Source: an uncultured Holophagaceae bacterium (GTDB taxonomy: Bacteria > Acidobacteriota > Holophagae > Holophagales > Holophagaceae). From it: DNA of 61,843 nucleotides. Made by a program: the position numbers and the translations under genes. Under the pieces are notes generated by a model, which was not told where the DNA came from, did no database searches, and worked only from the letters and a program-made list of their open reading frames with translations. The stretch spans positions 1-61,843 of the forward strand of contig CAIMQW010000063.1 of NCBI GenBank assembly GCA_903843705.1, read 5' to 3'. Positions 1 through 61,843 of the stretch are shown piece by piece (the first letter of the stretch is position 1; every line of letters begins with the position of its first letter).

Positions 1-1466
1 AGCAGGGCAATGTCGAAGAGCTCTTCCAGGGTGTCCGCCCGGATCACGCCGGCCTGGTGGAACAGGGCCTCCACTTCCGCGTCGTCCCGGGGGCTGGCGC
101 CGATGTGGGCCTGGGCCATGCGGCGGCCGGCGTGGCTGCGGGCGCTCTTGACGCACAGCACCGGCTTGCGGTGGGAGATGCGGCGGGCCAGGCGGGCGAA
201 GCGGCGGGGGTTGCCGAAGGTCTCCAGGTAGAGCAGGGCCACATCGGTGTCCGGGTCTTCTTCCCAGTACTGGAGGAGGTCGTTGCCAGAGACGTCCGCC
301 CGGTTGCCCGCGGAGACGAAGGTGGAGAAACCCAGCCCGCGTTCGGCGGCGTATTTCAGGATCACCACGCCCAGGGCCGCGGAGTGGCTGAAGAACCCGA
401 CGCGCCCCCGGGGCGGCATGGTCGAGGCGAGGCTGGCGTTCAGCTGGACGGCGGGGTTGGTGTTCAGGAGGCCCAGGCAGTTGGGCCCCACCAGTCGCGC
501 CCCCCGGCTGCGGGCCAGGTGCAGCAGGCGCTCCTGGCGCCGGGCACCGTCGGGGCCGGACTCCGCAAAGCCCGCGGCCAGGGCCAGGAGGCCCCGGGCG
601 CCCTTGTCGAGGGCAGCCTTGGCCATGGGGACCACCTTGGTGGCCGGGACCGCCAGGACCACCAGGTCCGGCGCCTCCGGCAGGGAGTCCAGGGAAGGAT
701 AGGCCCGCACACCCTCGATGGCCCGGGCATGGGGGTTGACGGGGTAGACCACCCCTTTGAAGTGGCCTTGCAGGATGTGGCGGAAGATGGCGTTGCCGAC
801 GGAGCCGGGATCCCGCGAGGCGCCCACCACGGCCACGGTCTCCGGGCGCAGGAGGGGCACCAGCGAGTTCGCAGCGGCGACGCGCTCCCGGATCTCGGCC
901 CGCTCCCGCTGGGCCTGCGGGGCGCTGAGGGGGAAGTGCACGTGGATGATGCCGCCCTCCATTGCCCGGCGGGTTTCGAAGCCGGAGTCCCGGAAAACGT
1001 TGCTCATCTTCTCGTTCTCGTAGAGCACATCTGCCTCAAAGCCCAGGTAGCCGGCGCCGGCCGCCAGGCCTGCCAGGCGCTCGAGGATCAGGCTGCTGAT
1101 GCCCCGGCCCTGGTGCTCGTCCGCGACCATGAAGCTGACCTCGGCGTTGGCGCCGCCCTCGCCCACGTAGTTGCCCAGGCCCAAGACCCGCTCCTCGGTA
1201 CCCTCGCCTTCGACCGCCAGGAGGCAGGCCCGCAGGTGGGGATTTTCCATGCAGAGCTCTTCCACGAACTTGCGTGCGATGCGGGAGATGCCGCCCATGA
1301 AGCGCATGGACAGGGCTTCCTGAGACAGGCCCCGGATGAACGTCTCGACTCGGTCCACATCCTCGGGGGTGGCGATCCGGAGGTAGATCCCCTGGCCGTC
1401 CTTGAGGAGGACGAACTCCCGGTAACCGGCGCCGTCAGGAATGATGCTGAACAAGGGGAGCCCCAT
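1..1466 (-). CDS. Pat-like protein acyltransferase: N-terminal GNAT fused to NDP-forming acyl-CoA synthetase (partial)
   Basis: Translated by hand from the reverse strand; the 3' end lies outside the window and about 488 residues are visible. Residues ~20-180 form a GNAT N-acetyltransferase domain. From ~205 a Rossmann CoA-binding domain begins (VVGASRDPGSVGN), followed by a succinyl-CoA-ligase-like domain (VGPNCLG, FFSHSAAL). The His of an AHIGA motif at ~454 sits where ADP-forming acyl-CoA synthetases carry their phospho-His (S-H-T-G-A/S). GNAT fused to this domain is the architecture of protein lysine acetyltransferases (Pat/Pka); the GNAT-first order is a known variant. It is divergent from an AMP-forming acyl-CoA synthetase, a typical Pat substrate. 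The start is the ATG at 1466; the ribosome site is weak and an upstream in-frame GTG is possible. Confidence 0.85.
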   Translation of the reverse strand, partial: MGLPLFSIIPDGAGYREFVLLKDGQGIYLRIATPEDVDRVETFIRGLSQEALSMRFMGGISRIARKFVEELCMENPHLRACLLAVEGEGTEERVLGLGNYVGEGGANAEVSFMVADEHQGRGISSLILERLAGLAAGAGYLGFEADVLYENEKMSNVFRDSGFETRRAMEGGIIHVHFPLSAPQAQRERAEIRERVAAANSLVPLLRPETVAVVGASRDPGSVGNAIFRHILQGHFKGVVYPVNPHARAIEGVRAYPSLDSLPEAPDLVVLAVPATKVVPMAKAALDKGARGLLALAAGFAESGPDGARRQERLLHLARSRGARLVGPNCLGLLNTNPAVQLNASLASTMPPRGRVGFFSHSAALGVVILKYAAERGLGFSTFVSAGNRADVSGNDLLQYWEEDPDTDVALLYLETFGNPRRFARLARRISHRKPVLCVKSARSHAGRRMAQAHIGASPRDDAEVEALFHQAGVIRADTLEELFDIAL

Positions 1467-1618
1467 GAAAATCGGTCGCGACGCGACCACCCTACCACGC
1501 CTGCCAGTCCACTGTTCTGATTCAGGGGGCTTTCTTGTCCATTGTGTCATCTTTCGTTCTAGACGGTGGCGACTCATCATCATAAATTGGAGGGATCACC
1601 CCTTTCCAGGAGAGCTGT

Positions 1619-3295
1619 ATGAACGAACGAGAGGCCTTCCTCAGTGCCCGGCAGTTCATGTTCGAGAACAGCCATGATCGAGTCGCTGCCTGCAAGGGGT
1701 TCAAGTGGCCCGTGCTTGAACACTTCAACTGGGCTCTGGATCACTTCGATGTGATGGCAGCCGGGAACGAGAAGCCCGCCCTCTGGATTGTGGAGGAAGG
1801 CGGCAGCGAGACCAAGATCTCCTTCCAGGAGATGAGCCAGCGCAGCAACCAGGTGGCCAATGCCCTCCGCGGGCTGGGCGTCAAGCGTGGCGACGGCGTG
1901 CTCATCATGCTCGACAACGTGCGTCCCCTCTGGGAAGTGCTGCTGGCCTGCATCAAGCTCGGCGCCGTGATGGTGCCCTCCACGCTGCTCCTGAGCCCGG
2001 CAGACCTGACCGATCGCCTCGAGCGGGGTGGCATCCGTCACCTGGTGGTGGACTCCGCCCAGACCGCCAAGTTCGACGGCATGGATGCCTCCCTCACGCG
2101 CATCTGCGTGGGCGACGCCGTGCCGGGCTGGCATGACGTGTCCACCTTGTACAGTGGCTCCACTACCTACGTTCCGGATGCCCCGACCAAGGCCACGGAT
2201 CCCCTGCTGCTCTACTTCACCTCGGGGACCACAGCCAAGCCCAAGCTTGTGCTGCACACGCACCAGTCTTACCCGGTGGGCCACCTGTCCACCATGTTCT
2301 GGGTGGGCCTGCGCGAAGGCGACATCCACTTCAACATCAGCTCCCCGGGCTGGGCCAAGCACGCCTGGAGTAACTTCTTTGCCCCGTGGATCGCCGGCGC
2401 CTGCATCTTCATCTACCGGTCCACCCGCTTCAGCGCCGCAGCCGCCCTCAAGGTGATCGCCGACAAGGGCGTCACCAACCTGTGCGCCCCGCCCACGGTG
2501 TGGCGGCTGTTCATCCAGGAAGACTTGGCGGCCTACAAGATGAAGCTGCGCGGCGTCATCGGCGCCGGTGAGCCCCTCAACCCCGAGGTCATCAGCCAGG
2601 TGGAGAAGGCCTGGGGCCTCACCATCCGCGACGGCTTCGGCCAGACCGAGACCACCTGCGTGGTGGGCAACTCCCCAGGTGTCCCCGTGAAACCAGGCTC
2701 CATGGGCCTGCCCATGCCGGGCTACGACGTGGTTCTTCTGGACCTGGACGGCAAGGAAACGGATGAGGGCGAGATCGCCCTGCGGCTCAGTCCGCGCCCC
2801 CTGGGCCTCATGGATGGCTACGCAGACGATCCCTCCAAGATGGAAAAGGCCCTGAAGGAGGGCTACTACCGCACTGGCGACGTGGCCACCCGCGACGCCG
2901 AAGGCTACCTCTTCTTTGTGGGCCGCGCGGACGACGTGTTCAAGAGCAGTGACTACCGCATCAGCCCCTTCGAGTTGGAGTCCTTCCTCATCGAGCACGA
3001 CTTTGTGGCCGAGGCCGCCGTGGTGCCGAGCCCCGATCCTGTGAAGCTGGCGGTGCCCAAGGCCTACGTCATCCTCCGGGCGGGCGTCGAGCCCAGCCGC
3101 GAGACTGCCCTGGCCCTCTTCAAGTTCATCCGCGAGCGACTCAGCGCCTACAAGCGCATCCGCATCATCGAGTTCAGCGAGCTTCCCAAGACCATCTCCG
3201 GGAAGATCCGCCGCGTCGAGCTCCGCAAGCGCGCCGCCGACCAGGGTGCCTCTGCCACAGAGTGGCGTGAGGACCAGTTCCCTGAGCTGAAGTAG
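1619..3295 (+). CDS. AMP-forming acyl-CoA synthetase (medium-chain/aryl type)
   Basis: 558 residues. Activates a carboxylic acid to its CoA thioester through an acyl-adenylate. The A3 P-loop motif is YFTSGTTAKPK, the A5 region is DGFGQTET, the A7 region is YYRTGD, and the C-terminal A10 motif PKTISGKIRR ends at residue 532 with the catalytic Lys at 529. This fits the PX4GK motif that Pat-type acetyltransferases recognise. AGGAGAG lies 5 bases before the ATG. An acyl-CoA dehydrogenase follows 51 bases later, so the acid is probably activated and then alpha,beta-oxidised. Substrate is unknown: short branched, medium-chain or aromatic acids are all possible for this family. Confidence 0.9.
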   Translation: MNEREAFLSARQFMFENSHDRVAACKGFKWPVLEHFNWALDHFDVMAAGNEKPALWIVEEGGSETKISFQEMSQRSNQVANALRGLGVKRGDGVLIMLDNVRPLWEVLLACIKLGAVMVPSTLLLSPADLTDRLERGGIRHLVVDSAQTAKFDGMDASLTRICVGDAVPGWHDVSTLYSGSTTYVPDAPTKATDPLLLYFTSGTTAKPKLVLHTHQSYPVGHLSTMFWVGLREGDIHFNISSPGWAKHAWSNFFAPWIAGACIFIYRSTRFSAAAALKVIADKGVTNLCAPPTVWRLFIQEDLAAYKMKLRGVIGAGEPLNPEVISQVEKAWGLTIRDGFGQTETTCVVGNSPGVPVKPGSMGLPMPGYDVVLLDLDGKETDEGEIALRLSPRPLGLMDGYADDPSKMEKALKEGYYRTGDVATRDAEGYLFFVGRADDVFKSSDYRISPFELESFLIEHDFVAEAAVVPSPDPVKLAVPKAYVILRAGVEPSRETALALFKFIRERLSAYKRIRIIEFSELPKTISGKIRRVELRKRAADQGASATEWREDQFPELK

Positions 3296-3346
3296 CAACC
3301 CCTCAGACCGCAGCGTCCCTTCACACCACCCCCAGCCGGAGGTCCC

Positions 3347-5173
3347 ATGCTCTTCCTCGACGACCATCGTGATATCCACTTCAACCTCCTCGAGTGGCTG
3401 GACCTGGACGCGGTTCTGAAGGGCGAGCCCTACCAGGACGTCGACCGTGAGCAGCTGGGCATGGTGCTGGACGAGGCCCTGAAGGTCTCGAAGGGCAGCG
3501 TCTCGGCCTGCAACGAGGTGGGCGACCGCGTCGGCGCGAAGTTCTCGAACGGCAAGGTGGAACTGCCCGAGGGCTTCGCCGAGGCCTTCGAGGACCTGGC
3601 CTCCGGCGGCTGGATCAGCGCCACCATGAACCCCGAGTTCGGCGGCATGGGGCTGCCCGAGGTCGTGGGCACGGGCATCAGCGAGTACCTCATGGGGGCC
3701 AACACGGCCCTGGCCCTCAAGACGATGCTCACCCGCGGCTCGGCCCACCTCATCGAGACCTTCGGCAGCGATGATCTGAAGGCCACCTACGTCGAGAAGA
3801 TGTACAGCGGCGAGTGGTGCGGCACCATGTGCCTCACCGAAGCCGGAGCCGGCAGTGATCTGGGCGCGCTCACCACCAAGGCGACCAAGCAGGCTGACGG
3901 CTCCTACCTCGTCACCGGCGAGAAGATCTTCATCACCAGCGGCGACCACGAGCTCACGCCGAACATCATCCACGCCGTGCTGGCCCGTACGCCGGACGCA
4001 CCCGCCGGTCCCAAGGGGCTCAGCCTCTTCGTGGTCCCCAAGTTCCGGGTCAATGCCAACGGCAGCCTCGGTGAGCGCAATGACGTCACCTGCGCGGGCA
4101 TCGAGCACAAGCTGGGCATCCACGGCTCGCCCACCTGCACCCTGGTGTTCGGCATGGACAACGCGAGTCAGGGCTTCCTCCTGGGCCAGGAAGGGCAGGG
4201 CCTGGTCTACATGTTCCAGATGATGAATGCCGCCCGTTACGAGGTCGGCGTTCAGGGTCTGGGCAACGCCTCCGCCGCCCACCAGGCCGCCATCGCCTTC
4301 GCCAAGGAGCGGCTGCAGGGCCGGGCGGGCAAGGGGATTGGCCAGTCGCCCATCATCCAGCACCCGGATGTCCGCCGCATGCTGCTCATGCAGTCCTCCT
4401 ACGTGCAGGCCATGCGGGCTCTTGTGTCCTACACCGCCTGGTGCATGGACATGGCCCATGTCTCCTCTGGCGACGACAAGAACCGCTGGCAGGGCCTCGT
4501 GGAGCTGTTTACACCCATCTGCAAGGCCTGGTGCTCCGACTGGGGCTTCCGGGTGACCGAGTGGGCGCTGCAGACCTACGGTGGCTATGGCTACACCATG
4601 GATTACCCCGCCGAGCAGTACCTGCGGGACTGCAAGATCGCCTCCATCTACGAAGGCACCAACGGCATCCAGGCCCTGGATCTGGTGGGCCGTAAGTTCC
4701 GCATGCAGGACGGCCGTCCCATGCAGGACTTGCTCCAGCTCATCAGCGCCACGGTCCAGACCCTGGCCGGGGATCCGGTCCTGGGCCCCTCCGCCCAGCA
4801 GCTCGGCTCGGCCCTGAAGACCCTGACCGCGGTGCTCCAGGAAGTCCCAGCGAAGCCCAACGGCGGCCAGCTGACGGTCCTCAATGCCGTGCCAGTACTC
4901 GACATGCTGGGTCACGTGGTGTCCGGCCACCTGCTCCTCCAGCAGGCGAGCCTGGCTCTGAAGAAGGGCGAGGAACTGCAGCGTGCCCGGGGCGTGGATC
5001 CCACGGATCGTGCCGCCGTCCAGGCCCTGCTCAAGGACAGCCCCGAGGCGGCCTTCTACCACAACAAGGTGCAGGCCACGATCCACTTCGCCCACCGCGG
5101 CCTGCCCCTGGTGGCGGCCCTGGCCGTGGCCCTGCAGGCCGGCGAGATCGCGCCCATCGAAGCGGTCTTCTAG
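3347..5173 (+). CDS. Acyl-CoA dehydrogenase, long form with C-terminal extension
   Basis: 608 residues, longer than the usual ~380-residue acyl-CoA dehydrogenase. The FAD-binding core contains CLTEAGAGSDLG (middle domain) and YEGTNGIQ, whose Glu aligns with the catalytic base of this subgroup. An extra ~130-residue helical C-terminal domain follows, as in AidB/DmdC-type long dehydrogenases. It would oxidise the acyl-CoA made by the upstream synthetase and pass electrons to electron-transfer flavoprotein. GGAGG precedes the ATG by 4 bases. A dimethylsulfoniopropionate-type (DmdC) role shares this architecture but nothing here specifically supports it. Confidence 0.9.
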   Translation: MLFLDDHRDIHFNLLEWLDLDAVLKGEPYQDVDREQLGMVLDEALKVSKGSVSACNEVGDRVGAKFSNGKVELPEGFAEAFEDLASGGWISATMNPEFGGMGLPEVVGTGISEYLMGANTALALKTMLTRGSAHLIETFGSDDLKATYVEKMYSGEWCGTMCLTEAGAGSDLGALTTKATKQADGSYLVTGEKIFITSGDHELTPNIIHAVLARTPDAPAGPKGLSLFVVPKFRVNANGSLGERNDVTCAGIEHKLGIHGSPTCTLVFGMDNASQGFLLGQEGQGLVYMFQMMNAARYEVGVQGLGNASAAHQAAIAFAKERLQGRAGKGIGQSPIIQHPDVRRMLLMQSSYVQAMRALVSYTAWCMDMAHVSSGDDKNRWQGLVELFTPICKAWCSDWGFRVTEWALQTYGGYGYTMDYPAEQYLRDCKIASIYEGTNGIQALDLVGRKFRMQDGRPMQDLLQLISATVQTLAGDPVLGPSAQQLGSALKTLTAVLQEVPAKPNGGQLTVLNAVPVLDMLGHVVSGHLLLQQASLALKKGEELQRARGVDPTDRAAVQALLKDSPEAAFYHNKVQATIHFAHRGLPLVAALAVALQAGEIAPIEAVF

Positions 5174-5544
5174 CCAAAGGGCCATTCCGCCCAGCCCTGC
5201 ATGCCTCAGCTTTCTGTGAACCTCGAGCGGTACGCTCTGGCGGGCCGCTCAAGCTTTCGGGATAGGAAAAAAAGATGTCCACCTAGCCAGCCGCGGGAAG
5301 GCCGCCCGGGCTGACCCAATCCTTACGGGTGAAGCCCCTTGCTCCCTGGCAGGCCGCCCCGATTGAAAGGGGTGTCCCTATACCCTATTCCTGTCACAGG
5401 AGTAGTTTCTTCCTCTCGGTTTATCGCGCGCTCAAAGCAACTCACTCTTGCGGGTTTTTAACTAGTTGAAGCACAGCTAGAACACGATCTCCTTAGGCCA
5501 ATCAGCTGGTCGGTTTTCTCCCTAGGTATCTCGCCTTAACACTA

Positions 5545-5573
5545 TTGTTTCTAAAATTTCACATAGTTATAGA
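5545..5573 (+). promoter_or_regulatory. Candidate sigma-70 promoter for the porin
   Basis: TTGTTT (5545-5550), a 17-base spacer and TATAGA (5568-5573) inside the AT-rich island. The match is moderate (3/6 and 4/6 of the consensus) but the spacing is ideal. It would give a 5' leader of about 175 bases before the porin ATG. Confidence 0.35.
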
Positions 5574-5580
5574 TACGCCA

Positions 5581-5598
5581 ATGTGCCTAATGTCACAT
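5581..5598. promoter_or_regulatory. CRP/FNR-superfamily-like operator palindrome
   Basis: The 18 bases ATGTG-CCTAATGT-CACAT match the E. coli CRP consensus TGTGA-N6-TCACA at 9 of 10 positions (TGTGC-N6-TCACA). It lies just after the candidate -10 at 5568, where binding would repress, and about 37-43 bases before possible starts served by TAGGAT or TTTGAT at 5614-5625, where binding would activate. The regulator is not in the window. Confidence 0.45.
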
Positions 5599-5669
5599 CA
5601 TGGGGAACTTTCCTAGGATTTTGATGGACTCACCCCCGGCACCCGCTTAGCTTAAATCGAGCCGTTTAG

Positions 5670-5709
5670 CCGCCAGGGCTTGACTCTGCGCTCTTCAGAG
5701 CTTTGGCGG
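5670..5709 (+). other. Hairpin in the porin 5' leader
   Basis: Eleven consecutive base pairs (two G-U) join 5670-5680 to 5699-5709 around an 18-base loop, ending 46 bases before the porin ATG. No T-run follows, so it is not a typical terminator. It may stabilise the mRNA or be an sRNA or protein target. Confidence 0.4.
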
Positions 5710-5755
5710 ACCCCCTGCCGCACTTCCCCCCACCCTCCCTTTTAGGAGAAAGAAC

Positions 5756-6994
5756 ATGAAGATCTCTCGCCTCGCTGGTGTCGCCGCGCTGCTCGTAGCC
5801 GGGGCAGCCCAGGCCCAGGAAGCCATCAAGGTCAACGCCCTGATTGAACTCTGGTACACCCAGATGTCGGACAACAACCTGCGCCTCAACACGGCCGTCA
5901 AGCCCGGTGGCGTGTCCACCTACTACGAGGGCCTGAGCTCGGGCCGTTTCGTTGAGAATGGTTTCACGGTGAAGCGCTCTGAGGTCTACCTCAGCCAGTC
6001 GATCTCGGACTCCATCAGCTGGAACCTGATGTTCGACCCGAACAACAGCACCTCCACGGTCGGCAACAACGTCCTCCATGATGCGGTCATCACCTGGAAC
6101 CTCGGCAGTGGCTTTGTCCTCAAAGCCGGTCAGTTCAAGATGCCGACCACCTATGAAGCCACCATCGTGGCCGCCAAGGACCTCTACTTCTTTGACCGCA
6201 ACCAGATCAACCGCGTCTTCGGCGACAAGCGCGATCGTGGTGCCTGGCTCAGCTACAGCACTGGGGACGCCAAGGGCTTGAATAGCAAGGTGAGCGTGGC
6301 CATCTCCAACGGCACCACCGATGACGGCAGCGGCGGCAAGACGGCGGTTGACGCCAACGCCCAGAAGGACTTCACCGTCCGCTACGAAGGTGCCTTCGGC
6401 AGCGCGCACAAGTTCGGTGGCTACTACCGCGAGGGCGTCACGAACCTGAAGGACGCCACCCTCCTCACCCCCACCACCGTGCCCGCCGGTACGACGGCGC
6501 AGCAGATCAAGGACAACAAGGACAAGACCACCCTCCAGGGTCTCTACTACGCCTATGACACGACGAAGCTGCACTTCGACTTCGAATATGCGACCGGCCT
6601 GCTGGGTCGCCGCTTCCCCAGCATCTTCGCCGCCAGCACAGCGACCATGTCTCGTGAGCACCTCGACCAGAAGTTCTCGGGCTACACCGGGACCCTCATC
6701 TACAAGATGGGCCAGCACCAGGTGGCGCTGCGCTACGACTCCCTGAACTACAACTCCGGCAACAACTGGTACACCGCTGCCAGCCCCTACAAGCTCACCA
6801 CGGGGGACTACACGCCCAAGTACACGGAGACCACGGTTGGCTACAACTACAACTTCGTCCCCGGCAAGTACAGTGTCGCGAAGCTGAAGCTGGACTACAT
6901 CATGCGCAGCAAGAACTTCCTGACCCCCCGCACCGCCCAGGCTGGTGAGCAGGGTGGCAACAGCTTCGTCGCCTCCCTCGGCATCGGCTTCTAA
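5756..6994 (+). CDS. Outer-membrane porin (phosphate-selective porin O/P-like)
   Basis: 412 residues with a clear signal peptide (basic start, hydrophobic core, cleavage after AQA at ~21). The mature protein alternates polar and aromatic residues as in beta-barrels and ends in Phe (SLGIGF), the usual BAM recognition signal. Layout and motifs such as LKAGQFKMPTTYE and DRGAWLSY resemble OprO/OprP-type and related 16-18-strand porins. AGGAGAA lies 6 bases before the ATG. A strong terminator follows and then an ABC uptake operon, so it may admit that transporter's substrate through the outer membrane. Specificity is not readable. Confidence 0.8.
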   Translation: MKISRLAGVAALLVAGAAQAQEAIKVNALIELWYTQMSDNNLRLNTAVKPGGVSTYYEGLSSGRFVENGFTVKRSEVYLSQSISDSISWNLMFDPNNSTSTVGNNVLHDAVITWNLGSGFVLKAGQFKMPTTYEATIVAAKDLYFFDRNQINRVFGDKRDRGAWLSYSTGDAKGLNSKVSVAISNGTTDDGSGGKTAVDANAQKDFTVRYEGAFGSAHKFGGYYREGVTNLKDATLLTPTTVPAGTTAQQIKDNKDKTTLQGLYYAYDTTKLHFDFEYATGLLGRRFPSIFAASTATMSREHLDQKFSGYTGTLIYKMGQHQVALRYDSLNYNSGNNWYTAASPYKLTTGDYTPKYTETTVGYNYNFVPGKYSVAKLKLDYIMRSKNFLTPRTAQAGEQGGNSFVASLGIGF

Positions 6995-7029
6995 GGCCAC
7001 GCCAGACATCAGCTCTTTCTATTGCATGA

Positions 7030-7072
7030 CCACGGGACTGCTGGGTAACCCTCAGCAGTCCCGTGGTTATTT
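7030..7072 (+). terminator. Rho-independent terminator after the porin
   Basis: A perfect 14-bp stem (7030-7043 with 7053-7066), extendable by two pairs around a 5-base loop, followed by TTATTT. It separates the porin from the liv-type operon, whose own -10 may be TAGTAT at 7088-7093. Confidence 0.8.
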
Positions 7073-7134
7073 CACCCGGATATCGGCTAGTATTGGTTAA
7101 GCAACCCCACCATCTTTTTTCAATCGGAGCAGAC

Positions 7135-8280
7135 ATGCGCAAGCACCTCCTCGCCCTGGGCGCCACCTTGGTCCTCACCCCCTGTCTCATGGCGCAGAAG
7201 ATCGGCGTCATCAACTCCATGAGCGGTCCTGAGGCGCCCATCGGGGAGAACATCACCAACGGCATCAAGCTCGCCGAGGAGGATCTCAAGAAGAAGGGGA
7301 TCAACCTGCAGCTGGTGTGGGAGGACGACACGGGCAAGCCCCAGATCTCCATGAGCGCCATGGAGAAGCTGGCGACCCGGGAGAACGTGGTGGGCGTGGT
7401 GGGCCCCTACACATCGGCCTGCTCCAACGCTGTCGCCAAGCTGGCCGAGAAGTACCATGTGCCGCTGTTGATTCCCGCTGCGGCCAAGGAGGAAATCACG
7501 CGCCAGGGCCTCGCCCATGTCTTCCGCATGAACGCTCCTGCCGACAAGTACGCCTCCAGCCTGATCGATGCCGCGGCGTCCCTGGGCAAGCCCAAGACCA
7601 TCGCCTTCATCTACGAGAACACGGACTTCGGCACCTCCACCTCGAAGACGGCTAAGGACTATGTGGCTACCAAGGGCATCCAGGTGGTGGCGGATGTCTC
7701 CTACCCCAAGGGCTCCGCTGACTACCGGTCGACGCTCGCCCAGATCAAGTCGAAGAACCCAGATCTGGTGTTCATGGTCTCCTACGTGGCCGACGCCATT
7801 CTCCTCATGCGGCAGTCCCGCGAGGTGGGACTCCAGCCCCAGGCTTTCCTCGGCGCCGGGGCCGGCTTCACCACCGTCGAGTTCGCCAAGGAACGGGCGA
7901 TCTCCGACAATGTCATCTCCTGCACTCAGTGGACCGATGATGTGAACTGGCCTGGCGCGAAGGACTTCGGCGCCCGCTACAAGGCGAAGTTCGGCAAGGA
8001 ACCCACCTACCACGCCGCCTGCGCCTACGCCTCGATGATCATCATGGCCGAGACCGCCAAGGCCTCCGGCGGTGATCGCACCAAGACCCGCACCGCGCTG
8101 AAGGCCGGCAAGTGGAACGGCATCATGGGCGAGGTGAAGTTCGCCGACTACGACGGCTTTACCAACCAGAACAATCACCAGATGCTCGTCCAGCAGATCA
8201 TCGCCGGGAAGTACGAGACCGTTCTTCCCGCTCAGTTTGCGACCAAAAAGGCGATCTATCCCTTCCCCAAGTGGAAGTGA
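7135..8280 (+). CDS. ABC transporter periplasmic substrate-binding protein, branched-chain amino acid type
   Basis: 381 residues. A signal peptide ends near CLMAQ at ~22. The mature part is a type I periplasmic binding fold of the LivJ/leucine-isoleucine-valine family: KIGVINSMSGPEAPIGENI at the N-terminus, VGVVGPYTS and the DFGTSTSK region. I chose ATG 7135 because GGAG precedes it and the signal peptide starts there; an in-frame extension to 7063 would run through the terminator. It heads an operon with two permeases and two ATPases. The ligand could be a branched-chain amino acid, an amide or a small or aromatic acid; the adjacent acyl-CoA genes make a carboxylate plausible. Confidence 0.9.
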   Translation: MRKHLLALGATLVLTPCLMAQKIGVINSMSGPEAPIGENITNGIKLAEEDLKKKGINLQLVWEDDTGKPQISMSAMEKLATRENVVGVVGPYTSACSNAVAKLAEKYHVPLLIPAAAKEEITRQGLAHVFRMNAPADKYASSLIDAAASLGKPKTIAFIYENTDFGTSTSKTAKDYVATKGIQVVADVSYPKGSADYRSTLAQIKSKNPDLVFMVSYVADAILLMRQSREVGLQPQAFLGAGAGFTTVEFAKERAISDNVISCTQWTDDVNWPGAKDFGARYKAKFGKEPTYHAACAYASMIIMAETAKASGGDRTKTRTALKAGKWNGIMGEVKFADYDGFTNQNNHQMLVQQIIAGKYETVLPAQFATKKAIYPFPKWK

Positions 8281-8293
8281 TTTCGACCAGCAC

Positions 8294-8315
8294 GGGGGCG
8301 CCCTCGGGCGCCCCC
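8294..8315 (+). other. Intercistronic GC hairpin between binding protein and permease
   Basis: GGGGGCGCCC (8294-8303) pairs with GGGCGCCCCC (8306-8315), giving 9-10 GC-only pairs with a tiny loop. No T-run follows. Such hairpins commonly protect the upstream message or attenuate readthrough, so that binding protein exceeds permease. Confidence 0.55.
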
Positions 8316-8343
8316 TCCTGAATCTCTGGAGGGTCAAGCGCCC

Positions 8344-9213
8344 ATGGCTGTCTTTCTGCAATCTCTGATTAGCGGCATCCTCATCGGGGGGGTCTACGCG
8401 CTCATCGGCATCGGCCTCACGCTGATTTTCGGCGTGATGCGGGTCATCAACTTCGCCCATGGCGACATCCTGATGGTGGGGATGTACCTCACCTACATGA
8501 TTTTCACGCTCCTCGGGATCGATCCCTTCGTGTCCGTGCTGATCACGTTCCCCCTGATGTTCCTCTTCGGGGGGTTCCTCCAGAAGGTGTTCATCAACCG
8601 GGTGCTGGACGCTCTGGCGCAGAACCAGATCCTGCTGACCATCGGCCTGGGCCTCATCATGAGCAACACGGTGATGCTCATCTTCACCTCCGACTACAAG
8701 ATCCTGAGCACCAGCTACTCCTCGGCCACCATCAAGGTCGGCGGCGGTGTCTCGGTCTCCACGCCCCTCCTGATCTCGTTCCTGATCACGGCGGCGATCA
8801 CGGCGGCCCTCTACTGGTTCCTGCTCAAGACGGATACTGGTCAGGCCATCCGCGCCACGGCCCAGGACCGCGACGCGGCCCAGCTTATGGGCATCAACGT
8901 CAAGCGGATGTCCATCATCGCCTTCGGTCTCGGTTCGGCCCTGGCGGGCACCGCCGGCGCGCTGATCTCCCCGACCTACTACATCTTCCCCCAGGTGGGC
9001 AGTGTCTTCACGCTGAAGGCCTTCGTCATCACGGTGCTGGGCGGCATGGGCAGCGTGGTGGGCGCGACGCTCGGTGGGGTGCTCATTGGCATCACCGAGT
9101 CCATGAGCGCCGCCTACATCTCCTCCGGCTGGAAGGACGTGGTGGTCTTCGTGCTCTTCCTGCTGGTGTTGCTCTTCAAGCCCTCGGGCCTGATGGGCAA
9201 GTCGCGGACTTGA
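8344..9213 (+). CDS. livH: Branched-chain-type ABC transporter permease (LivH family)
   Basis: 289 residues and strongly hydrophobic, with about eight membrane segments. It begins with the family signature of glycine-rich segments (GVYALIGIGLTLIFG, NFAHGDILMVG). The cytoplasmic coupling loop is RATAQDRDAAQLMGIN, and GGMGSVVGATLGG lies near the C-terminus. It forms the inner-membrane channel with the next permease. GGAGGG lies 12 bases upstream. The LivH name reflects family and position only, since transport specificity is unproven. Confidence 0.9.
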   Translation: MAVFLQSLISGILIGGVYALIGIGLTLIFGVMRVINFAHGDILMVGMYLTYMIFTLLGIDPFVSVLITFPLMFLFGGFLQKVFINRVLDALAQNQILLTIGLGLIMSNTVMLIFTSDYKILSTSYSSATIKVGGGVSVSTPLLISFLITAAITAALYWFLLKTDTGQAIRATAQDRDAAQLMGINVKRMSIIAFGLGSALAGTAGALISPTYYIFPQVGSVFTLKAFVITVLGGMGSVVGATLGGVLIGITESMSAAYISSGWKDVVVFVLFLLVLLFKPSGLMGKSRT

Positions 9214-9223
9214 GGAGAACATC

Positions 9224-10273
9224 ATGAACAAGACCATCCTCAAGAGCGCCTTCAACATCCTTCTCGTGGTCGGCCTGCTGCTCATCCCCCGCTACGTGGA
9301 GAGCCCCTACGCCCTCCACATGATGATCCTGCTCTTCATGAGCGTGGCCCAGGGCCAGAGCTGGAACATCCTCGGCGGCTATGCGGGGCAGCACTCTGTG
9401 GGCCACGCCGCCTACTTCGGGGTGGGCGCTTACACCACCATGATGCTCATGCACAGCAAGGGGGTCGTCCCCTGGGTTGGCGTCTGGGCGGGCATGGCCG
9501 CGGTGGTCGTGGTGGCGCTCATCATCGGCAGCATCTGCTTCCGCCTCCGGGGCCCCTACTTCGTCCTTGCCTCCATTGCGGTGGCCGAGATCATGCGCCT
9601 GTCGGCCATCAACCTCACCCCCCTGACCAACGGGGCCGAGGGGATCCTGGCCACGGAGATCCCGGCCTTCAAGATCGGGGCCACTGTGGTGACGGACTTC
9701 GTGACCAAGGTCCCCTTCTACTACATCGGACTCTTCCTGGTCCTGCTCACCCTCGCGGTCACCTACTGGGTGCAGCACTCCAAGCTCGGCTACTTCTTCC
9801 AGGCCATCCGTGAGGACCAGGACGCGGCCCACTCCCTGGGCATCAACATTGCGCTCTACAAGAACATCGGCCTGGTGATCTCGGCGGTCCTGACCTCCCT
9901 GGCCGGCAGCTTCTATGGCATCTACGTGGGCTTCGTGGATCCCCCCACCGTGTTGGGCCTGGATGTCTCTGTCCAGATCATGCTCATCTGCATCATCGGC
10001 GGCATGGGTACCATCTGGGGGCCCGTGCTGGGTTCCCTCATCCTGGTGCCGCTGTCCGAGGCCCTGCGCAGCAACATGGTCACGGACCTGCTGGTGAAGA
10101 TCGGCATGGTCAATGCCGATTCTAGGATTGGGATCTTCCTTAAGGAGAACCTCTCCCACGCCCATGTCCTGCTCTACGGCATCCTCGTGGTACTGGTGAT
10201 CCTCTTCATGCCGGACGGCCTCATGGGGTTCGTCAAGAAGCTGGCCGCGCGCCGGAATCGGGAGGCGGTCTGA
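9224..10273 (+). CDS. livM: Branched-chain-type ABC transporter permease (LivM family)
   Basis: 349 residues, the second permease of the heterodimer. Family motifs include GGYAGQHSVGHAAYFGVGAY, a large central membrane domain, the coupling sequence RAIREDQDAAHSLGIN, and GGMGTIWGPVLGS. GAGGAGA precedes the ATG. Its stop overlaps the next start (TGATG), so it is translationally coupled to the ATPase. Confidence 0.9.
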   Translation: MNKTILKSAFNILLVVGLLLIPRYVESPYALHMMILLFMSVAQGQSWNILGGYAGQHSVGHAAYFGVGAYTTMMLMHSKGVVPWVGVWAGMAAVVVVALIIGSICFRLRGPYFVLASIAVAEIMRLSAINLTPLTNGAEGILATEIPAFKIGATVVTDFVTKVPFYYIGLFLVLLTLAVTYWVQHSKLGYFFQAIREDQDAAHSLGINIALYKNIGLVISAVLTSLAGSFYGIYVGFVDPPTVLGLDVSVQIMLICIIGGMGTIWGPVLGSLILVPLSEALRSNMVTDLLVKIGMVNADSRIGIFLKENLSHAHVLLYGILVVLVILFMPDGLMGFVKKLAARRNREAV

Positions 10274-10992
10274 TGGCCATCCTGGAAATCAAGAACGTCA
10301 GCAAGTTCTTCGGCGGCCTCGCGGCCAACTCGGATGTCAGCTTCGACGTCCACGAGGGCATGATCATGGGCCTCATCGGCCCCAATGGCGCCGGGAAGAC
10401 CACCCTGTTCAACTGCATCACGGGCTACTATCCGCCCTCCAAGGGCGAAGTCATCTTCAACGGCCGGAAGTTGAATGGGCTCGACCCCGACAAGGTCTGC
10501 ATGCTTGGCATGGTGCGTACCTGGCAGAAGGTGCGGCCCCTGGCCAAGCTCTCTGTGGTGGACAACGTGATGGTGGGTGCCTTGGCGCGGACCTCCTCGC
10601 TGAAGGTTGCCCGCGAGATGGCCATGGAACAGATCAAGGTGGTCCGCATGGAGCACCGGACCAACTTCCTGGCCGGCGGCCTGCCCATTGGCGAGCGCAA
10701 GAAGCTGGAAGTGGCGCGAGCCCTGGCGACGCAGCCTAAGATCCTGCTCCTGGACGAGGTGATGGGCGGCCTCAACCCTGCCGAGAGCGAAGAGATCATC
10801 CAGCTCATCCTGGACATCAAGCAGCGCGGCCTCACGCAGATGGTCATCGAGCACGACATGAAGGCGATCATGCGGATCTCCGACCGTATTGTGGTCCTGA
10901 CCTCGGGCGAGAAGCTCACCGAGGGCTCGCCCCAGGAAGTCGTCAGCAACCCCGATGTGATCAGCGCCTACCTCGGTGAACCCCATGCTTAA
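10273..10992 (+). CDS. livG: ABC transporter ATP-binding protein (LivG family)
   Basis: 239 residues. Walker A is GPNGAGKTT, the signature helix is replaced by the LivG-type IGERKKLEVARAL, and Walker B is ILLLDEVMGGLNP. The loop EHDMKAIM supplies the switch His. It pairs with the next ATPase to power uptake. It overlaps the upstream permease stop and the downstream ATPase start. Confidence 0.9.
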   Translation: MAILEIKNVSKFFGGLAANSDVSFDVHEGMIMGLIGPNGAGKTTLFNCITGYYPPSKGEVIFNGRKLNGLDPDKVCMLGMVRTWQKVRPLAKLSVVDNVMVGALARTSSLKVAREMAMEQIKVVRMEHRTNFLAGGLPIGERKKLEVARALATQPKILLLDEVMGGLNPAESEEIIQLILDIKQRGLTQMVIEHDMKAIMRISDRIVVLTSGEKLTEGSPQEVVSNPDVISAYLGEPHA

Positions 10993-11689
10993 AATTGACA
11001 AGCTCAACTTCGCCTACGGTGACCTGAAGGTGCTCTGGGACGTCGACCTGGAAGTCCACAAGGGTGAGATCGTGACCGTGGTGGGCGCCAACGGCGCTGG
11101 TAAGTCCACGACCCTCAAGAACATCTCCCGACTGGTCAAGCCCGCCTCGGGCACCATCACGTTTGACGGGCAGGACCTCAGCAAGATGCAGTCCCACCAC
11201 GTGGTGGAAGCGGGGCTCATCCAGGTTCCGGAAGGCCGGCGGATCTTTCCCGAGATGACCGTGATGGAGAACCTCCGCATGGGGTCCTACGTCAAGGCCA
11301 CCCGGGGCGACCGGCAGAAGAACATCGACTGGGTCTTCGAGTTGTTCCCCCGGCTCAAGGAACGCGAGAAGCAACTGGGCGGCACCATGTCCGGCGGCGA
11401 GCAGCAGATGCTAGCCATCGCCCGGGGTCTCATGGCCAACCCCAAGGTGCTGCTGCTGGATGAGCCCTCCCTCGGTCTTTCGCCCCTGCTGGTGAAGAAC
11501 ATCTTCGACATCATCACCGGCATCAACAAGGAAGGCGTTACCATCCTGCTGGTGGAGCAGAATGTCTACCAGTCCCTCCGCATTTCCCACCGGGCCTATG
11601 TGATGGAAACCGGACGGGTCGTGCTTACGGGCAAGGGCGATGAGCTGCTGAATGACGAACACATCAAAAAAGCCTTCCTGGGCATGTGA
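10985..11689 (+). CDS. livF: ABC transporter ATP-binding protein (LivF family)
   Basis: 234 residues. Walker A is GANGAGKST, the signature is MSGGEQQMLAIARGL and Walker B is VLLLDEPSLGLSP. The switch region is LVEQNVYQSL, characteristic of LivF. ATG 10985 is preferred because GGTGA ends 5 bases before it; an in-frame GTG at 10976 would add three residues. The start lies inside the end of livG, indicating coupled translation. Confidence 0.9.
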   Translation: MLKIDKLNFAYGDLKVLWDVDLEVHKGEIVTVVGANGAGKSTTLKNISRLVKPASGTITFDGQDLSKMQSHHVVEAGLIQVPEGRRIFPEMTVMENLRMGSYVKATRGDRQKNIDWVFELFPRLKEREKQLGGTMSGGEQQMLAIARGLMANPKVLLLDEPSLGLSPLLVKNIFDIITGINKEGVTILLVEQNVYQSLRISHRAYVMETGRVVLTGKGDELLNDEHIKKAFLGM

Positions 11690-11699
11690 GGAGAAGTCA

Positions 11700-12122
11700 A
11701 TGACCACCGTTGAAAAGTGGATGACCAAGAACCCCTACACCATCGATCAGGACGCCTCGATCATCGAGGCCATCCACCTGTTGAAGGAGAAGGGTGTGCG
11801 GCGGCTGCCCGTCACGGCCGGAGGCCGTTTCGTGGGCCTCATCACGGATCGCATGATCAAGGACTACAGCCCCGGCAAGGCCACCAGCCTGGACACCTGG
11901 GAAGTCCACTACCTGCTGTCCAAGACCCCGGTGAAGGACCTAATGAACACGGCGCCCATGACGGTGGCCCCGGAGACGGACCTCAGCACCGCCGCCCAGG
12001 CGATCCTGGACCACAAGCTCTACGGCCTGTGTGTGGTGGATGCCAAGGGCGATCTGGTCGGCATCATGTCCGTGGGCGACATGCTCAAGGCCGTGGTGGA
12101 GTTCACCAAGCCCGCCAAGTAG
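11700..12122 (+). CDS. CBS-domain pair protein in the transporter operon
   Basis: 140 residues made almost entirely of two CBS motifs (VEKWMTKNPYTIDQDASI, and VKDLMNTAPMTVAPETDL). Each is followed by the typical IXXXDM element (GLITDRMIKDY, GIMSVGDMLKAV). CBS pairs bind adenine nucleotides and report energy charge. No catalytic domain is attached. GAGGAGAAG precedes ATG 11700, which lies 10 bases after livF, so it is co-transcribed. It may gate the transporter or the acyl-CoA pathway by AMP/ATP; AcuB-like proteins are the closest analogy. Confidence 0.85.
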   Translation: MTTVEKWMTKNPYTIDQDASIIEAIHLLKEKGVRRLPVTAGGRFVGLITDRMIKDYSPGKATSLDTWEVHYLLSKTPVKDLMNTAPMTVAPETDLSTAAQAILDHKLYGLCVVDAKGDLVGIMSVGDMLKAVVEFTKPAK

Positions 12123-12143
12123 CCACCGTCCCGCCAGCCTCCA

Positions 12144-12173
12144 GGGATCCGGTTGACCATTCCTCCGGATCCC
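12144..12173 (+). terminator. Possible terminator or attenuator hairpin after the CBS gene
   Basis: GGGATCCGG (12144-12152) pairs with CCGGATCCC (12165-12173) around a 12-base loop. No T-run follows, so termination would be partial or Rho-dependent. It separates the liv-type operon from the MFS gene. Confidence 0.4.
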
Positions 12174-12216
12174 CGGGATGATGCAAGGGTCATCGCCCAC
12201 AGGAGCACCCTTGCCT

Positions 12217-13482
12217 ATGACTGACCGCCTTCAGGCGCTGCGTACTGGCTTCGCCCGGACCTTCTGGGTGGCCAACACCCTGGAGCTCTTCGAGCGCCTA
12301 GCCTTCTACGGGTCCAAGGCCGTGCTGGCCGTCTACCTGGTGGAGAAGGTTGGCCTGGGCCGGACTGGGAGCACCCTGGTTGGCCTTTACGGCTTCGCGG
12401 TGTTCTTTCTGCCGACCTTGGCCGGGCCGCTGGTGGATCGCTACGGCTTCCGGCGCAGCCTCATCGCCTGCTTCAGCATCTTCAGTCTGGGCTACTTCGC
12501 CATCGGCCTTGCTGGGCTCTCCCTGGGCAAGGGCCTCGTGGCAGCCGTGGGCACGACACCCTACGTGATCGGCGCCCTGCTGCTGACCGCCATCGGCGGC
12601 TCCCTCATCAAGCCCTGCGTGGTCGGTACCGTGGCTCGCACGACGACTCCCGAAACCAAGTCCCTGGGCTACTCGATCTACTACACCCTCGTAAACCTGG
12701 GGGGCGCCATGGGACCCCTACTCGGTCTCCAGGTGCGGGAAGGGCTGGGCATCGAGTATGTGCTGGTGATGTCGGCCGCCACCTCTGTTTTCAACCTGCT
12801 CGGCACCCTGGTGTTCTTCAAGGAGCCTGAGGGCGGCGTGCCGGCGGGCGAGCTCCGCAGCCTGGGTCGGACGCTGAGGGACATGGGCCGGGTCTTCACC
12901 GACCTGCGCTTCATGAGCTTCCTCGTGATCTTCTCGGGCTTCTGGATCATGTTCTGGCAGATCTTCTACGGCCTCCCCTTCTACGTGCGGGACGCCCTCC
13001 ACTTCTCGCGCTTCGAGCTCATCGAGACCGTGGACTCCTGGGCCATCATCCTGCTCACGGTGCCGGTGACGGCCCTCATGCGGAAGGTGCGGCCCATCCT
13101 GGCCATGTCCTCAGGCTTCGCCATCGCCAGCCTGGGCTGGGTCATCATCGGCGCCGTGCCCACCCTGAGCGCTACCATCGCCGGCATCGTGGTCTTCGCC
13201 GTGGGCGAGGCCATGCAGGCCCCCCGGTTCTACGAATACGTCGCGGACCTAGCGCCCCCGGACCAGGTGGCCACCTACATGGGCTTCGCCTTCTTGCCCG
13301 TGGCCATCGGGGCTCTGGTGGCGGGCTACCTGAGCGGCTTTCTGGTGGAGAACTTCCTGAAACAGTCCTACCGCCCCGGCATGATGTGGTTTGTGCTGGC
13401 GGGTGTGGGCGGTGTCTCGACGGTCCTCATGCTGCTTTACGACCGCTTCGTGGCGCCCCACAAGCAAGTGGGCCCAGCCTAG
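12217..13482 (+). CDS. MFS transporter, POT/PTR-like
   Basis: 421 residues with about 12 membrane segments. The N-terminus ANTLELFERLAFYGSKA resembles the E-x-x-E-R-F-x-Y-Y-G motif of proton-dependent oligopeptide transporters, and DRYGFRRS is the MFS loop 2-3 motif. Substrate is unknown (di/tripeptide or a related solute). ATG 12217 follows AGGAG by 11 bases; an ATG pair at 12178 would add 13 residues. Its stop overlaps the stop of the convergent S9 peptidase (13479-13482). Confidence 0.75.
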   Translation: MTDRLQALRTGFARTFWVANTLELFERLAFYGSKAVLAVYLVEKVGLGRTGSTLVGLYGFAVFFLPTLAGPLVDRYGFRRSLIACFSIFSLGYFAIGLAGLSLGKGLVAAVGTTPYVIGALLLTAIGGSLIKPCVVGTVARTTTPETKSLGYSIYYTLVNLGGAMGPLLGLQVREGLGIEYVLVMSAATSVFNLLGTLVFFKEPEGGVPAGELRSLGRTLRDMGRVFTDLRFMSFLVIFSGFWIMFWQIFYGLPFYVRDALHFSRFELIETVDSWAIILLTVPVTALMRKVRPILAMSSGFAIASLGWVIIGAVPTLSATIAGIVVFAVGEAMQAPRFYEYVADLAPPDQVATYMGFAFLPVAIGALVAGYLSGFLVENFLKQSYRPGMMWFVLAGVGGVSTVLMLLYDRFVAPHKQVGPA

Positions 13483-15641
13483 AGGTTCCTGGACAGGAAT
13501 TCCCACATGGCCTGGTAGCGCGCCCAGCGGTGCTGCGGGGCGCGGGGGCTGTGGTCGGAGCCCGGCAGCAGCACCATCTGGACGGAGTGCCCGGCCTTCT
13601 GGAGCGCGTCGATGAGCATGACGCTGTTCTGCGGGTGCACGTTGTCATCCAGGGTGCCGTGCAGCAGCAGCAGCTTGCCGGAGAGATTTGCAGCGGCTTT
13701 CAGGACCGAGCTGGACTCGTAGCCGGCCTTGTTGTCCAGGGGCAGCCCCATGTAGCGCTCGGTGTAGATGCTGTCGTAGAGCTTCCAGTCCACTACCGGC
13801 GCCCCGGCGATCCCCAGCTTCCAGGCCTTGCTGTGGGTGAGGGCGAAGGTGACCATGAAACCGCCGTAGCTCCACCCGTCCAGGCAGAGCCGGTCCAGGT
13901 CAGCCCAGCCCTGGGCCTTGAGCCAGGCGTGGCCGTCCAGCTGGTCCTGCAGCTCCTGGGCGCCCAGGTCCCGGTGGATGCCGTGGGCGCTGGCGAGGCC
14001 CTTGCCCGAGGCGCTGCGGTTGTCGCAGATCCAGGTGGCGATGCCGTGCTGGGCCAGGAACTGGAACCAGCTCATGGAGCGGCTCCAGGCATTCCCCACC
14101 GTGGGGGCGGCGGGGCCGCCGTAGATGTACTGGTAGATTGGATACTTCTTGGCGGGGTCAAAGTCCACGGGCCGGACCAGCATGGTCTCCATGAGGAAGC
14201 CGTCGCGGGTCTTCACCTGCTGGAAGCTCACTTGGCCGAGCTTCAGGGCCTTCCAGTCGTGGCCGGGATTGGCGTCGATGAGGCGCCGTAGCTTGCCGGA
14301 GCCCTCATGGAGCGCCTGCTGGGGCGGCGTATGGATATCGCTCCAGGTGTCCAGGAAAGCCGTGAAGGTGGCGTTAAACTTCACGCGGTGGGTGCCGGCG
14401 CGCTCGGTGAGGCGGGTGAAGCCCTTGCCGTCGAGGCCGATGCGGCAAGCATCGAGGGTGATGGGGCTGCGCTCTGTCGCGTCGAAGTAGACCTGCTGGG
14501 CCTTGGCATCCACCCCGTGGACCTTCCGAACGTCCCAGGCACCGGTGGTGACGGCACCGACCAGGCCGCCCTCCTTGTCATAGCGGTAGAGGTGCTGGTG
14601 GCCCGTGCGGCTGGACTCCCAGAGGAAGCCACCGTCCGGCAGGAACCAGGGCAGGGGCAAGCGCTCCTGCCAGGCCTTGCTGCTCTCGCGGAGCAGCAAG
14701 CGCGAGGCGGTGCCCTGGTGGCGGCGCAGGTCCAGCCAGGACTGGATGCGGTCCTGGTAGGCCGCCAGCAGGCGCCCTTCGGGATCCCAGCCCACCTGCA
14801 CGATCAGGGTCTCCTGGCCCGGGTAGGGGTTCTCCATCCACATTGTCTGACCCTGCAGGTCCACGATGCCCAGGCGGGCGACCGGGTTAGGATCCCCGGC
14901 CTTGGGGTAGCGGGCGGTCAGGGGCTTCTGGGGCTGGGTGCGGTCGTCCAGCAGGGTGAAGACCGGGACCTTGGTCTCGTCCAGGCTCAGGTAGGCGACG
15001 CGCCGGGAGTCCGGGGACCACCAGAAGGCACCGAAGCCGCCCCGGCCGTAGAGCTCCTCCTGATAGACCCAGTCCAGGCGGCCGTTGAAGACCGTGGCTC
15101 CGCCGCCGGTGGTGAGGCGGGTCTCCCGCCCTGTGGCAACCTCGGTCCGATAGAGGTCGTTGCCACGTAGGTAGGCCACTTGGAGCCCATCGGGGCTGAA
15201 GGTGGGCTCGTCGGCCTTGCCGCCGAGCAGCCGGCGCACCGAGGCTGCTTTTACCTCCACCAGGAAGGTTTCCCCGGCGACGGCCAGCAGGAAGGCGCTG
15301 CGGTCCGGGTTCCAGATCAGGGTGCCCCGATCCAGGGCGGCCTTGGCCGCGGCCTCCGCGACGCCGGCCCCGGCCAGGGCCTTCTCGATGGGGCTGGCAT
15401 CCAGCAGGGGCCTGGCTTCCCAGGTGGTGGGGTCCACGCGCAGCAGGGCGACCCGGTTGCCGTCCCGGTTGGTCCGCAGGAGTTCGCCGTCCGGGAGCCA
15501 GTCCAGCCGGGTGGCGGCTGGGCCTTCATAGGCCTTCCGGAGGGTCGGATGGCCGACGGCCTCGAGGGTGAGGGAGCCGGTGCCCTGAGCGAGCAGACTA
15601 GAAGCGAGGATCAGGCAGGCCAGGGCGGTGCGCAGCGACAT
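13479..15641 (-). CDS. S9-family prolyl oligopeptidase / dipeptidyl-peptidase IV-like
   Basis: 720 residues. Signal peptide at residues ~1-19 (ends SLLAQ), so it is probably periplasmic or secreted. A long beta-propeller follows with WD/PD40-type turns (WSPDSRRVAYLS, FSPDGLQVAYL). The C-terminal alpha/beta-hydrolase holds the nucleophile GWSYGGFM and the distal DDNVHPQNS and GSDHSP elements carrying Asp and His. It cleaves N-terminal X-Pro dipeptides or similar. ATG 15641 has GGAG upstream and starts the signal peptide. PepQ, encoded upstream on the same strand, could finish the X-Pro dipeptides it releases. Confidence 0.9.
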   Translation of the reverse strand: MSLRTALACLILASSLLAQGTGSLTLEAVGHPTLRKAYEGPAATRLDWLPDGELLRTNRDGNRVALLRVDPTTWEARPLLDASPIEKALAGAGVAEAAAKAALDRGTLIWNPDRSAFLLAVAGETFLVEVKAASVRRLLGGKADEPTFSPDGLQVAYLRGNDLYRTEVATGRETRLTTGGGATVFNGRLDWVYQEELYGRGGFGAFWWSPDSRRVAYLSLDETKVPVFTLLDDRTQPQKPLTARYPKAGDPNPVARLGIVDLQGQTMWMENPYPGQETLIVQVGWDPEGRLLAAYQDRIQSWLDLRRHQGTASRLLLRESSKAWQERLPLPWFLPDGGFLWESSRTGHQHLYRYDKEGGLVGAVTTGAWDVRKVHGVDAKAQQVYFDATERSPITLDACRIGLDGKGFTRLTERAGTHRVKFNATFTAFLDTWSDIHTPPQQALHEGSGKLRRLIDANPGHDWKALKLGQVSFQQVKTRDGFLMETMLVRPVDFDPAKKYPIYQYIYGGPAAPTVGNAWSRSMSWFQFLAQHGIATWICDNRSASGKGLASAHGIHRDLGAQELQDQLDGHAWLKAQGWADLDRLCLDGWSYGGFMVTFALTHSKAWKLGIAGAPVVDWKLYDSIYTERYMGLPLDNKAGYESSSVLKAAANLSGKLLLLHGTLDDNVHPQNSVMLIDALQKAGHSVQMVLLPGSDHSPRAPQHRWARYQAMWEFLSRNL

Positions 15642-15707
15642 GAGAACTCCGGGGGGACGACGAAGGGGCATCCCGGGGGCAGGGCAGGGTCCAATGGGTG
15701 GGGAGCC

Positions 15708-17018
15708 TCAGGCGGGTAGGTGCGGCCGGGTGAGGTTGCGGTGGCCGTCGGCCGTGACCAGCAGGTTGTCCTCAATCCGGATGCCGCCACAGGGGGTGAG
15801 CTCATCGATGAGCTTCCAGTCAAAGCAGTTCCGGTATTCGTTGTCCCGGAAGGGCCGCAGCAGCATGGGGATGAAATAGAGGCCCGGCTCCACCGTGAAT
15901 ACCTGGCCTTCGTCGATGGTGCGGGTGGTGCGGAGGAAGGGGTGCTGGGGCGGCGGCGGCGCGGGGGTGCCATCGGGCGCGCCCTGGCGGCCGGCCACGT
16001 CGTGCACCTGGATGCCCAGGTGATGGCCCAGTCCGTGAGGGAAGAAGGGGCGGCTGAGGCCATCGGCGACGGCCTCGTCGGGGCTGACCTTCAGGATGCC
16101 CTGCTCCTGCAGCAGGCCGGCGATGAGCAGGTGCCCCTGGTGGTGGAGGTCGCCGTAGGGCAGCTGGGGCTTCACCATGGCGCAGAGGTCCAGCTCGATC
16201 TGAACCATGCCGTCGATGAGCGCCGAGAACCGGGGGTCGCAGTGGGGCGCCGCCAGGGTCCGGGTGATGTCGGCGGCGTAGCCGCGGACCTGGGCGCCGG
16301 CGTCGATGAGCATGACCGCACCGTGCTTCAGCCCGCGCTTGCCCTCGTAGTGGAGGGTGGCGCCCTTCTCGTTGAGGGCCACGATGCTGCCGTAGGGCAT
16401 CTCGTGATCCACGATGCCGGCCGCCACCACGTAGGCGTGGTGGATCTCCAGCTCGCTGGCCCCGGCCAGGAAGGCGGCCCGGGCGGCCCGGTGGCCCCGG
16501 GCGGCGATGACTGTGGCCTCGTCGATGCACTTGACTTCATAGGCGCTCTTGGTGGTGCGGTGCCAGTCCAGGTGGGCCGTCAGCAGGGCGGGGTTCACCT
16601 CGAGACCGGCCGCCTCGGCCCGGTCGGGCTCGTTGCCGATGTAGGCCGCCCGGCTGAGGCTGCCCAGTTGCTTCCAGGCGTCCTCCACGGTGCCAACTTC
16701 CTCGAGGTCGAAGGCGGCGGCCCAGAAGGGATCGCCGAGTGGCGACTGCTCGTACCAGAAGTCCTCGGGAGCGTAGCGGATGAGGCGCGGACGCTGTCCC
16801 GGGCGGATCACCAGCACGTGGTGGGGCCCGGTCATGGGGCACCAGTGGGCGAAGTGGGGGGTCGGGTGGAAGGGGGCGTCCTGGTCATCGGCGAAGTGGG
16901 TGTAGACCTTGCCGCTGGAGATCACCAGGGCGTCGTGGCCAGTCTCGGCGAGGGCCACAGCGGTGGTGCGCTGGCGCTCGGCCAGGTGGCTTAGGTAGAG
17001 GGCGGCGAGATCGGTCAT
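15708..17018 (-). CDS. pepQ: Xaa-Pro dipeptidase
   Basis: 436 residues of the M24 pita-bread family. Metal-ligand motifs are visible: LIDAGAQVRGYAADITRT (two Asp), FFPHGLGHHLGIQVHDV (His), TVEPGLYF (Glu) and GGIRIEDN (Glu). The HGLGH...QVHDVAG signature and length are PepQ-type. It hydrolyses X-Pro dipeptides in the cytoplasm. ATG 17018 is chosen because homologues begin at this short acidic helix. The S9 peptidase follows 66 bases downstream, so the two likely form a proline-peptide salvage pair. Confidence 0.9.
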   Translation of the reverse strand: MTDLAALYLSHLAERQRTTAVALAETGHDALVISSGKVYTHFADDQDAPFHPTPHFAHWCPMTGPHHVLVIRPGQRPRLIRYAPEDFWYEQSPLGDPFWAAAFDLEEVGTVEDAWKQLGSLSRAAYIGNEPDRAEAAGLEVNPALLTAHLDWHRTTKSAYEVKCIDEATVIAARGHRAARAAFLAGASELEIHHAYVVAAGIVDHEMPYGSIVALNEKGATLHYEGKRGLKHGAVMLIDAGAQVRGYAADITRTLAAPHCDPRFSALIDGMVQIELDLCAMVKPQLPYGDLHHQGHLLIAGLLQEQGILKVSPDEAVADGLSRPFFPHGLGHHLGIQVHDVAGRQGAPDGTPAPPPPQHPFLRTTRTIDEGQVFTVEPGLYFIPMLLRPFRDNEYRNCFDWKLIDELTPCGGIRIEDNLLVTADGHRNLTRPHLPA

Positions 17019-17070
17019 GGGGTCATCCAGGTGAGGGATAAGGTTGTCAGAGGAACGGGAGTTGGGAAAG

Positions 17071-17880
17071 TCAGAGGAAGCGGAGCGGCTTCTCCTCGGG
17101 GGCAAACCCGTGGCGGACCGCCTTCTCGAAGAACAGGGCTAGGCTCTCCCGCTCGGCCTCGCCCAGGATGTAACTGATGTTCTCGGTGAGGTATTCGTGG
17201 AGCTCGATCTTGGTCCAGCCGATGGTCCGCCGGGCCTCCTCCACGATGTCTGGCAGCTGGGCCAGGCCGATCTCCAGGCTCTTGTGGAAGAAGGGACCCA
17301 CGCCTCCGGGCACCTTCAGGGCCGGCGCATCCTTCCGCACCAGCCACAGGGCGAAGACGAAGGGGAGGCCGGTCCAGGTATGCCATTCCTCTGCGAGGTC
17401 CAGCACAAAGAGGCCCTGGCGGGGTGCGCGCATGGCCGCGTCACCGATCATCAGGGCCGCGTCGTTGCCTTCCAGCATCGCGGGCAGGTCCGGCCCCATG
17501 TCCACTACTTCCGGGCTCACCCCGTAGCGTTCGCGGAGCAGCAGCTGGGCCAGGACCACACTGGTGCGGCTGGAGGTGTCAAGGGCCAGGCTGCGGATCT
17601 GCTCGGGGGGGACCTTGGACAGGATCACCACGCTCCGCACCCGCTTGGGCGAGGCGATGCAGAGCCCCGGCACGATCAGGAGGTCCGGGATCCGCAGGTA
17701 TTCGATGGAGCTCACGATGCCCGCGTCCACCTCACCCGCCCGCAGGCGGTCGGCGCAGACCGACGGGTAGTGGAACTTCAGGTGGAAGTGCTCCCAGCCC
17801 AGCCCGTGCTTGAACCCCTGGTTCAGGGGGGCGGCGTTGAGATAGTCGATGATGGAGAGGCGGAAGGGAGACTCAGGCAT
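17071..17880 (-). CDS. mqnA: Chorismate dehydratase, futalosine menaquinone pathway
   Basis: 269 residues. MqnA removes water from chorismate to make 3-enolpyruvoylbenzoate, the first step of the futalosine route. The N-terminus contains YLNAAPLNQG, followed by FHYPSVCADRLRAGEVDAGIVSSIEYLR, with LDTSSRTSVVL and ALMIGDAAM, all typical of the periplasmic-binding-like fold of MqnA. No other mqn genes are in the window. It is divergent from the alkyltransferase-like gene with an 86-base gap. Confidence 0.9.
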   Translation of the reverse strand: MPESPFRLSIIDYLNAAPLNQGFKHGLGWEHFHLKFHYPSVCADRLRAGEVDAGIVSSIEYLRIPDLLIVPGLCIASPKRVRSVVILSKVPPEQIRSLALDTSSRTSVVLAQLLLRERYGVSPEVVDMGPDLPAMLEGNDAALMIGDAAMRAPRQGLFVLDLAEEWHTWTGLPFVFALWLVRKDAPALKVPGGVGPFFHKSLEIGLAQLPDIVEEARRTIGWTKIELHEYLTENISYILGEAERESLALFFEKAVRHGFAPEEKPLRFL

Positions 17881-17966
17881 GGCTTGAGTCTAGGAGCCAA
17901 GGCGGCGCGCGTGAAACCCTTCTGCGATTCCCTTGCAGGTCGCGGTGGCCCTGGCATGATGACTCC

Positions 17967-18431
17967 ATGATCCTCTGGCACTACGAGCTGACCACTCCCA
18001 TGGGACCGATGCGCGCCGCCTTCGACGGCCGTGGCAGGCTCCAGGAGCTGGTGCTGGAGGGCCATGATCCCCGCAAGACCAGTCCGCTGCCCCCCCGGGA
18101 ACAGCGGGAGGCGAAGCGCTTTCTGGACCGTCAGATCGAGGCCTATCTGGCAGGCACCCTGCGCACCTTCACCGTGCCCCTGGACCCACAGGGGACCGCC
18201 ACTGAGCTGCGGGTCTTGGAGACCATCCGGACCATTCCCTACGGACAGACCCGCCAGCCGGCGGACCTGGCCGCCTGGCTGGGCATCGATGAGGACGTGG
18301 TGGTCATGGCCTGCGCGGGCAACCCCATCGCCCTGCTGATCCCCGCCCACCGGGTGATCCTGCCGGGTGATGGACCTCTTCCGAAGGCCTTGCGGCACCT
18401 TGAGACAGGGATGGGATGGCAGAAGCCCTGA
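17967..18431 (+). CDS. Alkyltransferase-like protein: Ogt homologue with active Cys replaced by Ala
   Basis: 154 residues with the full two-domain Ogt layout. The active-site PCHR motif reads PAHR (residues 126-129), so it cannot accept alkyl groups. The SY that follows IPYG in active enzymes reads RQ, and the C-terminal GYAGG segment is missing. Alkyltransferase-like proteins bind O6-alkylguanine and hand lesions to nucleotide-excision repair; Thermus TTHA1564 is a known Cys-to-Ala example. An intact paralogue lies 35 bases downstream in the same orientation. The upstream ribosome site is weak. Confidence 0.85.
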   Translation: MILWHYELTTPMGPMRAAFDGRGRLQELVLEGHDPRKTSPLPPREQREAKRFLDRQIEAYLAGTLRTFTVPLDPQGTATELRVLETIRTIPYGQTRQPADLAAWLGIDEDVVVMACAGNPIALLIPAHRVILPGDGPLPKALRHLETGMGWQKP

Positions 18432-18466
18432 TAACAAAAAACCGTGATTCTGCCATGCTGGAGCCC

Positions 18467-18979
18467 ATGCCAGAGACCCTTCACATGCTCAGCACACCCT
18501 TTGGGGAGTTGGGCGCAGCCTTCGATGGCGATGGGCGTCTGGCTCAGCTAGTCCGGGTCTACAAGGCGCCCCCGGCACTGCCCGAGGGGCCGCTGCCCCG
18601 GAGCCTGCCCTACCTGCGGCGCCAGCTGGAGGCCTATTTCTCGGGCAACCTGCGCGACTTCAACATCCCCATGTTCGTGGAAGGCACCGAATTCCAGCGG
18701 CGGGTCTGGAAGGAGCTGCAGAAGATCCCCTACGGCCAGGCTGTGAGCTACCTGGAGCTGGCGCGCCGCCTGGGCGACGAGAAGTGCATCCGGGCCGCGG
18801 CCCGCGCCAACGCGGCGAACCCCATCGCCATCCTGATCCCCTGCCACCGGGTGATCGGTTCTGATGGCTCCCTCGTGGGCTACGCCGGCGGGCTGGACAT
18901 GAAGGAATTCCTGCTGCGCCTGGAGGGGGTCCTCCCCAAGGCGCCGCCCCAGCCGAGGCTGCCGCTGAGCTGGGACTGA
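18467..18979 (+). CDS. ogt: Methylated-DNA--protein-cysteine S-methyltransferase
   Basis: 170 residues. It transfers O6-alkyl groups from guanine to its own Cys126, in IPCHRVIG. The helix-turn-helix (QKIPYGQAVSYLELARRLG) and the GSLVGYAGGL loop are intact. ATG 18467 aligns its N-terminus exactly with the upstream paralogue; ATGs at 18455 and 18416 are in-frame alternatives, the last overlapping the upstream gene. Its stop abuts the stop of convergent speD. Confidence 0.9.
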   Translation: MPETLHMLSTPFGELGAAFDGDGRLAQLVRVYKAPPALPEGPLPRSLPYLRRQLEAYFSGNLRDFNIPMFVEGTEFQRRVWKELQKIPYGQAVSYLELARRLGDEKCIRAAARANAANPIAILIPCHRVIGSDGSLVGYAGGLDMKEFLLRLEGVLPKAPPQPRLPLSWD

Positions 18980-19339
18980 TTAGCCCGGAAGGATCCGCAG
19001 AGGGCCGCGCTCCAGCTCGAGCTGGGTCTCGTTGGTGGCGCCAAAGGCCGCCTTCAGATGGGCCATGCCCCGCTCCATGTCCACGGCCCCGCAGCTAAAG
19101 AAGTCCACGGCGGCGAACCCGTGCTCAGGCCAGGTGTGGATGGCGAGGTGGCTCTCGGCGATGATCACGGCGCCGCTGACCCCGTGGGGGCTGAAGTGGT
19201 GGAAGCTGTGGGTGACGATGGTGGCGCCGGAGGCGGTGGCGGCCTCGAGCATGGCCTGGGTGATCCGTTCGAGGTCGGCCAGGGGGGCGGCCTCGCAGCC
19301 CGTGAACTCGGTGAGCAGGTGGCGGCCCAGCGCGCTCAT
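18980..19339 (-). CDS. speD: S-adenosylmethionine decarboxylase proenzyme
   Basis: 119 residues, the short prokaryotic class. It self-cleaves at Ser63 in ESHLAIHTWPE to create its pyruvoyl cofactor; His68 and Cys83 occupy the same positions as in the Thermotoga enzyme. It supplies aminopropyl groups for spermidine. No spermidine synthase is adjacent. The start at 19339 overlaps the end of the upstream methyltransferase by four bases (ATGA), so the two are co-translated. Confidence 0.92.
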   Translation of the reverse strand: MSALGRHLLTEFTGCEAAPLADLERITQAMLEAATASGATIVTHSFHHFSPHGVSGAVIIAESHLAIHTWPEHGFAAVDFFSCGAVDMERGMAHLKAAFGATNETQLELERGPLRILPG

Positions 19340-20508
19340 GGGACTCGGGTCAGGAGCGCCACGCACTCCACATGGCTGGTGAGGGGGAAGAGGTCCAGCA
19401 CGGCCAGTTGGTGCAGCCGCCAGGCCCCTGCCAGCCGCTTCACGTCCCGGCAGAAGGCCGCGCCGTCGCAGCCCACCAGCACCAGGGTGCCAGCGCCCGC
19501 GGTGGCCAGCCGGTCACAGAGGGCGGGTTCCAGTCCTGCCCGGGGCGGATCCAGCAGGATCACATCCTCGGGCTGGCCGAGGCCTTCTGGCACCCACTCT
19601 GCCACGTCGGCCACCAGGCACTCAGCGGGCAGGCCCGCGGCCTCCAGGTTGCGCCGGGCCCAGGCCACGGCCGCGGTGCCGGATTCGACCAGCACCCGGT
19701 TCTGGAAGCGGTCGCCCAGCAGCGCGGAAAAGAGGCCCACGCCGCCATAGAGGTCGAACAGGGTGTGGCCCTGGAGCTTCCAGTCCCGAAGCAGGGCCCC
19801 GAAAGCCTCAGCGGCCCAGGGCGGACTCACCTGGAAGAATGCGCCGGGTTCATGGCAGAGCACAGCCTCGCCCAGCTCGTGGCGGATGGGTTCGGTGGCA
19901 CGGTGCCAGCCATCGGGCTCGAGGGACCAGGTCCGGCTCCGCTCATCGGTGGCCCATACCTGGCTCGCGGGACTGCCCGTGGAGAGCTCCCAGCGTCCAG
20001 GGCGGGTCGTGAGCGCCTGGCCCAGGATGCCCTGCAGCAGCCGGGGGATGGCCTCCGAGAGGGGGTCGGCCGCGGCGGGGCAGGTGGAGACCGGCACTAG
20101 GGCGTGACTGTGCCGTCGGAAGTAGCCGAGGGAGGCGCCGTCCCAGTGCAGCTGGATCCGGTGGCGGCGGGCCGTGTCCGGGGCGGGATGCCAGGTCCAG
20201 GGTTGGTCTTCGCCCAGCTGGCGCCGCAGCAGGTCCGCGACCATCAGGCGCTTGAGTTCGGGGCCGTGCCGGCCTGCTTCCCAGAGCTCACAGCCGCCGC
20301 AGAGGTCAGCTACGGCACAGGCTGCGGGGGCCCTCCGTGGGTCCCGGGTGACCCAGCGGGTGACCCGGCCTTCGCCGTGGCGGGCCTTCCAGATGACATC
20401 GGCCTCGACGACTTCGCCGGGAAAGAGGGCGAGCGGCGCCTCCAGCAGGAGCAGCCGGCCATCCTCGGCCCGGCCCACGCCCTTGCCACCCCAGGCGAGA
20501 CGCTCAAT
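19336..20508 (-). CDS. RlmD-type 23S rRNA (uracil-5-)-methyltransferase, start uncertain
   Basis: About 390 residues. The N-terminal TRAM-like segment is IERLAWGGKGVGRAEDG. An iron-sulfur motif CX5CX2C (CAVADLCGGC) has its fourth Cys in STCPAA. The SAM-binding region is LFDLYGGVGLFS, with LLDPPRAGL and the catalytic Cys region LVGCDGAAFC. It methylates uracil C5 in 23S rRNA. No in-frame ATG lies near the domain start: the best in-frame site is ATT at 20508, with GGGG upstream, while a well-placed ATG is one base out of frame. An in-frame GTG at 20601 would overlap the divergent gene. Confidence 0.8.
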   Translation of the reverse strand: MERLAWGGKGVGRAEDGRLLLLEAPLALFPGEVVEADVIWKARHGEGRVTRWVTRDPRRAPAACAVADLCGGCELWEAGRHGPELKRLMVADLLRRQLGEDQPWTWHPAPDTARRHRIQLHWDGASLGYFRRHSHALVPVSTCPAAADPLSEAIPRLLQGILGQALTTRPGRWELSTGSPASQVWATDERSRTWSLEPDGWHRATEPIRHELGEAVLCHEPGAFFQVSPPWAAEAFGALLRDWKLQGHTLFDLYGGVGLFSALLGDRFQNRVLVESGTAAVAWARRNLEAAGLPAECLVADVAEWVPEGLGQPEDVILLDPPRAGLEPALCDRLATAGAGTLVLVGCDGAAFCRDVKRLAGAWRLHQLAVLDLFPLTSHVECVALLTRVP

Positions 20509-20590
20509 GGATCCCCGCCATCCTTCAGTGCGTGCAGGGGAATTCCGATATGCTGGCGGAACCCCTCTCTTTTTGGAGCCTGATTCCGCC

Positions 20591-22303
20591 TTGCGATTCA
20601 CCGTAGCCGTACCCCCAAAGCACCGTAACACCCTCCTGGACTGCGTTGCAGGGGAGATGCGCGGAGCCCTGGTCTTCCAGGAGGGCGCGCCGGCCGACGT
20701 GGTGATCGGTGTGCCCGGGGAGGGAGCCTTCATCTCCTGCCACGCCTGGCCTGGTCCCGATGCGGCGGTGGCCCTGCTGAAGGCCGGCTGGGAGCGCGCC
20801 AAGGACCGGCGGTCCATGGAGCGGCTCCACGAGGTCGGCCGGGCGCTGGCCTCCGAGCAGAACCTGGACCGGCTGCTGGACCTGATCCTCACCAAGGCCC
20901 GGGAACTGGTGAAAGCCGAGGCTGGCTCCATCTACCTGCTGTCCGGGGAGGCGGACCGGAGGGAGCTCCTCTTCGCTCACACGCAGAACGCCCGGGTGAG
21001 CCTGCCATTCCACCGCATCGTGATGCCCGCCACCCGGCAGACCCTGGCGGGGTTCGTGGCTCTCAGCGGGGAGACCCTCAACATCCGGGACGTCTACCGC
21101 ATTCCGGAGGAGGCCCCCTATCGCTTCAATGAAGCCTTCGACAGGCAGGCGGGCTACCGAACGACCTCGATGCTGGTGGTGCCCATGCAGGACACCGAAG
21201 GTCAGGTCCTGGGCGTGCTGCAGCTGCTGAACCGATTGGAAGAGGACTCCGGGGACGGGAGCAGCTTCACGACGGAGGATCAGGCCCTCGCTCAGAGCCT
21301 CGCGGGGCAGGCGGCGGTGGCGGTGAAGAATGCCCAGCTGCGCCAGGAGATCGAGCTGCTCTTCGAGGGCTTCGTCGCGGCCTCGGTGCAGGCCATCGAG
21401 TCCCGGGATCCGGTCACCAGCGGGCACTCCGGGCGGGTGGCAGACCTGACCGTGGCCCTGGCCGAGGCGGTGAACGAAACCCCCAACGGCATCTACGGCG
21501 AGCTGCGCTTCACGGACCGCCAGCTGCGGGAGCTCCGCTACGCCAGCCTCCTCCACGACTTCGGCAAGGTGGGCGTCCGGGAGCAGGTGCTCGTCAAGGC
21601 CAAGAAGCTGGAGCCCAGCCAGCTGGAGGTCATCCTGCAGCGCCTCCGCCAGCGGGAGATGGAGGAGAGCCTGGAGCTGCTGGCCCTGGCCTGGAAGGGC
21701 GGTCAGGCCTTCGAGCCCGCGCGCTGGGAGCAGACGCTGCGGGATCGCCAGGCAGAGACCGAGCGGCTCATGCATCTGGTCAGCCAGAGCAACGAGCCCA
21801 CAGTCCTGGCCCAAGAAGTGGTCGAGGGCCTGGGGTTGCTCGAGAACCTCTCGTTCACGCACTGGAGCGGCGATCGCCGGGGCTTGGTCGAGCCTGCCGA
21901 CCTCGCGAGCCTGCGGATCCGCCGCGGGAGTCTCTCAGAGGCCGAGCGCCTCGAGATCGAGAGCCACGTGACCCACACCTACAGGTTCCTGGAGCGCATC
22001 CCGTGGACGCGGGACCTGGCCGGGGTGCCCGAGATCGCCTACGCCCACCACGAGCGGCTCAGCGGCCGGGGCTATCCCAGACAACTCGGAGCCGCGGAGA
22101 TCCCTATTCAGAGCCGGGCCATGGCCATCGCCGACATCTTCGACGCCCTGACGGCCCGGGACCGGCCCTACAAGAGCGCTGTGCCCCTGGAGCGCAGCTT
22201 GGCCATCCTCGACGAGGAGGCCCGCGGTGGGGCCATCGACCGTCCCCTGCTGGACCTCTTCATCGAGGCCCGGGTGTTCGAGCGGACGACGGCCCGGAGC
22301 TGA
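20591..22303 (+). CDS. GAF + HD-GYP phosphohydrolase (probable cyclic-di-GMP phosphodiesterase)
   Basis: About 570 residues. A ~75-residue N-terminal region of unknown type is followed by a GAF domain (~90-235). The HD-GYP domain has LLHDFGKVG (HD), then ~130 inserted residues, then AYAHHERLSGRGYP and MAIADIFDALTARDRPYK. The conserved HD, HH and GYP ligands are present, so hydrolysis of cyclic-di-GMP or a related dinucleotide is likely. Without a receiver domain, GAF is the probable sensor. The start is inferred as TTG 20591, with GGAG 12 bases upstream; no ATG fits. Confidence 0.82.
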   Translation: MRFTVAVPPKHRNTLLDCVAGEMRGALVFQEGAPADVVIGVPGEGAFISCHAWPGPDAAVALLKAGWERAKDRRSMERLHEVGRALASEQNLDRLLDLILTKARELVKAEAGSIYLLSGEADRRELLFAHTQNARVSLPFHRIVMPATRQTLAGFVALSGETLNIRDVYRIPEEAPYRFNEAFDRQAGYRTTSMLVVPMQDTEGQVLGVLQLLNRLEEDSGDGSSFTTEDQALAQSLAGQAAVAVKNAQLRQEIELLFEGFVAASVQAIESRDPVTSGHSGRVADLTVALAEAVNETPNGIYGELRFTDRQLRELRYASLLHDFGKVGVREQVLVKAKKLEPSQLEVILQRLRQREMEESLELLALAWKGGQAFEPARWEQTLRDRQAETERLMHLVSQSNEPTVLAQEVVEGLGLLENLSFTHWSGDRRGLVEPADLASLRIRRGSLSEAERLEIESHVTHTYRFLERIPWTRDLAGVPEIAYAHHERLSGRGYPRQLGAAEIPIQSRAMAIADIFDALTARDRPYKSAVPLERSLAILDEEARGGAIDRPLLDLFIEARVFERTTARS

Positions 22304-22352
22304 GGCTGGAGGCGGAGCGCCGATGCCGTTAAGCTAAACGATTGGAGTTGTC

Positions 22353-22819
<467 letters not shown>

Positions 22820-22823
<4 letters not shown>

Positions 22824-23605
22824 GCGCACAAGTCCACCCGAGCAGTGTGGTAAGTCCCGAAGCCCGCCTGGGCGAGGGCGTGGTGGTAGGGCCCTTCTGC
22901 CTCATAGAGGGCAACGCGGTCATCGGGGCCCGCACCCTGCTCCGCAGCCACATTGTCATCGGCCCCCACACGGAGCTGGGCGAGGATAACGACATCTACC
23001 CCCACGCCACGCTTGGCATGGGTCCCCAGGACCTCAAGTTCAAGGGGGCACCCACCCGCCTGAAGCTCGGCCACCGCAATGTCCTCCGTGAGGGCTGCAC
23101 CCTGCACCGGGGCACCGAAGGCGGCGGCGGGCTCACCACCATGGCCGACGACAACTTCCTCATGACCGGCTCCCACATCGCGCACGACTGCCATGTGGGC
23201 AGCAAGAACATCTTCGCCAACTCCGCCACCCTCGCGGGGCACGTGGAGGTGGGGGACGGCTGCAACATCGGCGCCTTCTCCGCCGTCCACCAGTTCTGCC
23301 GGGTGGGCCACCACGCCTTCATGGGCGGCTTCACTGTGGCCACCCAGGACGTGCTGCCCTTCATGAAGACCGCCGGCGCCCGGGACACCAAGAGCTACGG
23401 CGTCAACACCATCGGCCTCCAGCGCAAGGGCTTCCCGGCCGAGACGGTCGAGGGGCTGAAGCGGGCCTACCGCCTGCTCTTCCACGCGGGTCTGCTGCGC
23501 GACGAGGCCCTGGCCCAGGCCGAGCAGGAAGTGGGGCACATCGCCGAGGTCGCCTACCTGCTGCAGTTCATCCGCGAAGCCAAGCGGGGCGTGCATCGTG
23601 GCTGA
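22820..23605 (+). CDS. lpxA: UDP-N-acetylglucosamine O-acyltransferase
   Basis: 261 residues. It transfers 3-hydroxyacyl from ACP to UDP-GlcNAc, the first step of lipid A synthesis, which implies an LPS-type outer membrane. The hexapeptide left-handed beta-helix is visible across the first ~190 residues, with the catalytic region SHIAHDCHVG and the trimer motif GCNIGAFSAVHQFCRVG. The start ATG overlaps the fabZ stop, and its end overlaps era by eight bases. Confidence 0.95.
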
Positions 23606-24509
23606 TCGCCACCACGCCACCCTCGCCATCATCGGTCTTCCCAATGCCGGCAAGTCCACCCTGCTGAACGCCCTGCTGGGGCAGAAGCTGGCAGCCACCA
23701 GTCAGATTCCCCAGACCACCCGGACCCGGGTGCTGGGCGTCATCGACCGGGGCGACACCCAGCTGGCCTTCCTGGACACCCCGGGCATCCACCTGCCCAA
23801 GCACGCCCTCAACGAGCGCATGATGGCCCACGTGGAGCAGGCGCTGGAGGAAGCCGACATCGTCCTCTGGGTGGTGGACGCCGATGCGTACCTGGGCACC
23901 GGGGAGCACGCCCTGGCCAAGCGCCTGCGCCGGATGGAGCGGCCCACCTACCTGCTGCTGAACAAGGTTGACCTGCTCTCCAAGGGCCGCCTCCTTGAGA
24001 AGATCGCCACTTACAAGGACCTGCTCCCCTTCAAGGAGATCGTGCCCATCGGCGCCAAGACCGGCCTGAACTTTGAGCCCCTCTGGGCGCTGCTGGAGCG
24101 GGATGCCACCCAGCCGGGCTGGCCCTACGCGGAGGAGGTCTTCACCGACCAGACCGAGCGGTCCCTGGCGGCCGAGTTCATCCGCGAGAAGGTGCTGCGC
24201 AAGACCCGCGAGGAAGTGCCCCACGGGGTGGCGGTGCTCATCGAGCAGTGGCTGGAGCCCGGCGAGGCCGACTACCCGGAGGACATGGGTCCCGACGGTG
24301 TGTTCATCGCCGCGCGGATCGTGGTGGACCGCGACGGGCACCGGAAGATCCTGCTGGGCAGCGGCGGCGCCATGATCAAGGACATCCGCCAGAGCGCGCA
24401 GCGTGAGCTGAAGAAGCTGCTCCAGCGGCCCGTTCGGCTGGAGCTCTTCGTGAAGGCCGACGAGGGCTGGCGCGACCGGCCAGACCGCCTGGACCGACTG
24501 CAGCTCTGA
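23598..24509 (+). CDS. era: GTPase Era
   Basis: 303 residues. G1 is GLPNAGKST, the switch region is SQIPQTTR, G3 is DTPG and G4 is NKVD. A C-terminal KH domain is marked by GSGGAMIKDIRQSAQ. Era binds 16S rRNA and checks 30S assembly. It starts with GTG 23598 inside the end of lpxA, so it is coupled to lipid A synthesis in this genome. Confidence 0.95.
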   Translation: MADRHHATLAIIGLPNAGKSTLLNALLGQKLAATSQIPQTTRTRVLGVIDRGDTQLAFLDTPGIHLPKHALNERMMAHVEQALEEADIVLWVVDADAYLGTGEHALAKRLRRMERPTYLLLNKVDLLSKGRLLEKIATYKDLLPFKEIVPIGAKTGLNFEPLWALLERDATQPGWPYAEEVFTDQTERSLAAEFIREKVLRKTREEVPHGVAVLIEQWLEPGEADYPEDMGPDGVFIAARIVVDRDGHRKILLGSGGAMIKDIRQSAQRELKKLLQRPVRLELFVKADEGWRDRPDRLDRLQL

Positions 24510-24516
24510 GGGCGCC

Positions 24517-25188
24517 CTAGATGGTGAGGTCCGTGCCCCGGTGGTCGGAATCGAGGGGGTCGAGGCCCTGGGTGCCGGTGATTGGGCCGTACTGCCCCCG
24601 GGCGGGATCGAAGGCGAAGACCTCGCCGGTCTCGATCTTGTAGACCCAGGCGTGCAGGTGGAGCATGCCGCTGGCCACGGCCTTGGCCACGCTGGGGTGC
24701 TTGCGCAGGTTGTCCACTTGGACCAGCACGTTCTCCTCCACGGTGGCGTGGAGCAGGTCGCTCCCCTTCAGGTGGCCGTAGCTCTCCCACATGATGCGTT
24801 CCGTGGTGCGGCAGTGGGCCAGCCAGGCCCGGGTGGCCGGTAGCTCGCCCAGCTCATCGGGGTTCAACAGCGCCCGCATGGCGCCGCAGTTGGAGTGGCC
24901 GCAGATGATGATGTGCTTCACCTTCAGGGAGGCGACGGCGAACTCGATGCCGGCAGCCATGCCGCCCATGCTCTCGTAGGGCGGGATGAGGTTGCCCACG
25001 TTGCGCAGGATGAATAGCTCGCCGGGCTGCGTCTGCGTGATCAGATTGGGGCTGATGCGCGAATCCGAGCAGGTGACAAACAGCGTCTCGGGCGTCTGCT
25101 CATTCTGGTCCAGGCGCTCGAACAGCTCCCGGTGGGTGCTGAAGATCTGGGTCTGGAACTGGTGGATGCCTTGGACGAGCTTCTGCAT
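24517..25188 (-). CDS. Beta-class carbonic anhydrase
   Basis: 223 residues. Interconverts CO2 and bicarbonate. The zinc ligands and catalytic dyad are in CSDSR (Cys, Asp-Arg) and GHSNCGAM (His, Cys). No signal peptide, so it is cytoplasmic. It is convergent with era, with a 7-base gap. The next gene on its strand starts 31 bases upstream on the far side, so it may be co-transcribed behind the ABC ATPase end. Confidence 0.92.
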   Translation of the reverse strand: MQKLVQGIHQFQTQIFSTHRELFERLDQNEQTPETLFVTCSDSRISPNLITQTQPGELFILRNVGNLIPPYESMGGMAAGIEFAVASLKVKHIIICGHSNCGAMRALLNPDELGELPATRAWLAHCRTTERIMWESYGHLKGSDLLHATVEENVLVQVDNLRKHPSVAKAVASGMLHLHAWVYKIETGEVFAFDPARGQYGPITGTQGLDPLDSDHRGTDLTI

Positions 25189-25219
25189 TCGACCATGTTA
25201 CCCCGGGTAAGAGCCCTTG

Positions 25220-25951
25220 TCAGAGGCTCAGGCGTGCCATGTGCTCTTCGGGGGTGATGGGTATGTTGGGCTCGTCGTGGATGATCTTGCCGTCCCGGAG
25301 CTTCACGATGCGGTGGGCATGGCGGGCAATGTCCTCCTCGTGGGTCACGAGGATGATGGTGTTGCCCTTCTGGTAGAGGTCCTCGAAGAGGGCCATGATC
25401 TCGATGCTGGTCTTGGAATCCAAGGCTCCCGTGGGCTCGTCCGCCAGCAGGATGGAGGGCTCGTTCACCAGGGCCCGGGCGATGGCCACACGCTGTCGCT
25501 GGCCACCGGAGAGCTGGTTGGGCATGTGGTCGCTGCGGGTGCCGAGGCCGACGTTTTCCAGGGCGCGCTGTGCCATCTCATGTCGCTGATGGGGTGTCTT
25601 GCCCGCATAGATCAGGGGCAGCTCAACGTTCTGCAGCGAGGTTGTGCGGGCCAGCAGGTTGAAGGTCTGGAAGACGAAACCGATCTCCTCGTTCCTGATC
25701 TGGGCGAGGTTGTCGTCGCTCATGGCCGAGGCCAGCTTGCCGTTCAGCTCGTAGCTGCCGGCTGTGGGGGTATCGAGGCAGCCGATGATGTTCATCATGG
25801 TGGACTTGCCGGAGCCGGAAGGACCCATGATCGCCACATACTCGCCCCGCTGGATCCCCATGGAGACACCGTCCAGGGCCCGCACCTCCATGTCTCCCAT
25901 CTGGTAGATCTTGGTGATGTCGGTGAGTTGGATCAGGGGTGAATCGGCCAT
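25220..25951 (-). CDS. ABC transporter ATP-binding protein (LolD/MacB/FtsE type)
   Basis: 243 residues. Walker A is GPSGSGKST, the signature is [15 protein letters not shown] and Walker B is [13 protein letters not shown]. The region [15 protein letters not shown] is characteristic of MacB/LolD-type ATPases, which drive mechanotransmission transporters for lipoproteins, macrolides or peptides. No permease is adjacent. ATG 25951 has GAGG just upstream; a 7-bp hairpin (25963-25980) lies in its leader. Carbonic anhydrase follows 31 bases downstream. Confidence 0.88.
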
Positions 25952-26081
25952 TGGAACCTCGAAGGACCCCGCTGGGTCCTGCATCATCTTCGCAGAACTC
26001 CCGGGACAGGTTTAGGAGCGGACTGTGTTTCCCGTTACAATTCCCGCTCACCCGTCATCAGCCTGTAGGTAACACTCCCCG

Positions 26082-28712
26082 ATGATTGCCTCCCTGTTTC
26101 TCGCCCTGGGTCGTCCTCTGCTGCGCCTGCGGTACCGGATGCGCGCCGAGGGTCTCGAGCAACAGTCCCCCCGGCCAGGGGCGGGCACGCTGTTCGTGGC
26201 AAACCACCCGACCCTGGTGGATCCGTTCCTGCTGCTCACCACGCTCACGCCGCACTTCGCGCCGATCCTGGTGGCAGGGCGGGACCACGCCGCTTCGCTT
26301 CCGTTGCGCTGGCTCGCCCAGCTGCTGGGCGCCCGGGCGCTACCGGATCCTTCGGGCCTCGGCGACCGCTGCCGACCTGCACTGGACGCCGAGCTGGCCA
26401 CGCTCGCCGCTCAGCTGGCCGCCGGCCGCAACCTGCTGCTGTTCCCCGGAGGGCGTCTGGCCCGCCAGCGGACCGAGGACTACGCCGACAACAGCGTGGT
26501 GGAGGCGATCCTCCGCCAGGCCCCCGGCGCCCGGGTCGTAGCGGTGCGGCTTCAGGGCCTGTGGGGCAGCCGCTTCAGCGCTGCAGCAGGGACGCGGCCG
26601 AGGCTGGGTGTCCAGCTGCTGAAGAGCGTGTTCTACCTGTGCGCGAACGGCCTGTTCTTCATGCCGCGCCGGGAGGTCCGCCTGGTCATGGAGGAAGCCG
26701 CCGAGCTGCCGCTGAACCAGGGCCGGGCCGCCCTCAACCGGGCCCTGGAAGAGGCGCTCAACCGAGAGGCCACGGCCCGGACCTTCGTCCCCTATCGGTT
26801 CTGGCGAAACCATGCCCCGCGAACCCTGCCGGAGCCGCCCCGGCCTCGGGTCGAGGGGAACACCCGCTCGGTGCCCACCCAGGTGCGAGACGCGGTTCGC
26901 CACCACCTGCAGGCGGTGACGGGTCACCCGGACCTCCAGGACGCCCAGACACTGGTGGGCGACCTTGGCCTGGATGCCCTGGGCCACCGAGAGCTCGAAC
27001 TCTGGATCCAGCGGGCCTATGGCTATACCTGCGGCGATCCCGCCTCTCTGCAGACCGTGGGGGACGTGCTGCTGGCCGCCACGGGCGCCGCCGTCTCCCT
27101 GCGCCAGGGTGAACTCAAGGCGGTACCCCACGCCTGGTTCCACACCTGGACCGACCTGCCTATCGAGATGCCCGAAGGCGATACCATCCCCGAGGTCTTC
27201 CTCAAGCAGGCCCAGCGGGACCCGCGCCGGGTCGTGATGGCCGACCAGGCAGGCGGCGTGAAGACCTACCGGGATGTGATCACCGCGATCATGGTGCTGA
27301 AGCCCCTCTTCGAGCGCCTGGAGGGCACCCACGTGGGGCTCATGCTGCCGGCCTCAGGCGGGGCCAGCATCATCTACATGGCCCTGCTCTTCGCAGGCAA
27401 GACCCCGGTGCTGGTGAACTGGACCGCCGGAGCCCGGAGCATGGGCTTCGGGCTGGATCTGGTGGGGGTGCGGCACGTGGTCACCGTGTCCACGCTCGTC
27501 AATCGGCTCGACGCGCAGGGTGTGGACCTGGCAGCCGTAAAGGATCGCCTGCTGTTGCTGGACGAGGTCGGCAAGAAGATCTCCCTGCCAACCAAGCTGG
27601 CGGCGGCCTTCCGGGCCCGCTTCAACTGGGCCTCCCTGGTGGCGGAGAAGGCGCCCGCCACCGCGGCGGTGCTGTTCACCAGCGGCAGCGAGAGTCAGCC
27701 CAAGGCGGTGCCCCTGAGCCACGGCAACATCCTGGCAAATATCCGGGATGCGGCCCTGGCCCTCCACTTCCGGGAAGACGAGCGGGTCATGGGCTGCCTG
27801 CCCCCCTTCCACGCCTTCGGCCTCACCACCACCACCATCCTGCCGCTGCTGCTGGGCCTGCGGGTGGTCTACCACCCCAATCCCACCGAAGGCCGCATGC
27901 TGGCCCGGATCATCGAGGCCTACCATGCCACGATGCTCGTGGGCACCCCCACCTTCCTCGGGGGCATTCTCCGTATGGCGGAAGACCGGCACCTGGAGTC
28001 CCTCCGCGTCGTCGTGTCGGGTGCAGAGAAGTGTCCCGATTCGATCTATGCGACGCTCGCCCGCCGCTGGCCTGGCTGCACGGTCCTTGAAGGCTACGGC
28101 ATCACGGAGTGCTCGCCAGTGGTCTCCGTCAACCGCGAGGAGGATCCCCGCACCGGCACGATCGGGAAGCCGCTGCTGTCCGTGACGTGGTGCATCGTGG
28201 ACCTGGACACCGGCTGCCGGGTGGAGCCTGGCCAGCCCGGGATGCTGCTGGTCAAAGGCCCCAGCATCTTCGGGGGCTACCTGAACCCTGATGTGGACTC
28301 GCCCTTCGAGACCTTCGAGGGCAGCTCCTGGTACCGCACCGGCGACCTAGTGCGGCAGGACCGCGGCGTGCTCGTGTTTGCCGGTCGCCTCAAGCGCTTC
28401 GTAAAGCTGGGGGGTGAGATGGTCTCCCTCCCCGCCATCGAGGAGGCCCTGTCCCGCCGCTTCCAGGGCGAGGACGAGACTGAACCCGTCTTGGCCGTGG
28501 AGGCCTCGCTCGAGGAGCTCAACCCGGACCTGATCCTGTTCTCGGTGGCTGGGATCGGCCGCGATGACGCCAATGCCGTCATCCGCGCGGCGGGGCTGTC
28601 GTCTCTCCACAACATCCGCGTGGTCCGTCACATCGACCAGATCCCCACCCTTGGTACCGGCAAGACCAACTACCGGGCGCTCAAGGAGATGCTGGGCGAG
28701 GCTCCGGCCTAA
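26082..28712 (+). CDS. Aas-like fusion: PlsC acyltransferase + ACP-like domain + acyl-ACP/CoA synthetase
   Basis: 876 residues in three parts. Residues ~15-240 are a PlsC-type acyltransferase with the HX4D motif in NHPTLVDPF. Residues ~265-340 resemble an acyl carrier protein (LVGDLGLDALGHRELEL), but the phosphopantetheine Ser is Ala299. Residues ~355-876 are an AMP-forming ligase with LFTSGSESQPKAVPLSHG, GYGITECSP and a C-terminal GTGKTNYRALK. PlsC plus ligase is the Aas architecture, which re-acylates lysophospholipids; the central module is an addition. It is divergent from the ABC ATPase and its stop overlaps that of the convergent thiolase. Confidence 0.85.
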   Translation: MIASLFLALGRPLLRLRYRMRAEGLEQQSPRPGAGTLFVANHPTLVDPFLLLTTLTPHFAPILVAGRDHAASLPLRWLAQLLGARALPDPSGLGDRCRPALDAELATLAAQLAAGRNLLLFPGGRLARQRTEDYADNSVVEAILRQAPGARVVAVRLQGLWGSRFSAAAGTRPRLGVQLLKSVFYLCANGLFFMPRREVRLVMEEAAELPLNQGRAALNRALEEALNREATARTFVPYRFWRNHAPRTLPEPPRPRVEGNTRSVPTQVRDAVRHHLQAVTGHPDLQDAQTLVGDLGLDALGHRELELWIQRAYGYTCGDPASLQTVGDVLLAATGAAVSLRQGELKAVPHAWFHTWTDLPIEMPEGDTIPEVFLKQAQRDPRRVVMADQAGGVKTYRDVITAIMVLKPLFERLEGTHVGLMLPASGGASIIYMALLFAGKTPVLVNWTAGARSMGFGLDLVGVRHVVTVSTLVNRLDAQGVDLAAVKDRLLLLDEVGKKISLPTKLAAAFRARFNWASLVAEKAPATAAVLFTSGSESQPKAVPLSHGNILANIRDAALALHFREDERVMGCLPPFHAFGLTTTTILPLLLGLRVVYHPNPTEGRMLARIIEAYHATMLVGTPTFLGGILRMAEDRHLESLRVVVSGAEKCPDSIYATLARRWPGCTVLEGYGITECSPVVSVNREEDPRTGTIGKPLLSVTWCIVDLDTGCRVEPGQPGMLLVKGPSIFGGYLNPDVDSPFETFEGSSWYRTGDLVRQDRGVLVFAGRLKRFVKLGGEMVSLPAIEEALSRRFQGEDETEPVLAVEASLEELNPDLILFSVAGIGRDDANAVIRAAGLSSLHNIRVVRHIDQIPTLGTGKTNYRALKEMLGEAPA

Positions 28713-29851
28713 GGCAGGGTCTCGATCAGCAACGCGAGGCCCAGGCCTCCGCCGATGCCGAGGGTGGCCACGCCCAGGCCGCCGCCCCGCCGCCGCAGCT
28801 GGTGGATGAGGGTGCAGATGATCCGGGCGCCCGTGGCCCCGATGGGGTGCCCCAGCGCAACCCCGCCCCCGGCCACGTTCAGGCGGTCCGGCGGGAGCCC
28901 CAGCTGCTGCTGGCAGACCAACAGCTGGGTGGAGAAGGCCTCATTCAGCTCCCAGAGGTTGATGTCGGCCACGGTCATCCCATGGGCGGCCAGCAGGCGC
29001 TGCACCGCTGGCACGGGGGCTTCCCCCATATCCAGGGGATCCACGCCCGCCTCGCTCCAGCCCAGGATCCGCGCCAGGGGGAGCGCGTCGCCGGCGTGGT
29101 CCCGGCGGCCCAGAAGCAGGGCTGCCGCGCCATCCGAGAGGGCCGAGGCATTGCCGGCGGTGATCTGGCCCTCGGGCTCGAAGACGGGGGCCAGGCGGCC
29201 CAGACGCTCCGGCGTGACGTCGGGATGGACGCACTCGTCGTGGTCCAGGGCTGGATGCGCGGCCAGCTCGGCCGTGAAATCGGCCTGGGCGGCGCGCTGG
29301 TGGCTCTCGGCGGCCCAGGAATCGGCCTCCAGGCGGGTGATCCCACGCTTCCGGGCCAGCTGCTCGATGGTCTCGCCCATGAGCAGTCCGGTCACCGGGC
29401 AGCGCAGGCCATCCTGGTGCATGACGTCCGGCAGCTGGCGGTGCCCCATGCGGAAGCCCCAGCGCAGCCCCGGCACCAGGTGGGGAGTGTCCGACATGGC
29501 CTCGCTGCCGCCCGCCAGCACGGGGCCCGAGCCGGGGTCCGCCAGCTGCTGGGCGGCGAGGATGACCGTCTGGAGGCTCGAGCCGCAGGCCATGTTGATC
29601 GTGAAGGCGGCCGTGTCCTGGGCCAGCCCGGTCCTGAGCGCCAGGGTGCGGGCGGGGTTCATCCCCTGGGTGTGGCTGCGGGCCATGCCCCAGAGCACGC
29701 GCGCCGGGCGGGGCAGGGCCGGGTCTGCGGTGAGGACCTCCACCACGGTCTGACCGAGCGGGACGGCACCCCGTCCTGCCAGACTGCCGCCATAGCTGCC
29801 CTGGGGCAGCCGCCGGGCCGCCAGGATGAGCACTTCACAGGTGGGTCTCAT
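28709..29851 (-). CDS. Acetyl-CoA acetyltransferase / thiolase
   Basis: 380 residues. The nucleophilic Cys lies in NMACGSSL at ~89. The C-terminal elements are LNEAFSTQLL, GGGVALGHPIGATGARI (His) and the final glycine-rich IGGGLGLALL. It either condenses two acetyl-CoA or cleaves 3-ketoacyl-CoA; direction is not readable. The distal Cys that most thiolases carry just before the final Gly-rich strand reads as Leu/Gly here (GVATLGIGGG), so activity is worth testing. It overlaps the upstream YdcF-type gene by four bases (ATGA). Confidence 0.85.
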   Translation of the reverse strand: MRPTCEVLILAARRLPQGSYGGSLAGRGAVPLGQTVVEVLTADPALPRPARVLWGMARSHTQGMNPARTLALRTGLAQDTAAFTINMACGSSLQTVILAAQQLADPGSGPVLAGGSEAMSDTPHLVPGLRWGFRMGHRQLPDVMHQDGLRCPVTGLLMGETIEQLARKRGITRLEADSWAAESHQRAAQADFTAELAAHPALDHDECVHPDVTPERLGRLAPVFEPEGQITAGNASALSDGAAALLLGRRDHAGDALPLARILGWSEAGVDPLDMGEAPVPAVQRLLAAHGMTVADINLWELNEAFSTQLLVCQQQLGLPPDRLNVAGGGVALGHPIGATGARIICTLIHQLRRRGGGLGVATLGIGGGLGLALLIETLP

Positions 29852-30531
29852 GGCTCGGGATCCCAGTCGTCTGGGGTCGGTTCCCGGGGGCCGAGGCGGG
29901 CATCCGGGGGGAACCAGGCGTTCCAGAGGGCCAGATGCCGGGCGACATACTCGCGTCCCCAGAACCGAAGTCGGCTCTCCCAGGGACGATCGTCGGTCCG
30001 GGCCGGGACGCCCCAGGCCTGGAGTCCGATCTGATCCGCCAGGTAGAGCGCCCTGGGCAGGTGAAAGTCCGAGGTGACGATCACCGCCTGGCGCTGGCCG
30101 AAGACCACCTGGGCGCGGCGGAGGCTGTCCCAGGTGCGCAGTCCGGCGTAGTCACTGACGATGCGAGTGGCCGGCACGCCCTGCCTGACCAGCCAACGGC
30201 GCATGGCCTGGGGCTCGTTGTAGGTGGGGTGGCGGTTGTCCCCGGACACCAGGAACCAGCGCACCTTGCCTGTCCGGTAGAGCTCGTGGGCGGTGCGCAG
30301 CCGACCTTCCAGGATCGAGGTGGGCTCCCCGTCCCCATAGACGCCTGCGCCCAACACCAGCACCGGCCCGCCCACCACCGGCATCTGGTCGACGGGATAG
30401 ATCTGCAAATGGTGCATCGCGGGGAACCTAACCAGAGTCCAGAGCAGATCTCCGAGGAGGAGCATCGCTGGGAGCAGGATCAGGGGCCACCGGTGTTGCC
30501 AGCAGCGATGAAGGAAGGCGGAGATGGACAT
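29848..30531 (-). CDS. YdcF/SanA-like DUF218 membrane protein
   Basis: 227 residues. One N-terminal membrane segment (~14-34) is followed by a DUF218 domain: VLVLGAGVYGDGEPT, FLVSGDNRH, EPQAMRRWLVRQGVP and VTSDFHLPRALYLA. SanA-type proteins are linked to envelope barrier function, but the biochemical activity is unknown. It is divergent from the large lipoprotein with a ~79-base gap and overlaps the thiolase start. Confidence 0.8.
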   Translation of the reverse strand: MSISAFLHRCWQHRWPLILLPAMLLLGDLLWTLVRFPAMHHLQIYPVDQMPVVGGPVLVLGAGVYGDGEPTSILEGRLRTAHELYRTGKVRWFLVSGDNRHPTYNEPQAMRRWLVRQGVPATRIVSDYAGLRTWDSLRRAQVVFGQRQAVIVTSDFHLPRALYLADQIGLQAWGVPARTDDRPWESRLRFWGREYVARHLALWNAWFPPDARLGPREPTPDDWDPEP

Positions 30532-30610
30532 CGTGAGTTAGCATAGACCTTTCGTCCGCCAAGACCCACGGACCTCCGTTCCCGTTCGAGACTTCCATCG
30601 AGACCCGTTG

Positions 30611-33600
30611 ATGATCATGCGCCTCCTTCCCGCCGTCTCCCCCTCCCGGACCCCCTTCCCCGGCACCCTCCGGGTATTGGCGCCGCTCGCGCTGGTCCTG
30701 GCCGCTGGCAGCACGGGCTGCTTCCGGGCCACGGGGATCTCCCGGCCCGACGTGGTGGTGGAGGAGATCGCGGCTGCGGGTGGCGACCGGGTCTCGGGCC
30801 TGAAGGCCACGGCTGGTCCCGGGGACTACTACCTGGGCAACGACAGCGTCCACCTCGCCGTGGATGGCGCGGTCTACGGGGACCGCGAGGGCCAGCTGGG
30901 TGCGGCTTCGGGAGGCGCGATCCTGGACGTGGGCTCCATCGCCCTGGACCAGAGCTTCCACCGAGTTCCCATGCCCACTGATCTGGTGGAGCGGCTGGGG
31001 CTGGTGGCCAACCAGGATCCGGACCTGCCCGTGGTCATCGACCGGTTCACGCCCTCCTCCAACGGGGGCTCGGTCTACCTTGAGATGCAGGGGGGACTGC
31101 TGGACACCAAGGGCAAGCTGGGCGCGGCGAAGGACGCCCTGGGCCGGGTCACTGGGGTGTCGGTGGTGCACCGGATCACCCTGAACAAGGCTGATGCCTT
31201 CTTCCTGCTGGAGACCACGCTGACCAACGGGAGCGGGGCTACCCTACCGTTGCGAAATGTTGGGGACTACCTCGCCCAGCGGGGAGGCGGTCTCCGCTTC
31301 GTGGTGCCCGCAATCTCCACCTTCACGGGCGCGCCTCTCAGCACCTGGGGGGTCGAAATCCCGGGTTCGGACTTCTCCGCCCCGCTGACCAGCAGTGTGG
31401 TCGCCCCCATGGTCGGCCTCATGGGCGCCGAGTCGGCCGCCAACACCAGCGACTATCACGCTTCCCTGGGCATCCTTCCGCTGGGCGTCGACAGCGTCCT
31501 GGTGGCTTCGGACCCGCAGCAGGCCCTCACGGAGAACCGTCCGAAGTTCCCCGGTCGGCTCGTGGTGGGCAGCCCCGCGGTGGCGAACCTTGCGACGGGC
31601 CAGTCGGTCAGCTACCACCGCCGCCTCTACGTCACCGGCGGGGCCAGCTCTGTCGGCTCCCTGCCGGCCCAGACCACCACGCTCTTCACGCTGATGACCC
31701 AGGCCCGGGCCGGTTTCCGGACCGAGGATGTGGGCTACCTGGCCTACACCAGCTCCGGGACCGCCGTCCGGGGTGGTCCGCTCCAGGCTGAGTTCAGGTT
31801 CGAGCGCTACACCTACACCGGTAGCCAGGCTTTCAACCTGAGTGACCCCACCAGCCCGGCCAACCAGCCCGCCAACTGGCGACTGGAGCGGGTGGAGTGG
31901 CGGGAACCCACCGACATCGCGGCCGGCATCTCCAGCATCGGGATGTTCCTGCCGGCCATCCCCGATGGCACCAGCGGGCAGTCGCAGCGGTACCGGATTA
32001 CAGCCCGGAACAGCCTCCAGCAGAGCTCCCCGCTCTATCTGGGAACAAACACCCTGGATACTACCCGTCCCGCCCTCGCCACCCCCATGACCCCTTCCAA
32101 GACCCAGAATTGGCAGGTGCTCGAGGCCATCAGTCCCGAACGAGATCAGGTCATTGACGGCTCCGGGAACGTCCTCCGGCAGACTCAGACTCCCCACACC
32201 TTCTCAGCCCGCCAGTCTGGGACGCTGGAATTTGCGGGCATCAACCCGCTGCGCATCACTCTGCAGGGCATTGGCGTCGCCGATCCCAACATGCAGCGCG
32301 TCCGTCGGCTCGCCAGCGCCTACAACGAGATCCTCAAGGGCAAGCTCGCGGTCGGAACGAACTACGGTGCCTACCAGTACACCGCCGGAAACCAGGTATT
32401 TGGCACGGCCTTTGGGGTCACGGCAGCCGCCACCTTGATGTATTTCCCCGCTGGGAACTATGTCGCCTATGCCACCCGGGGTCCTCTGTCCCACCTGGAC
32501 TCCATACCGGTGAAGGCCTTCGAGGGTCAGAACGACACGTCTCATGGCTTCGTGGTGGCGCCGCCCTCCCTGCCCACGGGCTGGACCAGCTTCGATGTTC
32601 CCGGACCCACCCAGGCCACCACGGGTGGCTTCAATCCCGGCGAGCTGCTCAGCTCAGCCGTGGCTGAGGGCGTCCAGGTCGTCACCCGCACGGAAGAAGA
32701 CTCCCTCACGGATCCGGCGGCCCTCCAGGCGGACTTCCGGTCCGAGATTGACAACACGCTCCTGGTCACCGACGCCCAGCGGGCGCCCATCGGCAGTGAC
32801 CCCTTCGTGGTCGGCGCCCGCAGCGCCGCCCTCGGCGACGGATTCGCCACCGCCCTCTTCACGCCCGCCCCCACCACCGACCGGAATGGCGGCGCGCGCC
32901 CCTCCAAGGGCTGGAACCTGGCGGACTTCATCACTCAGGCCGAAGGCGGCTATACCGTCATCCATCGGCCCCGTGGACCCGGTGGCCTGTTCACGGTCCG
33001 CGCCTTCAACCGCACCCTGCCCCTGGGTACCGGCGTGAACGCCTGGTGGACCACGACTGGCCCGGCTGCGCTCGGCAAGCGCATCGGAGACTTCGACGCC
33101 CTGGAGCTCCTGCGTGGCGAGGGCTTTGATCCTGCCAACCCAACAACCTGGATGGCCGAATTTACGGCGGTCCGCGACGACTGGTATGCCCTGCTGAACC
33201 AGCAGACACCGACGGCTTTCACCAAGGGGCTGGGGCTCTCCTCGGCCCGCTACAGTCTGGACACGCCTGTGGGCCTCGCCAGGACCTACCTCAAGGTCGG
33301 CGTCACGCTGGGTCAGGCTGACCTTAGCCCCGTCCTGAAGGCCCTCCGCAGCGGCGCCGCGGTGGCCTCCACCGGCCCCATGCTGGATGTCTCGGTGAGC
33401 GGGATCGGTCCTGGCGGCCTGGTGTCGGGTCCCACAGCCAGCGTGTCGGTGAGCATCGCCCTCTATGCCCCTGACTGGGTGCCCGTGGACGAGGTGCGCG
33501 TGGTGGTGAACGGCTCGAGCACGCCCATCCAGGTGCCCCTGAGCAGCTTTACCGCTTCCACGACCGACTTCCGCCTCCGGACGGCCACGGTCACGGTGCC

Positions 33601-33781
33601 CATGCCCGTGGGCAAGGATGCCTGGCTGGTGGTGGAGGCCGGCGTCGCGCGAAGCACGACGGGGGTCTACCGGGCCGGGACGCCCTGGAACAAGATCATG
33701 AAGGGCCTGTATCCCATCGCCGTGACCAACCCGATCTTCGTGGATGTCACCGGCGGCGGCTACACTCCTCCTGGACTCTGA
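30611..33781 (+). CDS. Large lipoprotein with a degenerate PHP (CehA/McbA-like) domain
   Basis: About 1056 residues. The N-terminus is a lipoprotein signal (LALVLAAGSTGC, Cys ~37), so it is probably membrane-anchored in the periplasm or outer membrane. Residues ~50-640 are beta-rich with no family I recognise. Residues ~655-950 follow the order of CehA/McbA-like PHP metallohydrolases, including DFDALELLRG, RDDWYALLNQ and LRSGAAVASTGPMLDVSV. Their ligand motifs are gone: H-x-H reads as DVPGP, TDH as RTEED, and GNSDSH as GLGLSSAR. It is therefore likely non-enzymatic. ATG 30617 is an alternative start. DnaB follows 16 bases later. Confidence 0.7.
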   Translation: MIMRLLPAVSPSRTPFPGTLRVLAPLALVLAAGSTGCFRATGISRPDVVVEEIAAAGGDRVSGLKATAGPGDYYLGNDSVHLAVDGAVYGDREGQLGAASGGAILDVGSIALDQSFHRVPMPTDLVERLGLVANQDPDLPVVIDRFTPSSNGGSVYLEMQGGLLDTKGKLGAAKDALGRVTGVSVVHRITLNKADAFFLLETTLTNGSGATLPLRNVGDYLAQRGGGLRFVVPAISTFTGAPLSTWGVEIPGSDFSAPLTSSVVAPMVGLMGAESAANTSDYHASLGILPLGVDSVLVASDPQQALTENRPKFPGRLVVGSPAVANLATGQSVSYHRRLYVTGGASSVGSLPAQTTTLFTLMTQARAGFRTEDVGYLAYTSSGTAVRGGPLQAEFRFERYTYTGSQAFNLSDPTSPANQPANWRLERVEWREPTDIAAGISSIGMFLPAIPDGTSGQSQRYRITARNSLQQSSPLYLGTNTLDTTRPALATPMTPSKTQNWQVLEAISPERDQVIDGSGNVLRQTQTPHTFSARQSGTLEFAGINPLRITLQGIGVADPNMQRVRRLASAYNEILKGKLAVGTNYGAYQYTAGNQVFGTAFGVTAAATLMYFPAGNYVAYATRGPLSHLDSIPVKAFEGQNDTSHGFVVAPPSLPTGWTSFDVPGPTQATTGGFNPGELLSSAVAEGVQVVTRTEEDSLTDPAALQADFRSEIDNTLLVTDAQRAPIGSDPFVVGARSAALGDGFATALFTPAPTTDRNGGARPSKGWNLADFITQAEGGYTVIHRPRGPGGLFTVRAFNRTLPLGTGVNAWWTTTGPAALGKRIGDFDALELLRGEGFDPANPTTWMAEFTAVRDDWYALLNQQTPTAFTKGLGLSSARYSLDTPVGLARTYLKVGVTLGQADLSPVLKALRSGAAVASTGPMLDVSVSGIGPGGLVSGPTASVSVSIALYAPDWVPVDEVRVVVNGSSTPIQVPLSSFTASTTDFRLRTATVTVPMPVGKDAWLVVEAGVARSTTGVYRAGTPWNKIMKGLYPIAVTNPIFVDVTGGGYTPPGL

Positions 33782-33797
33782 TCAGCAGGAGTGGAAC

Positions 33798-35159
33798 ATG
33801 GCGGACTGGCTTCCGGAACGATTGCCGGAAGATATCGATGCTGAGCGGTCGTTCCTGGCGACCTGCTGTGCCCCCGGGGCAGGATTCGTAGCTAGTGAGG
33901 CTGTGTTCACCCTGGTGGAGGAGGACTTTGTCCACCCCGCTCACCGGGCGGTTTTCCGGGCGCTGAAGACCCTGATCGAAGCCCAGGTGGAGGTGAATTC
34001 CCTCACCCTGAAGGACGCCCTTGATCAGGACGACAGCCTGAACAAGGTGGGCGGTTTCACGGGTCTCACCGACATCCTGATGGCCGAGGATGTCGAGCGG
34101 CCGCAGGTCCTGGCCAATGTCATCCGCCGCAAGGCCAAGCTGCGCCGCCTGGTCCACCTCGGCGCCCAGCTGGTCCGCCAGGCGGCAGAGGAAGACGAGG
34201 CGCCGGAAGTGCTCGTGGACCTCACGGCCCAGAGCCTGTTCCAGCTCGCGCAGGGAGATGCCAAGACCAAGGGCCTGCTGCCGATCCAATCCATCGCGGA
34301 CGATGCCATGGTCCGCCTGTCCGACCGCATGGAAGGCCGCCTCTCCACCGGCATCCGGGTGGGCTTCAGCCGCTTCGACGACCTCACCCAGGGCTTCCAG
34401 CCGGGCAACCTCATCGTACTCGCGGCGCGGCCCGGCATCGGCAAGACGGCCCTGGCCCTGAACTGGGTCCTCAATGCGGCCCGGGTGGGAGGTCACTGTG
34501 GCGCCTTCTTCAGCCTCGAGATGAGCCACGAGGAGGTTTTCCTGCGCCTGCTCGCGGCCCAGAGCCAGACCAACATGAAGGACCTCCAGTCCGGCCGAGC
34601 CTCAGGCCAGATGGAGAAGGTCCTGGAGAGCCGCGATGCGCTGGTCCAGATGCCGCTCTACATCTGCGACCAGGCCTCGATCACCGTACCCCTCATCCAG
34701 AACATGATCGTCAAGCAGGGCAGCCAGAACAACCGCCGCGTGGAGTTCGTGATTGTGGATTACCTGCAGCTCATCAGCAGCCCCGAAGGCAGCCGTGGGG
34801 CCAAGCAGAACGAGGCCGTCCGCATCGGCGAGATCAGCCGAGGCCTGAAGCTCATGGCGAAGGACTTTGGCATCCCCGTGGTGGTGCTCTCCCAGCTCAA
34901 CCGCGAGGTGGAGCATCGCACCGGTGGTCGCCCCCAGCTGAGCGACCTGCGGGACTCGGGCGCCATCGAGCAGGACGCGGACATGGTGGCCTTCATCCAC
35001 CGGAAGATGATGCCGTCCGCCAACGAAGAGCCGGACAACACGGCTGAGCTGATCGTGGCCAAGCACCGCAACGGCCCCACGGGCCTCATCCAGCTACACT
35101 TCACGGGGGAGCATGCGCTGTATCGCGAGCTGATCCGGGAGACCAGCAGCTTCGGGTGA
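33798..35159 (+). CDS. dnaB: Replicative DNA helicase DnaB
   Basis: 453 residues. The N-terminal primase-interaction domain (~10-110) and the RecA-like helicase domain are both intact. Walker A is ARPGIGKTALA, the H2/H3 region includes FFSLEMSHEE, and Walker B is VIVDYLQLIS; LSQLNREVE and RDSGAIEQDAD are family signatures. It unwinds DNA at the replication fork. ATG 33798 is chosen because AGGAG lies 7 bases before it. No intein or insertion is seen. Confidence 0.95.
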   Translation: MADWLPERLPEDIDAERSFLATCCAPGAGFVASEAVFTLVEEDFVHPAHRAVFRALKTLIEAQVEVNSLTLKDALDQDDSLNKVGGFTGLTDILMAEDVERPQVLANVIRRKAKLRRLVHLGAQLVRQAAEEDEAPEVLVDLTAQSLFQLAQGDAKTKGLLPIQSIADDAMVRLSDRMEGRLSTGIRVGFSRFDDLTQGFQPGNLIVLAARPGIGKTALALNWVLNAARVGGHCGAFFSLEMSHEEVFLRLLAAQSQTNMKDLQSGRASGQMEKVLESRDALVQMPLYICDQASITVPLIQNMIVKQGSQNNRRVEFVIVDYLQLISSPEGSRGAKQNEAVRIGEISRGLKLMAKDFGIPVVVLSQLNREVEHRTGGRPQLSDLRDSGAIEQDADMVAFIHRKMMPSANEEPDNTAELIVAKHRNGPTGLIQLHFTGEHALYRELIRETSSFG

Positions 35160-35171
35160 GCACGCTGGCGC

Positions 35172-36506
35172 CTACTCCAGCCCGAAGGTGGAATTCTCCA
35201 GTTCCTTTTTAACAAAGGCCATGAACAGGTCGCCGGTGGCGCCGTCGATGATGCGGTGGTCGAAGCCCAGGCTGCTGAACATCATCTGCCGGATGGCGAT
35301 GAAGTCCGTGCCGTCGGGGCCGGTGACCACCACCGGCCGCTTCACGATGGCGCCCACGCCCTGGATGGCCACCTGGGGCTGGTTGATGATGGGCAGGCCG
35401 AAGGTGTCCCCGTAGACACCGGGATTGGTGATGGTGAAGGTGCCGCCGCTGATCTCGTCGGGCTTGAGCTGCTTGGCGCGGGCCCGTTCGGCCAGGTCGT
35501 TGAGGCTGCGGGCCAGCCCGCCCAGGTTCATCATGTCGGCGTTGCGCACGACGGGCACGATGAGGCCCCAGTCCAGGCTCACGGCGATGCCAAGGTTGAT
35601 ATCCTGCTTGTAGACGATGTTGTCGCCGTCCACGGAGGCGTTGACGACGGGATAGGCCCGCAGAGCCTTGCAGGCAGCCATCATCACAAAGGGCAGGAAG
35701 CTGAGCTTGGTGCCGAACTGGGCCTCGAAGGCCTGCTTGTGCTTGTTGCGCAGCTGCGCGACCCGGGTCATGTCGATCTCGAAGACCGTATAGACATGGG
35801 CCGAGGTCCGGCGGCTGGCGACCATGCCGTCGGCGATGACCTTCCGCATGCGGCTCATGGGCTCCACCTTCACCCGCTCGCCGGGGGCAAAGGCGGGCAG
35901 GGCGGGGGCCGGTGGCAGGGCCAGGGCGGGCAGGAGGCCCAGGGTTGGTGCCGAGGGATCATGCACGGCTGGCAGGACCGGCGCGATGCCCGCAGGGGTC
36001 GGGGCCGCGGGGCTCGGGCTAGCGAGGTGGGCCTCCAGGTCTTCCCGCGTGACCCGCCCGGCTTGGCCGGTGCCCTGGAGCCGGCTGAGGTCGATGCCGT
36101 GCTGGCGGGCCATCTCCCGCACCAGGGGGCTGCTCTTGGTGCGGAGGCGGTCCTCCAGGCTGTTCGCGTCCTCGATGCCTCCCGGCTGGGCGGCGGCGTC
36201 AGGCGCGGCAGCTGCCGGCGGCGCCGGGGGCGTCAGGGTCGGTGCGCCAGGGCTGGCGGGCTTCTCCGAGGCGTCCCCGATGCGGGCCACCACCGTGCCC
36301 ACGGGCACCGTGAGGTTCACATCCACCAGGATCTCTAGGAGCGTGCCGGTGGCCGGGGCAGGGATCTCCGCGTCCACCTTGTCCGTGCTGATCTCGTAGA
36401 GAGTCTCGTCCTTCACGATGGCGTCGCCGGCTTGCTTGTGCCACTTGAGCACCGTGGCTTCAGCAATGCTCTCGCCCATCTGGGGCATGACAACGTCGAA
36501 GGCCAT
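35172..36506 (-). CDS. 2-oxoacid dehydrogenase complex E2 (dihydrolipoamide acyltransferase)
   Basis: 444 residues. An N-terminal lipoyl domain carries the lipoylated Lys in STDKVDAEIP (Lys43). A Pro/Ala-rich linker leads to an E3-binding domain (SPLVREMARQHGID...GRVTREDL), a second linker, and the catalytic domain with SSLGFDHRIIDGATG (His and Asp). It passes acyl groups from E1 to CoA. No E1 or E3 gene is nearby, so pyruvate, 2-oxoglutarate or branched-chain specificity cannot be assigned. AGGAG precedes the ATG. Confidence 0.92.
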   Translation of the reverse strand: MAFDVVMPQMGESIAEATVLKWHKQAGDAIVKDETLYEISTDKVDAEIPAPATGTLLEILVDVNLTVPVGTVVARIGDASEKPASPGAPTLTPPAPPAAAAPDAAAQPGGIEDANSLEDRLRTKSSPLVREMARQHGIDLSRLQGTGQAGRVTREDLEAHLASPSPAAPTPAGIAPVLPAVHDPSAPTLGLLPALALPPAPALPAFAPGERVKVEPMSRMRKVIADGMVASRRTSAHVYTVFEIDMTRVAQLRNKHKQAFEAQFGTKLSFLPFVMMAACKALRAYPVVNASVDGDNIVYKQDINLGIAVSLDWGLIVPVVRNADMMNLGGLARSLNDLAERARAKQLKPDEISGGTFTITNPGVYGDTFGLPIINQPQVAIQGVGAIVKRPVVVTGPDGTDFIAIRQMMFSSLGFDHRIIDGATGDLFMAFVKKELENSTFGLE

Positions 36507-36515
36507 GGGGTGCTC

Positions 36516-37970
36516 CTAGGCAGGCAGGGGAGGGGTCTTGAGGTGGTGGCGGGTGAGGGCCTGGAAGGCATGGGCCACCTCCAGCAGCTTGACATCCGAA
36601 AGGGCCGGCCCGATGAGTTGGATGCCGACGGGCAGCCCCGCGGTGAAACCCGCAGGCATGGAAAGACAGGGCAGGCCGGCCAGGGAGGCGGGCACGGTGT
36701 AGGCGTCGGCCAGATACATGGCCAAGGGATCCGTGGTGCGGGCGCCGAAGGGGAAGGCCACCCCGGGGCTGACGGGGGTGGCGAGCAGGTCCACGGAGGC
36801 AAAGGCCTGGTCGAAGTCCTGGGCGATGAGGGTGCGGGCCTTGAGGGCCTTCAGGTAGAAGGCGTCGTAGTAGCCCCTGGAGAGACAGAAGGTGCCAAGC
36901 AGGATCCGGCGCTTCACTTCGTCCCCAAGCCCGGCATCCCGGGTTTCGGAGATCATCCCAGGCAGCGTCTCGGCTTCGGCCCGGTCACCGAACCGAACCC
37001 CGTCGAAGCGGCTGAGATTGCTGGAGACCTCGCTGGTGCAGAGGAGGTAGTAGGTGTCGATGGCATAGCGGGTATGGGGCAGGCGGACCTCGCGAATTTC
37101 GGCGCCCTGCTCTGCGAAGGCCTGGATGGCTGCTTCCAGGAGCTGCCGGGAGCCGGTCTCCAGGCCCTCGCCGAAGTAGTCCGCAGGGATGCCGATGCGC
37201 AGACCCCGGAGGTTCGCGGGGGCGAGCGGCAGGAGGCGCTCGCGTCCGGGCAGGTCCACGGAGGTGCTGTCCAGGGGATCCCTGCCGGCCATGGTGTGGA
37301 ACGCCAGGGCGATGTCTGCGGCGCTGGCGGCCACCGGACCCACCTGGTCCAGGCTGGAGGCCATGGCGGTGAGTCCGTAGCGGCTGAGAACGCCGTAGGT
37401 GGGCTTGAGGGCGGTCACATTGCAGAAGGAGGCCGGCAGCCGGACCGAGCCGCCGGTGTCGCTGCCCAGGGCCAGGGGCGCGTAGCCTGCCGCCACCGCC
37501 ACGATGGAGCCGCTGCTGCTGCCGCCGGGCACCCGGCTGGTATCCCAGGGGTTGCGCGTCAGCCCGAAGGCGCTGTATTCCCCACTGGACCCCATGGCGA
37601 ATTCGTCCATGTTCGCCTTGGCCACGGGCACAGCCCCCGCTTCCAGGAGTCGGCGCACCACTGTGGCGTCATAGGGGGCCCGATAGCCCTTGAGCACGCG
37701 CGACCCGCAGGACATGGGCAGCCCGGTCCAGTTCAGGTTGTCCTTGAGGACCACGGGAAGGCCGAGGACCGGGGACCGCTCCCCGGCCCGCAGCCGGCGG
37801 TCAGCCTGCCGCGCGAGCTCGAGGCTCAAGCCTTCCTCCCTCGAAAGGACCGCGTTCAGCTGGCCATCCAGGCGGGCCATGCGCTCAAAGGAGGCTCGGA
37901 CCAGGGCTTCGGAGGACAGGTCACCGGCATCCAGGCCTTCGCGCCAGTCCACCGCCATGCCCAACCCCAT
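36516..37970 (-). CDS. gatA: Aspartyl/glutamyl-tRNA amidotransferase subunit A
   Basis: 484 residues, amidase-signature family. The Ser-cis-Ser-Lys triad is visible as Lys in VVLKDN, Ser in GGSSSGS and Ser in GSDTGGSVR. The sequence KANMDEFAMGSSGEYSAFG is specific to GatA rather than generic amidases. It releases ammonia from glutamine for transamidation of misacylated Asp-tRNA(Asn) or Glu-tRNA(Gln). ATG 37970 is chosen for GGAGGAG 5 bases upstream. GatB and GatC are not adjacent; the E2 gene follows after 9 bases. Confidence 0.92.
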   Translation of the reverse strand: MGLGMAVDWREGLDAGDLSSEALVRASFERMARLDGQLNAVLSREEGLSLELARQADRRLRAGERSPVLGLPVVLKDNLNWTGLPMSCGSRVLKGYRAPYDATVVRRLLEAGAVPVAKANMDEFAMGSSGEYSAFGLTRNPWDTSRVPGGSSSGSIVAVAAGYAPLALGSDTGGSVRLPASFCNVTALKPTYGVLSRYGLTAMASSLDQVGPVAASAADIALAFHTMAGRDPLDSTSVDLPGRERLLPLAPANLRGLRIGIPADYFGEGLETGSRQLLEAAIQAFAEQGAEIREVRLPHTRYAIDTYYLLCTSEVSSNLSRFDGVRFGDRAEAETLPGMISETRDAGLGDEVKRRILLGTFCLSRGYYDAFYLKALKARTLIAQDFDQAFASVDLLATPVSPGVAFPFGARTTDPLAMYLADAYTVPASLAGLPCLSMPAGFTAGLPVGIQLIGPALSDVKLLEVAHAFQALTRHHLKTPPLPA

Positions 37971-38171
37971 GCCCACTCCTCCAGAGCCTTCTACTGTGCC
38001 ACTTCAACCGCATCCCTTCCAGCCCGGGACGCCGGTTTCCTGAGCGTCAGGAGACGGACCCATGTATGTACCACTACCTAGAGGCAAAAACTGAGCTAAG
38101 ATCCTTTGCTCACGCCCCATGATCTCCGCCGCCCCTGCCCTGAACGGGTTTTGGGCGCACTCTGGAATCCG

Positions 38172-38885
38172 ATGAACCCATTCAACGTCCTGGAAATCTC
38201 GCCCGATGCTTCGCCCGAGGACATCAAAGCCGCCTACCATCGGCTGGCCAAGCGCTGGCACCCAGACCGCTTCATGGGAGAAGAAAAGGCCGAGGCGGAG
38301 GCACGGTTCCGGGAACTGGCGGAAGCCTTCAGCATGCTGAAAGATCCGGCCCGACGGCTCCAGCTTCAGCAGCAGCTGCCCAAGTCCCCGTCCAGTGCGG
38401 CGCCGGAGCCAGAGCTGGCCCAGGAACGGAGCCCAGAGGACTGGGCCGCCATGGCCCGGACGGCCTTCGATGACGGCAAGGTGGATCAGGCCCGCGCCCT
38501 CATCCACTACGCGATCCGGCTCGATGGGACGAAGCCCCAGTACCACGCTCTGCTGGCGTCCATCCTGGAGCGGGAGGGCGGGGACCTCCGCGCCGCCGTG
38601 AAAGCCCTGGAGACGGCCGTGCGGCTCGCTCCTCGGGATGTCGACAGCCACATCCGATTGGCTCAGCACTTCCAGACGCTTGGGCTTGCCGCCCGAGCCC
38701 AGGGCCACCTCCAGCTGGCCCGGGAGCTTGCCCCCAACAATCCGAAGCTGCGCGCCCTTGATCGGCGTGCCAAGGGGGCATCCGCTTCCCCTGGCTCAGC
38801 GCCGAAGCGGGGGGCCCCCGAAGAGCCCCCGGGTGCCATTGATCAACTTAAGAGCCTGTGGGGCCGATTGACGGGGAAGGGTTGA
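38172..38885 (+). CDS. J-domain protein with TPR-like repeats
   Basis: 237 residues. An N-terminal J domain (~3-65) has the HPD motif (RWHPDRF), needed to stimulate DnaK ATPase. After a Pro/Ala-rich linker come helical TPR-like repeats (~95-195: ARALIHYAIRLDGTKPQYHALLA region, LETAVRLAPRD). No Gly/Phe or zinc domain is present, so it is a specialised co-chaperone rather than DnaJ. It sits two bases before a PP2C gene and just upstream of the pil operon. A possible -10 is TAAGAT at 38097-38102. Confidence 0.85.
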   Translation: MNPFNVLEISPDASPEDIKAAYHRLAKRWHPDRFMGEEKAEAEARFRELAEAFSMLKDPARRLQLQQQLPKSPSSAAPEPELAQERSPEDWAAMARTAFDDGKVDQARALIHYAIRLDGTKPQYHALLASILEREGGDLRAAVKALETAVRLAPRDVDSHIRLAQHFQTLGLAARAQGHLQLARELAPNNPKLRALDRRAKGASASPGSAPKRGAPEEPPGAIDQLKSLWGRLTGKG

Positions 38886-38887
38886 CC

Positions 38888-39649
38888 ATGGGGATTTTCG
38901 CTGCAGGTGTCACTGATGTCGGTTGTGTCCGAAAACACAACGAGGACAGCCTGCTGTCTGATCCCGCATTGGGCCTCTTTGTGGTGGCTGACGGACTCGG
39001 TGGCCATGCTGCAGGAGAGGTGGCCAGCCAGATCGTTGTGGAGACCGTCGGGCGATTCGTAGGGGAGACCCTGGAGAAGGACCGCACCTGGCCTGTGGAA
39101 TACGATCCTGCCCTCAGCTACGACGGGAACCGGCTCAAGGTCTCGTTCCTGCTCTCCGACCAGGCCATCGCGGAGGACATCCGGCGCAATCCTGAGCGGG
39201 AGACCATGGGCTCTACGGTCGTCGCTGGTCTATTTCACGGCGCCCGGGTGACCCTTGCTCATGTGGGGGACAGCCGGGCCTACATCCTCGGCCCCGAGGG
39301 CATCCGTCAGGTGACGCGGGACCACAGTTGGGTCGCGGAACAGGTGGCCAATGGGGTCCTTACGCCCTCAGAGGCCCGGGTCCACCCCTTCCGGAATGTC
39401 ATCACCCAGGCGCTCGGCAATGGCGGCGACCTGGATGTGGAGGTCCAGGAGTTCCACCTCTCGGTTTCGGAGCAACTCTTGCTTTGCTCGGACGGCCTGT
39501 CGGGAATGATCGCCGACAAGCAGATCTGGGAGATCGTCAGGACCTCTAAAGACCTTCAAAGTGCTGTAGAATCATTGATTTTGGTAGCCAGGGAGCATGG
39601 AGGGGATGACAATATCACAGCGATTCTGGTAGGGCTTGATTCTGAATAA
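38888..39649 (+). CDS. PP2C-family Ser/Thr protein phosphatase
   Basis: 253 residues, essentially a bare PPM/PP2C catalytic domain. Metal-binding motifs are DVGCVRKHNEDS, VVADGLGGHAAGE, GSTVVAG, HVGDSRAYI, LLCSDGLSGMI and GGDDNITAI. It removes phosphate from Ser/Thr using two metal ions. It begins two bases after the J-domain gene. The partner kinase is not in the window. A second PP2C lies at 46013, on the other side of the pil operon. Confidence 0.92.
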   Translation: MGIFAAGVTDVGCVRKHNEDSLLSDPALGLFVVADGLGGHAAGEVASQIVVETVGRFVGETLEKDRTWPVEYDPALSYDGNRLKVSFLLSDQAIAEDIRRNPERETMGSTVVAGLFHGARVTLAHVGDSRAYILGPEGIRQVTRDHSWVAEQVANGVLTPSEARVHPFRNVITQALGNGGDLDVEVQEFHLSVSEQLLLCSDGLSGMIADKQIWEIVRTSKDLQSAVESLILVAREHGGDDNITAILVGLDSE

Positions 39650-39675
39650 GTGTGATCTAACATCGATAGTTAACC

Positions 39676-39703
39676 TTGACCTAGTTCATTCCGACGCTAC
39701 CCT
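39676..39703 (+). promoter_or_regulatory. Candidate sigma-70 promoter of the pilMNOPQ operon
   Basis: TTGACC (39676-39681), a 16-base spacer and TACCCT (39698-39703), within an 89-base AT-rich gap after the PP2C stop. TTTATAGT at 39707-39714 is an alternative -10 without a matched -35. Confidence 0.35.
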
Positions 39704-39738
39704 TCCTTTATAGTTTATTTCTCCTAGTGAGGCATCCG

Positions 39739-40821
39739 GTGGGCCTTTTCGGTAGCAAAACCAAGAGCCTTGTCGGCTTGGACATTGGCTCAAGTTCGGT
39801 GAAGGTGTGCGAGCTTCAGTTGGTCGGCAAGGGGGCCAATGCCCGCTACCGGCTCCAGAAGCTGGGCTTGGTGCCCCTTCCGGCCGACGCCATCGTGGAT
39901 GGCGACATCATGGATAGCAACGCGGTTGCGTCAGCTATCCGTCAGGTGCTTTCGGAACAGAAGATCAAGGCCAAGGAAGTTGCCATCTCGGTGTCAGGCC
40001 AGCAGGTGATGGTTAAAAAAGTGACTTTTCCTCTCATGAGCCAAGCTGAGCTGGCCGAATCGGTCCGCTGGGAAGCCGAGAGCTTTTTCCCCGCGGGACA
40101 GGGGTTGGACTCCTACGCCCTGGATTACTACCTCATCGAGGAGCGTGCGAACGACGGCAACATGGATGTGGTCCTTGTGGCTTGCCGGAAAGACAAACTC
40201 GAGGCCTATGTTAGCTGTGTCGCCCAGGCTGGCTGTGTGCCCAAGGTTGTGGATGTCGATGTGTTTGCCGTACAGAATGCCTATGAAATCAACACCTCGG
40301 GTGGCAATCGGGATGAAGTGGTGGCCCTGGTGAACATGGGGGCTACCTTCACCAACCTGACCATGATGGTGGGTGGGAAGTCGGTCTTCTGGCGGGACAT
40401 GGCCTGGGGCAGCAGCCGCTATTCTGAGAAGCTCATGGAGGACTGGGGTGTGAGCCGGGAGGCTGCCGAGCTTCTGAAGCGCAACCAGACCGCCGAAGGG
40501 CGGGAGCCTGAGGAAGTCCATCCCTCCATCAACGCCGTCTCCGATGCCTTCGCCGACGAACTCACCCGGACCCTCGACTTTTTCAAGAGCAGCTTCAAGG
40601 TGGACCGCCTCGACAGAGTCTTGGTCTCCGGAGGGGGTTCCATGTCCTATGGGCTCTTGGAAATCCTTGGTGATCGGCTGCGCGTGGCGGTGGAGCGGTT
40701 CAATCCATTCTCGCTGATTGAGGTTGATGGACGCACTGAGGATCCCGTGACGGTCCGGGACATTGGCGGCGCTGCGGCGGTCGTTGTCGGGCTGGCCATG
40801 CGCCAAGTGGGGGACCGATGA
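39739..40821 (+). CDS. pilM: Type IV pilus assembly protein PilM
   Basis: 360 residues, actin-like ATPase fold. The phosphate-binding motif is LVGLDIGSSSVKVCEL, with SVSGQQVMVKKV and the C-terminal VLVSGGGSMSYGL. PilM sits on the cytoplasmic face and binds the PilN N-terminus. GTG 39739 is preferred since TGAGG lies 6 bases before it and homologues begin at this point; GTG 39727 would add four residues. It overlaps pilN by four bases. Confidence 0.93.
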   Translation: MGLFGSKTKSLVGLDIGSSSVKVCELQLVGKGANARYRLQKLGLVPLPADAIVDGDIMDSNAVASAIRQVLSEQKIKAKEVAISVSGQQVMVKKVTFPLMSQAELAESVRWEAESFFPAGQGLDSYALDYYLIEERANDGNMDVVLVACRKDKLEAYVSCVAQAGCVPKVVDVDVFAVQNAYEINTSGGNRDEVVALVNMGATFTNLTMMVGGKSVFWRDMAWGSSRYSEKLMEDWGVSREAAELLKRNQTAEGREPEEVHPSINAVSDAFADELTRTLDFFKSSFKVDRLDRVLVSGGGSMSYGLLEILGDRLRVAVERFNPFSLIEVDGRTEDPVTVRDIGGAAAVVVGLAMRQVGDR

Positions 40822-41417
40822 TCAAGATCAACCTGCTCGGTGATGCGCTGACCCAGGCCGGGGGCAAGAAGGGCGGTGACAAGAACGCCGCCGAGCCGGC
40901 CCAGATCTACACGGGTGAAGGCAGCAGCCGCTCCAGCCTGCCCATCGCCGGCGTGGTGGTGGGCCTAGCCTTCACGGCCCTCGGCGGAATCTACTTCCTG
41001 TGGCTGAACAACGAGGTCACCAAGGCCGAGCGGAAGAAGGCCGAGCTAGAGCTTGACCGGAAGCAGTACGAGCCATACATCGCCCTCGAGAAGAAGTTCC
41101 GGGAGAAGAAGGAAGCCCTTCAGAAGAAGGAAGAGGTGATGACCACCCTGAAGCGCCAACAGGCCCTGCCGGTGCATTTCCTCGAGGAACTGGCCAACAG
41201 CCTGCCCGACGATGTGTGGTTCAAGCGAGTCTCGCAGAAGGGCATGCAGGTGACCATTGAAGGAGAGGGTCGCAACTTCGAGGCCATCAACGCCTTCTAT
41301 GGCAATCTGCAGTCCAGGACCCGCTGGTTCAAGAAGATCGCCTACCCGGGCGCGAAACGGGGGGCCAATGGCGCCTTCGAATTCACCATCTCCTTCGAAC
41401 TCCAGAACGCCGTCTGA
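40818..41417 (+). CDS. pilN: Type IV pilus inner-membrane protein PilN
   Basis: 199 residues. The N-terminus MIKINLLGD is the PilM-binding motif (usual form INLLP). One membrane segment (~38-58) leads to a charged coiled coil (~60-110) and a ferredoxin-like periplasmic domain. It forms a heterodimer with PilO in the alignment complex. The ~20-residue Gly/Lys/Ala-rich linker between motif and membrane is longer than usual. The ATG overlaps the pilM stop. Confidence 0.9.
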   Translation: MIKINLLGDALTQAGGKKGGDKNAAEPAQIYTGEGSSRSSLPIAGVVVGLAFTALGGIYFLWLNNEVTKAERKKAELELDRKQYEPYIALEKKFREKKEALQKKEEVMTTLKRQQALPVHFLEELANSLPDDVWFKRVSQKGMQVTIEGEGRNFEAINAFYGNLQSRTRWFKKIAYPGAKRGANGAFEFTISFELQNAV

Positions 41418-41425
41418 GGTAGGCC

Positions 41426-42031
41426 ATGAATCCCCAACTTCAGAAACAGATTGGCTTGGGCGCACTGGTCGGCATCATCCTGACTGGGCTGGTCTACTTC
41501 TACCTCGGTGGGAAGCGAACCGACCTCGAGGCACTCCACGCCGAGAACCACAACCTCCAGGCCCAGGTCGACAAAGGCAAGCTCCTCAAGTCGAGCTACG
41601 AAAAACTGCGGGAAGAGGTCGCCAAGCAGGACAAGCGCATCGAGGAACTGATCAAGATCATGCCCTCCGACACAGACTACGGCGAGATCCCCTATCGCAT
41701 CAAGAAACTGGCCGACGACGCGGGCATCGACCAGGTCGCCTTCTCTCTGAAGCCCGAACGCAAGGACGCCTACTACACCGAGAAGCCTGTGGAGTTCGAG
41801 TTCCGCGTGGGGTACCACACGTTCGGACAGTTCGCCTCCCTGGTGTCGGGCTACGACAAGATCATCAATGTTTCAAACATCGAGTTCACCCGAAAGGCTG
41901 ACATCCGCTCCCTTTATCCAGCCACGGTGAAGTGCACCATCAGCGCTTTCGTCTACAATCCGGAACCTCCCCCGGCTGAACCTGTCAAGAAGCCCGCTGC
42001 GGCCCCGGCCGCTGCTGGCAAGGAGGACTGA
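41426..42031 (+). CDS. pilO: Type IV pilus inner-membrane protein PilO
   Basis: 201 residues. One membrane segment (~9-27), a coiled coil (~33-75), then a ferredoxin-like domain and a Pro/Ala tail (PPPAEPVKKPAAAPAA). It pairs with PilN to connect PilM to PilP. It starts 8 bases after pilN and GAGG precedes its ATG. Recognition rests mainly on layout and operon position. Confidence 0.88.
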   Translation: MNPQLQKQIGLGALVGIILTGLVYFYLGGKRTDLEALHAENHNLQAQVDKGKLLKSSYEKLREEVAKQDKRIEELIKIMPSDTDYGEIPYRIKKLADDAGIDQVAFSLKPERKDAYYTEKPVEFEFRVGYHTFGQFASLVSGYDKIINVSNIEFTRKADIRSLYPATVKCTISAFVYNPEPPPAEPVKKPAAAPAAAGKED

Positions 42032-42039
42032 GGCCGCCT

Positions 42040-42483
42040 ATGACCCGACGAACCCTCTCTCTCACCCTGCTCCTCAGTTCCGTCCTGCTTGCGCAGGCTT
42101 CGAAGGGGCCTGCGCCGGCTCCCGCCCCTGCCGTGGCGCCCGTTGAGGATGTTGGCATCATCAATGCCACACCCTACAAACCCTCCATTCTTCGGGATCC
42201 GTTCTCCGCTCCGCGAGATGAGCGCCCGGTTGATGCCCAGGACATCCTGGATGACATCGCCGTCAAGGGCATGATTCGCAAGGATGGCAAGAACTTCGCG
42301 ATCGTCTCGGACAGCCGCGGCAACGTCCGCTGGCTGCCCGTCGGTCACCGGTTCAAGGATGCAGAGATTACCGCCATCAGTGAAAAGTCGGTCACGTTCC
42401 ATCAGTGGGAACTGAACACGACCAACCGTTCGATTTTCCGTACTGTCACGAAGACGTTCAAGCGTGAGGAGGGTAAACGATGA
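42040..42483 (+). CDS. pilP: Type IV pilus protein PilP
   Basis: 147 residues. The N-terminal signal peptide ends near LLAQA with no lipobox Cys, unlike many PilP lipoproteins. A Pro/Ala linker precedes the beta-sandwich domain that contacts the secretin (KPSILRDPFSAPRDERP, IAVKGMIRKDGKNFAIV). It bridges PilNO to PilQ in the periplasm. It overlaps pilQ by four bases. Confidence 0.88.
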   Translation: MTRRTLSLTLLLSSVLLAQASKGPAPAPAPAVAPVEDVGIINATPYKPSILRDPFSAPRDERPVDAQDILDDIAVKGMIRKDGKNFAIVSDSRGNVRWLPVGHRFKDAEITAISEKSVTFHQWELNTTNRSIFRTVTKTFKREEGKR

Positions 42484-44618
42484 ATGCTCGCCTGAGTTCC
42501 TTGCTGGTCGCAGGGGGCGTGGTCCTGGCGGGGATCCACCCGGGGTCCCTCCATGCCGCTCCTGCCCTGGAGACGGCCGCCCGCAAGGCTACCCTGATGT
42601 CCGCCGCACTTGAGGCCGATGGGGCTGGGGCCAAGGTCCTGCTCCGTGTGGCTGGGCTGACCTCCAAGCCTGGGGTCCAGGTGCTGCCCAATCCCGCCCG
42701 CGTGGTGCTGGACCTGCCCGGCATTGACCGGGGCACCGCGGTCACCCGCCAGGATCTGAACCTGCTGACTCATCCTCTAATCCAGAAGGTCCGGCTCGCC
42801 CAGTTCGCACCGGCACCCAAGCCCGTGACCCGGATGGTCCTTGAGGTCGCTGCCGGTACCCAGGTCCTGGTGGAGGTCACGCCTGAAGGCATTGAGCTGC
42901 TCCTGACGCCCGGCGAAGGTCGGGTGCAGGCACGCCTTGAGGCCAACAGCCGTCCCCAGGCCCCTGTGGCGACCCCGGTGACCGCATCCGAGGTCGTCTC
43001 GCTGCTGGCGTCTTTTGAGGTGGCTCCGGCACCCGCTCCCGCTCCTGTGGTTGCGCCCAAGTCTGCCCCAGTTGAAGTTGCCGAAGTGGCGCTGCCGCCG
43101 GTGGCCTTGCCGGTGGCCCCTGCCATTGCCGAGCCGAAGGTTGTCGCCCTGAAGCCCCTGGCGCCGCTCCCTGCGGTAGGCGGTGCCTTCCAGTTGCTGC
43201 CTCAGGTGGCCACGGTCACCGCTCTGCCGGTCGCCACCCCGGACGCTGTGCAGGTCCCCGAGCCCGAAAAGCCCCGAGCGGCTGCTCCTGTCCGGTCCTC
43301 GAGCCGCACCCTGGGTGAGAGCCAGACCAAATACACCGGGTCCAAGATCACCATCGACCTGCAGAACACTGAGATCCGGGATTTCCTCAGGATCCTTGCG
43401 GAAACCGGAAAGCTCAACTTGGTCATGGACCCCGATGTGCAGGGCAATTTCGGGTTCAAGTTCACGGACACCCCATGGGATCAGGTCCTAGACGTGGTCC
43501 TGAAGCACGCAGGCCTGGGCAAAGAGATCCAGAACGGCGTACTCCGCGTGGCCAAGGTTGACAAGCTCCAGAAGGAAGAGGAAGAGCGCAAGAAGCTCGA
43601 CGAGATCAGGGCTCTGGCTGGGGAACTGCAGACCATCACGCGTCCCCTCTCCTACGCCAAGGTTGGCGAGGTCCAGAAGATCCTCAAGGACATCCTCTCC
43701 AAGCGCGGCTCCGCCATTCTGGATGAGCGCACCAACACCCTGATCATCACGGACCTGCCCCAGCGCATCCCGGTCATCGAGGACCTGATCCAGACCCTCG
43801 ACGTCCAGATCCAGCAGGTGCAGATCGAAGCCCGGGTGGTCGAGGCCAACAAGGACTGGCAGCGCCAGTTCGGAGTCAAGTGGCCCACCTCCAACAGTGG
43901 AGATGTGGCTCTGACCAGCAGCGGCACCACCAGCACCACGACGCCCTGGGTGGGCACCACGGCCCCGTTCTGGAACGGCACCACGGGCCTCAGCAAGCCG
44001 GCCTCCGGTCAGCTGGGTGCCATCGGTTGGAATCCTGGCAAGGATGGGGTCACCTCCCTTGCCGCCCCTGCCGGAGAGCTCTGGCTGTCCTTCCTGAGCA
44101 ACCGGTTCAGCATCAACGCGGTCCTGCAGGCCCTCGAGAGCGAAGGCACCGTGAAGATCGTGTCCTCGCCCAAGATCGTCACCCAGAACAACAAGAAGGC
44201 CACGATCCTCAGCGGCGAGAAGATCCCCTATCCGACCCAGCAGGGCGGAGCCCAGGGCGGCGCCATCACGGTGGCGTTCATCGACGCGAACCTGCAGCTG
44301 GATGTCACACCCCAGATCACCAATGAGGGCACCATCATCATGGACATCAAGCTGGAGAAGGCCGAGGCCGACTTCAGCCGCACCGTGAATGGCACTCCCA
44401 CCATCCTCCGGAAGGCTCTGGAGACGCAGATGCTGGTCCGGGACGGCGGCACGGCCGTGCTGGGCGGTGTCTACATCACCAACTCCACCGTTGGGACTGC
44501 CGGCGTGCCCTTCCTGATGAAGCTGCCGATCATCGGATTCCTCTTCCGCAAGGACACCAAGGAAGAGAAGAATGCCGAGCTGCTGATCTTCATCACGCCC
44601 CGGATCCTCCGCCAATAG
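42480..44618 (+). CDS. pilQ: Type IV pilus secretin PilQ
   Basis: 712 residues. Signal peptide, then an AMIN domain (~30-150) that binds peptidoglycan, and an Ala/Pro/Val-rich linker (~165-275). N0/N1 domains follow (TIDLQNTEIRDFLRILAE, ILDERTNTLIITD), then the secretin barrel (VKIVSSPKIVTQNNKKATI, FLFRKDTKEEKNAELLIFITPRIL). It forms the outer-membrane pilus gate. Only one AMIN domain is seen, fewer than in many homologues. A bidirectional terminator follows. Confidence 0.95.
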   Translation: MNARLSSLLVAGGVVLAGIHPGSLHAAPALETAARKATLMSAALEADGAGAKVLLRVAGLTSKPGVQVLPNPARVVLDLPGIDRGTAVTRQDLNLLTHPLIQKVRLAQFAPAPKPVTRMVLEVAAGTQVLVEVTPEGIELLLTPGEGRVQARLEANSRPQAPVATPVTASEVVSLLASFEVAPAPAPAPVVAPKSAPVEVAEVALPPVALPVAPAIAEPKVVALKPLAPLPAVGGAFQLLPQVATVTALPVATPDAVQVPEPEKPRAAAPVRSSSRTLGESQTKYTGSKITIDLQNTEIRDFLRILAETGKLNLVMDPDVQGNFGFKFTDTPWDQVLDVVLKHAGLGKEIQNGVLRVAKVDKLQKEEEERKKLDEIRALAGELQTITRPLSYAKVGEVQKILKDILSKRGSAILDERTNTLIITDLPQRIPVIEDLIQTLDVQIQQVQIEARVVEANKDWQRQFGVKWPTSNSGDVALTSSGTTSTTTPWVGTTAPFWNGTTGLSKPASGQLGAIGWNPGKDGVTSLAAPAGELWLSFLSNRFSINAVLQALESEGTVKIVSSPKIVTQNNKKATILSGEKIPYPTQQGGAQGGAITVAFIDANLQLDVTPQITNEGTIIMDIKLEKAEADFSRTVNGTPTILRKALETQMLVRDGGTAVLGGVYITNSTVGTAGVPFLMKLPIIGFLFRKDTKEEKNAELLIFITPRILRQ

Positions 44619-44633
44619 GCGGGGGCCCCCATG

Positions 44634-44659
44634 AAAACGGCCCCGATCGGGGCCGTTTT
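44634..44659. terminator. Bidirectional terminator between pilQ and the zinc-ribbon gene
   Basis: A perfect 26-base palindrome, with AAAACGGCCCC pairing to GGGGCCGTTTT. The T-run on the plus strand ends pilQ and the T-run on the minus strand ends the convergent gene at 44680. Confidence 0.85.
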
Positions 44660-44679
44660 CATGTCTATGAAAAGAAAAA

Positions 44680-44880
44680 CTACTTGGCGATGGGCAGGGT
44701 GCGGACCAGGCGCTTGCAGCTGTTGCAGAGCAGCGTGAAGTTGTCCGGCTGCTCGAAGTGATACTTGAAGCCCGGATCCTCGTCCACCTTCTCCATGTGT
44801 CCAAAGTGGTATTCGGCGATGCGCACGCTCTGGGGGGCGGTCAGATCGGCGCCGCAGTGGGTGCAGGAGATGGCGGCCAT
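44680..44880 (-). CDS. Small zinc-ribbon protein, function unknown
   Basis: 66 residues. Two Cys pairs (CTHCG near residue 6 and CNSCK near 52) form a likely zinc ribbon, flanking a ~45-residue segment rich in His, Glu and Asp. No known family is recognised. GAGGAG lies 5 bases before the ATG and a terminator follows, so it is expressed as a real gene. It could bind nucleic acid or act as an adaptor. Confidence 0.7.
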   Translation of the reverse strand: MAAISCTHCGADLTAPQSVRIAEYHFGHMEKVDEDPGFKYHFEQPDNFTLLCNSCKRLVRTLPIAK

Positions 44881-44905
44881 GCTTGCTCCTCGGGAAGGCT
44901 GGGGA

Positions 44906-45058
44906 TCAGGAAAGGAAGAATTTCCAGAGCATCCAGCTTAACAGAGCCAGGGCGGCGAGGCCGACGAAGACCCGCAGCAGCACCTTTCCGAGCTGATATG
45001 CGACATAGATCACGAAGAGGGTCACGGCGGCGGCGAGGAGCAGCTGGAGGTTGGTCAC
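44906..45058 (-). CDS. Short hydrophobic membrane protein, coupled to the upstream dehydrogenase
   Basis: 50 residues read by hand. The GTG start (45058) overlaps the dehydrogenase stop as GTGA, and GGAGG lies 6 bases upstream. Two hydrophobic stretches (~5-21 LLLAAAVTLFVIYVAY, ~27-44 LLRVFVGLAALALLSWML) could form a helical hairpin in the inner membrane. No family is recognised. Coupled start, good ribosome site and composition make a real gene likely. Confidence 0.6.
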   Translation of the reverse strand: MTNLQLLLAAAVTLFVIYVAYQLGKVLLRVFVGLAALALLSWMLWKFFLS

Positions 45059-45924
45059 GAGCGCCTCCCCTGGGGATCCCACTGGAAGAAGCCGCTGCCG
45101 CTCTTGAGACCAAGGGAGCCTTCCCCGGTCTTCGACACCAGGATCCCGGGGGGGAGGAAGCGCACCTCACCCGCCTCGGCAAGCCCTTCGGCAATGCGCA
45201 GGCGGAGGTCAAGCCCGATGCGGTCCGATAGCTCCAGGGGACCCACAGGATGGCCGTAGCCGAGCGTCATGAGGGCGTCTAGATCCTCGGCCGTGGCCAC
45301 CCCGTCCTCCAGGAGCCGCATGGCCTCCAGGCCCTGGGCCAGGGCCATGCGGGCCGCGGCGAAACCCGGCTGGTCCCGGACTTGCACGACCCGCTTGCGG
45401 AGGGCGTGGCCCAGGGCGCGGGTTCGCGCCACCAGCGGCTCCGGGGTGCCGGGCGCCACGCCCATCTCCACGACGGCCATCCGGGGGACGGGCACGAAGA
45501 GGTGGAACCCCATGAGCCGGTTCGACAGGCCCGCAGCCTGGGCCAGGCCGGAGATCGGCAGGGATGAGGTCCCGGAGAGCAGCAGCAGCTCCGGGGCGCC
45601 CCAGCCCGCGGCGGCGGCCAGGGCAGGGCCCTTGCTCGCTGGGTCCTCGGGGAGGGCCTCCAGCAGGGCGCTGAGGCCCTCCAGGGCCTCGCGGGCAAAG
45701 GCCCGGGCTGTGAGGCGATCTTCCGCTTCCCGGCGCGCCTCGGGGCTCAGGCGCCCCTTGGCGACAGCCTGGTCCCAGCGGTGTTGGATCGTCTGGCGCC
45801 CTGCCTCGGCATGGAGCTGATCCCGCCCCAGCAAGCGCGTCTCCAGGCCGCACTCGGCGGCCCACTGGGCGAGGGATAGCCCCAGGGTGCCGGGTCCGAG
45901 AATCGCGAGAGGGCCTTCGGTCAT
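45055..45924 (-). CDS. 3-hydroxyacyl-CoA dehydrogenase family protein
   Basis: 289 residues, close to the ~285 of the stand-alone enzyme. An N-terminal Rossmann fold carries GPGTLG. Further family elements are NRLMGFHLFVPVPRMAVVEM (the usual form is GMHFFNP...LVE), RDQPGFAAARM, and a C-terminal domain with YGHPVGPLELSDRIGLD. It oxidises 3-hydroxyacyl-CoA with NAD. The usual catalytic HFFNP reads HLFVP. ATG 45924 has GGAGGAG upstream. Confidence 0.85.
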   Translation of the reverse strand: MTEGPLAILGPGTLGLSLAQWAAECGLETRLLGRDQLHAEAGRQTIQHRWDQAVAKGRLSPEARREAEDRLTARAFAREALEGLSALLEALPEDPASKGPALAAAAGWGAPELLLLSGTSSLPISGLAQAAGLSNRLMGFHLFVPVPRMAVVEMGVAPGTPEPLVARTRALGHALRKRVVQVRDQPGFAAARMALAQGLEAMRLLEDGVATAEDLDALMTLGYGHPVGPLELSDRIGLDLRLRIAEGLAEAGEVRFLPPGILVSKTGEGSLGLKSGSGFFQWDPQGRRS

Positions 45925-46012
45925 GGATTTGAGTCTCCTCCCGCTATGATGAACGGAAAGGGCCTCCTTGACGTCACCCCAACCAGCCCAATCCCCCGGG
46001 CCTACCTGCGCC

Positions 46013-46933
46013 ATGTTCATCGACTACGCCGCCATCACGCATCCGGGCAAGGTCCGGAAGAACAACGAGGACGCTTACCTGCTAAGCGCGCTGGATGGCG
46101 ATGAGCCCATCATCAATGGACCCATCCGGCCCCTGAAGGTGGGGGAACCGGGCCTGCTCGTGGCGGTGGCGGACGGCATGGGCGGTGCCGCGGCGGGCGA
46201 AGTGGCCAGCCATGAGGGTCTGGCGGCGGTCTCGCTCTTCCTCTTCGGCCACTGGGGCCAGCTTGGGGCTGCCGCCCGGCAGGAGCTGCTGCTCGTCCAG
46301 GCTCTCCGGACCGCTGTGACCCAGGCCAGTGCCGCCGTCCTGCGCTATTCCGACGACGACCGCACTGTCCGGGGCATGGGTTCGACCCTCACGGCGGCCG
46401 TGTTCTGGAACGGCTGCGCCTACCTGGCTCAGATCGGCGATTCCCGGGCCTACCTCGTGCGGGGGGGGCAGCTGCACCAGCTCACCGAGGACCAGACCCT
46501 GGTCAACGACCTCGTGGCCCAGGGCACGCTCACTGCTGAACAGGCCCGTGTCCATCCCCAGCGCAACATGATCACCCAGGCCCTGGGCTCGCCCCAGGCG
46601 CTGCGGGTGGCGGTCGCCCGGCTGCCCCTGCGTCAGGGCGACCAGCTGCTTTTATGCTCCGATGGCCTCCATGGCGAGGTGCCCAACCATCAGCTGCTCG
46701 ACCTGCTGAGTCGGGGTGAGCAGCCCCGGCAGAGTCTCGACCTGCTGGTTGATGCGGCCCTTCAGTCGGGTGGCCGCGACAACATCACGGGAGTTCTGCT
46801 CTCGCTCCCGGATCCGGCCCTGCCGCTTCCGAAACCGGGTGAGTCGTCCGGCCTCAAACACCTGGATCCCGACCGAGCCGAGCGCGGGCTCTGGGACCGG
46901 ATCTGTGCTTTTTTCAGGGGCGGTGCATCATGA
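46013..46933 (+). CDS. PP2C-family Ser/Thr protein phosphatase (second copy)
   Basis: 306 residues. PPM motifs: GKVRKNNEDAYLL, VAVADGMGGAAAGE, GSTLTAA, QIGDSRAYLV, LLCSDGLHGEV and GGRDNITGV. It differs from the copy at 38888 by an insertion near residue 30 and a ~45-residue C-terminal tail. ATG 46013 is used; a TTG at 45968, with GGAAAGG upstream, would add 15 residues. It overlaps the RdgC-like gene by four bases. Confidence 0.9.
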   Translation: MFIDYAAITHPGKVRKNNEDAYLLSALDGDEPIINGPIRPLKVGEPGLLVAVADGMGGAAAGEVASHEGLAAVSLFLFGHWGQLGAAARQELLLVQALRTAVTQASAAVLRYSDDDRTVRGMGSTLTAAVFWNGCAYLAQIGDSRAYLVRGGQLHQLTEDQTLVNDLVAQGTLTAEQARVHPQRNMITQALGSPQALRVAVARLPLRQGDQLLLCSDGLHGEVPNHQLLDLLSRGEQPRQSLDLLVDAALQSGGRDNITGVLLSLPDPALPLPKPGESSGLKHLDPDRAERGLWDRICAFFRGGAS

Positions 46934-47541
46934 GCATTCTGCAGGGGACGGTGTCCCTTAAACGCTTTCTGGTCCTGGGGCCGGTGCCGGACGAGAAGGA
47001 CCTCCAGGCCGGGCTGGAACAGGATCAGTTCCGCACCTTCACGGACGGACTTGAGGAAGAGCGGGTGGGCTGGTGCGACTGGCGGAACCCACTGATCACG
47101 CCGCCGGACGAGAACTGGGTCGGCCAGGAGCGCTTCGCCGTGTTCGCCCTGCGCATCGACACGCGGCGGGTGCCGTCCACGCTGCTGAAAGCCCACGTGG
47201 ACCTGCGGCTCCAGGCCCTGCAGAAGGAGCGGGACCTAACCTTTGTCGGCAAAGAGGCCCGGATCTCCCTCGCGGATGAAGTGAAGGTCGAGCTGCTGCG
47301 CAAGGTCCTCCCCACCCCCAAGGTCGTGGAGGTGGCCTGGGACCTGAAGGGCGGCATCCTCTGGACCACCGCCTCCTCCGCAAAGGCGCAGGGCATCCTG
47401 TCGAGCCTGTTCATCAAGTCCTTCGGCTGTGAGATCCATCCCCTGGCGCCCCTGGTGCTGTCGGGCCGGCTCTGTCCGGACCTTTCCGTGGAAGCGTTGA
47501 TGGCTCTGGATCCGCTGGATCTCGAACTCGAGGAGGCCTGA
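46930..47541 (+). CDS. RdgC-like protein, N-terminal half
   Basis: 203 residues. The order of elements follows the N-terminal half of RdgC (recombination-associated DNA-binding ring protein): an opening strand SVSLKRFLV-type, VGWCDWRNP, FAVFALRIDTRRVPSTLLKAHV, then ISLADEVKVELLRKVLPTPK and WTTASSAKAQGI. It stops at 47541 and the next gene starts one base later with RdgC C-terminal features. RdgC binds duplex DNA and limits RecA. Weak identity makes the assignment tentative. Confidence 0.65.
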   Translation: MSILQGTVSLKRFLVLGPVPDEKDLQAGLEQDQFRTFTDGLEEERVGWCDWRNPLITPPDENWVGQERFAVFALRIDTRRVPSTLLKAHVDLRLQALQKERDLTFVGKEARISLADEVKVELLRKVLPTPKVVEVAWDLKGGILWTTASSAKAQGILSSLFIKSFGCEIHPLAPLVLSGRLCPDLSVEALMALDPLDLELEEA

Positions 47542-47542
47542 G

Positions 47543-48103
47543 GTGAAGCCTCTAGAGCTCATGGAACAGGGTCGCTTCCTGGGGGAGGAGTTCCTCCTCT
47601 GGCTGTGGATGCGCAGCATGACTGAAGGCGGCGCCAGCGGCGAGGAGGGCGACGGCTCTGGCTGCTTTGTGGATGACGCCATCCAGCTGGCCTCCGAGCG
47701 CGGCGAGGTCAAGGAGATCTCCCTGCGCAAAGGCAACCCCTCCGAGAGCCGCGAAGCCTTCGAGGCCCTCAGCCGGGGCATGCGCCCGGCCAAGATGAAG
47801 CTCCGGATCCTTTCGGGTGACCTGGAGTGGGTGTTCACCATCAACGCGGCCACCCTCGACATGGGTACGCTGAAGCTGCCCGCCAGCACCGGCAAGGCCC
47901 CGCACGAGCGCCTCCACGACCGACTCTTCCTCCTGGAGGAGGGCGCCGGCCACCTGGAGCGCCGCCTGAAGCTCTTCCTCCGGGAGCGCTCCGGGGATCC
48001 CGCAGCCCTGCAGGAACAGCTGCGGGCCTGGGTCCTGGCCGGACGCTCCGGGGAATCCCTGACCACGGACGAGGCCGGAAGCGAGGCGCCGTGGGAGGCC
48101 TGA
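47543..48103 (+). CDS. RdgC-like protein, C-terminal half
   Basis: 186 residues. The opening LGEEFLLWLWMRS matches the LGREFLTWLW-type motif in the C-terminal part of RdgC-family proteins of Deltaproteobacteria, followed by a beta-rich region (KLRILSGDLEWVFTINAAT) and a helical tail. It begins with GTG 47543, GGAGG 6 bases upstream, so it is independently translated. Together with the previous gene it would make one RdgC-like unit in two chains. Confidence 0.6.
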   Translation: MKPLELMEQGRFLGEEFLLWLWMRSMTEGGASGEEGDGSGCFVDDAIQLASERGEVKEISLRKGNPSESREAFEALSRGMRPAKMKLRILSGDLEWVFTINAATLDMGTLKLPASTGKAPHERLHDRLFLLEEGAGHLERRLKLFLRERSGDPAALQEQLRAWVLAGRSGESLTTDEAGSEAPWEA

Positions 48104-49755
48104 GCCTCCTGCTCCTGCCCGCCATGTTCGCCGCTCCCGCGGCGCAGGAACCGCCGCCCGTGCTGGCCCAGGCCCGCACGCCCGAGGGGCGCGCCATCCT
48201 GCTGCGGCTGCAGTTCCGGAGGGGCCTGAGTGTCGAAGGCAAGGCGCTGCCCCGGGCCTTCCTCGCGAGGGGCGCGGATACCAGTGGCTGGGTCAGCTTC
48301 GAGGCCCTGAGCCCCGAGGGCAAGCGCTGGTCCCTGGCGGCCCTGTTCCCCCAGGATCAGTGGCGCCAGGGCGAGGTCCGGCACCGGGTCAGCCACCCTG
48401 AGGTCGAGTCCGTGTGGACCCTGGCGGCCCTCTTCACCGGGCACGGCCAGAACTACGACCGCCTCATGGCCGAGAACCCCGAGCTGCCCGAGAAGCTGCG
48501 GGAGGGGGACCTGTGGCGCATCCCGCGGAGCCTGCTCTCGGCGGACCTCGGCGGCCCCGGGCGGGCTCCCGACCGCTCCCAGCCTGAGGATGCCCTGGAC
48601 GACGAGGCTCGCGTTGCGGCCTACCGGGCGCTGCTCTCCTTCAGCGAGGACGGCCTCGGGAAGTACGCGGCCTATCGCCTCCGCAAGGGCGAGGCGCTCT
48701 ATTCGAGCGTGGTCATTCGATATACCGACCGCGTGGACCCCAAGGGCGTGAGCGAGCTGGCGGACCTCATCGCGCGCCGCAGCGGCATTGACGACGTCCG
48801 CAGCATTCAGCCGGGCCAGCTCATCAAGATCCCGCTGGCCTACCTGGCCGACCCCTTCCAGACGGAGGGCAGCTCCGAGCTCGCCGAAGAACGGGAGATC
48901 CGCGCCGAGGTTCGGCGCACCGTCCGCGTGGACGCGGGGCCCAAGCTCAAGGGGGTCTGCATCGTCCTCGATGCGGGCCACGGGGGCGTGGATCCGGGTG
49001 CCCGGGCCAACGGCATCTGGGAATCGGACTTCGTCTACGACATCTCCATGCGGGTGCGCCGCCTCCTGGAGCAGGAGACGGATGCCCAGGTGAGCAGCAC
49101 CATCCGCTACCCGGGACTAGGGTTCCGGAACCGCGAAGAGATCCGCACCCCCAGCCGTGCGGCGGAGATCCTCACTACGCCGCCCTTTGCGGTGGACGGA
49201 GAGAGTCCCTCGGCCGTGAGCGTCCACCTGCGCTGGGTGCTGTCCAACGACCTCTTTGCCAGCTTCCGGAAGGCCCATGGGGATGCTCAGAAGACCCTCT
49301 TCCTGAGCTTCCATGCCGACAGCCTGCACCCCTCGGCCCGGGGCTCGATGATCTACGTGCCGGGTGCGGCCCTGGTGCCATCCAGCTTTGGCTTGGGGGG
49401 CCGTTCGATGGGGAACGTGGCCGAAGGCAAGCGCTCGGGCCGGGTCACATTCTCCGGCAAGGAAAAGCTGCAGGGTGAGGCCCGCAGCCGCCAGTTCTCG
49501 GAGGCCCTGCTGAAGGCCCTGGAGCAGGACCGCATCCCCATCCACGCCAACCGGCCCATCCGGAACGTCATCCACCGGAGTGGCGGGAAGTGGGTGCCCG
49601 CAGTCATCCGCTACAGCACCGGCGCCACCAAGGTGCTCATCGAGGTGGCGAACCTCACCAACGAGGAGGACGCTGCCAACCTTCGGGATCCCGGCTTCCG
49701 GGAGCGCTATGCGGGGGCTGTGGTGGACGCGATCCGGGCCTACTACCGGAAATAG
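48091..49755 (+). CDS. N-acetylmuramoyl-L-alanine amidase with LysM-like repeats
   Basis: 554 residues. Signal peptide at ~1-18 (LLLLPAMFAAPAAQ). Two LysM-like units (~100-150 and ~195-250) should bind peptidoglycan. A zinc Amidase_3 domain follows (~287-554): DAGHGGVDPGA (His), SDFVYDIS (Glu), FLSFHADS (His) and LIEVANLTN (catalytic Glu). It cuts between MurNAc and L-Ala. GTG 48091 is inferred because GAGG lies 5 bases upstream and the signal peptide begins there; it overlaps the RdgC-like gene by 13 bases. Confidence 0.88.
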   Translation: MGGLSLLLLPAMFAAPAAQEPPPVLAQARTPEGRAILLRLQFRRGLSVEGKALPRAFLARGADTSGWVSFEALSPEGKRWSLAALFPQDQWRQGEVRHRVSHPEVESVWTLAALFTGHGQNYDRLMAENPELPEKLREGDLWRIPRSLLSADLGGPGRAPDRSQPEDALDDEARVAAYRALLSFSEDGLGKYAAYRLRKGEALYSSVVIRYTDRVDPKGVSELADLIARRSGIDDVRSIQPGQLIKIPLAYLADPFQTEGSSELAEEREIRAEVRRTVRVDAGPKLKGVCIVLDAGHGGVDPGARANGIWESDFVYDISMRVRRLLEQETDAQVSSTIRYPGLGFRNREEIRTPSRAAEILTTPPFAVDGESPSAVSVHLRWVLSNDLFASFRKAHGDAQKTLFLSFHADSLHPSARGSMIYVPGAALVPSSFGLGGRSMGNVAEGKRSGRVTFSGKEKLQGEARSRQFSEALLKALEQDRIPIHANRPIRNVIHRSGGKWVPAVIRYSTGATKVLIEVANLTNEEDAANLRDPGFRERYAGAVVDAIRAYYRK

Positions 49756-49820
49756 CACCCTCGGCGCGAAGGCACCTTTCGCGCCCACTGAAAGACACCA
49801 GTATGGAGGGGGAGGTACAG

Positions 49821-50234
49821 ATGCGGTGGCTCCTAGTGGCGCTCCTTCTGATGGCAGGCCTCGGCTGCCGGAAGCCAGAGCCGGTCGCCCCGCCCCAGGC
49901 GCGGCTGGTAGTGCGCTTCCTGGACCGCGACGCGGTGCTGGACTTGACCGGGCTGCCCCCGGAGGGATTCTGGCGCGTGATGAACGCAGGCCAGTGGGAG
50001 CCGCTGGAGGTGCGCTGGAAGGGGGGCGCCCCGCGCATTGGGGCCGCCGTGGTGGGCCGCACGGCACCGGACTGGGTGCTCCTGGAGGATCCCGCCCTCG
50101 ACACGCACCGGGTCATCATGCGCGGTCCCGGTCCGGAGGAATTGGCCCAGCGGAATCAGCGCATGGACCCCGACGAGCGCGACGCCATGGCCCTGCTGGG
50201 CGTGCTGTGGGTACTCGGCTGGGCCCGACACTGA
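49821..50234 (+). CDS. Small lipoprotein, function unknown
   Basis: 137 residues. Lipoprotein signal with lipobox LMAGLGC (Cys ~15), then a Pro-rich stretch and a compact domain containing LVVRFLDRDAVLDLTGLPPEGFW and a hydrophobic C-terminus. GGAGG lies 5 bases before ATG 49821. It lies 65 bases after the amidase and may be its partner. No family recognised. Confidence 0.7.
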   Translation: MRWLLVALLLMAGLGCRKPEPVAPPQARLVVRFLDRDAVLDLTGLPPEGFWRVMNAGQWEPLEVRWKGGAPRIGAAVVGRTAPDWVLLEDPALDTHRVIMRGPGPEELAQRNQRMDPDERDAMALLGVLWVLGWARH

Positions 50235-50238
50235 CGCC

Positions 50239-51393
50239 TCAGACCTTCATGGCCTCGCGGGCGCCCAGCACCTTGGCCAGGGCGGCTTCGGGGGTGTCGG
50301 CCAGGGCGGTCAGGTGGCCCATCTTCCGGCCGGGGCGGGCCTCGAGCTTGCCATAGAGGTGCAGCTTCACGTCCCGGTGGGCGAGGATCCGCTCCCAGGG
50401 CGGCTCGCCGGTGGCGGGCCAGAGATCCCCCAGCAGGTTGGCCATGGCCGCCGGCCGTAGCAGGGCCGTGTCGCCCAGGGGCAGGCCGCAGACGGCGCGC
50501 ACCTGCTGCTCGAACTGGCTGGTAACGCAGGCGTCGATGGTGGCGTGGCCGCTGTTGTGGGGCCGCGGGGCCAGCTCATTGACCAGCAACTCGCCGCCGG
50601 GCTTGAGGAAGAACTCCACCGTGAGCATGCCGACCACCCCCAGGGTCGCGGCGATCTCCAGGGCCATGGCCTGGGCCTGCGCTGCCACGGCGTCCGGGAT
50701 CCGGGCCGGAAAGACGGTGGTGTCCAGGATGTGGTTCCTGTGTGCGTTCTCAGCCACGGGCCAGACGCAGGACTCGCCGGTGGCGGAGCGGGCGCAGATG
50801 ACACTGCACTCCAGCTGGAAGGGCACCCAGGCCTCGAGGATGCCCTGCTGAGCGCCCAGGGCCGCGATGGCTGGCGCCAGGTCTGCGGGGGAGGTGAGCT
50901 TCTGCTGGCCCTTCCCGTCGTAGCCGAAACTGGCGGTCTTGAGCACGGCGGGCAGGCCCAGATCAGCTACTGCGGCCTGGAGGTCCGCCAGGCTGTCGAT
51001 GGATCGGAAGGGGGTCACAGGGAAGCCATGCTCGGCCAGGAAGGTCTTCTCCCGCAGGCGGTGCTGCACGGTGTGGAGCACGCTCGCCGCGGGGTGCATG
51101 GGGCGCAGGCCGGCCACCGCCGCCAGGGTCTCCGCGGGGATGTTCTCGAACTCGACCGTGACCACGTCCACGCCCCGGGCCAGGGCCTGCGCGGCGTAGA
51201 CGTCGTTGTAGGCAGCGCGGATCTCCAGGTCCGCCACCTGCCCTGCGGGGCAGTCGTGGCCCGGGTCCAGGGCGTGGACGCGGAAGCCCAGGTTGCGGGC
51301 GGCCAGGGTGAACATGCGGCCCAGCTGGCCGCCGCCGAGCAGGCCCAAGGCGGCACCAGGGCGGATGGGAGTGGACTTCGGTGCATCGGCCAT
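50239..51393 (-). CDS. purK: 5-(carboxyamino)imidazole ribonucleotide synthase
   Basis: 384 residues, ATP-grasp. The start LGLLGGGQLGRMF is the PurK signature, with VVTVEFENIP, KTASFGYDGKGQ and VNELAPRPHNSGHATIDA. It attaches bicarbonate to AIR using ATP in purine synthesis. No purE is adjacent. ATG 51393 is chosen; ATG 51408 is five residues upstream and neither has a strong ribosome site. Confidence 0.93.
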   Translation of the reverse strand: MADAPKSTPIRPGAALGLLGGGQLGRMFTLAARNLGFRVHALDPGHDCPAGQVADLEIRAAYNDVYAAQALARGVDVVTVEFENIPAETLAAVAGLRPMHPAASVLHTVQHRLREKTFLAEHGFPVTPFRSIDSLADLQAAVADLGLPAVLKTASFGYDGKGQQKLTSPADLAPAIAALGAQQGILEAWVPFQLECSVICARSATGESCVWPVAENAHRNHILDTTVFPARIPDAVAAQAQAMALEIAATLGVVGMLTVEFFLKPGGELLVNELAPRPHNSGHATIDACVTSQFEQQVRAVCGLPLGDTALLRPAAMANLLGDLWPATGEPPWERILAHRDVKLHLYGKLEARPGRKMGHLTALADTPEAALAKVLGAREAMKV

Positions 51394-51440
51394 GAGCCAT
51401 TGTGGCATTCTCGGAACAGAACGACGAACGGAGGCCCCGC

Positions 51441-51926
51441 ATGGATCACGTGCACCTGATCACCCTGTCGGACCGGGCCTCCCGCGGCGAGTACCAGGAC
51501 CAGTCCACGCCCCTGCTGACGGAGTGGCTGAAGGGGCAGGGGGTCCAGGCCGTGACTGCGGCGCTCCTGCCCGATGAGCCTGACCAGCTGGAGCAGGACC
51601 TGCGAGGCCAGGTGGCGGCGGGCACCCCGCTGGTGCTCACCTGTGGTGGCACGGGATTTGGCACCCGGGACACCACTCCCGAGGCCACCCGGGGCGTCAT
51701 CGAGCGGGAGGCCCCCGGCATCTGCGAGCTCATTCGGGCCCGGGGCGGCCACCCCCTCGCCTTCGCCAGCCGGGCCGTCTGCGGCATCGCCGGCCACACA
51801 GTGATCCTGAACCTGTCAGGGCGGCCCGCGGCGGCCCTGGAGCAGATCCAGCTGGCCTGGCCCCTGCTGGCCCATGCCGTGGGGGTCCTGCGCAAGGAGA
51901 GCAATGCCGGGGGGCCTTGCACGTGA
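51441..51926 (+). CDS. Molybdopterin adenylyltransferase-type MoaB/MogA protein
   Basis: 161 residues. The N-terminus ITLSDRASRGEYQDQS and the motif LTCGGTGFGTRDTTPEAT are diagnostic of MoaB/MogA, which adenylate molybdopterin before metal insertion. GGAGG precedes ATG 51441. It is divergent from purK with a 47-base gap and shares its stop with the next start (GTGA). Confidence 0.9.
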   Translation: MDHVHLITLSDRASRGEYQDQSTPLLTEWLKGQGVQAVTAALLPDEPDQLEQDLRGQVAAGTPLVLTCGGTGFGTRDTTPEATRGVIEREAPGICELIRARGGHPLAFASRAVCGIAGHTVILNLSGRPAAALEQIQLAWPLLAHAVGVLRKESNAGGPCT

Positions 51927-52138
51927 GGGTCTGGGCGCGCGTCAACCACGTGGGCTGGGTGCACCTCTGGCGCAGCCAGCAGGCCTTCGATGAGGCCGAG
52001 GCCTCGGCCCACTTCTTCAACGGCCGCAGCGACCCGCGCTGGCAGGAGGCGACCCTGAGCCCCGAGCAGCAGCAAAGCCTGGCCACCGGCGAGCTGGTCG
52101 AGATCGACGATCCCGGCTACTTACTGGACGAAGACTGA
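51923..52138 (+). CDS. Small acidic protein coupled to the MoaB/MogA gene
   Basis: 71 residues, with no signal peptide or membrane segment. It begins VRVWARVNHVGW and has an acidic C-terminus. GTG 51923 overlaps the upstream stop (GTGA), with a G-run 8 bases upstream; TTG 51917 is an alternative. No family recognised; coupling suggests a shared function with the molybdenum-cofactor gene. Confidence 0.55.
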   Translation: MRVWARVNHVGWVHLWRSQQAFDEAEASAHFFNGRSDPRWQEATLSPEQQQSLATGELVEIDDPGYLLDED

Positions 52139-52141
52139 GCC

Positions 52142-52879
52142 TCAGCTCGGCCCGGCCACAGCGGCTTCCAGACGGTGGAAGAGGGCGAGCAGGGAGCAGC
52201 TGAGCCAGAGGTTGAGCAGGCCTCCCAGGAAGTTGAAGCACCAGAAGGCCGGGTGCTTCAGGCGCAGCAGCGCGCCGGGGCCTAGGTCGGGGTCCGTGGC
52301 GGGCAGCAGGTGGTCCATGGCCCAGCTCGCGGCCATGTTGTATGTCAGGGCCACGAGAATCATCGCCAGCACCGCCTGGACGATGCGGGGCCAGCTTCGG
52401 GCCATGGCGGCCTGGCTTCCCTTGAGGGCGGCCACGAAGCCTTCTCCGCGGAGCAGCATCCGCATGGGAGCCCAGCCGAACAGGGTCAGGACCACGATGC
52501 CGGGAATGAGGAAGAGCAGCAGGCCCAGCCCCACGGTCACGCTCACGCCCAGGCGGGCGAGGAAGGTCGCCAGCCAGCGCTGGTCGAACAGGCCCTGCCA
52601 GCCCGCGGCCGGATTCGCGGGCAGGTTGAGCACCTCGGCATCCAGCTGGGCCTGCAGGCGCGGGATGAAGAACATTTCCAGAGGCAGCAGGGCGGCGAAG
52701 CCGAAGATCGGCTGGAAGATCAGGCTGGGCCCCACGCCGGCGGCGAGCTCCAGGGCGGGTGCGAGCTGGGCCAGGACCATGGCCAGCAGCGCCAGGCCCA
52801 GGGCCATGGCCGGATGGCGGCGCAGGAGGACGTACCCTTCGCGGAGGGCACCCAGATGGGAGGGGAGGGCTGTGCGCAT
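52142..52879 (-). CDS. Predicted membrane protein, function unknown
   Basis: 245 residues with about five membrane segments (residues ~24-45, ~53-70, ~110-140, ~165-185, ~215-235). An N-terminal amphipathic region resembles DUF4013/YciC-like membrane proteins (LREGYVLLRRHPAMALGLALL), but the link is weak. Convergent with the preceding gene by 3 bases and divergent from yqgE. Confidence 0.65.
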   Translation of the reverse strand: MRTALPSHLGALREGYVLLRRHPAMALGLALLAMVLAQLAPALELAAGVGPSLIFQPIFGFAALLPLEMFFIPRLQAQLDAEVLNLPANPAAGWQGLFDQRWLATFLARLGVSVTVGLGLLLFLIPGIVVLTLFGWAPMRMLLRGEGFVAALKGSQAAMARSWPRIVQAVLAMILVALTYNMAASWAMDHLLPATDPDLGPGALLRLKHPAFWCFNFLGGLLNLWLSCSLLALFHRLEAAVAGPS

Positions 52880-52922
52880 CCCTCCAGCCTAACGGGTGCG
52901 GTGGGCTATCATCATCGGCATC

Positions 52923-53435
52923 ATGTCGTACGAAGCCCCCTGCCTCCTTGTGGCCAGCCCCGCGCTCCTGGACCCCAACTTCCTCCACACGGTCATCCTG
53001 ATCGTGGAGCATGACGAAGATGGCGCCCTGGGCCTCATCCTGAACCGCCCGCTGCCCCTGACGCTGGCCCAGGTTTCGGAGGAGGGGGGGATGGCTTACG
53101 GGGGGGACGACGAGGCCATCGCCTGGCGCGGGGGGCCTGTGGATCCCCAGCGGGGCATCCTGATGGTGCAGGGCGGCCTACCCGAGGATGACGACACGGT
53201 GGTGGACCTCACCCACTTTGTGAGCCACCGCAAGGACCTGCTGGAAGCCCTCCTGGGCGATCCCCTGGCCCATTACCGCCTGTATCTCGGCTATGCGGGC
53301 TGGAGCGCCGGGCAGCTGGACCAGGAGCTTGAGATGGGCGCCTGGACCCGCCGGCCCGTGGTGTCCGACTGGCTGCTCCACCCGGATCCGTCCGGCCTCT
53401 GGCGGATGGCCCTGGTCAGCGGCGACGAAGCCTGA
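52923..53435 (+). CDS. YqgE/AlgH family protein (DUF179)
   Basis: 170 residues. Family motifs: PCLLVASPALLDPNFLHTVILIVEHDEDGALGLILNRP, GGPVDPQRGILMV and YAGWSAGQLDQEL, the last near the C-terminus as expected. The role is unclear; AlgH was first linked to alginate control. ATG 52923 is preferred since homologues start at this point. Confidence 0.9.
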   Translation: MSYEAPCLLVASPALLDPNFLHTVILIVEHDEDGALGLILNRPLPLTLAQVSEEGGMAYGGDDEAIAWRGGPVDPQRGILMVQGGLPEDDDTVVDLTHFVSHRKDLLEALLGDPLAHYRLYLGYAGWSAGQLDQELEMGAWTRRPVVSDWLLHPDPSGLWRMALVSGDEA

Positions 53436-53445
53436 AGAATCGGCC

Positions 53446-53787
53446 TCAGATCGCCTGGCCACCGCGCTCGCCGGTCCGGATGCGGATGCAGTCCTGGAGG
53501 TCCTGGACGAAGATCTTGCCGTCACCCACCTGGCCCTCACCGTGCCGGGCGGTGCGGATGATGGTGTCCACAGTGATGTCCTCGAATGCGTCGTTGCAGG
53601 CGATGGTGATCTGGACCTTGGGGATGAGGTTGGGCACCACCTTCTTGCCGCGCTGGATGGTGATCTCCTGCTGGCGGCCGTGGCCGCTCACGCGCAGCAC
53701 GGTGATGCGCTCGATCTCGGCCTCGATGAGGGCTTCGCGGACCTCGTCGAGCTTCTCTTCAGGAATGATGGCAGTGATGAGTTTCAT
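53446..53787 (-). CDS. PII-family nitrogen regulator with altered T-loop
   Basis: 113 residues, full PII fold. The B-loop GDGKIFV and C-loop RIRTGERG are conserved. The T-loop is QQEITIQRGKKVVPN: the uridylylated Tyr51 of GlnB/GlnK is Gln (residue 45) and the loop is one residue shorter. Control by GlnD at that site is therefore impossible. It follows amtB by 12 bases, the usual amtB-glnK pairing, so it probably blocks the ammonium channel in response to ATP/ADP and 2-oxoglutarate. Confidence 0.92.
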   Translation of the reverse strand: MKLITAIIPEEKLDEVREALIEAEIERITVLRVSGHGRQQEITIQRGKKVVPNLIPKVQITIACNDAFEDITVDTIIRTARHGEGQVGDGKIFVQDLQDCIRIRTGERGGQAI

Positions 53788-53799
53788 GGCGATCCCCGA

Positions 53800-55122
53800 T
53801 CAGTTCAGGTTGTTCAGGCCGTAGGCGCGCTCGCCGTGGAGCTCGTGGTCAAGGCCGGTCTTCTCGACGGCCTCTGAGACGCGGAAGCCGATGAACTTCT
53901 GCACCAGGGCCGCGATGATGAGGGTCATCACCACGGAGAACAGGATCGTGCAGAGCACGGCGAAGCCCTGCACCCGCAGCTGGGAGAGGATGCCCCAGCC
54001 TGGCACCTTGGCGCCGGCCTCCACCCACCAGGCGTCCCGGATGAAGAAGGTGAGGCCCAGGGCGCCCACGATGCCGCCGGTGCCGTGGATGCCGAAGGCG
54101 TCCAGGGAGTCGTCGTAGCCCAGGCGGTTCTTGAGCAGGATCATGCCGTAGCAGCAGCAGGCGGCGATGGCGCCCAGGGCAATGGCCCCGCCCACTTGGA
54201 CCACGCCTGCAGCGGGGGTGATCACGACCAGGCCTGCCAGGATGCCCGAGGCCATGCCCAGGCTCGTGGCCTTGTCGTCGCGGATGGTCTCGATGAGGAT
54301 CCAGGTGAGGGCGCCGGTGGCTGCGGCCACCTGGGTGACCGTGAGGGCCCGGGCCGTCTCCAGGTTTGAGGCCACGGAGGAGCCGGCGTTGAAGCCGAAC
54401 CAGCCCACCCACAGCAGGCCCGCCCCGAGCAGGGTGAAGGTGAGGTTGTTGGGTGCCATGGCGGTCTTGGGGTAGCCGTGGCGCGCGCCGAGGAAGAGGG
54501 CCAGGGCCAGGCCCCCCGCGCCGGAGGAGATGTGCACCACCGTGCCGCCGGCGAAGTCGATGGCGCCCTTGGCGCCCAGGTTGAAGAAGTAGCCGTCGGG
54601 GGCCCACACCCAGTGACACAGAGGGCAGTAGACGAAGAGGACCCACAGGGTGATGAAGGCCAGCCAGCCCCGGAAGGAGATGCGCTCCGCCACGGCCCCG
54701 GCGATGAGCGCGGGCGTGATGATGGCGAACTTGCCCTGGAACATGGCGAAGGCATACTCCGGTATGCCTGCGGGCAGGATCGTGTGGTCGATGCCCCGCA
54801 GCAGGAAGAGCTTAGGGTCCCAGCCGATGAGGCCGCCCAGAGCGTTGGGGCCGAAGCTGAGCGCGTAGCCCACCACCGCCCAGAGCACACCCACCACGGC
54901 CATGGCCGCATAGGAGTGCATCATGGTGCCGAGGACATTCTTGGTCCGCACCAGGCCGCCGTAGAACATCGCCAGGCCCGGCACCATGAGCAGCACCAGG
55001 GTGGTGGAGGTGAGCATCCAGGCCGTGGCGCCGGAGTCATTGGCTGGGGCGGTCCCCTGGGCCATGAGTGGGTGCGCCACGGCGCAGGCGGCCGCAAGGC
55101 CCAGGCAACGCTTCCAGATCAT
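53800..55122 (-). CDS. amtB: Ammonium transporter
   Basis: 440 residues, signal peptide (~1-22) and 11 membrane segments. Pore twin His lie in GGTVVHISSGAGG and DAFGIHGTGGIVG; GAVAERISFRGW is the family signature. It passes ammonium or ammonia across the inner membrane. The PII gene follows on the same strand. The upstream gap carries a GG-N11-GC motif that nearly fits sigma-54 but is one base too long. Confidence 0.94.
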   Translation of the reverse strand: MIWKRCLGLAAACAVAHPLMAQGTAPANDSGATAWMLTSTTLVLLMVPGLAMFYGGLVRTKNVLGTMMHSYAAMAVVGVLWAVVGYALSFGPNALGGLIGWDPKLFLLRGIDHTILPAGIPEYAFAMFQGKFAIITPALIAGAVAERISFRGWLAFITLWVLFVYCPLCHWVWAPDGYFFNLGAKGAIDFAGGTVVHISSGAGGLALALFLGARHGYPKTAMAPNNLTFTLLGAGLLWVGWFGFNAGSSVASNLETARALTVTQVAAATGALTWILIETIRDDKATSLGMASGILAGLVVITPAAGVVQVGGAIALGAIAACCCYGMILLKNRLGYDDSLDAFGIHGTGGIVGALGLTFFIRDAWWVEAGAKVPGWGILSQLRVQGFAVLCTILFSVVMTLIIAALVQKFIGFRVSEAVEKTGLDHELHGERAYGLNNLN

Positions 55123-55233
55123 TTCAGTCTCCGTCGTGCTGGAAAGACAAGGTTTGGAAACGCAATTGTCGCATCCAACCCCTCATCTTCCAAGGCCGGA
55201 CCTGGGCCGCGGCGCCTGCTCGGCCTCGGATTC

Positions 55234-55293
55234 ACCACGAAGAAGAGAAGGGAGCGCCTTGTCTCCCTTCGCGGTCTTTGGGGTCATCGTGGT
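55234..55293. repeat. Nested inverted-repeat element (REP/MITE-like)
   Basis: Outer arms ACCACGA (55234-55240) and TCGTGGT (55287-55293) surround an inner stem GAAGGGAG (55247-55254) with CTCCCTTC (55263-55270). The CACGAAG theme resembles dispersed extragenic repeats found in several phyla. It lies between amtB and the photolyase start. Confidence 0.5.
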
Positions 55294-55329
55294 TCAGCCT
55301 TTCGGGTAAAGACGGATTAACCTCGATTC

Positions 55330-56733
55330 ATGCGCTCCATGGTGTGGTTCCGTGGCAAGGACTTGAGGGTGGCGGACCACCGGCCGCTGGCGGAGGCTGC
55401 GGCCTGCGGGGAGGTGCTCCCGCTGTTCGTGCTGGATCCCTATTTCTTCGATGCCATCCGGGCTCAGGAGCTGCCTCACCGCATGCAGTTCCTGCTGGAA
55501 TCCCTGGTGGCGCTGGAAGCCAACTTGGCCCACCTGGGCTCGCGCCTGCAGGTGGTCCCCGGGCGCAGCGTGGAGGTGGTGACCCGGCTGGCCGCGCAGT
55601 GGAAGGTGGACCAGGTGCTGGCCCACCGCTGGGTGGAACCTTTCGGCCAGGAGCGGGACCGCCGCATCGCCGCGTCGCTGGAGCGGGAGGGCATCGCTTT
55701 CCGGCTCTTCGAAGGCACCACGCTGCTGCCGCCGGGCAGCGTGCGGAACGCTCAGGGCGCCATGTTCCGGGTGTTCACGCCCTTCAGTCGGGCCTGCGCC
55801 GCGAGGCTGGACCCGGGCCCGGCCCGAACCGCTCCCCGCGCGCTGCCGCCCTGGCCCCCGGAGCTGCCCCAGGTGGGAGTCCCGGTGCCGTCGCTGCAGG
55901 AGCTGGGCATCGACCACAATCCGCAGCTGCAGCCTGGCGGAGAGAAGGCCGCCCGGGCGCGGCTGAAGGCCTTCGTACAGGGCCCCCTCGGGGCCTATGG
56001 GGGTGACCGGGACCGTATGGACCGGCCCGGCACCTCGCGCCTCAGCGCCGACCTTAAGTTCGGGACGCTGTCCGTCCGCACGGTCTGGCAGGCTGCTGCC
56101 GGGGCCGGCGATGCGGCCCGTCCCTTCCTTAACGAGCTTCTGTGGCGGGAGTTCAGCCATCACCTCCTGGCGGAGTGGCCAGAGCTGCTGGAGCGTCCCT
56201 TCCGGGCGGGCTTCGAGGGCTTTCCCTGGCGTGAAGACTCGGCGGCCTGGGACGCCTGGACCGAGGGCCGCACGGGCTACCCACTGGTGGACGCCGCCGC
56301 CCGCCAGCTGCGGGCCGAAGGGTTCGTCCACAACCGGGCCCGCATGGTGGCCGCCAGCTTCCTGACCAAGCACCTGCTGCTCGACTACCGCCAGGGCGAG
56401 GCCCACTACCTGCGCTGGCTCACGGATGGCGACTGGGCCCCGAACAACGCCGGCTGGCAGTGGAGCGCGGGCTGCGGTTGCGATGCCCAGCCCTGGTTCC
56501 GCATCTTCAATCCCGTGGCCCAGGGGCTGAAGTTCGATCCCGAGGGCGCCTACGTGAAGCGCTGGGTGCCAGAGCTGGCGGAGCTGCCGCCCACCCTGGT
56601 CCACGAGCCATGGAAGGCACCGGAGGCCCTGCGGCAGCGCCTCGGCTATCCCGCCCCCTTTGTGGAGCACGCCCTGGCCCGGGCCCGGTTCCTGGCGACG
56701 GCGAAAGAGCATCTGGCCCGCCCGCAGGCCTGA
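55330..56733 (+). CDS. phr: Deoxyribodipyrimidine photolyase (class I family)
   Basis: 467 residues. The N-terminal antenna-binding domain (MVWFRGKDLRVADHRPL) is followed by the FAD domain with DRMDRPGTSRLSADLKFGTLS, LWREFSHHLL, GYPLVDAAARQLRAEGFVHNRARM and NNAGWQWSAGCGCDAQPWFRIFNP. It splits cyclobutane pyrimidine dimers using light. The NNAGWQW and VHNRARM motifs fit photolyases rather than plant-type cryptochromes. Confidence 0.92.
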   Translation: MRSMVWFRGKDLRVADHRPLAEAAACGEVLPLFVLDPYFFDAIRAQELPHRMQFLLESLVALEANLAHLGSRLQVVPGRSVEVVTRLAAQWKVDQVLAHRWVEPFGQERDRRIAASLEREGIAFRLFEGTTLLPPGSVRNAQGAMFRVFTPFSRACAARLDPGPARTAPRALPPWPPELPQVGVPVPSLQELGIDHNPQLQPGGEKAARARLKAFVQGPLGAYGGDRDRMDRPGTSRLSADLKFGTLSVRTVWQAAAGAGDAARPFLNELLWREFSHHLLAEWPELLERPFRAGFEGFPWREDSAAWDAWTEGRTGYPLVDAAARQLRAEGFVHNRARMVAASFLTKHLLLDYRQGEAHYLRWLTDGDWAPNNAGWQWSAGCGCDAQPWFRIFNPVAQGLKFDPEGAYVKRWVPELAELPPTLVHEPWKAPEALRQRLGYPAPFVEHALARARFLATAKEHLARPQA

Positions 56734-56790
56734 TACAGTTAGGGATCGATTGTCCCTATCCCCTCTGCTTTTATGACTTACAGGTAGTTC

Positions 56791-57072
56791 ATGATTCGCG
56801 TCCACTTCGATGGCAAGACCCCCGGCACCGCCGAATGCGAGCGGGAGACTGCCCTGCTCGCCGCCAGCGCCTCGGCCGGTGTCCCGCTCAACCACCGCTG
56901 CGGCGGCCACGCCCGCTGCGGCACCTGCCTGGTCACGGTGGTGGAAGGCGCCGAGCACCTCAGCGACAAGGGCGCCGCCGAAGCGCGCGTGCTCCAAGCG
57001 CTCCGGGCCACCCCCGACCAGCGCCTCGCCTGCCAGACCTGGGCCAACGGCGACGTCAGCGTTAGGTATTAA
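56791..57072 (+). CDS. Plant-type 2Fe-2S ferredoxin
   Basis: 93 residues. Cluster ligands Cys37, Cys43, Cys46 and Cys81 follow the CX5CX2CX34C pattern (HRCGGHARCGTC). It carries single electrons. AGGT lies 7 bases before the ATG. No oxidoreductase partner is adjacent; it is tandem with the photolyase but independently spaced by 57 bases. Confidence 0.9.
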   Translation: MIRVHFDGKTPGTAECERETALLAASASAGVPLNHRCGGHARCGTCLVTVVEGAEHLSDKGAAEARVLQALRATPDQRLACQTWANGDVSVRY

Positions 57073-57122
57073 GCGGGGCCGGAAAGCAGAAGAAACAACT
57101 TTCACGGAGGCACGTAGAGATG

Positions 57123-57168
57123 GCAGAGGTTCGCAGAGAAAAGAAAGCCCCTCTCTGCGAGCCTCTGC
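57123..57168. repeat. Long hairpin between ferredoxin and recR (terminator or extragenic repeat)
   Basis: A 17-bp stem with one G-U pair (57123-57139 with 57152-57168) and a 12-base loop, built from CTCTGCG/CGCAGAG units. No clean T-run follows on the plus strand. It may terminate both convergent genes or be an extragenic palindromic repeat. Confidence 0.55.
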
Positions 57169-57214
57169 TTTCTCGTCAGTTCTCCGCAAGAGTTTTTTCC
57201 TTTTCCCCCGACCC

Positions 57215-57811
57215 TCAGACCAGCCGGCGGCCTTCCATGGCGCGGTCGAGGGTGAGCTCGTCGGCGTATTCGAGGTCGCTGCCGATGGGGAGGCCGAGGC
57301 CGATCCGCGTGACGCGGAGGCCAATGGGTTCGAGCATGCGGGCCAGCCAGCTGGCGGTGGCCTCGCCGTCCACGGTGGGGTTGGTGGCCAGGATCACTTC
57401 CTTGATGGCGCCGTCCTCCAGGCGCTTGAGCAGTTCGCGGATGCGGAGCTGGTCGGGACCCACGCCGCGCAGCGGCGAGATGAGCCCGCCCAGCACGTGA
57501 TAGCGGCCCCGGAAGTGGCCGCTGCGCTCGAAGCTGAGCACGTTGGAGGCCTCGGCGACGATGACGAGACTCACCGGGTCCCGGCGGGAATCCTGGCAGA
57601 TGGGGCAGGTCGGCTGGTCTGTGAAGGCGCCGCAGATCTCGCAGAACCCCACCTTCTCGGCGGCCTGCTGCAGTAGGTGCGCCATGTGCGCCATGGCTTC
57701 AGGGCCCTCCTTGAGCAGGTGCAGGGCCATGCGCTGGGCAGACTTTGAGCCCACCCCCGGCAGCTTCTGGAGGCTCTCCACCACGGCCTCCAGGGGTGGC
57801 GGCAGCTTCAT
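57215..57811 (-). CDS. recR: Recombination protein RecR
   Basis: 198 residues. A helix-hairpin-helix (LPGVGSKSAQRMALHLL), a C4 zinc finger (FCEICG...CPICQD) and a Toprim domain (ATNPTVDGEATASWLA). With RecO it loads RecA on gaps. ATG 57811 has AGGAG 8 bases upstream. It follows the YbaB-type gene by 22 bases, a widely conserved pair. Confidence 0.95.
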   Translation of the reverse strand: MKLPPPLEAVVESLQKLPGVGSKSAQRMALHLLKEGPEAMAHMAHLLQQAAEKVGFCEICGAFTDQPTCPICQDSRRDPVSLVIVAEASNVLSFERSGHFRGRYHVLGGLISPLRGVGPDQLRIRELLKRLEDGAIKEVILATNPTVDGEATASWLARMLEPIGLRVTRIGLGLPIGSDLEYADELTLDRAMEGRRLV

Positions 57812-57833
57812 GCGAAACACTCCTTCGTGCTCA

Positions 57834-58136
57834 CTAGAGCCCCAGGCCCGGCAGGTTGAGGCCGGCGCCCATGCCGCCCATCTGCTTCTTCATGGTCTCG
57901 TCCACCTTGGTCCCCGCATCGCGGAAGGCCGCCAGCAGCAGGTCCTCCAGCATGGAGGGGTCCTCCGGATCCATGGCGTCCTTGTTGATGGAAACCCCCA
58001 TCAGCTCCTTGGACCCGTTCAGGGTGACCTTGACCAGCTCCCCGCCGGCGGTGCCCTCGACGCGCAGGTTGGCCTGGGTCTCGGCGAGCTTCGCCTGCAT
58101 CTGCTGGGCCTGTTTCATAAGGAAGCGCATGTCCAT
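57834..58136 (-). CDS. YbaB/EbfC-family nucleoid-associated protein
   Basis: 100 residues. Signature QAQQMQAKLAETQANL, then VEGTAGGELVKVTLNGSKEL, ending in a Gly/Met-rich tail. It binds DNA as a dimer. It is encoded immediately before recR, the usual arrangement, and 4 bases after the DUF2062 stop. Confidence 0.92.
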   Translation of the reverse strand: MDMRFLMKQAQQMQAKLAETQANLRVEGTAGGELVKVTLNGSKELMGVSINKDAMDPEDPSMLEDLLLAAFRDAGTKVDETMKKQMGGMGAGLNLPGLGL

Positions 58137-58140
58137 GGGG

Positions 58141-58713
58141 TCAGTCTCCGGAAGGGGGGTCGTGGGGGTGCGGGATGGGCAGGTGCAGGTGCGGCCAGTG
58201 CACCCGCCGCAGGCGCCGGGCCAGCCACAGCATGAAGAAGTATCCAACAGGCAGGGCCAGAAGGGTACAGAGGGTTCCGCCAATCAGGTAGGACTTCAGG
58301 ATCGGGCGCAGCATGCTGGTCATGGCCTCGAAGCCCGACCACGTGAGGAAGCTGCGCCAGCCGATCTGGTGCCACTCGACCCGGGCCAGGTTGGTGCTGT
58401 CGAAGCGGCCCCGCACCAGGTTGCCCATCCAGGTGCTGGCGGTGGCGATGGGGACCACCGTCCAGGGGTTGTTGACCAGCATGGCCATGATCATCAGGGG
58501 CCGGTGCAGGCGCCGGAAGAGCACGCAGAACAGGAACACCATGGCCGTGTGCAGCCCCAGCAGGGGGTTCCAGGCGATGGAAAAGCCCAGGGCGAAGCTC
58601 CAGGCCACCTGCTCCGGCGTCAGCTCCGGGTGCAGGATGTGGGCCTTCAGGCGTCCCCAGAGCCCCGAGGGAGCAGGCGCCGCGGGGCTTGGGTTCTCGA
58701 GGGGGGTCGTCAT
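58141..58713 (-). CDS. DUF2062 membrane protein
   Basis: 190 residues. DUF2062 is recognised by VAWSFALGFSIAWNPLLGLHTAM and NNPWTVVPIATASTWMG. About three membrane segments precede a basic, Pro/His-rich tail. Function unknown; some homologues are near glycosyltransferases. Its ATG overlaps the thiL stop. Confidence 0.82.
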   Translation of the reverse strand: MTTPLENPSPAAPAPSGLWGRLKAHILHPELTPEQVAWSFALGFSIAWNPLLGLHTAMVFLFCVLFRRLHRPLMIMAMLVNNPWTVVPIATASTWMGNLVRGRFDSTNLARVEWHQIGWRSFLTWSGFEAMTSMLRPILKSYLIGGTLCTLLALPVGYFFMLWLARRLRRVHWPHLHLPIPHPHDPPSGD

Positions 58714-59624
58714 GGGTGGAAGTGATCGAAGCTGAGGTCCGGCAGGGGCCGGAGCGAGCCTCCATCATAGGCCAGCAGCGGCGCTTCTCCGCGGGGCAGG
58801 GCCGAGCCCACGGCCACGAGGGGCAGACCCAGCTGCTGTTCCAGGGCCGCCTGGGGCAGGGAGCTGCCGAAGCAGCGGGCATAGTCCTCGCCCCCGCGGA
58901 GGGCGTCCTCGTCCAGGCCCGCCTCCACCACGATGCTGAGGCCCGAGGCCTCGGCCAGGTTCCGGAGGTCGCGGCTGAGGCCATCGGAGAGGTCGAGGCA
59001 GGCGTGCACCTCGGGCAGGGCGGCCAGCTGGAGCCCGAGGCCCAGCCGGGGCCGGGGGGCCAGGTGGGCCGCCAGGTCCGGGTCGGGCTGCGCCGGGTCC
59101 CAGCGCTGGCCCGCCTGCAGCTTGCGCAGGCCCCGGAGGCTGGCGCCGGGGCGCTGGTCCACATAGAGGCGGTCGCCCGCCTGGAGGCCGTCTCGGCGCA
59201 GCCACCGGGTCGCAAAGCCAAAGGCCGTGAGGCCCAGCCCCAGCCCCGAGGGACGGCCCACGGTATCGCCGCCCAGGACCTGGACAGCGGCTTCCCGGCT
59301 GGCTTCGGCCAGTCCTTCCAGGAAGGTGTCGAGCCAGGGCTCCGTGATCTCCGGCCCCAGAGCCAGGGTGAGGGTGTAGCCGAAGGGGCGGGCGCCGGAG
59401 GCGTCCAGATCCGAGAGGTTCACCGCGAGCAGCTTCCGGGCCAGCAGGTCCGCGGGATGCCAGTCGAGCCGAAAATGCTGGCCGGCTTCCATGAGGTCCG
59501 TGGTCACGAGCAGGGTCTGCCCGGTCGGGGTCGGAGGCAGCACCCCGCAGTCATCCAGGAGGTTGCCCCCGCCGGGCAGCCTGGACCTGATCTGGGCCAG
59601 GATTCCCGTTTCCTGCAGGCTCAT
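58710..59624 (-). CDS. thiL: Thiamine-monophosphate kinase
   Basis: 304 residues. Metal and phosphate motifs: LLDDCGVL (usual DDAAV), TTDLMEAGQHFRLDW, NLSDLDASGARPFGYTLTL, GGDTVGRP and CLDLSDGLSRDLRNLAEASG. It makes thiamine pyrophosphate from thiamine monophosphate. ATG 59624 has GGAGG 7 bases upstream. It heads the thiL-DUF2062-ybaB-recR chain. Confidence 0.92.
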   Translation of the reverse strand: MSLQETGILAQIRSRLPGGGNLLDDCGVLPPTPTGQTLLVTTDLMEAGQHFRLDWHPADLLARKLLAVNLSDLDASGARPFGYTLTLALGPEITEPWLDTFLEGLAEASREAAVQVLGGDTVGRPSGLGLGLTAFGFATRWLRRDGLQAGDRLYVDQRPGASLRGLRKLQAGQRWDPAQPDPDLAAHLAPRPRLGLGLQLAALPEVHACLDLSDGLSRDLRNLAEASGLSIVVEAGLDEDALRGGEDYARCFGSSLPQAALEQQLGLPLVAVGSALPRGEAPLLAYDGGSLRPLPDLSFDHFHP

Positions 59625-59760
59625 GGGCGGACCTCCGTCACAACTCCAGTCTCCCACGACCCGAGAGGCGAGGCGATGCTTGGTCCGGACGGGGGGGCGA
59701 TGCTAGGTTAAGAGGGTCCGCCCAACGCTGGGCACCCCCATGCATCTTGAGGAGACCATC

Positions 59761-60015
59761 ATGGCCATCACCAAAGTTTGGATCGAAGAAGGCTGCATCG
59801 TGTGCAACGCCTGCGAGGCCGAGTGCCCCGACGTTTTCCACGTCACTGACAACAGCTGCAACGTCAACGGCTCTGTGCGCGAAGACGGGGTGGATTCCGA
59901 GAACCGGGACGAGATGAGCGCCCTGTCCGGCAGCTACGGCACCGACCTGGAGGCCGCCATCGAAGCCGCCGCCGCCAGCTGCCCCGTGGAAGTGATCAAG
60001 TTCGACAAGGCCTAA
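59761..60015 (+). CDS. 4Fe-4S ferredoxin
   Basis: 84 residues. Cys12, Cys15, Cys18 (CIVCNAC) plus Cys74 (SCPVEVI) are the usual ligands of one 4Fe-4S cluster; Cys22 lies next to the first set. A mid-region insertion (~35-60) replaces the second cluster site. AGGAG precedes ATG 59761. A strong terminator follows. Confidence 0.88.
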   Translation: MAITKVWIEEGCIVCNACEAECPDVFHVTDNSCNVNGSVREDGVDSENRDEMSALSGSYGTDLEAAIEAAAASCPVEVIKFDKA

Positions 60016-60029
60016 GCCACTTAGACCTT

Positions 60030-60073
60030 AAGCCAAAGGACGGGGCGCCGCAGGGCGCCCCGTCCTTTGGCTT
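60030..60073. terminator. Bidirectional terminator between ferredoxin and cheX
   Basis: A perfect 20-bp stem (60030-60049 with 60054-60073) with a 4-base loop. The ends are AA and TT, and the two genes converge here. Confidence 0.8.
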
Positions 60074-60088
60074 GTCGCAGTCGAAGTG

Positions 60089-60550
60089 CTAGGTCTTCAG
60101 CCCCACGTTCACCTCGAACTCGCCGAACTTGGTGGTGAACGGGATGGCGATGCAGGGGATGTTGCCGGTGCGGCTGATCCGGTAGCCTTCGCCGACCACC
60201 ACCGTGGGGACGGAGATGGAGAGGCTGAAGCCGTCCTGGATGAGCAGGCGGCGGGCATCGCCCACCACGATGTTCCCGATCTCGCCGATGGCGTCCTCCA
60301 CGCTCTGGTTCAGCTCCGTGATCTCTTCCATGAGCATGTTGCTGGCGATGCGGCAGGCCAGTCCCACGGGGAAGCTCAGGATGATGGAGCCGGAGGTGTC
60401 GCCGGTGATGCCGATGATGGCCGACAGGTCGAAGGTGGTGATCAGGTCTTCCTTCACCGCTAGGCCGGACCGCTCGGCTTCAATGCCCGCCATCATCTCC
60501 AGGCTGCGGAGGGTGGCCTCGATGAAGGGATTGATGAAGGCGACGTTCAT
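60089..60550 (-). CDS. cheX: CheX-family CheY-P phosphatase
   Basis: 153 residues. It matches CheX (FINPFIEATLRSLEMMAG at the start, GDTSGSIILSF in the core) and holds the catalytic ExxN motif in AIGEIGNIV (Glu90, Asn93). It would dephosphorylate CheY-P. No other chemotaxis gene is in the window, so it may serve a pilus or flagellar system elsewhere. Confidence 0.9.
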   Translation of the reverse strand: MNVAFINPFIEATLRSLEMMAGIEAERSGLAVKEDLITTFDLSAIIGITGDTSGSIILSFPVGLACRIASNMLMEEITELNQSVEDAIGEIGNIVVGDARRLLIQDGFSLSISVPTVVVGEGYRISRTGNIPCIAIPFTTKFGEFEVNVGLKT

Positions 60551-60669
60551 GGGGGCCCCGGGCAGTTTGGTTCGAACCTGTTTCGGTTGGAAACCCCCAG
60601 AGCATGATTTTTAGCATTGAGGAAGCACGACTTACAGGTCACCATGAGGGGTTCTGATCGGAGAATTCC

Positions 60670-61119
60670 ATGCTCAATCGTTTGCAGTCTGAACTTAAGA
60701 CCTCCATGCTGGCCCGGGACGCCGCCCGGACCCAGGTGCTGCGCATGGCCCTGGCCGCCTACAAGAACGAGGCCGTGGCCAAGGGACTGGGACCCCAGGG
60801 GACGCTGACCGAGGCGGATGGCCTGGCGGTGATCAAGCGCCTGGTGAAGTCCCGGGAGGACAGCGTGGCCCAGTTCGAGAAGGTCGGCCAGATGGAGCGG
60901 GCCGCCCAGGAGCGGGCGGAGATCGAGCTGCTCAAGCCCTACCTGCCCGCCATGCTCGAGGGCGCGGAGCTGGAGGCCGCAGTGAAGGTCGCCATCGCCC
61001 AGAGCGGAGCCGCCACGAAGAAGGACCTGGGACTGGTGATGAAGGCCCTCCAGGCGGCCCACGGCGGCACCTACGACGGCAAGCTCGCAAGCGGGCTGGT
61101 GCTGGGCCTGCTCGGCTGA
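60670..61119 (+). CDS. GatB/YqeY domain protein
   Basis: 149 residues. YqeY family: LRMALAAYKNEAVAKG, VIKRLVKSREDSVAQFEKVG, ELLKPYLPAML and KDLGLVMKAL. It resembles the tRNA-binding tail of GatB. GGAG precedes the ATG by 6 bases. It lies 54 bases before proS, and gatA is elsewhere in the window. Confidence 0.92.
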   Translation: MLNRLQSELKTSMLARDAARTQVLRMALAAYKNEAVAKGLGPQGTLTEADGLAVIKRLVKSREDSVAQFEKVGQMERAAQERAEIELLKPYLPAMLEGAELEAAVKVAIAQSGAATKKDLGLVMKALQAAHGGTYDGKLASGLVLGLLG

Positions 61120-61173
61120 TTCCAGCGTAGGCGGGGCGGCCTCCTGGGCTAGACTTGAAGGTTCGAGGCCCCC

Positions 61174-61843
61174 ATGAAGCAGTCCAAGCTCCTGATCCAG
61201 ACCCTGCGCGAGACGCCGCGCGATGCCGACGTGGTGAGCCAGCAGCTCATGATGCGGGCCGGCATGATCCAGAAGGTGGCCGCCGGCATCTACAGCTACC
61301 TGCCCCTGGCGTTCCGCAGCATCCGGAAGTTCGAGGAGATCGTCCGCGAGGAGCTGGCCAAGGACGGCTGCCAGGAGCTGCTCATGCCCGCCGTGCTGCC
61401 CGCCGAGCTCTGGCAGGAGAGCGGCCGCTGGAAGTTCTACGGCGATGAGCTGCTGCGCTTCTGCGATCGCAAGGCCAAGGCCGAGCTGGCCGAGCGCCGC
61501 GCCCGGGGCGAGCAGCCCGACGAGCGGGACTACTACAACTTCTGCCTGGGGCCCACCCACGAGGAAGTGATCACCGACATCGTCCGCAGGAACGTCCGCA
61601 GCTACAAGCAGCTGCCCCAGAACCTGTTCCAGATCCAGACCAAGTTCCGGGACGAGCGGCGCCCCCGCTTCGGCCTCATGCGGGGCCGCGAATTCACCAT
61701 GAAGGACGGCTACTCTTTCCACGTCGATGATGCCTGTGCGGATCGCGGGTACTGGGCCATGTTCAACGCCTACAATCGGATTTTCTCCCGGCTGGGCGTG
61801 AAGTTCAGGCCCGTGGAAGCCGACAGCGGTCCCATCGGCGGCA
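61174..61843 (+). CDS. proS: Prolyl-tRNA synthetase (partial, 3' end outside window)
   Basis: About 223 residues visible by hand translation. Class II synthetase of the ProS type: [33 protein letters not shown] (motif 2 region), [26 protein letters not shown]. The editing and C-terminal domains are outside the window. It joins proline to its tRNA. GAGG precedes ATG 61174. Confidence 0.93.

Follow-up and report, generated by a model that had tools for sequence, protein, structure and literature searches.

A Probable Ogt-Family Pseudoenzyme with a Conserved N-Terminal Domain Adjoins an Intact Ogt in Geothrix

Introduction

Active proteins of the Ogt/AGT (MGMT) family have a two-domain fold and carry an active-site Cys, a Tyr, an arginine finger and a GYxGG loop, together with an Asn hinge and a His. 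The nearest solved example for the proteins considered here is the OGT of M. tuberculosis (4WX9, 4BHB). In the sections of PMC5751216 that deal with this enzyme, an N-terminal flap (residues 29–39, with R37) is described that repositions upon DNA binding and is proposed to aid the formation of cooperative clusters, and an R37L variant had a tenfold lower affinity, with the reaction rate being unaffected.

The known relatives without the active-site Cys are the alkyltransferase-like proteins (ATLs), such as E. coli ATL, S. pombe Atl1 and T. thermophilus TTHA1564. TTHA1564, which is annotated as an ATL, has Ala at the active site. More usually, ATLs carry Trp at this site. According to PMC10779285, Tyr and arginine finger are both retained in ATL proteins, and the N-terminal domain and the Asn hinge are missing.

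Here, we describe a pair of adjacent Ogt-type genes found in a stretch of 61,843 nucleotides from an uncultured Holophagaceae bacterium (GCA_903843705.1, contig CAIMQW010000063.1, analyzed as a whole and hereafter termed the window) that belongs to Geothrix, a bacterium of soil and sediment, together with their counterparts in that genus and in other genera of the family. In the literature listings that we searched, we found no report of an Ogt pseudoenzyme from Geothrix or from Acidobacteriota.

Results

The first gene of the pair, c1 (17967..18431, plus strand), encodes a protein of 154 aa with the Ogt fold and IPAHRV at the active site, as judged from the open reading frame, a PF01035 match and the predicted structure. 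The second, c2 (18467..18979, plus strand), encodes an intact Ogt of 170 aa that we refer to as type 2. Both proteins match PF01035 in Pfam (9.3e-10 for c1 and 1.4e-32 for c2), c2 also matches TIGR00589 above the cut-off, and the two are 44% identical across 129 aa. The first-pass annotation had noted PAHR and a missing GYAGG stretch in the first copy, and a complete protein with PCHR in the second. Both observations were borne out, since the translation of ORF 17967–18431 contains ...NPIALLIPAHRVILPGDGPLPKALRHLETGMGWQKP, with Ala in place of Cys and without GYAGG, and the ORF holding c2 (18416–18979, plus strand) reads ...NPIAILIPCHRVIGSDGSLVGYAGG, with Cys, Tyr, arginine finger and GYxGG all present. 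The start of c2 that is conserved among relatives is the ATG at 18467 and not the one at 18416, which leaves a gap of 35 nt between the genes. An overlap of c1 and c2 with translational coupling was therefore ruled out, and the statement that the copies are of about the same length is better given as 154 versus 170 aa. Upstream and divergent lies mqnA (menaquinone biosynthesis, PF02621; 17071..17880, minus strand), which served as a locus marker across the family, and downstream and convergent lies a gene for S-adenosylmethionine decarboxylase (PF02675; 18980..19366, minus strand). Further neighbours, identified by reading the sequence, encode peptidases, an rRNA methyltransferase, an HD-GYP-like protein and FabZ.

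A conserved promoter-like element of the type TGN[CG]AT precedes each gene of the pair in the window, namely TGGCATGAT (17952..17960, plus strand), 6 nt 5' of the c1 start codon, and TGCCATGCT (18451..18459, plus strand), 7 nt 5' of the c2 start codon; they are conserved in 41 and 44 upstream regions, respectively. The region 5' of c2 additionally has a conserved A-tract and GATTCTG. These two were the only convincing copies within the window, where a third match, at 7288, lies 5' of the TTG of another ORF. From the upstream sequences, independent promoters for c1 and c2 are likely. The proposal of a tandem unit in which both genes are co-expressed thus stands as regards the two-gene unit, with c1 immediately 5' of c2 in 41 of 41 genomes, and is conjectural as regards co-expression, each gene having its own conserved element. 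We also observed a c2-type element, ATTCTGNCATGCT (L182:1501-1513, and L180), 5' of a gene that was classed by eye as cold-shock-like and whose leader spans about 100 nt. The idea that the element is special to c1 and c2 was rejected on the basis of this close copy, which is present in G000 and G021; the element is probably just a strong promoter of the ordinary kind.

A full-length c1, free of internal stops, was present in 41 of 47 Geothrix genomes, so the gene is not a product of chance or of an assembly error. In two assemblies c1 is interrupted, by unknown bases (G011) and by a contig end (G051), and its lack in three more (G016, G052 and G063) was not scored as a loss, since mqnA is also absent from these assemblies. 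A loss was seen in G022, a close relative, in which an internal deletion (L051, G022:C56, around 2280–2420) removes about 116 of the 154 codons of c1, including those of the constrained N-terminal domain. Read from the sequence, what is left is a short in-frame remnant of 38 codons, and c2 is retained alone, 96.8% identical to that of the window. Hence, c1 is dispensable in at least one lineage. The decay of the first copy in relatives, which the first-pass annotation had named as a sign that would refute its proposal, occurred in this 1 of 47 genomes, with no trend. A scan with two c1 signature peptides across 84,980 species, each represented by a single genome, returned 38 loci; whole-protein matches to c1 were confined to records whose titles name Geothrix, Holophagaceae or Acidobacteria, and two Streptomyces loci matched c1 only partially.

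The losses in c1 go beyond the two features described initially. When residue columns were compared on an alignment of 41 c1 and 41 c2 sequences, the SY-motif Tyr and the arginine finger were also absent from c1 in 41 of 41 full-length copies. The Tyr column held P in 34, S in 3, V in 2, I in 1 and M in 1, and the arginine-finger column, whose exact partner position is uncertain owing to a small length difference, held D in 25, E in 13, G in 2 and A in 1. At the active-site Cys, c1 had A (24), S (8), T (5), C (3) or V (1), so that Ala is not fixed and Trp never occurs, and the GY of the GYxGG loop was deleted in all 41. Kept were the Asn hinge and the His (41/41 each), as well as the Glu column, with E in 33 and D in 8. 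Thus, c1 has lost all the tested residues of base flipping and alkyl transfer except the Asn hinge, the His and the Glu. In contrast, c2 was invariant at every column examined, with Cys, Tyr, arginine finger and GYxGG each at 41/41, and with the Cys at 44/44 in a wider c2 set. Over the recognition-helix stretch, taken as the 12 residues before the Asn hinge, the mean charge was −2.6 in c1 versus +2.9 in c2, a comparison that was limited to c2 and c3 (a third Ogt, see below). A low charge of the C-terminal domain does not in itself set c1 apart, since the net charge of the whole domain is low or negative in most type-1 single-copy Ogts (described below) too. As a separate observation, in three related genomes (G005, G017 and G048; L035, L046 and L130) the former active site of c1 carries Cys, either retained or regained, despite the absence of Tyr, arginine finger and GYxGG.

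Selection was assessed by pairwise Nei–Gojobori dN/dS, for which only pairs with a dS of 0.15–1.5 were used. The overall medians were 0.178 for c1, 0.169 for c2 and 0.194 for c3. By domain, c1 had 0.098 in the N-terminal domain (residues 1–75; 17967..18191, plus strand), its most constrained part, with an amino acid diversity of 0.147, and 0.252 in the degenerate C-terminal domain (residues 76–154; 18192..18428, plus strand), while the corresponding values were 0.258 and 0.081 for c2, and 0.245 and 0.125 for c3. The ratio of amino acid diversity between the N- and C-terminal domains was 0.47 (0.31–0.68) for c1, 3.82 (2.50–6.38) for c2 and 2.55 (1.78–3.90) for c3, and a Fisher test on the counts of changes gave p 9e-25. 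Because genome pairs are not independent, the contrast between c1 and c2 was also checked in disjoint pairs, and it had the same direction in 20 of 20. Moreover, 43 of the 66 invariant columns among 22 c1 sequences fall in the N-terminal domain. Purifying selection on c1 is therefore concentrated in the N-terminal domain, the opposite of c2 and c3; c1 does not evolve neutrally, and the constraint on it mirrors, with the domains reversed, that on the active-type copies. In single-copy genera, the type-1 N-terminal domain is already slightly the better conserved half (N/C 0.87–0.89, on raw distances), and hence part of the pattern predates the loss of catalysis.

The AlphaFold2 model of c1 (pLDDT 84.9; 86.0 for that of c2) predicts a complete two-domain Ogt with no added domain. 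Its best structural match was 4wx9_A, the M. tuberculosis OGT bound to DNA (Z 17.9, rmsd 2.2, 145 aligned residues). ATL structures aligned to the model only from residue 76 onwards, the best being S. pombe Atl1 (Z 8.6, model residues 76–153). Residues 34–46 of c1, DPRKTSPLPPREQ (18066..18104, plus strand), form a type-1 signature, and the DPRKTS segment of c1 aligns with the N-terminal flap region, with R37, of M. tuberculosis OGT.

Outside Geothrix, 30 other genomes of the family were considered, and Ogt loci from 21 of them were compared. The Ogt adjoining mqnA was a single type-1 protein, that is, with a c1-like N-terminal domain, in seven, and a single c2-like, type-2 protein in five; in others it belonged to different types. 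A tree of 77 rows, with Geothrix represented by a reduced set of 20 genomes and with several weak forks, placed c1 within a type-1 group and c2 with G070. Type 1 and type 2 formed separate lineages in this tree, which argues against the simple division of a single gene within Geothrix; the pattern would be explained by an ancestral tandem array that underwent differential loss and also by recurrent replacement at a single locus. Four type-1 single-copy Ogts (G068, G069, G079 and G080) lie at the same locus beside mqnA and, unlike c1, have the Cys, Tyr and arginine finger intact and no type-2 neighbour within the stretch examined. Identity to these four was 0.647 (64.7%) in the N-terminal and 0.402 in the C-terminal domain for c1, and 0.358 and 0.667, respectively, for c2. 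Judged by sequence, then, the N-terminal domain of c1 is that of the type-1 single-copy Ogts at the same locus in sister genera, and c2 keeps the catalytic domain.

Of the type-1 single-copy proteins compared, 9/9 keep the Cys and 5/9 have lost the arginine finger, so a drift from normal base flipping does not require the loss of the Cys, and these sequences suggest that in the type-1 lineage such a drift may have preceded it. The replacement of the arginine finger in these five was Q in G066, G067 and G088 and H in G076 and G078 (L099, L100, L108, L109 and L112). Another inactive homologue was found in a further Holophagaceae genus, g16, in three genomes (G082, G083 and G086; L117, L119 and L120). 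Like c1, it has Ser or Thr for Cys (PSHR/PTHR), no GYxGG and an N-terminal domain; unlike c1, it is not beside mqnA in the stretches examined and sits on a long separate branch of the tree, and is therefore apparently an independent case of an inactive Ogt homologue.

The third Ogt, c3, was found in 29 of the 47 Geothrix genomes, in one of them on a separate contig. In G047, the sole genome scanned in this respect, the gene between c2 and c3 (L129:4293-5705) encodes a fusion of an Ada zinc-binding domain, an AraC-type HTH and an HhH-GPD (AlkA-like) domain. No match to a fusion of this type was detected in the genome of the window nor in G000, G021, G062 and G013, and G008 had fragments only.

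Co-evolution of c1 and c2 was examined by mirror-tree analysis. A first run on the C-terminal domains gave a partial r of 0.60, with 0/500 permutations. With two unrelated neighbours as controls (31 genomes), the value for the C-terminal domains of c1 and c2 was 0.43, compared with 0.57 for the c1 C-terminal domain and pep and 0.61 for RlmD and pep. Co-evolution was consequently dropped, since the signal was no higher than that for unrelated neighbours once these controls were added.

Discussion

Compared with active Ogt/AGT proteins, c1 shares the two-domain fold, the Asn hinge, the His and an aligned N-terminal flap, and differs in having no Tyr, arginine finger or GYxGG, in the absence of the Cys from 38 of 41 copies, and in its acidic recognition stretch. 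On these grounds, c1 is very probably a pseudoenzyme of the Ogt family. That its role lies in assembly or in a partnership with c2 is a more tentative part of our reading. Taken together, we regard it as an evenly balanced proposition that c1 is an Ogt-family pseudoenzyme maintained by selection for its N-terminal domain, with that domain perhaps acting in assembly or in partnership with c2.

Four other explanations were weighed against this one. The type-1 N-terminal domain might serve a partner or ligand that has nothing to do with Ogt, and its pairing with c2 would then be just an accident in the history of the tandem array. The negative mirror-tree result is in keeping with such a moonlighting role, as are the promoter-like elements that c1 and c2 each possess and the single-copy species in which the arginine finger was lost next to a retained Cys, where the drift from repair needed no c2; yet c1 never occurs without c2 in Geothrix (41/41), and its model is a plain Ogt fold with no extra domain. 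We consider this explanation unlikely, albeit a serious contender.

A lower probability attaches to c1 being a slowly decaying, still folded relic of a redundant Ogt. The sweeping loss of base-flipping and transfer residues would be expected of a relic, and so would the drift at the former Cys among A, S, T, V and C, the internal deletion in G022 and a dN/dS of the C-terminal domain three times that of c2. Against decay, no internal stop was present in the 41 genomes, c1 and c2 have similar overall dN/dS values (0.18 and 0.17), the N-terminal domain of c1, at 0.10, is under one of the strongest constraints measured in this analysis, and most of the 66 invariant columns lie in that domain. On this evidence, a relic is improbable.

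It is very improbable that c1 is a regulator of the response to alkylation, one that might, for example, titrate or hold Ogt or the Ada–AlkA regulator whose gene lies nearby in many species: c3 in 29 of the 47 genomes and the fusion gene between c2 and c3 in G047 would provide the setting for it, but c1 persists where the fusion gene is absent (G000, G021, G062 and G013) or fragmented (G008).

The initial proposal that c1 is an ATL protein, flagging lesions by binding O6-alkylguanine without repair and passing it to UvrABC, is favoured by the replaced Cys, the Ogt-like C-terminal fold that matches S. pombe Atl1 and the position beside a repair gene, but it was rejected as hardly credible on residue columns, domain content and recognition-stretch charge, since c1 has lost the Tyr and arginine finger and kept the Asn hinge in 41/41 (the converse of ATLs), its N-terminal domain, missing in ATLs, is present and its best-conserved part, its recognition stretch is acidic, and small residues occupy the Cys site, never the Trp that is usual in ATLs.

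As a pseudoenzyme maintained for its N-terminal domain, c1 would serve in assembly as a subunit without catalytic activity, its likeliest associates being c2 or other Ogt molecules. Such a role is suggested because DPRKTS aligns with the M. tuberculosis OGT flap for which cooperative clustering has been proposed, and the DPRxTSPLPPxEQRE flap of c1 would be the contact surface. A further step, which we put forward as doubtful, is that the work of the ancestral Ogt could be separated into repair, done by the C-terminal domain, and ordered assembly or some other contact, made by the N-terminal domain, and that these two functions were divided between the adjacent genes; in Geothrix, c1 would perform the N-terminal job and c2 the chemistry, in mixed c1–c2 clusters on DNA. 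To our knowledge, such clusters would be the first hetero-oligomeric Ogt.

The known Cys-less relatives, the ATLs, have no N-terminal domain but still recognize lesions. In c1 the situation is inverted: recognition and chemistry appear to have been lost, and the N-terminal domain is kept, with selection on it stronger than in either of the active-type paralogues. Sister genera offer intact and half-degraded intermediates for comparison, the latter with the arginine finger lost and the Cys kept. The pair thus represents a natural separation-of-function experiment on the Ogt N-terminal domain, whose role is so far proposed and unsettled, and mixed c1–c2 clusters, if they do form, would make that role directly testable.
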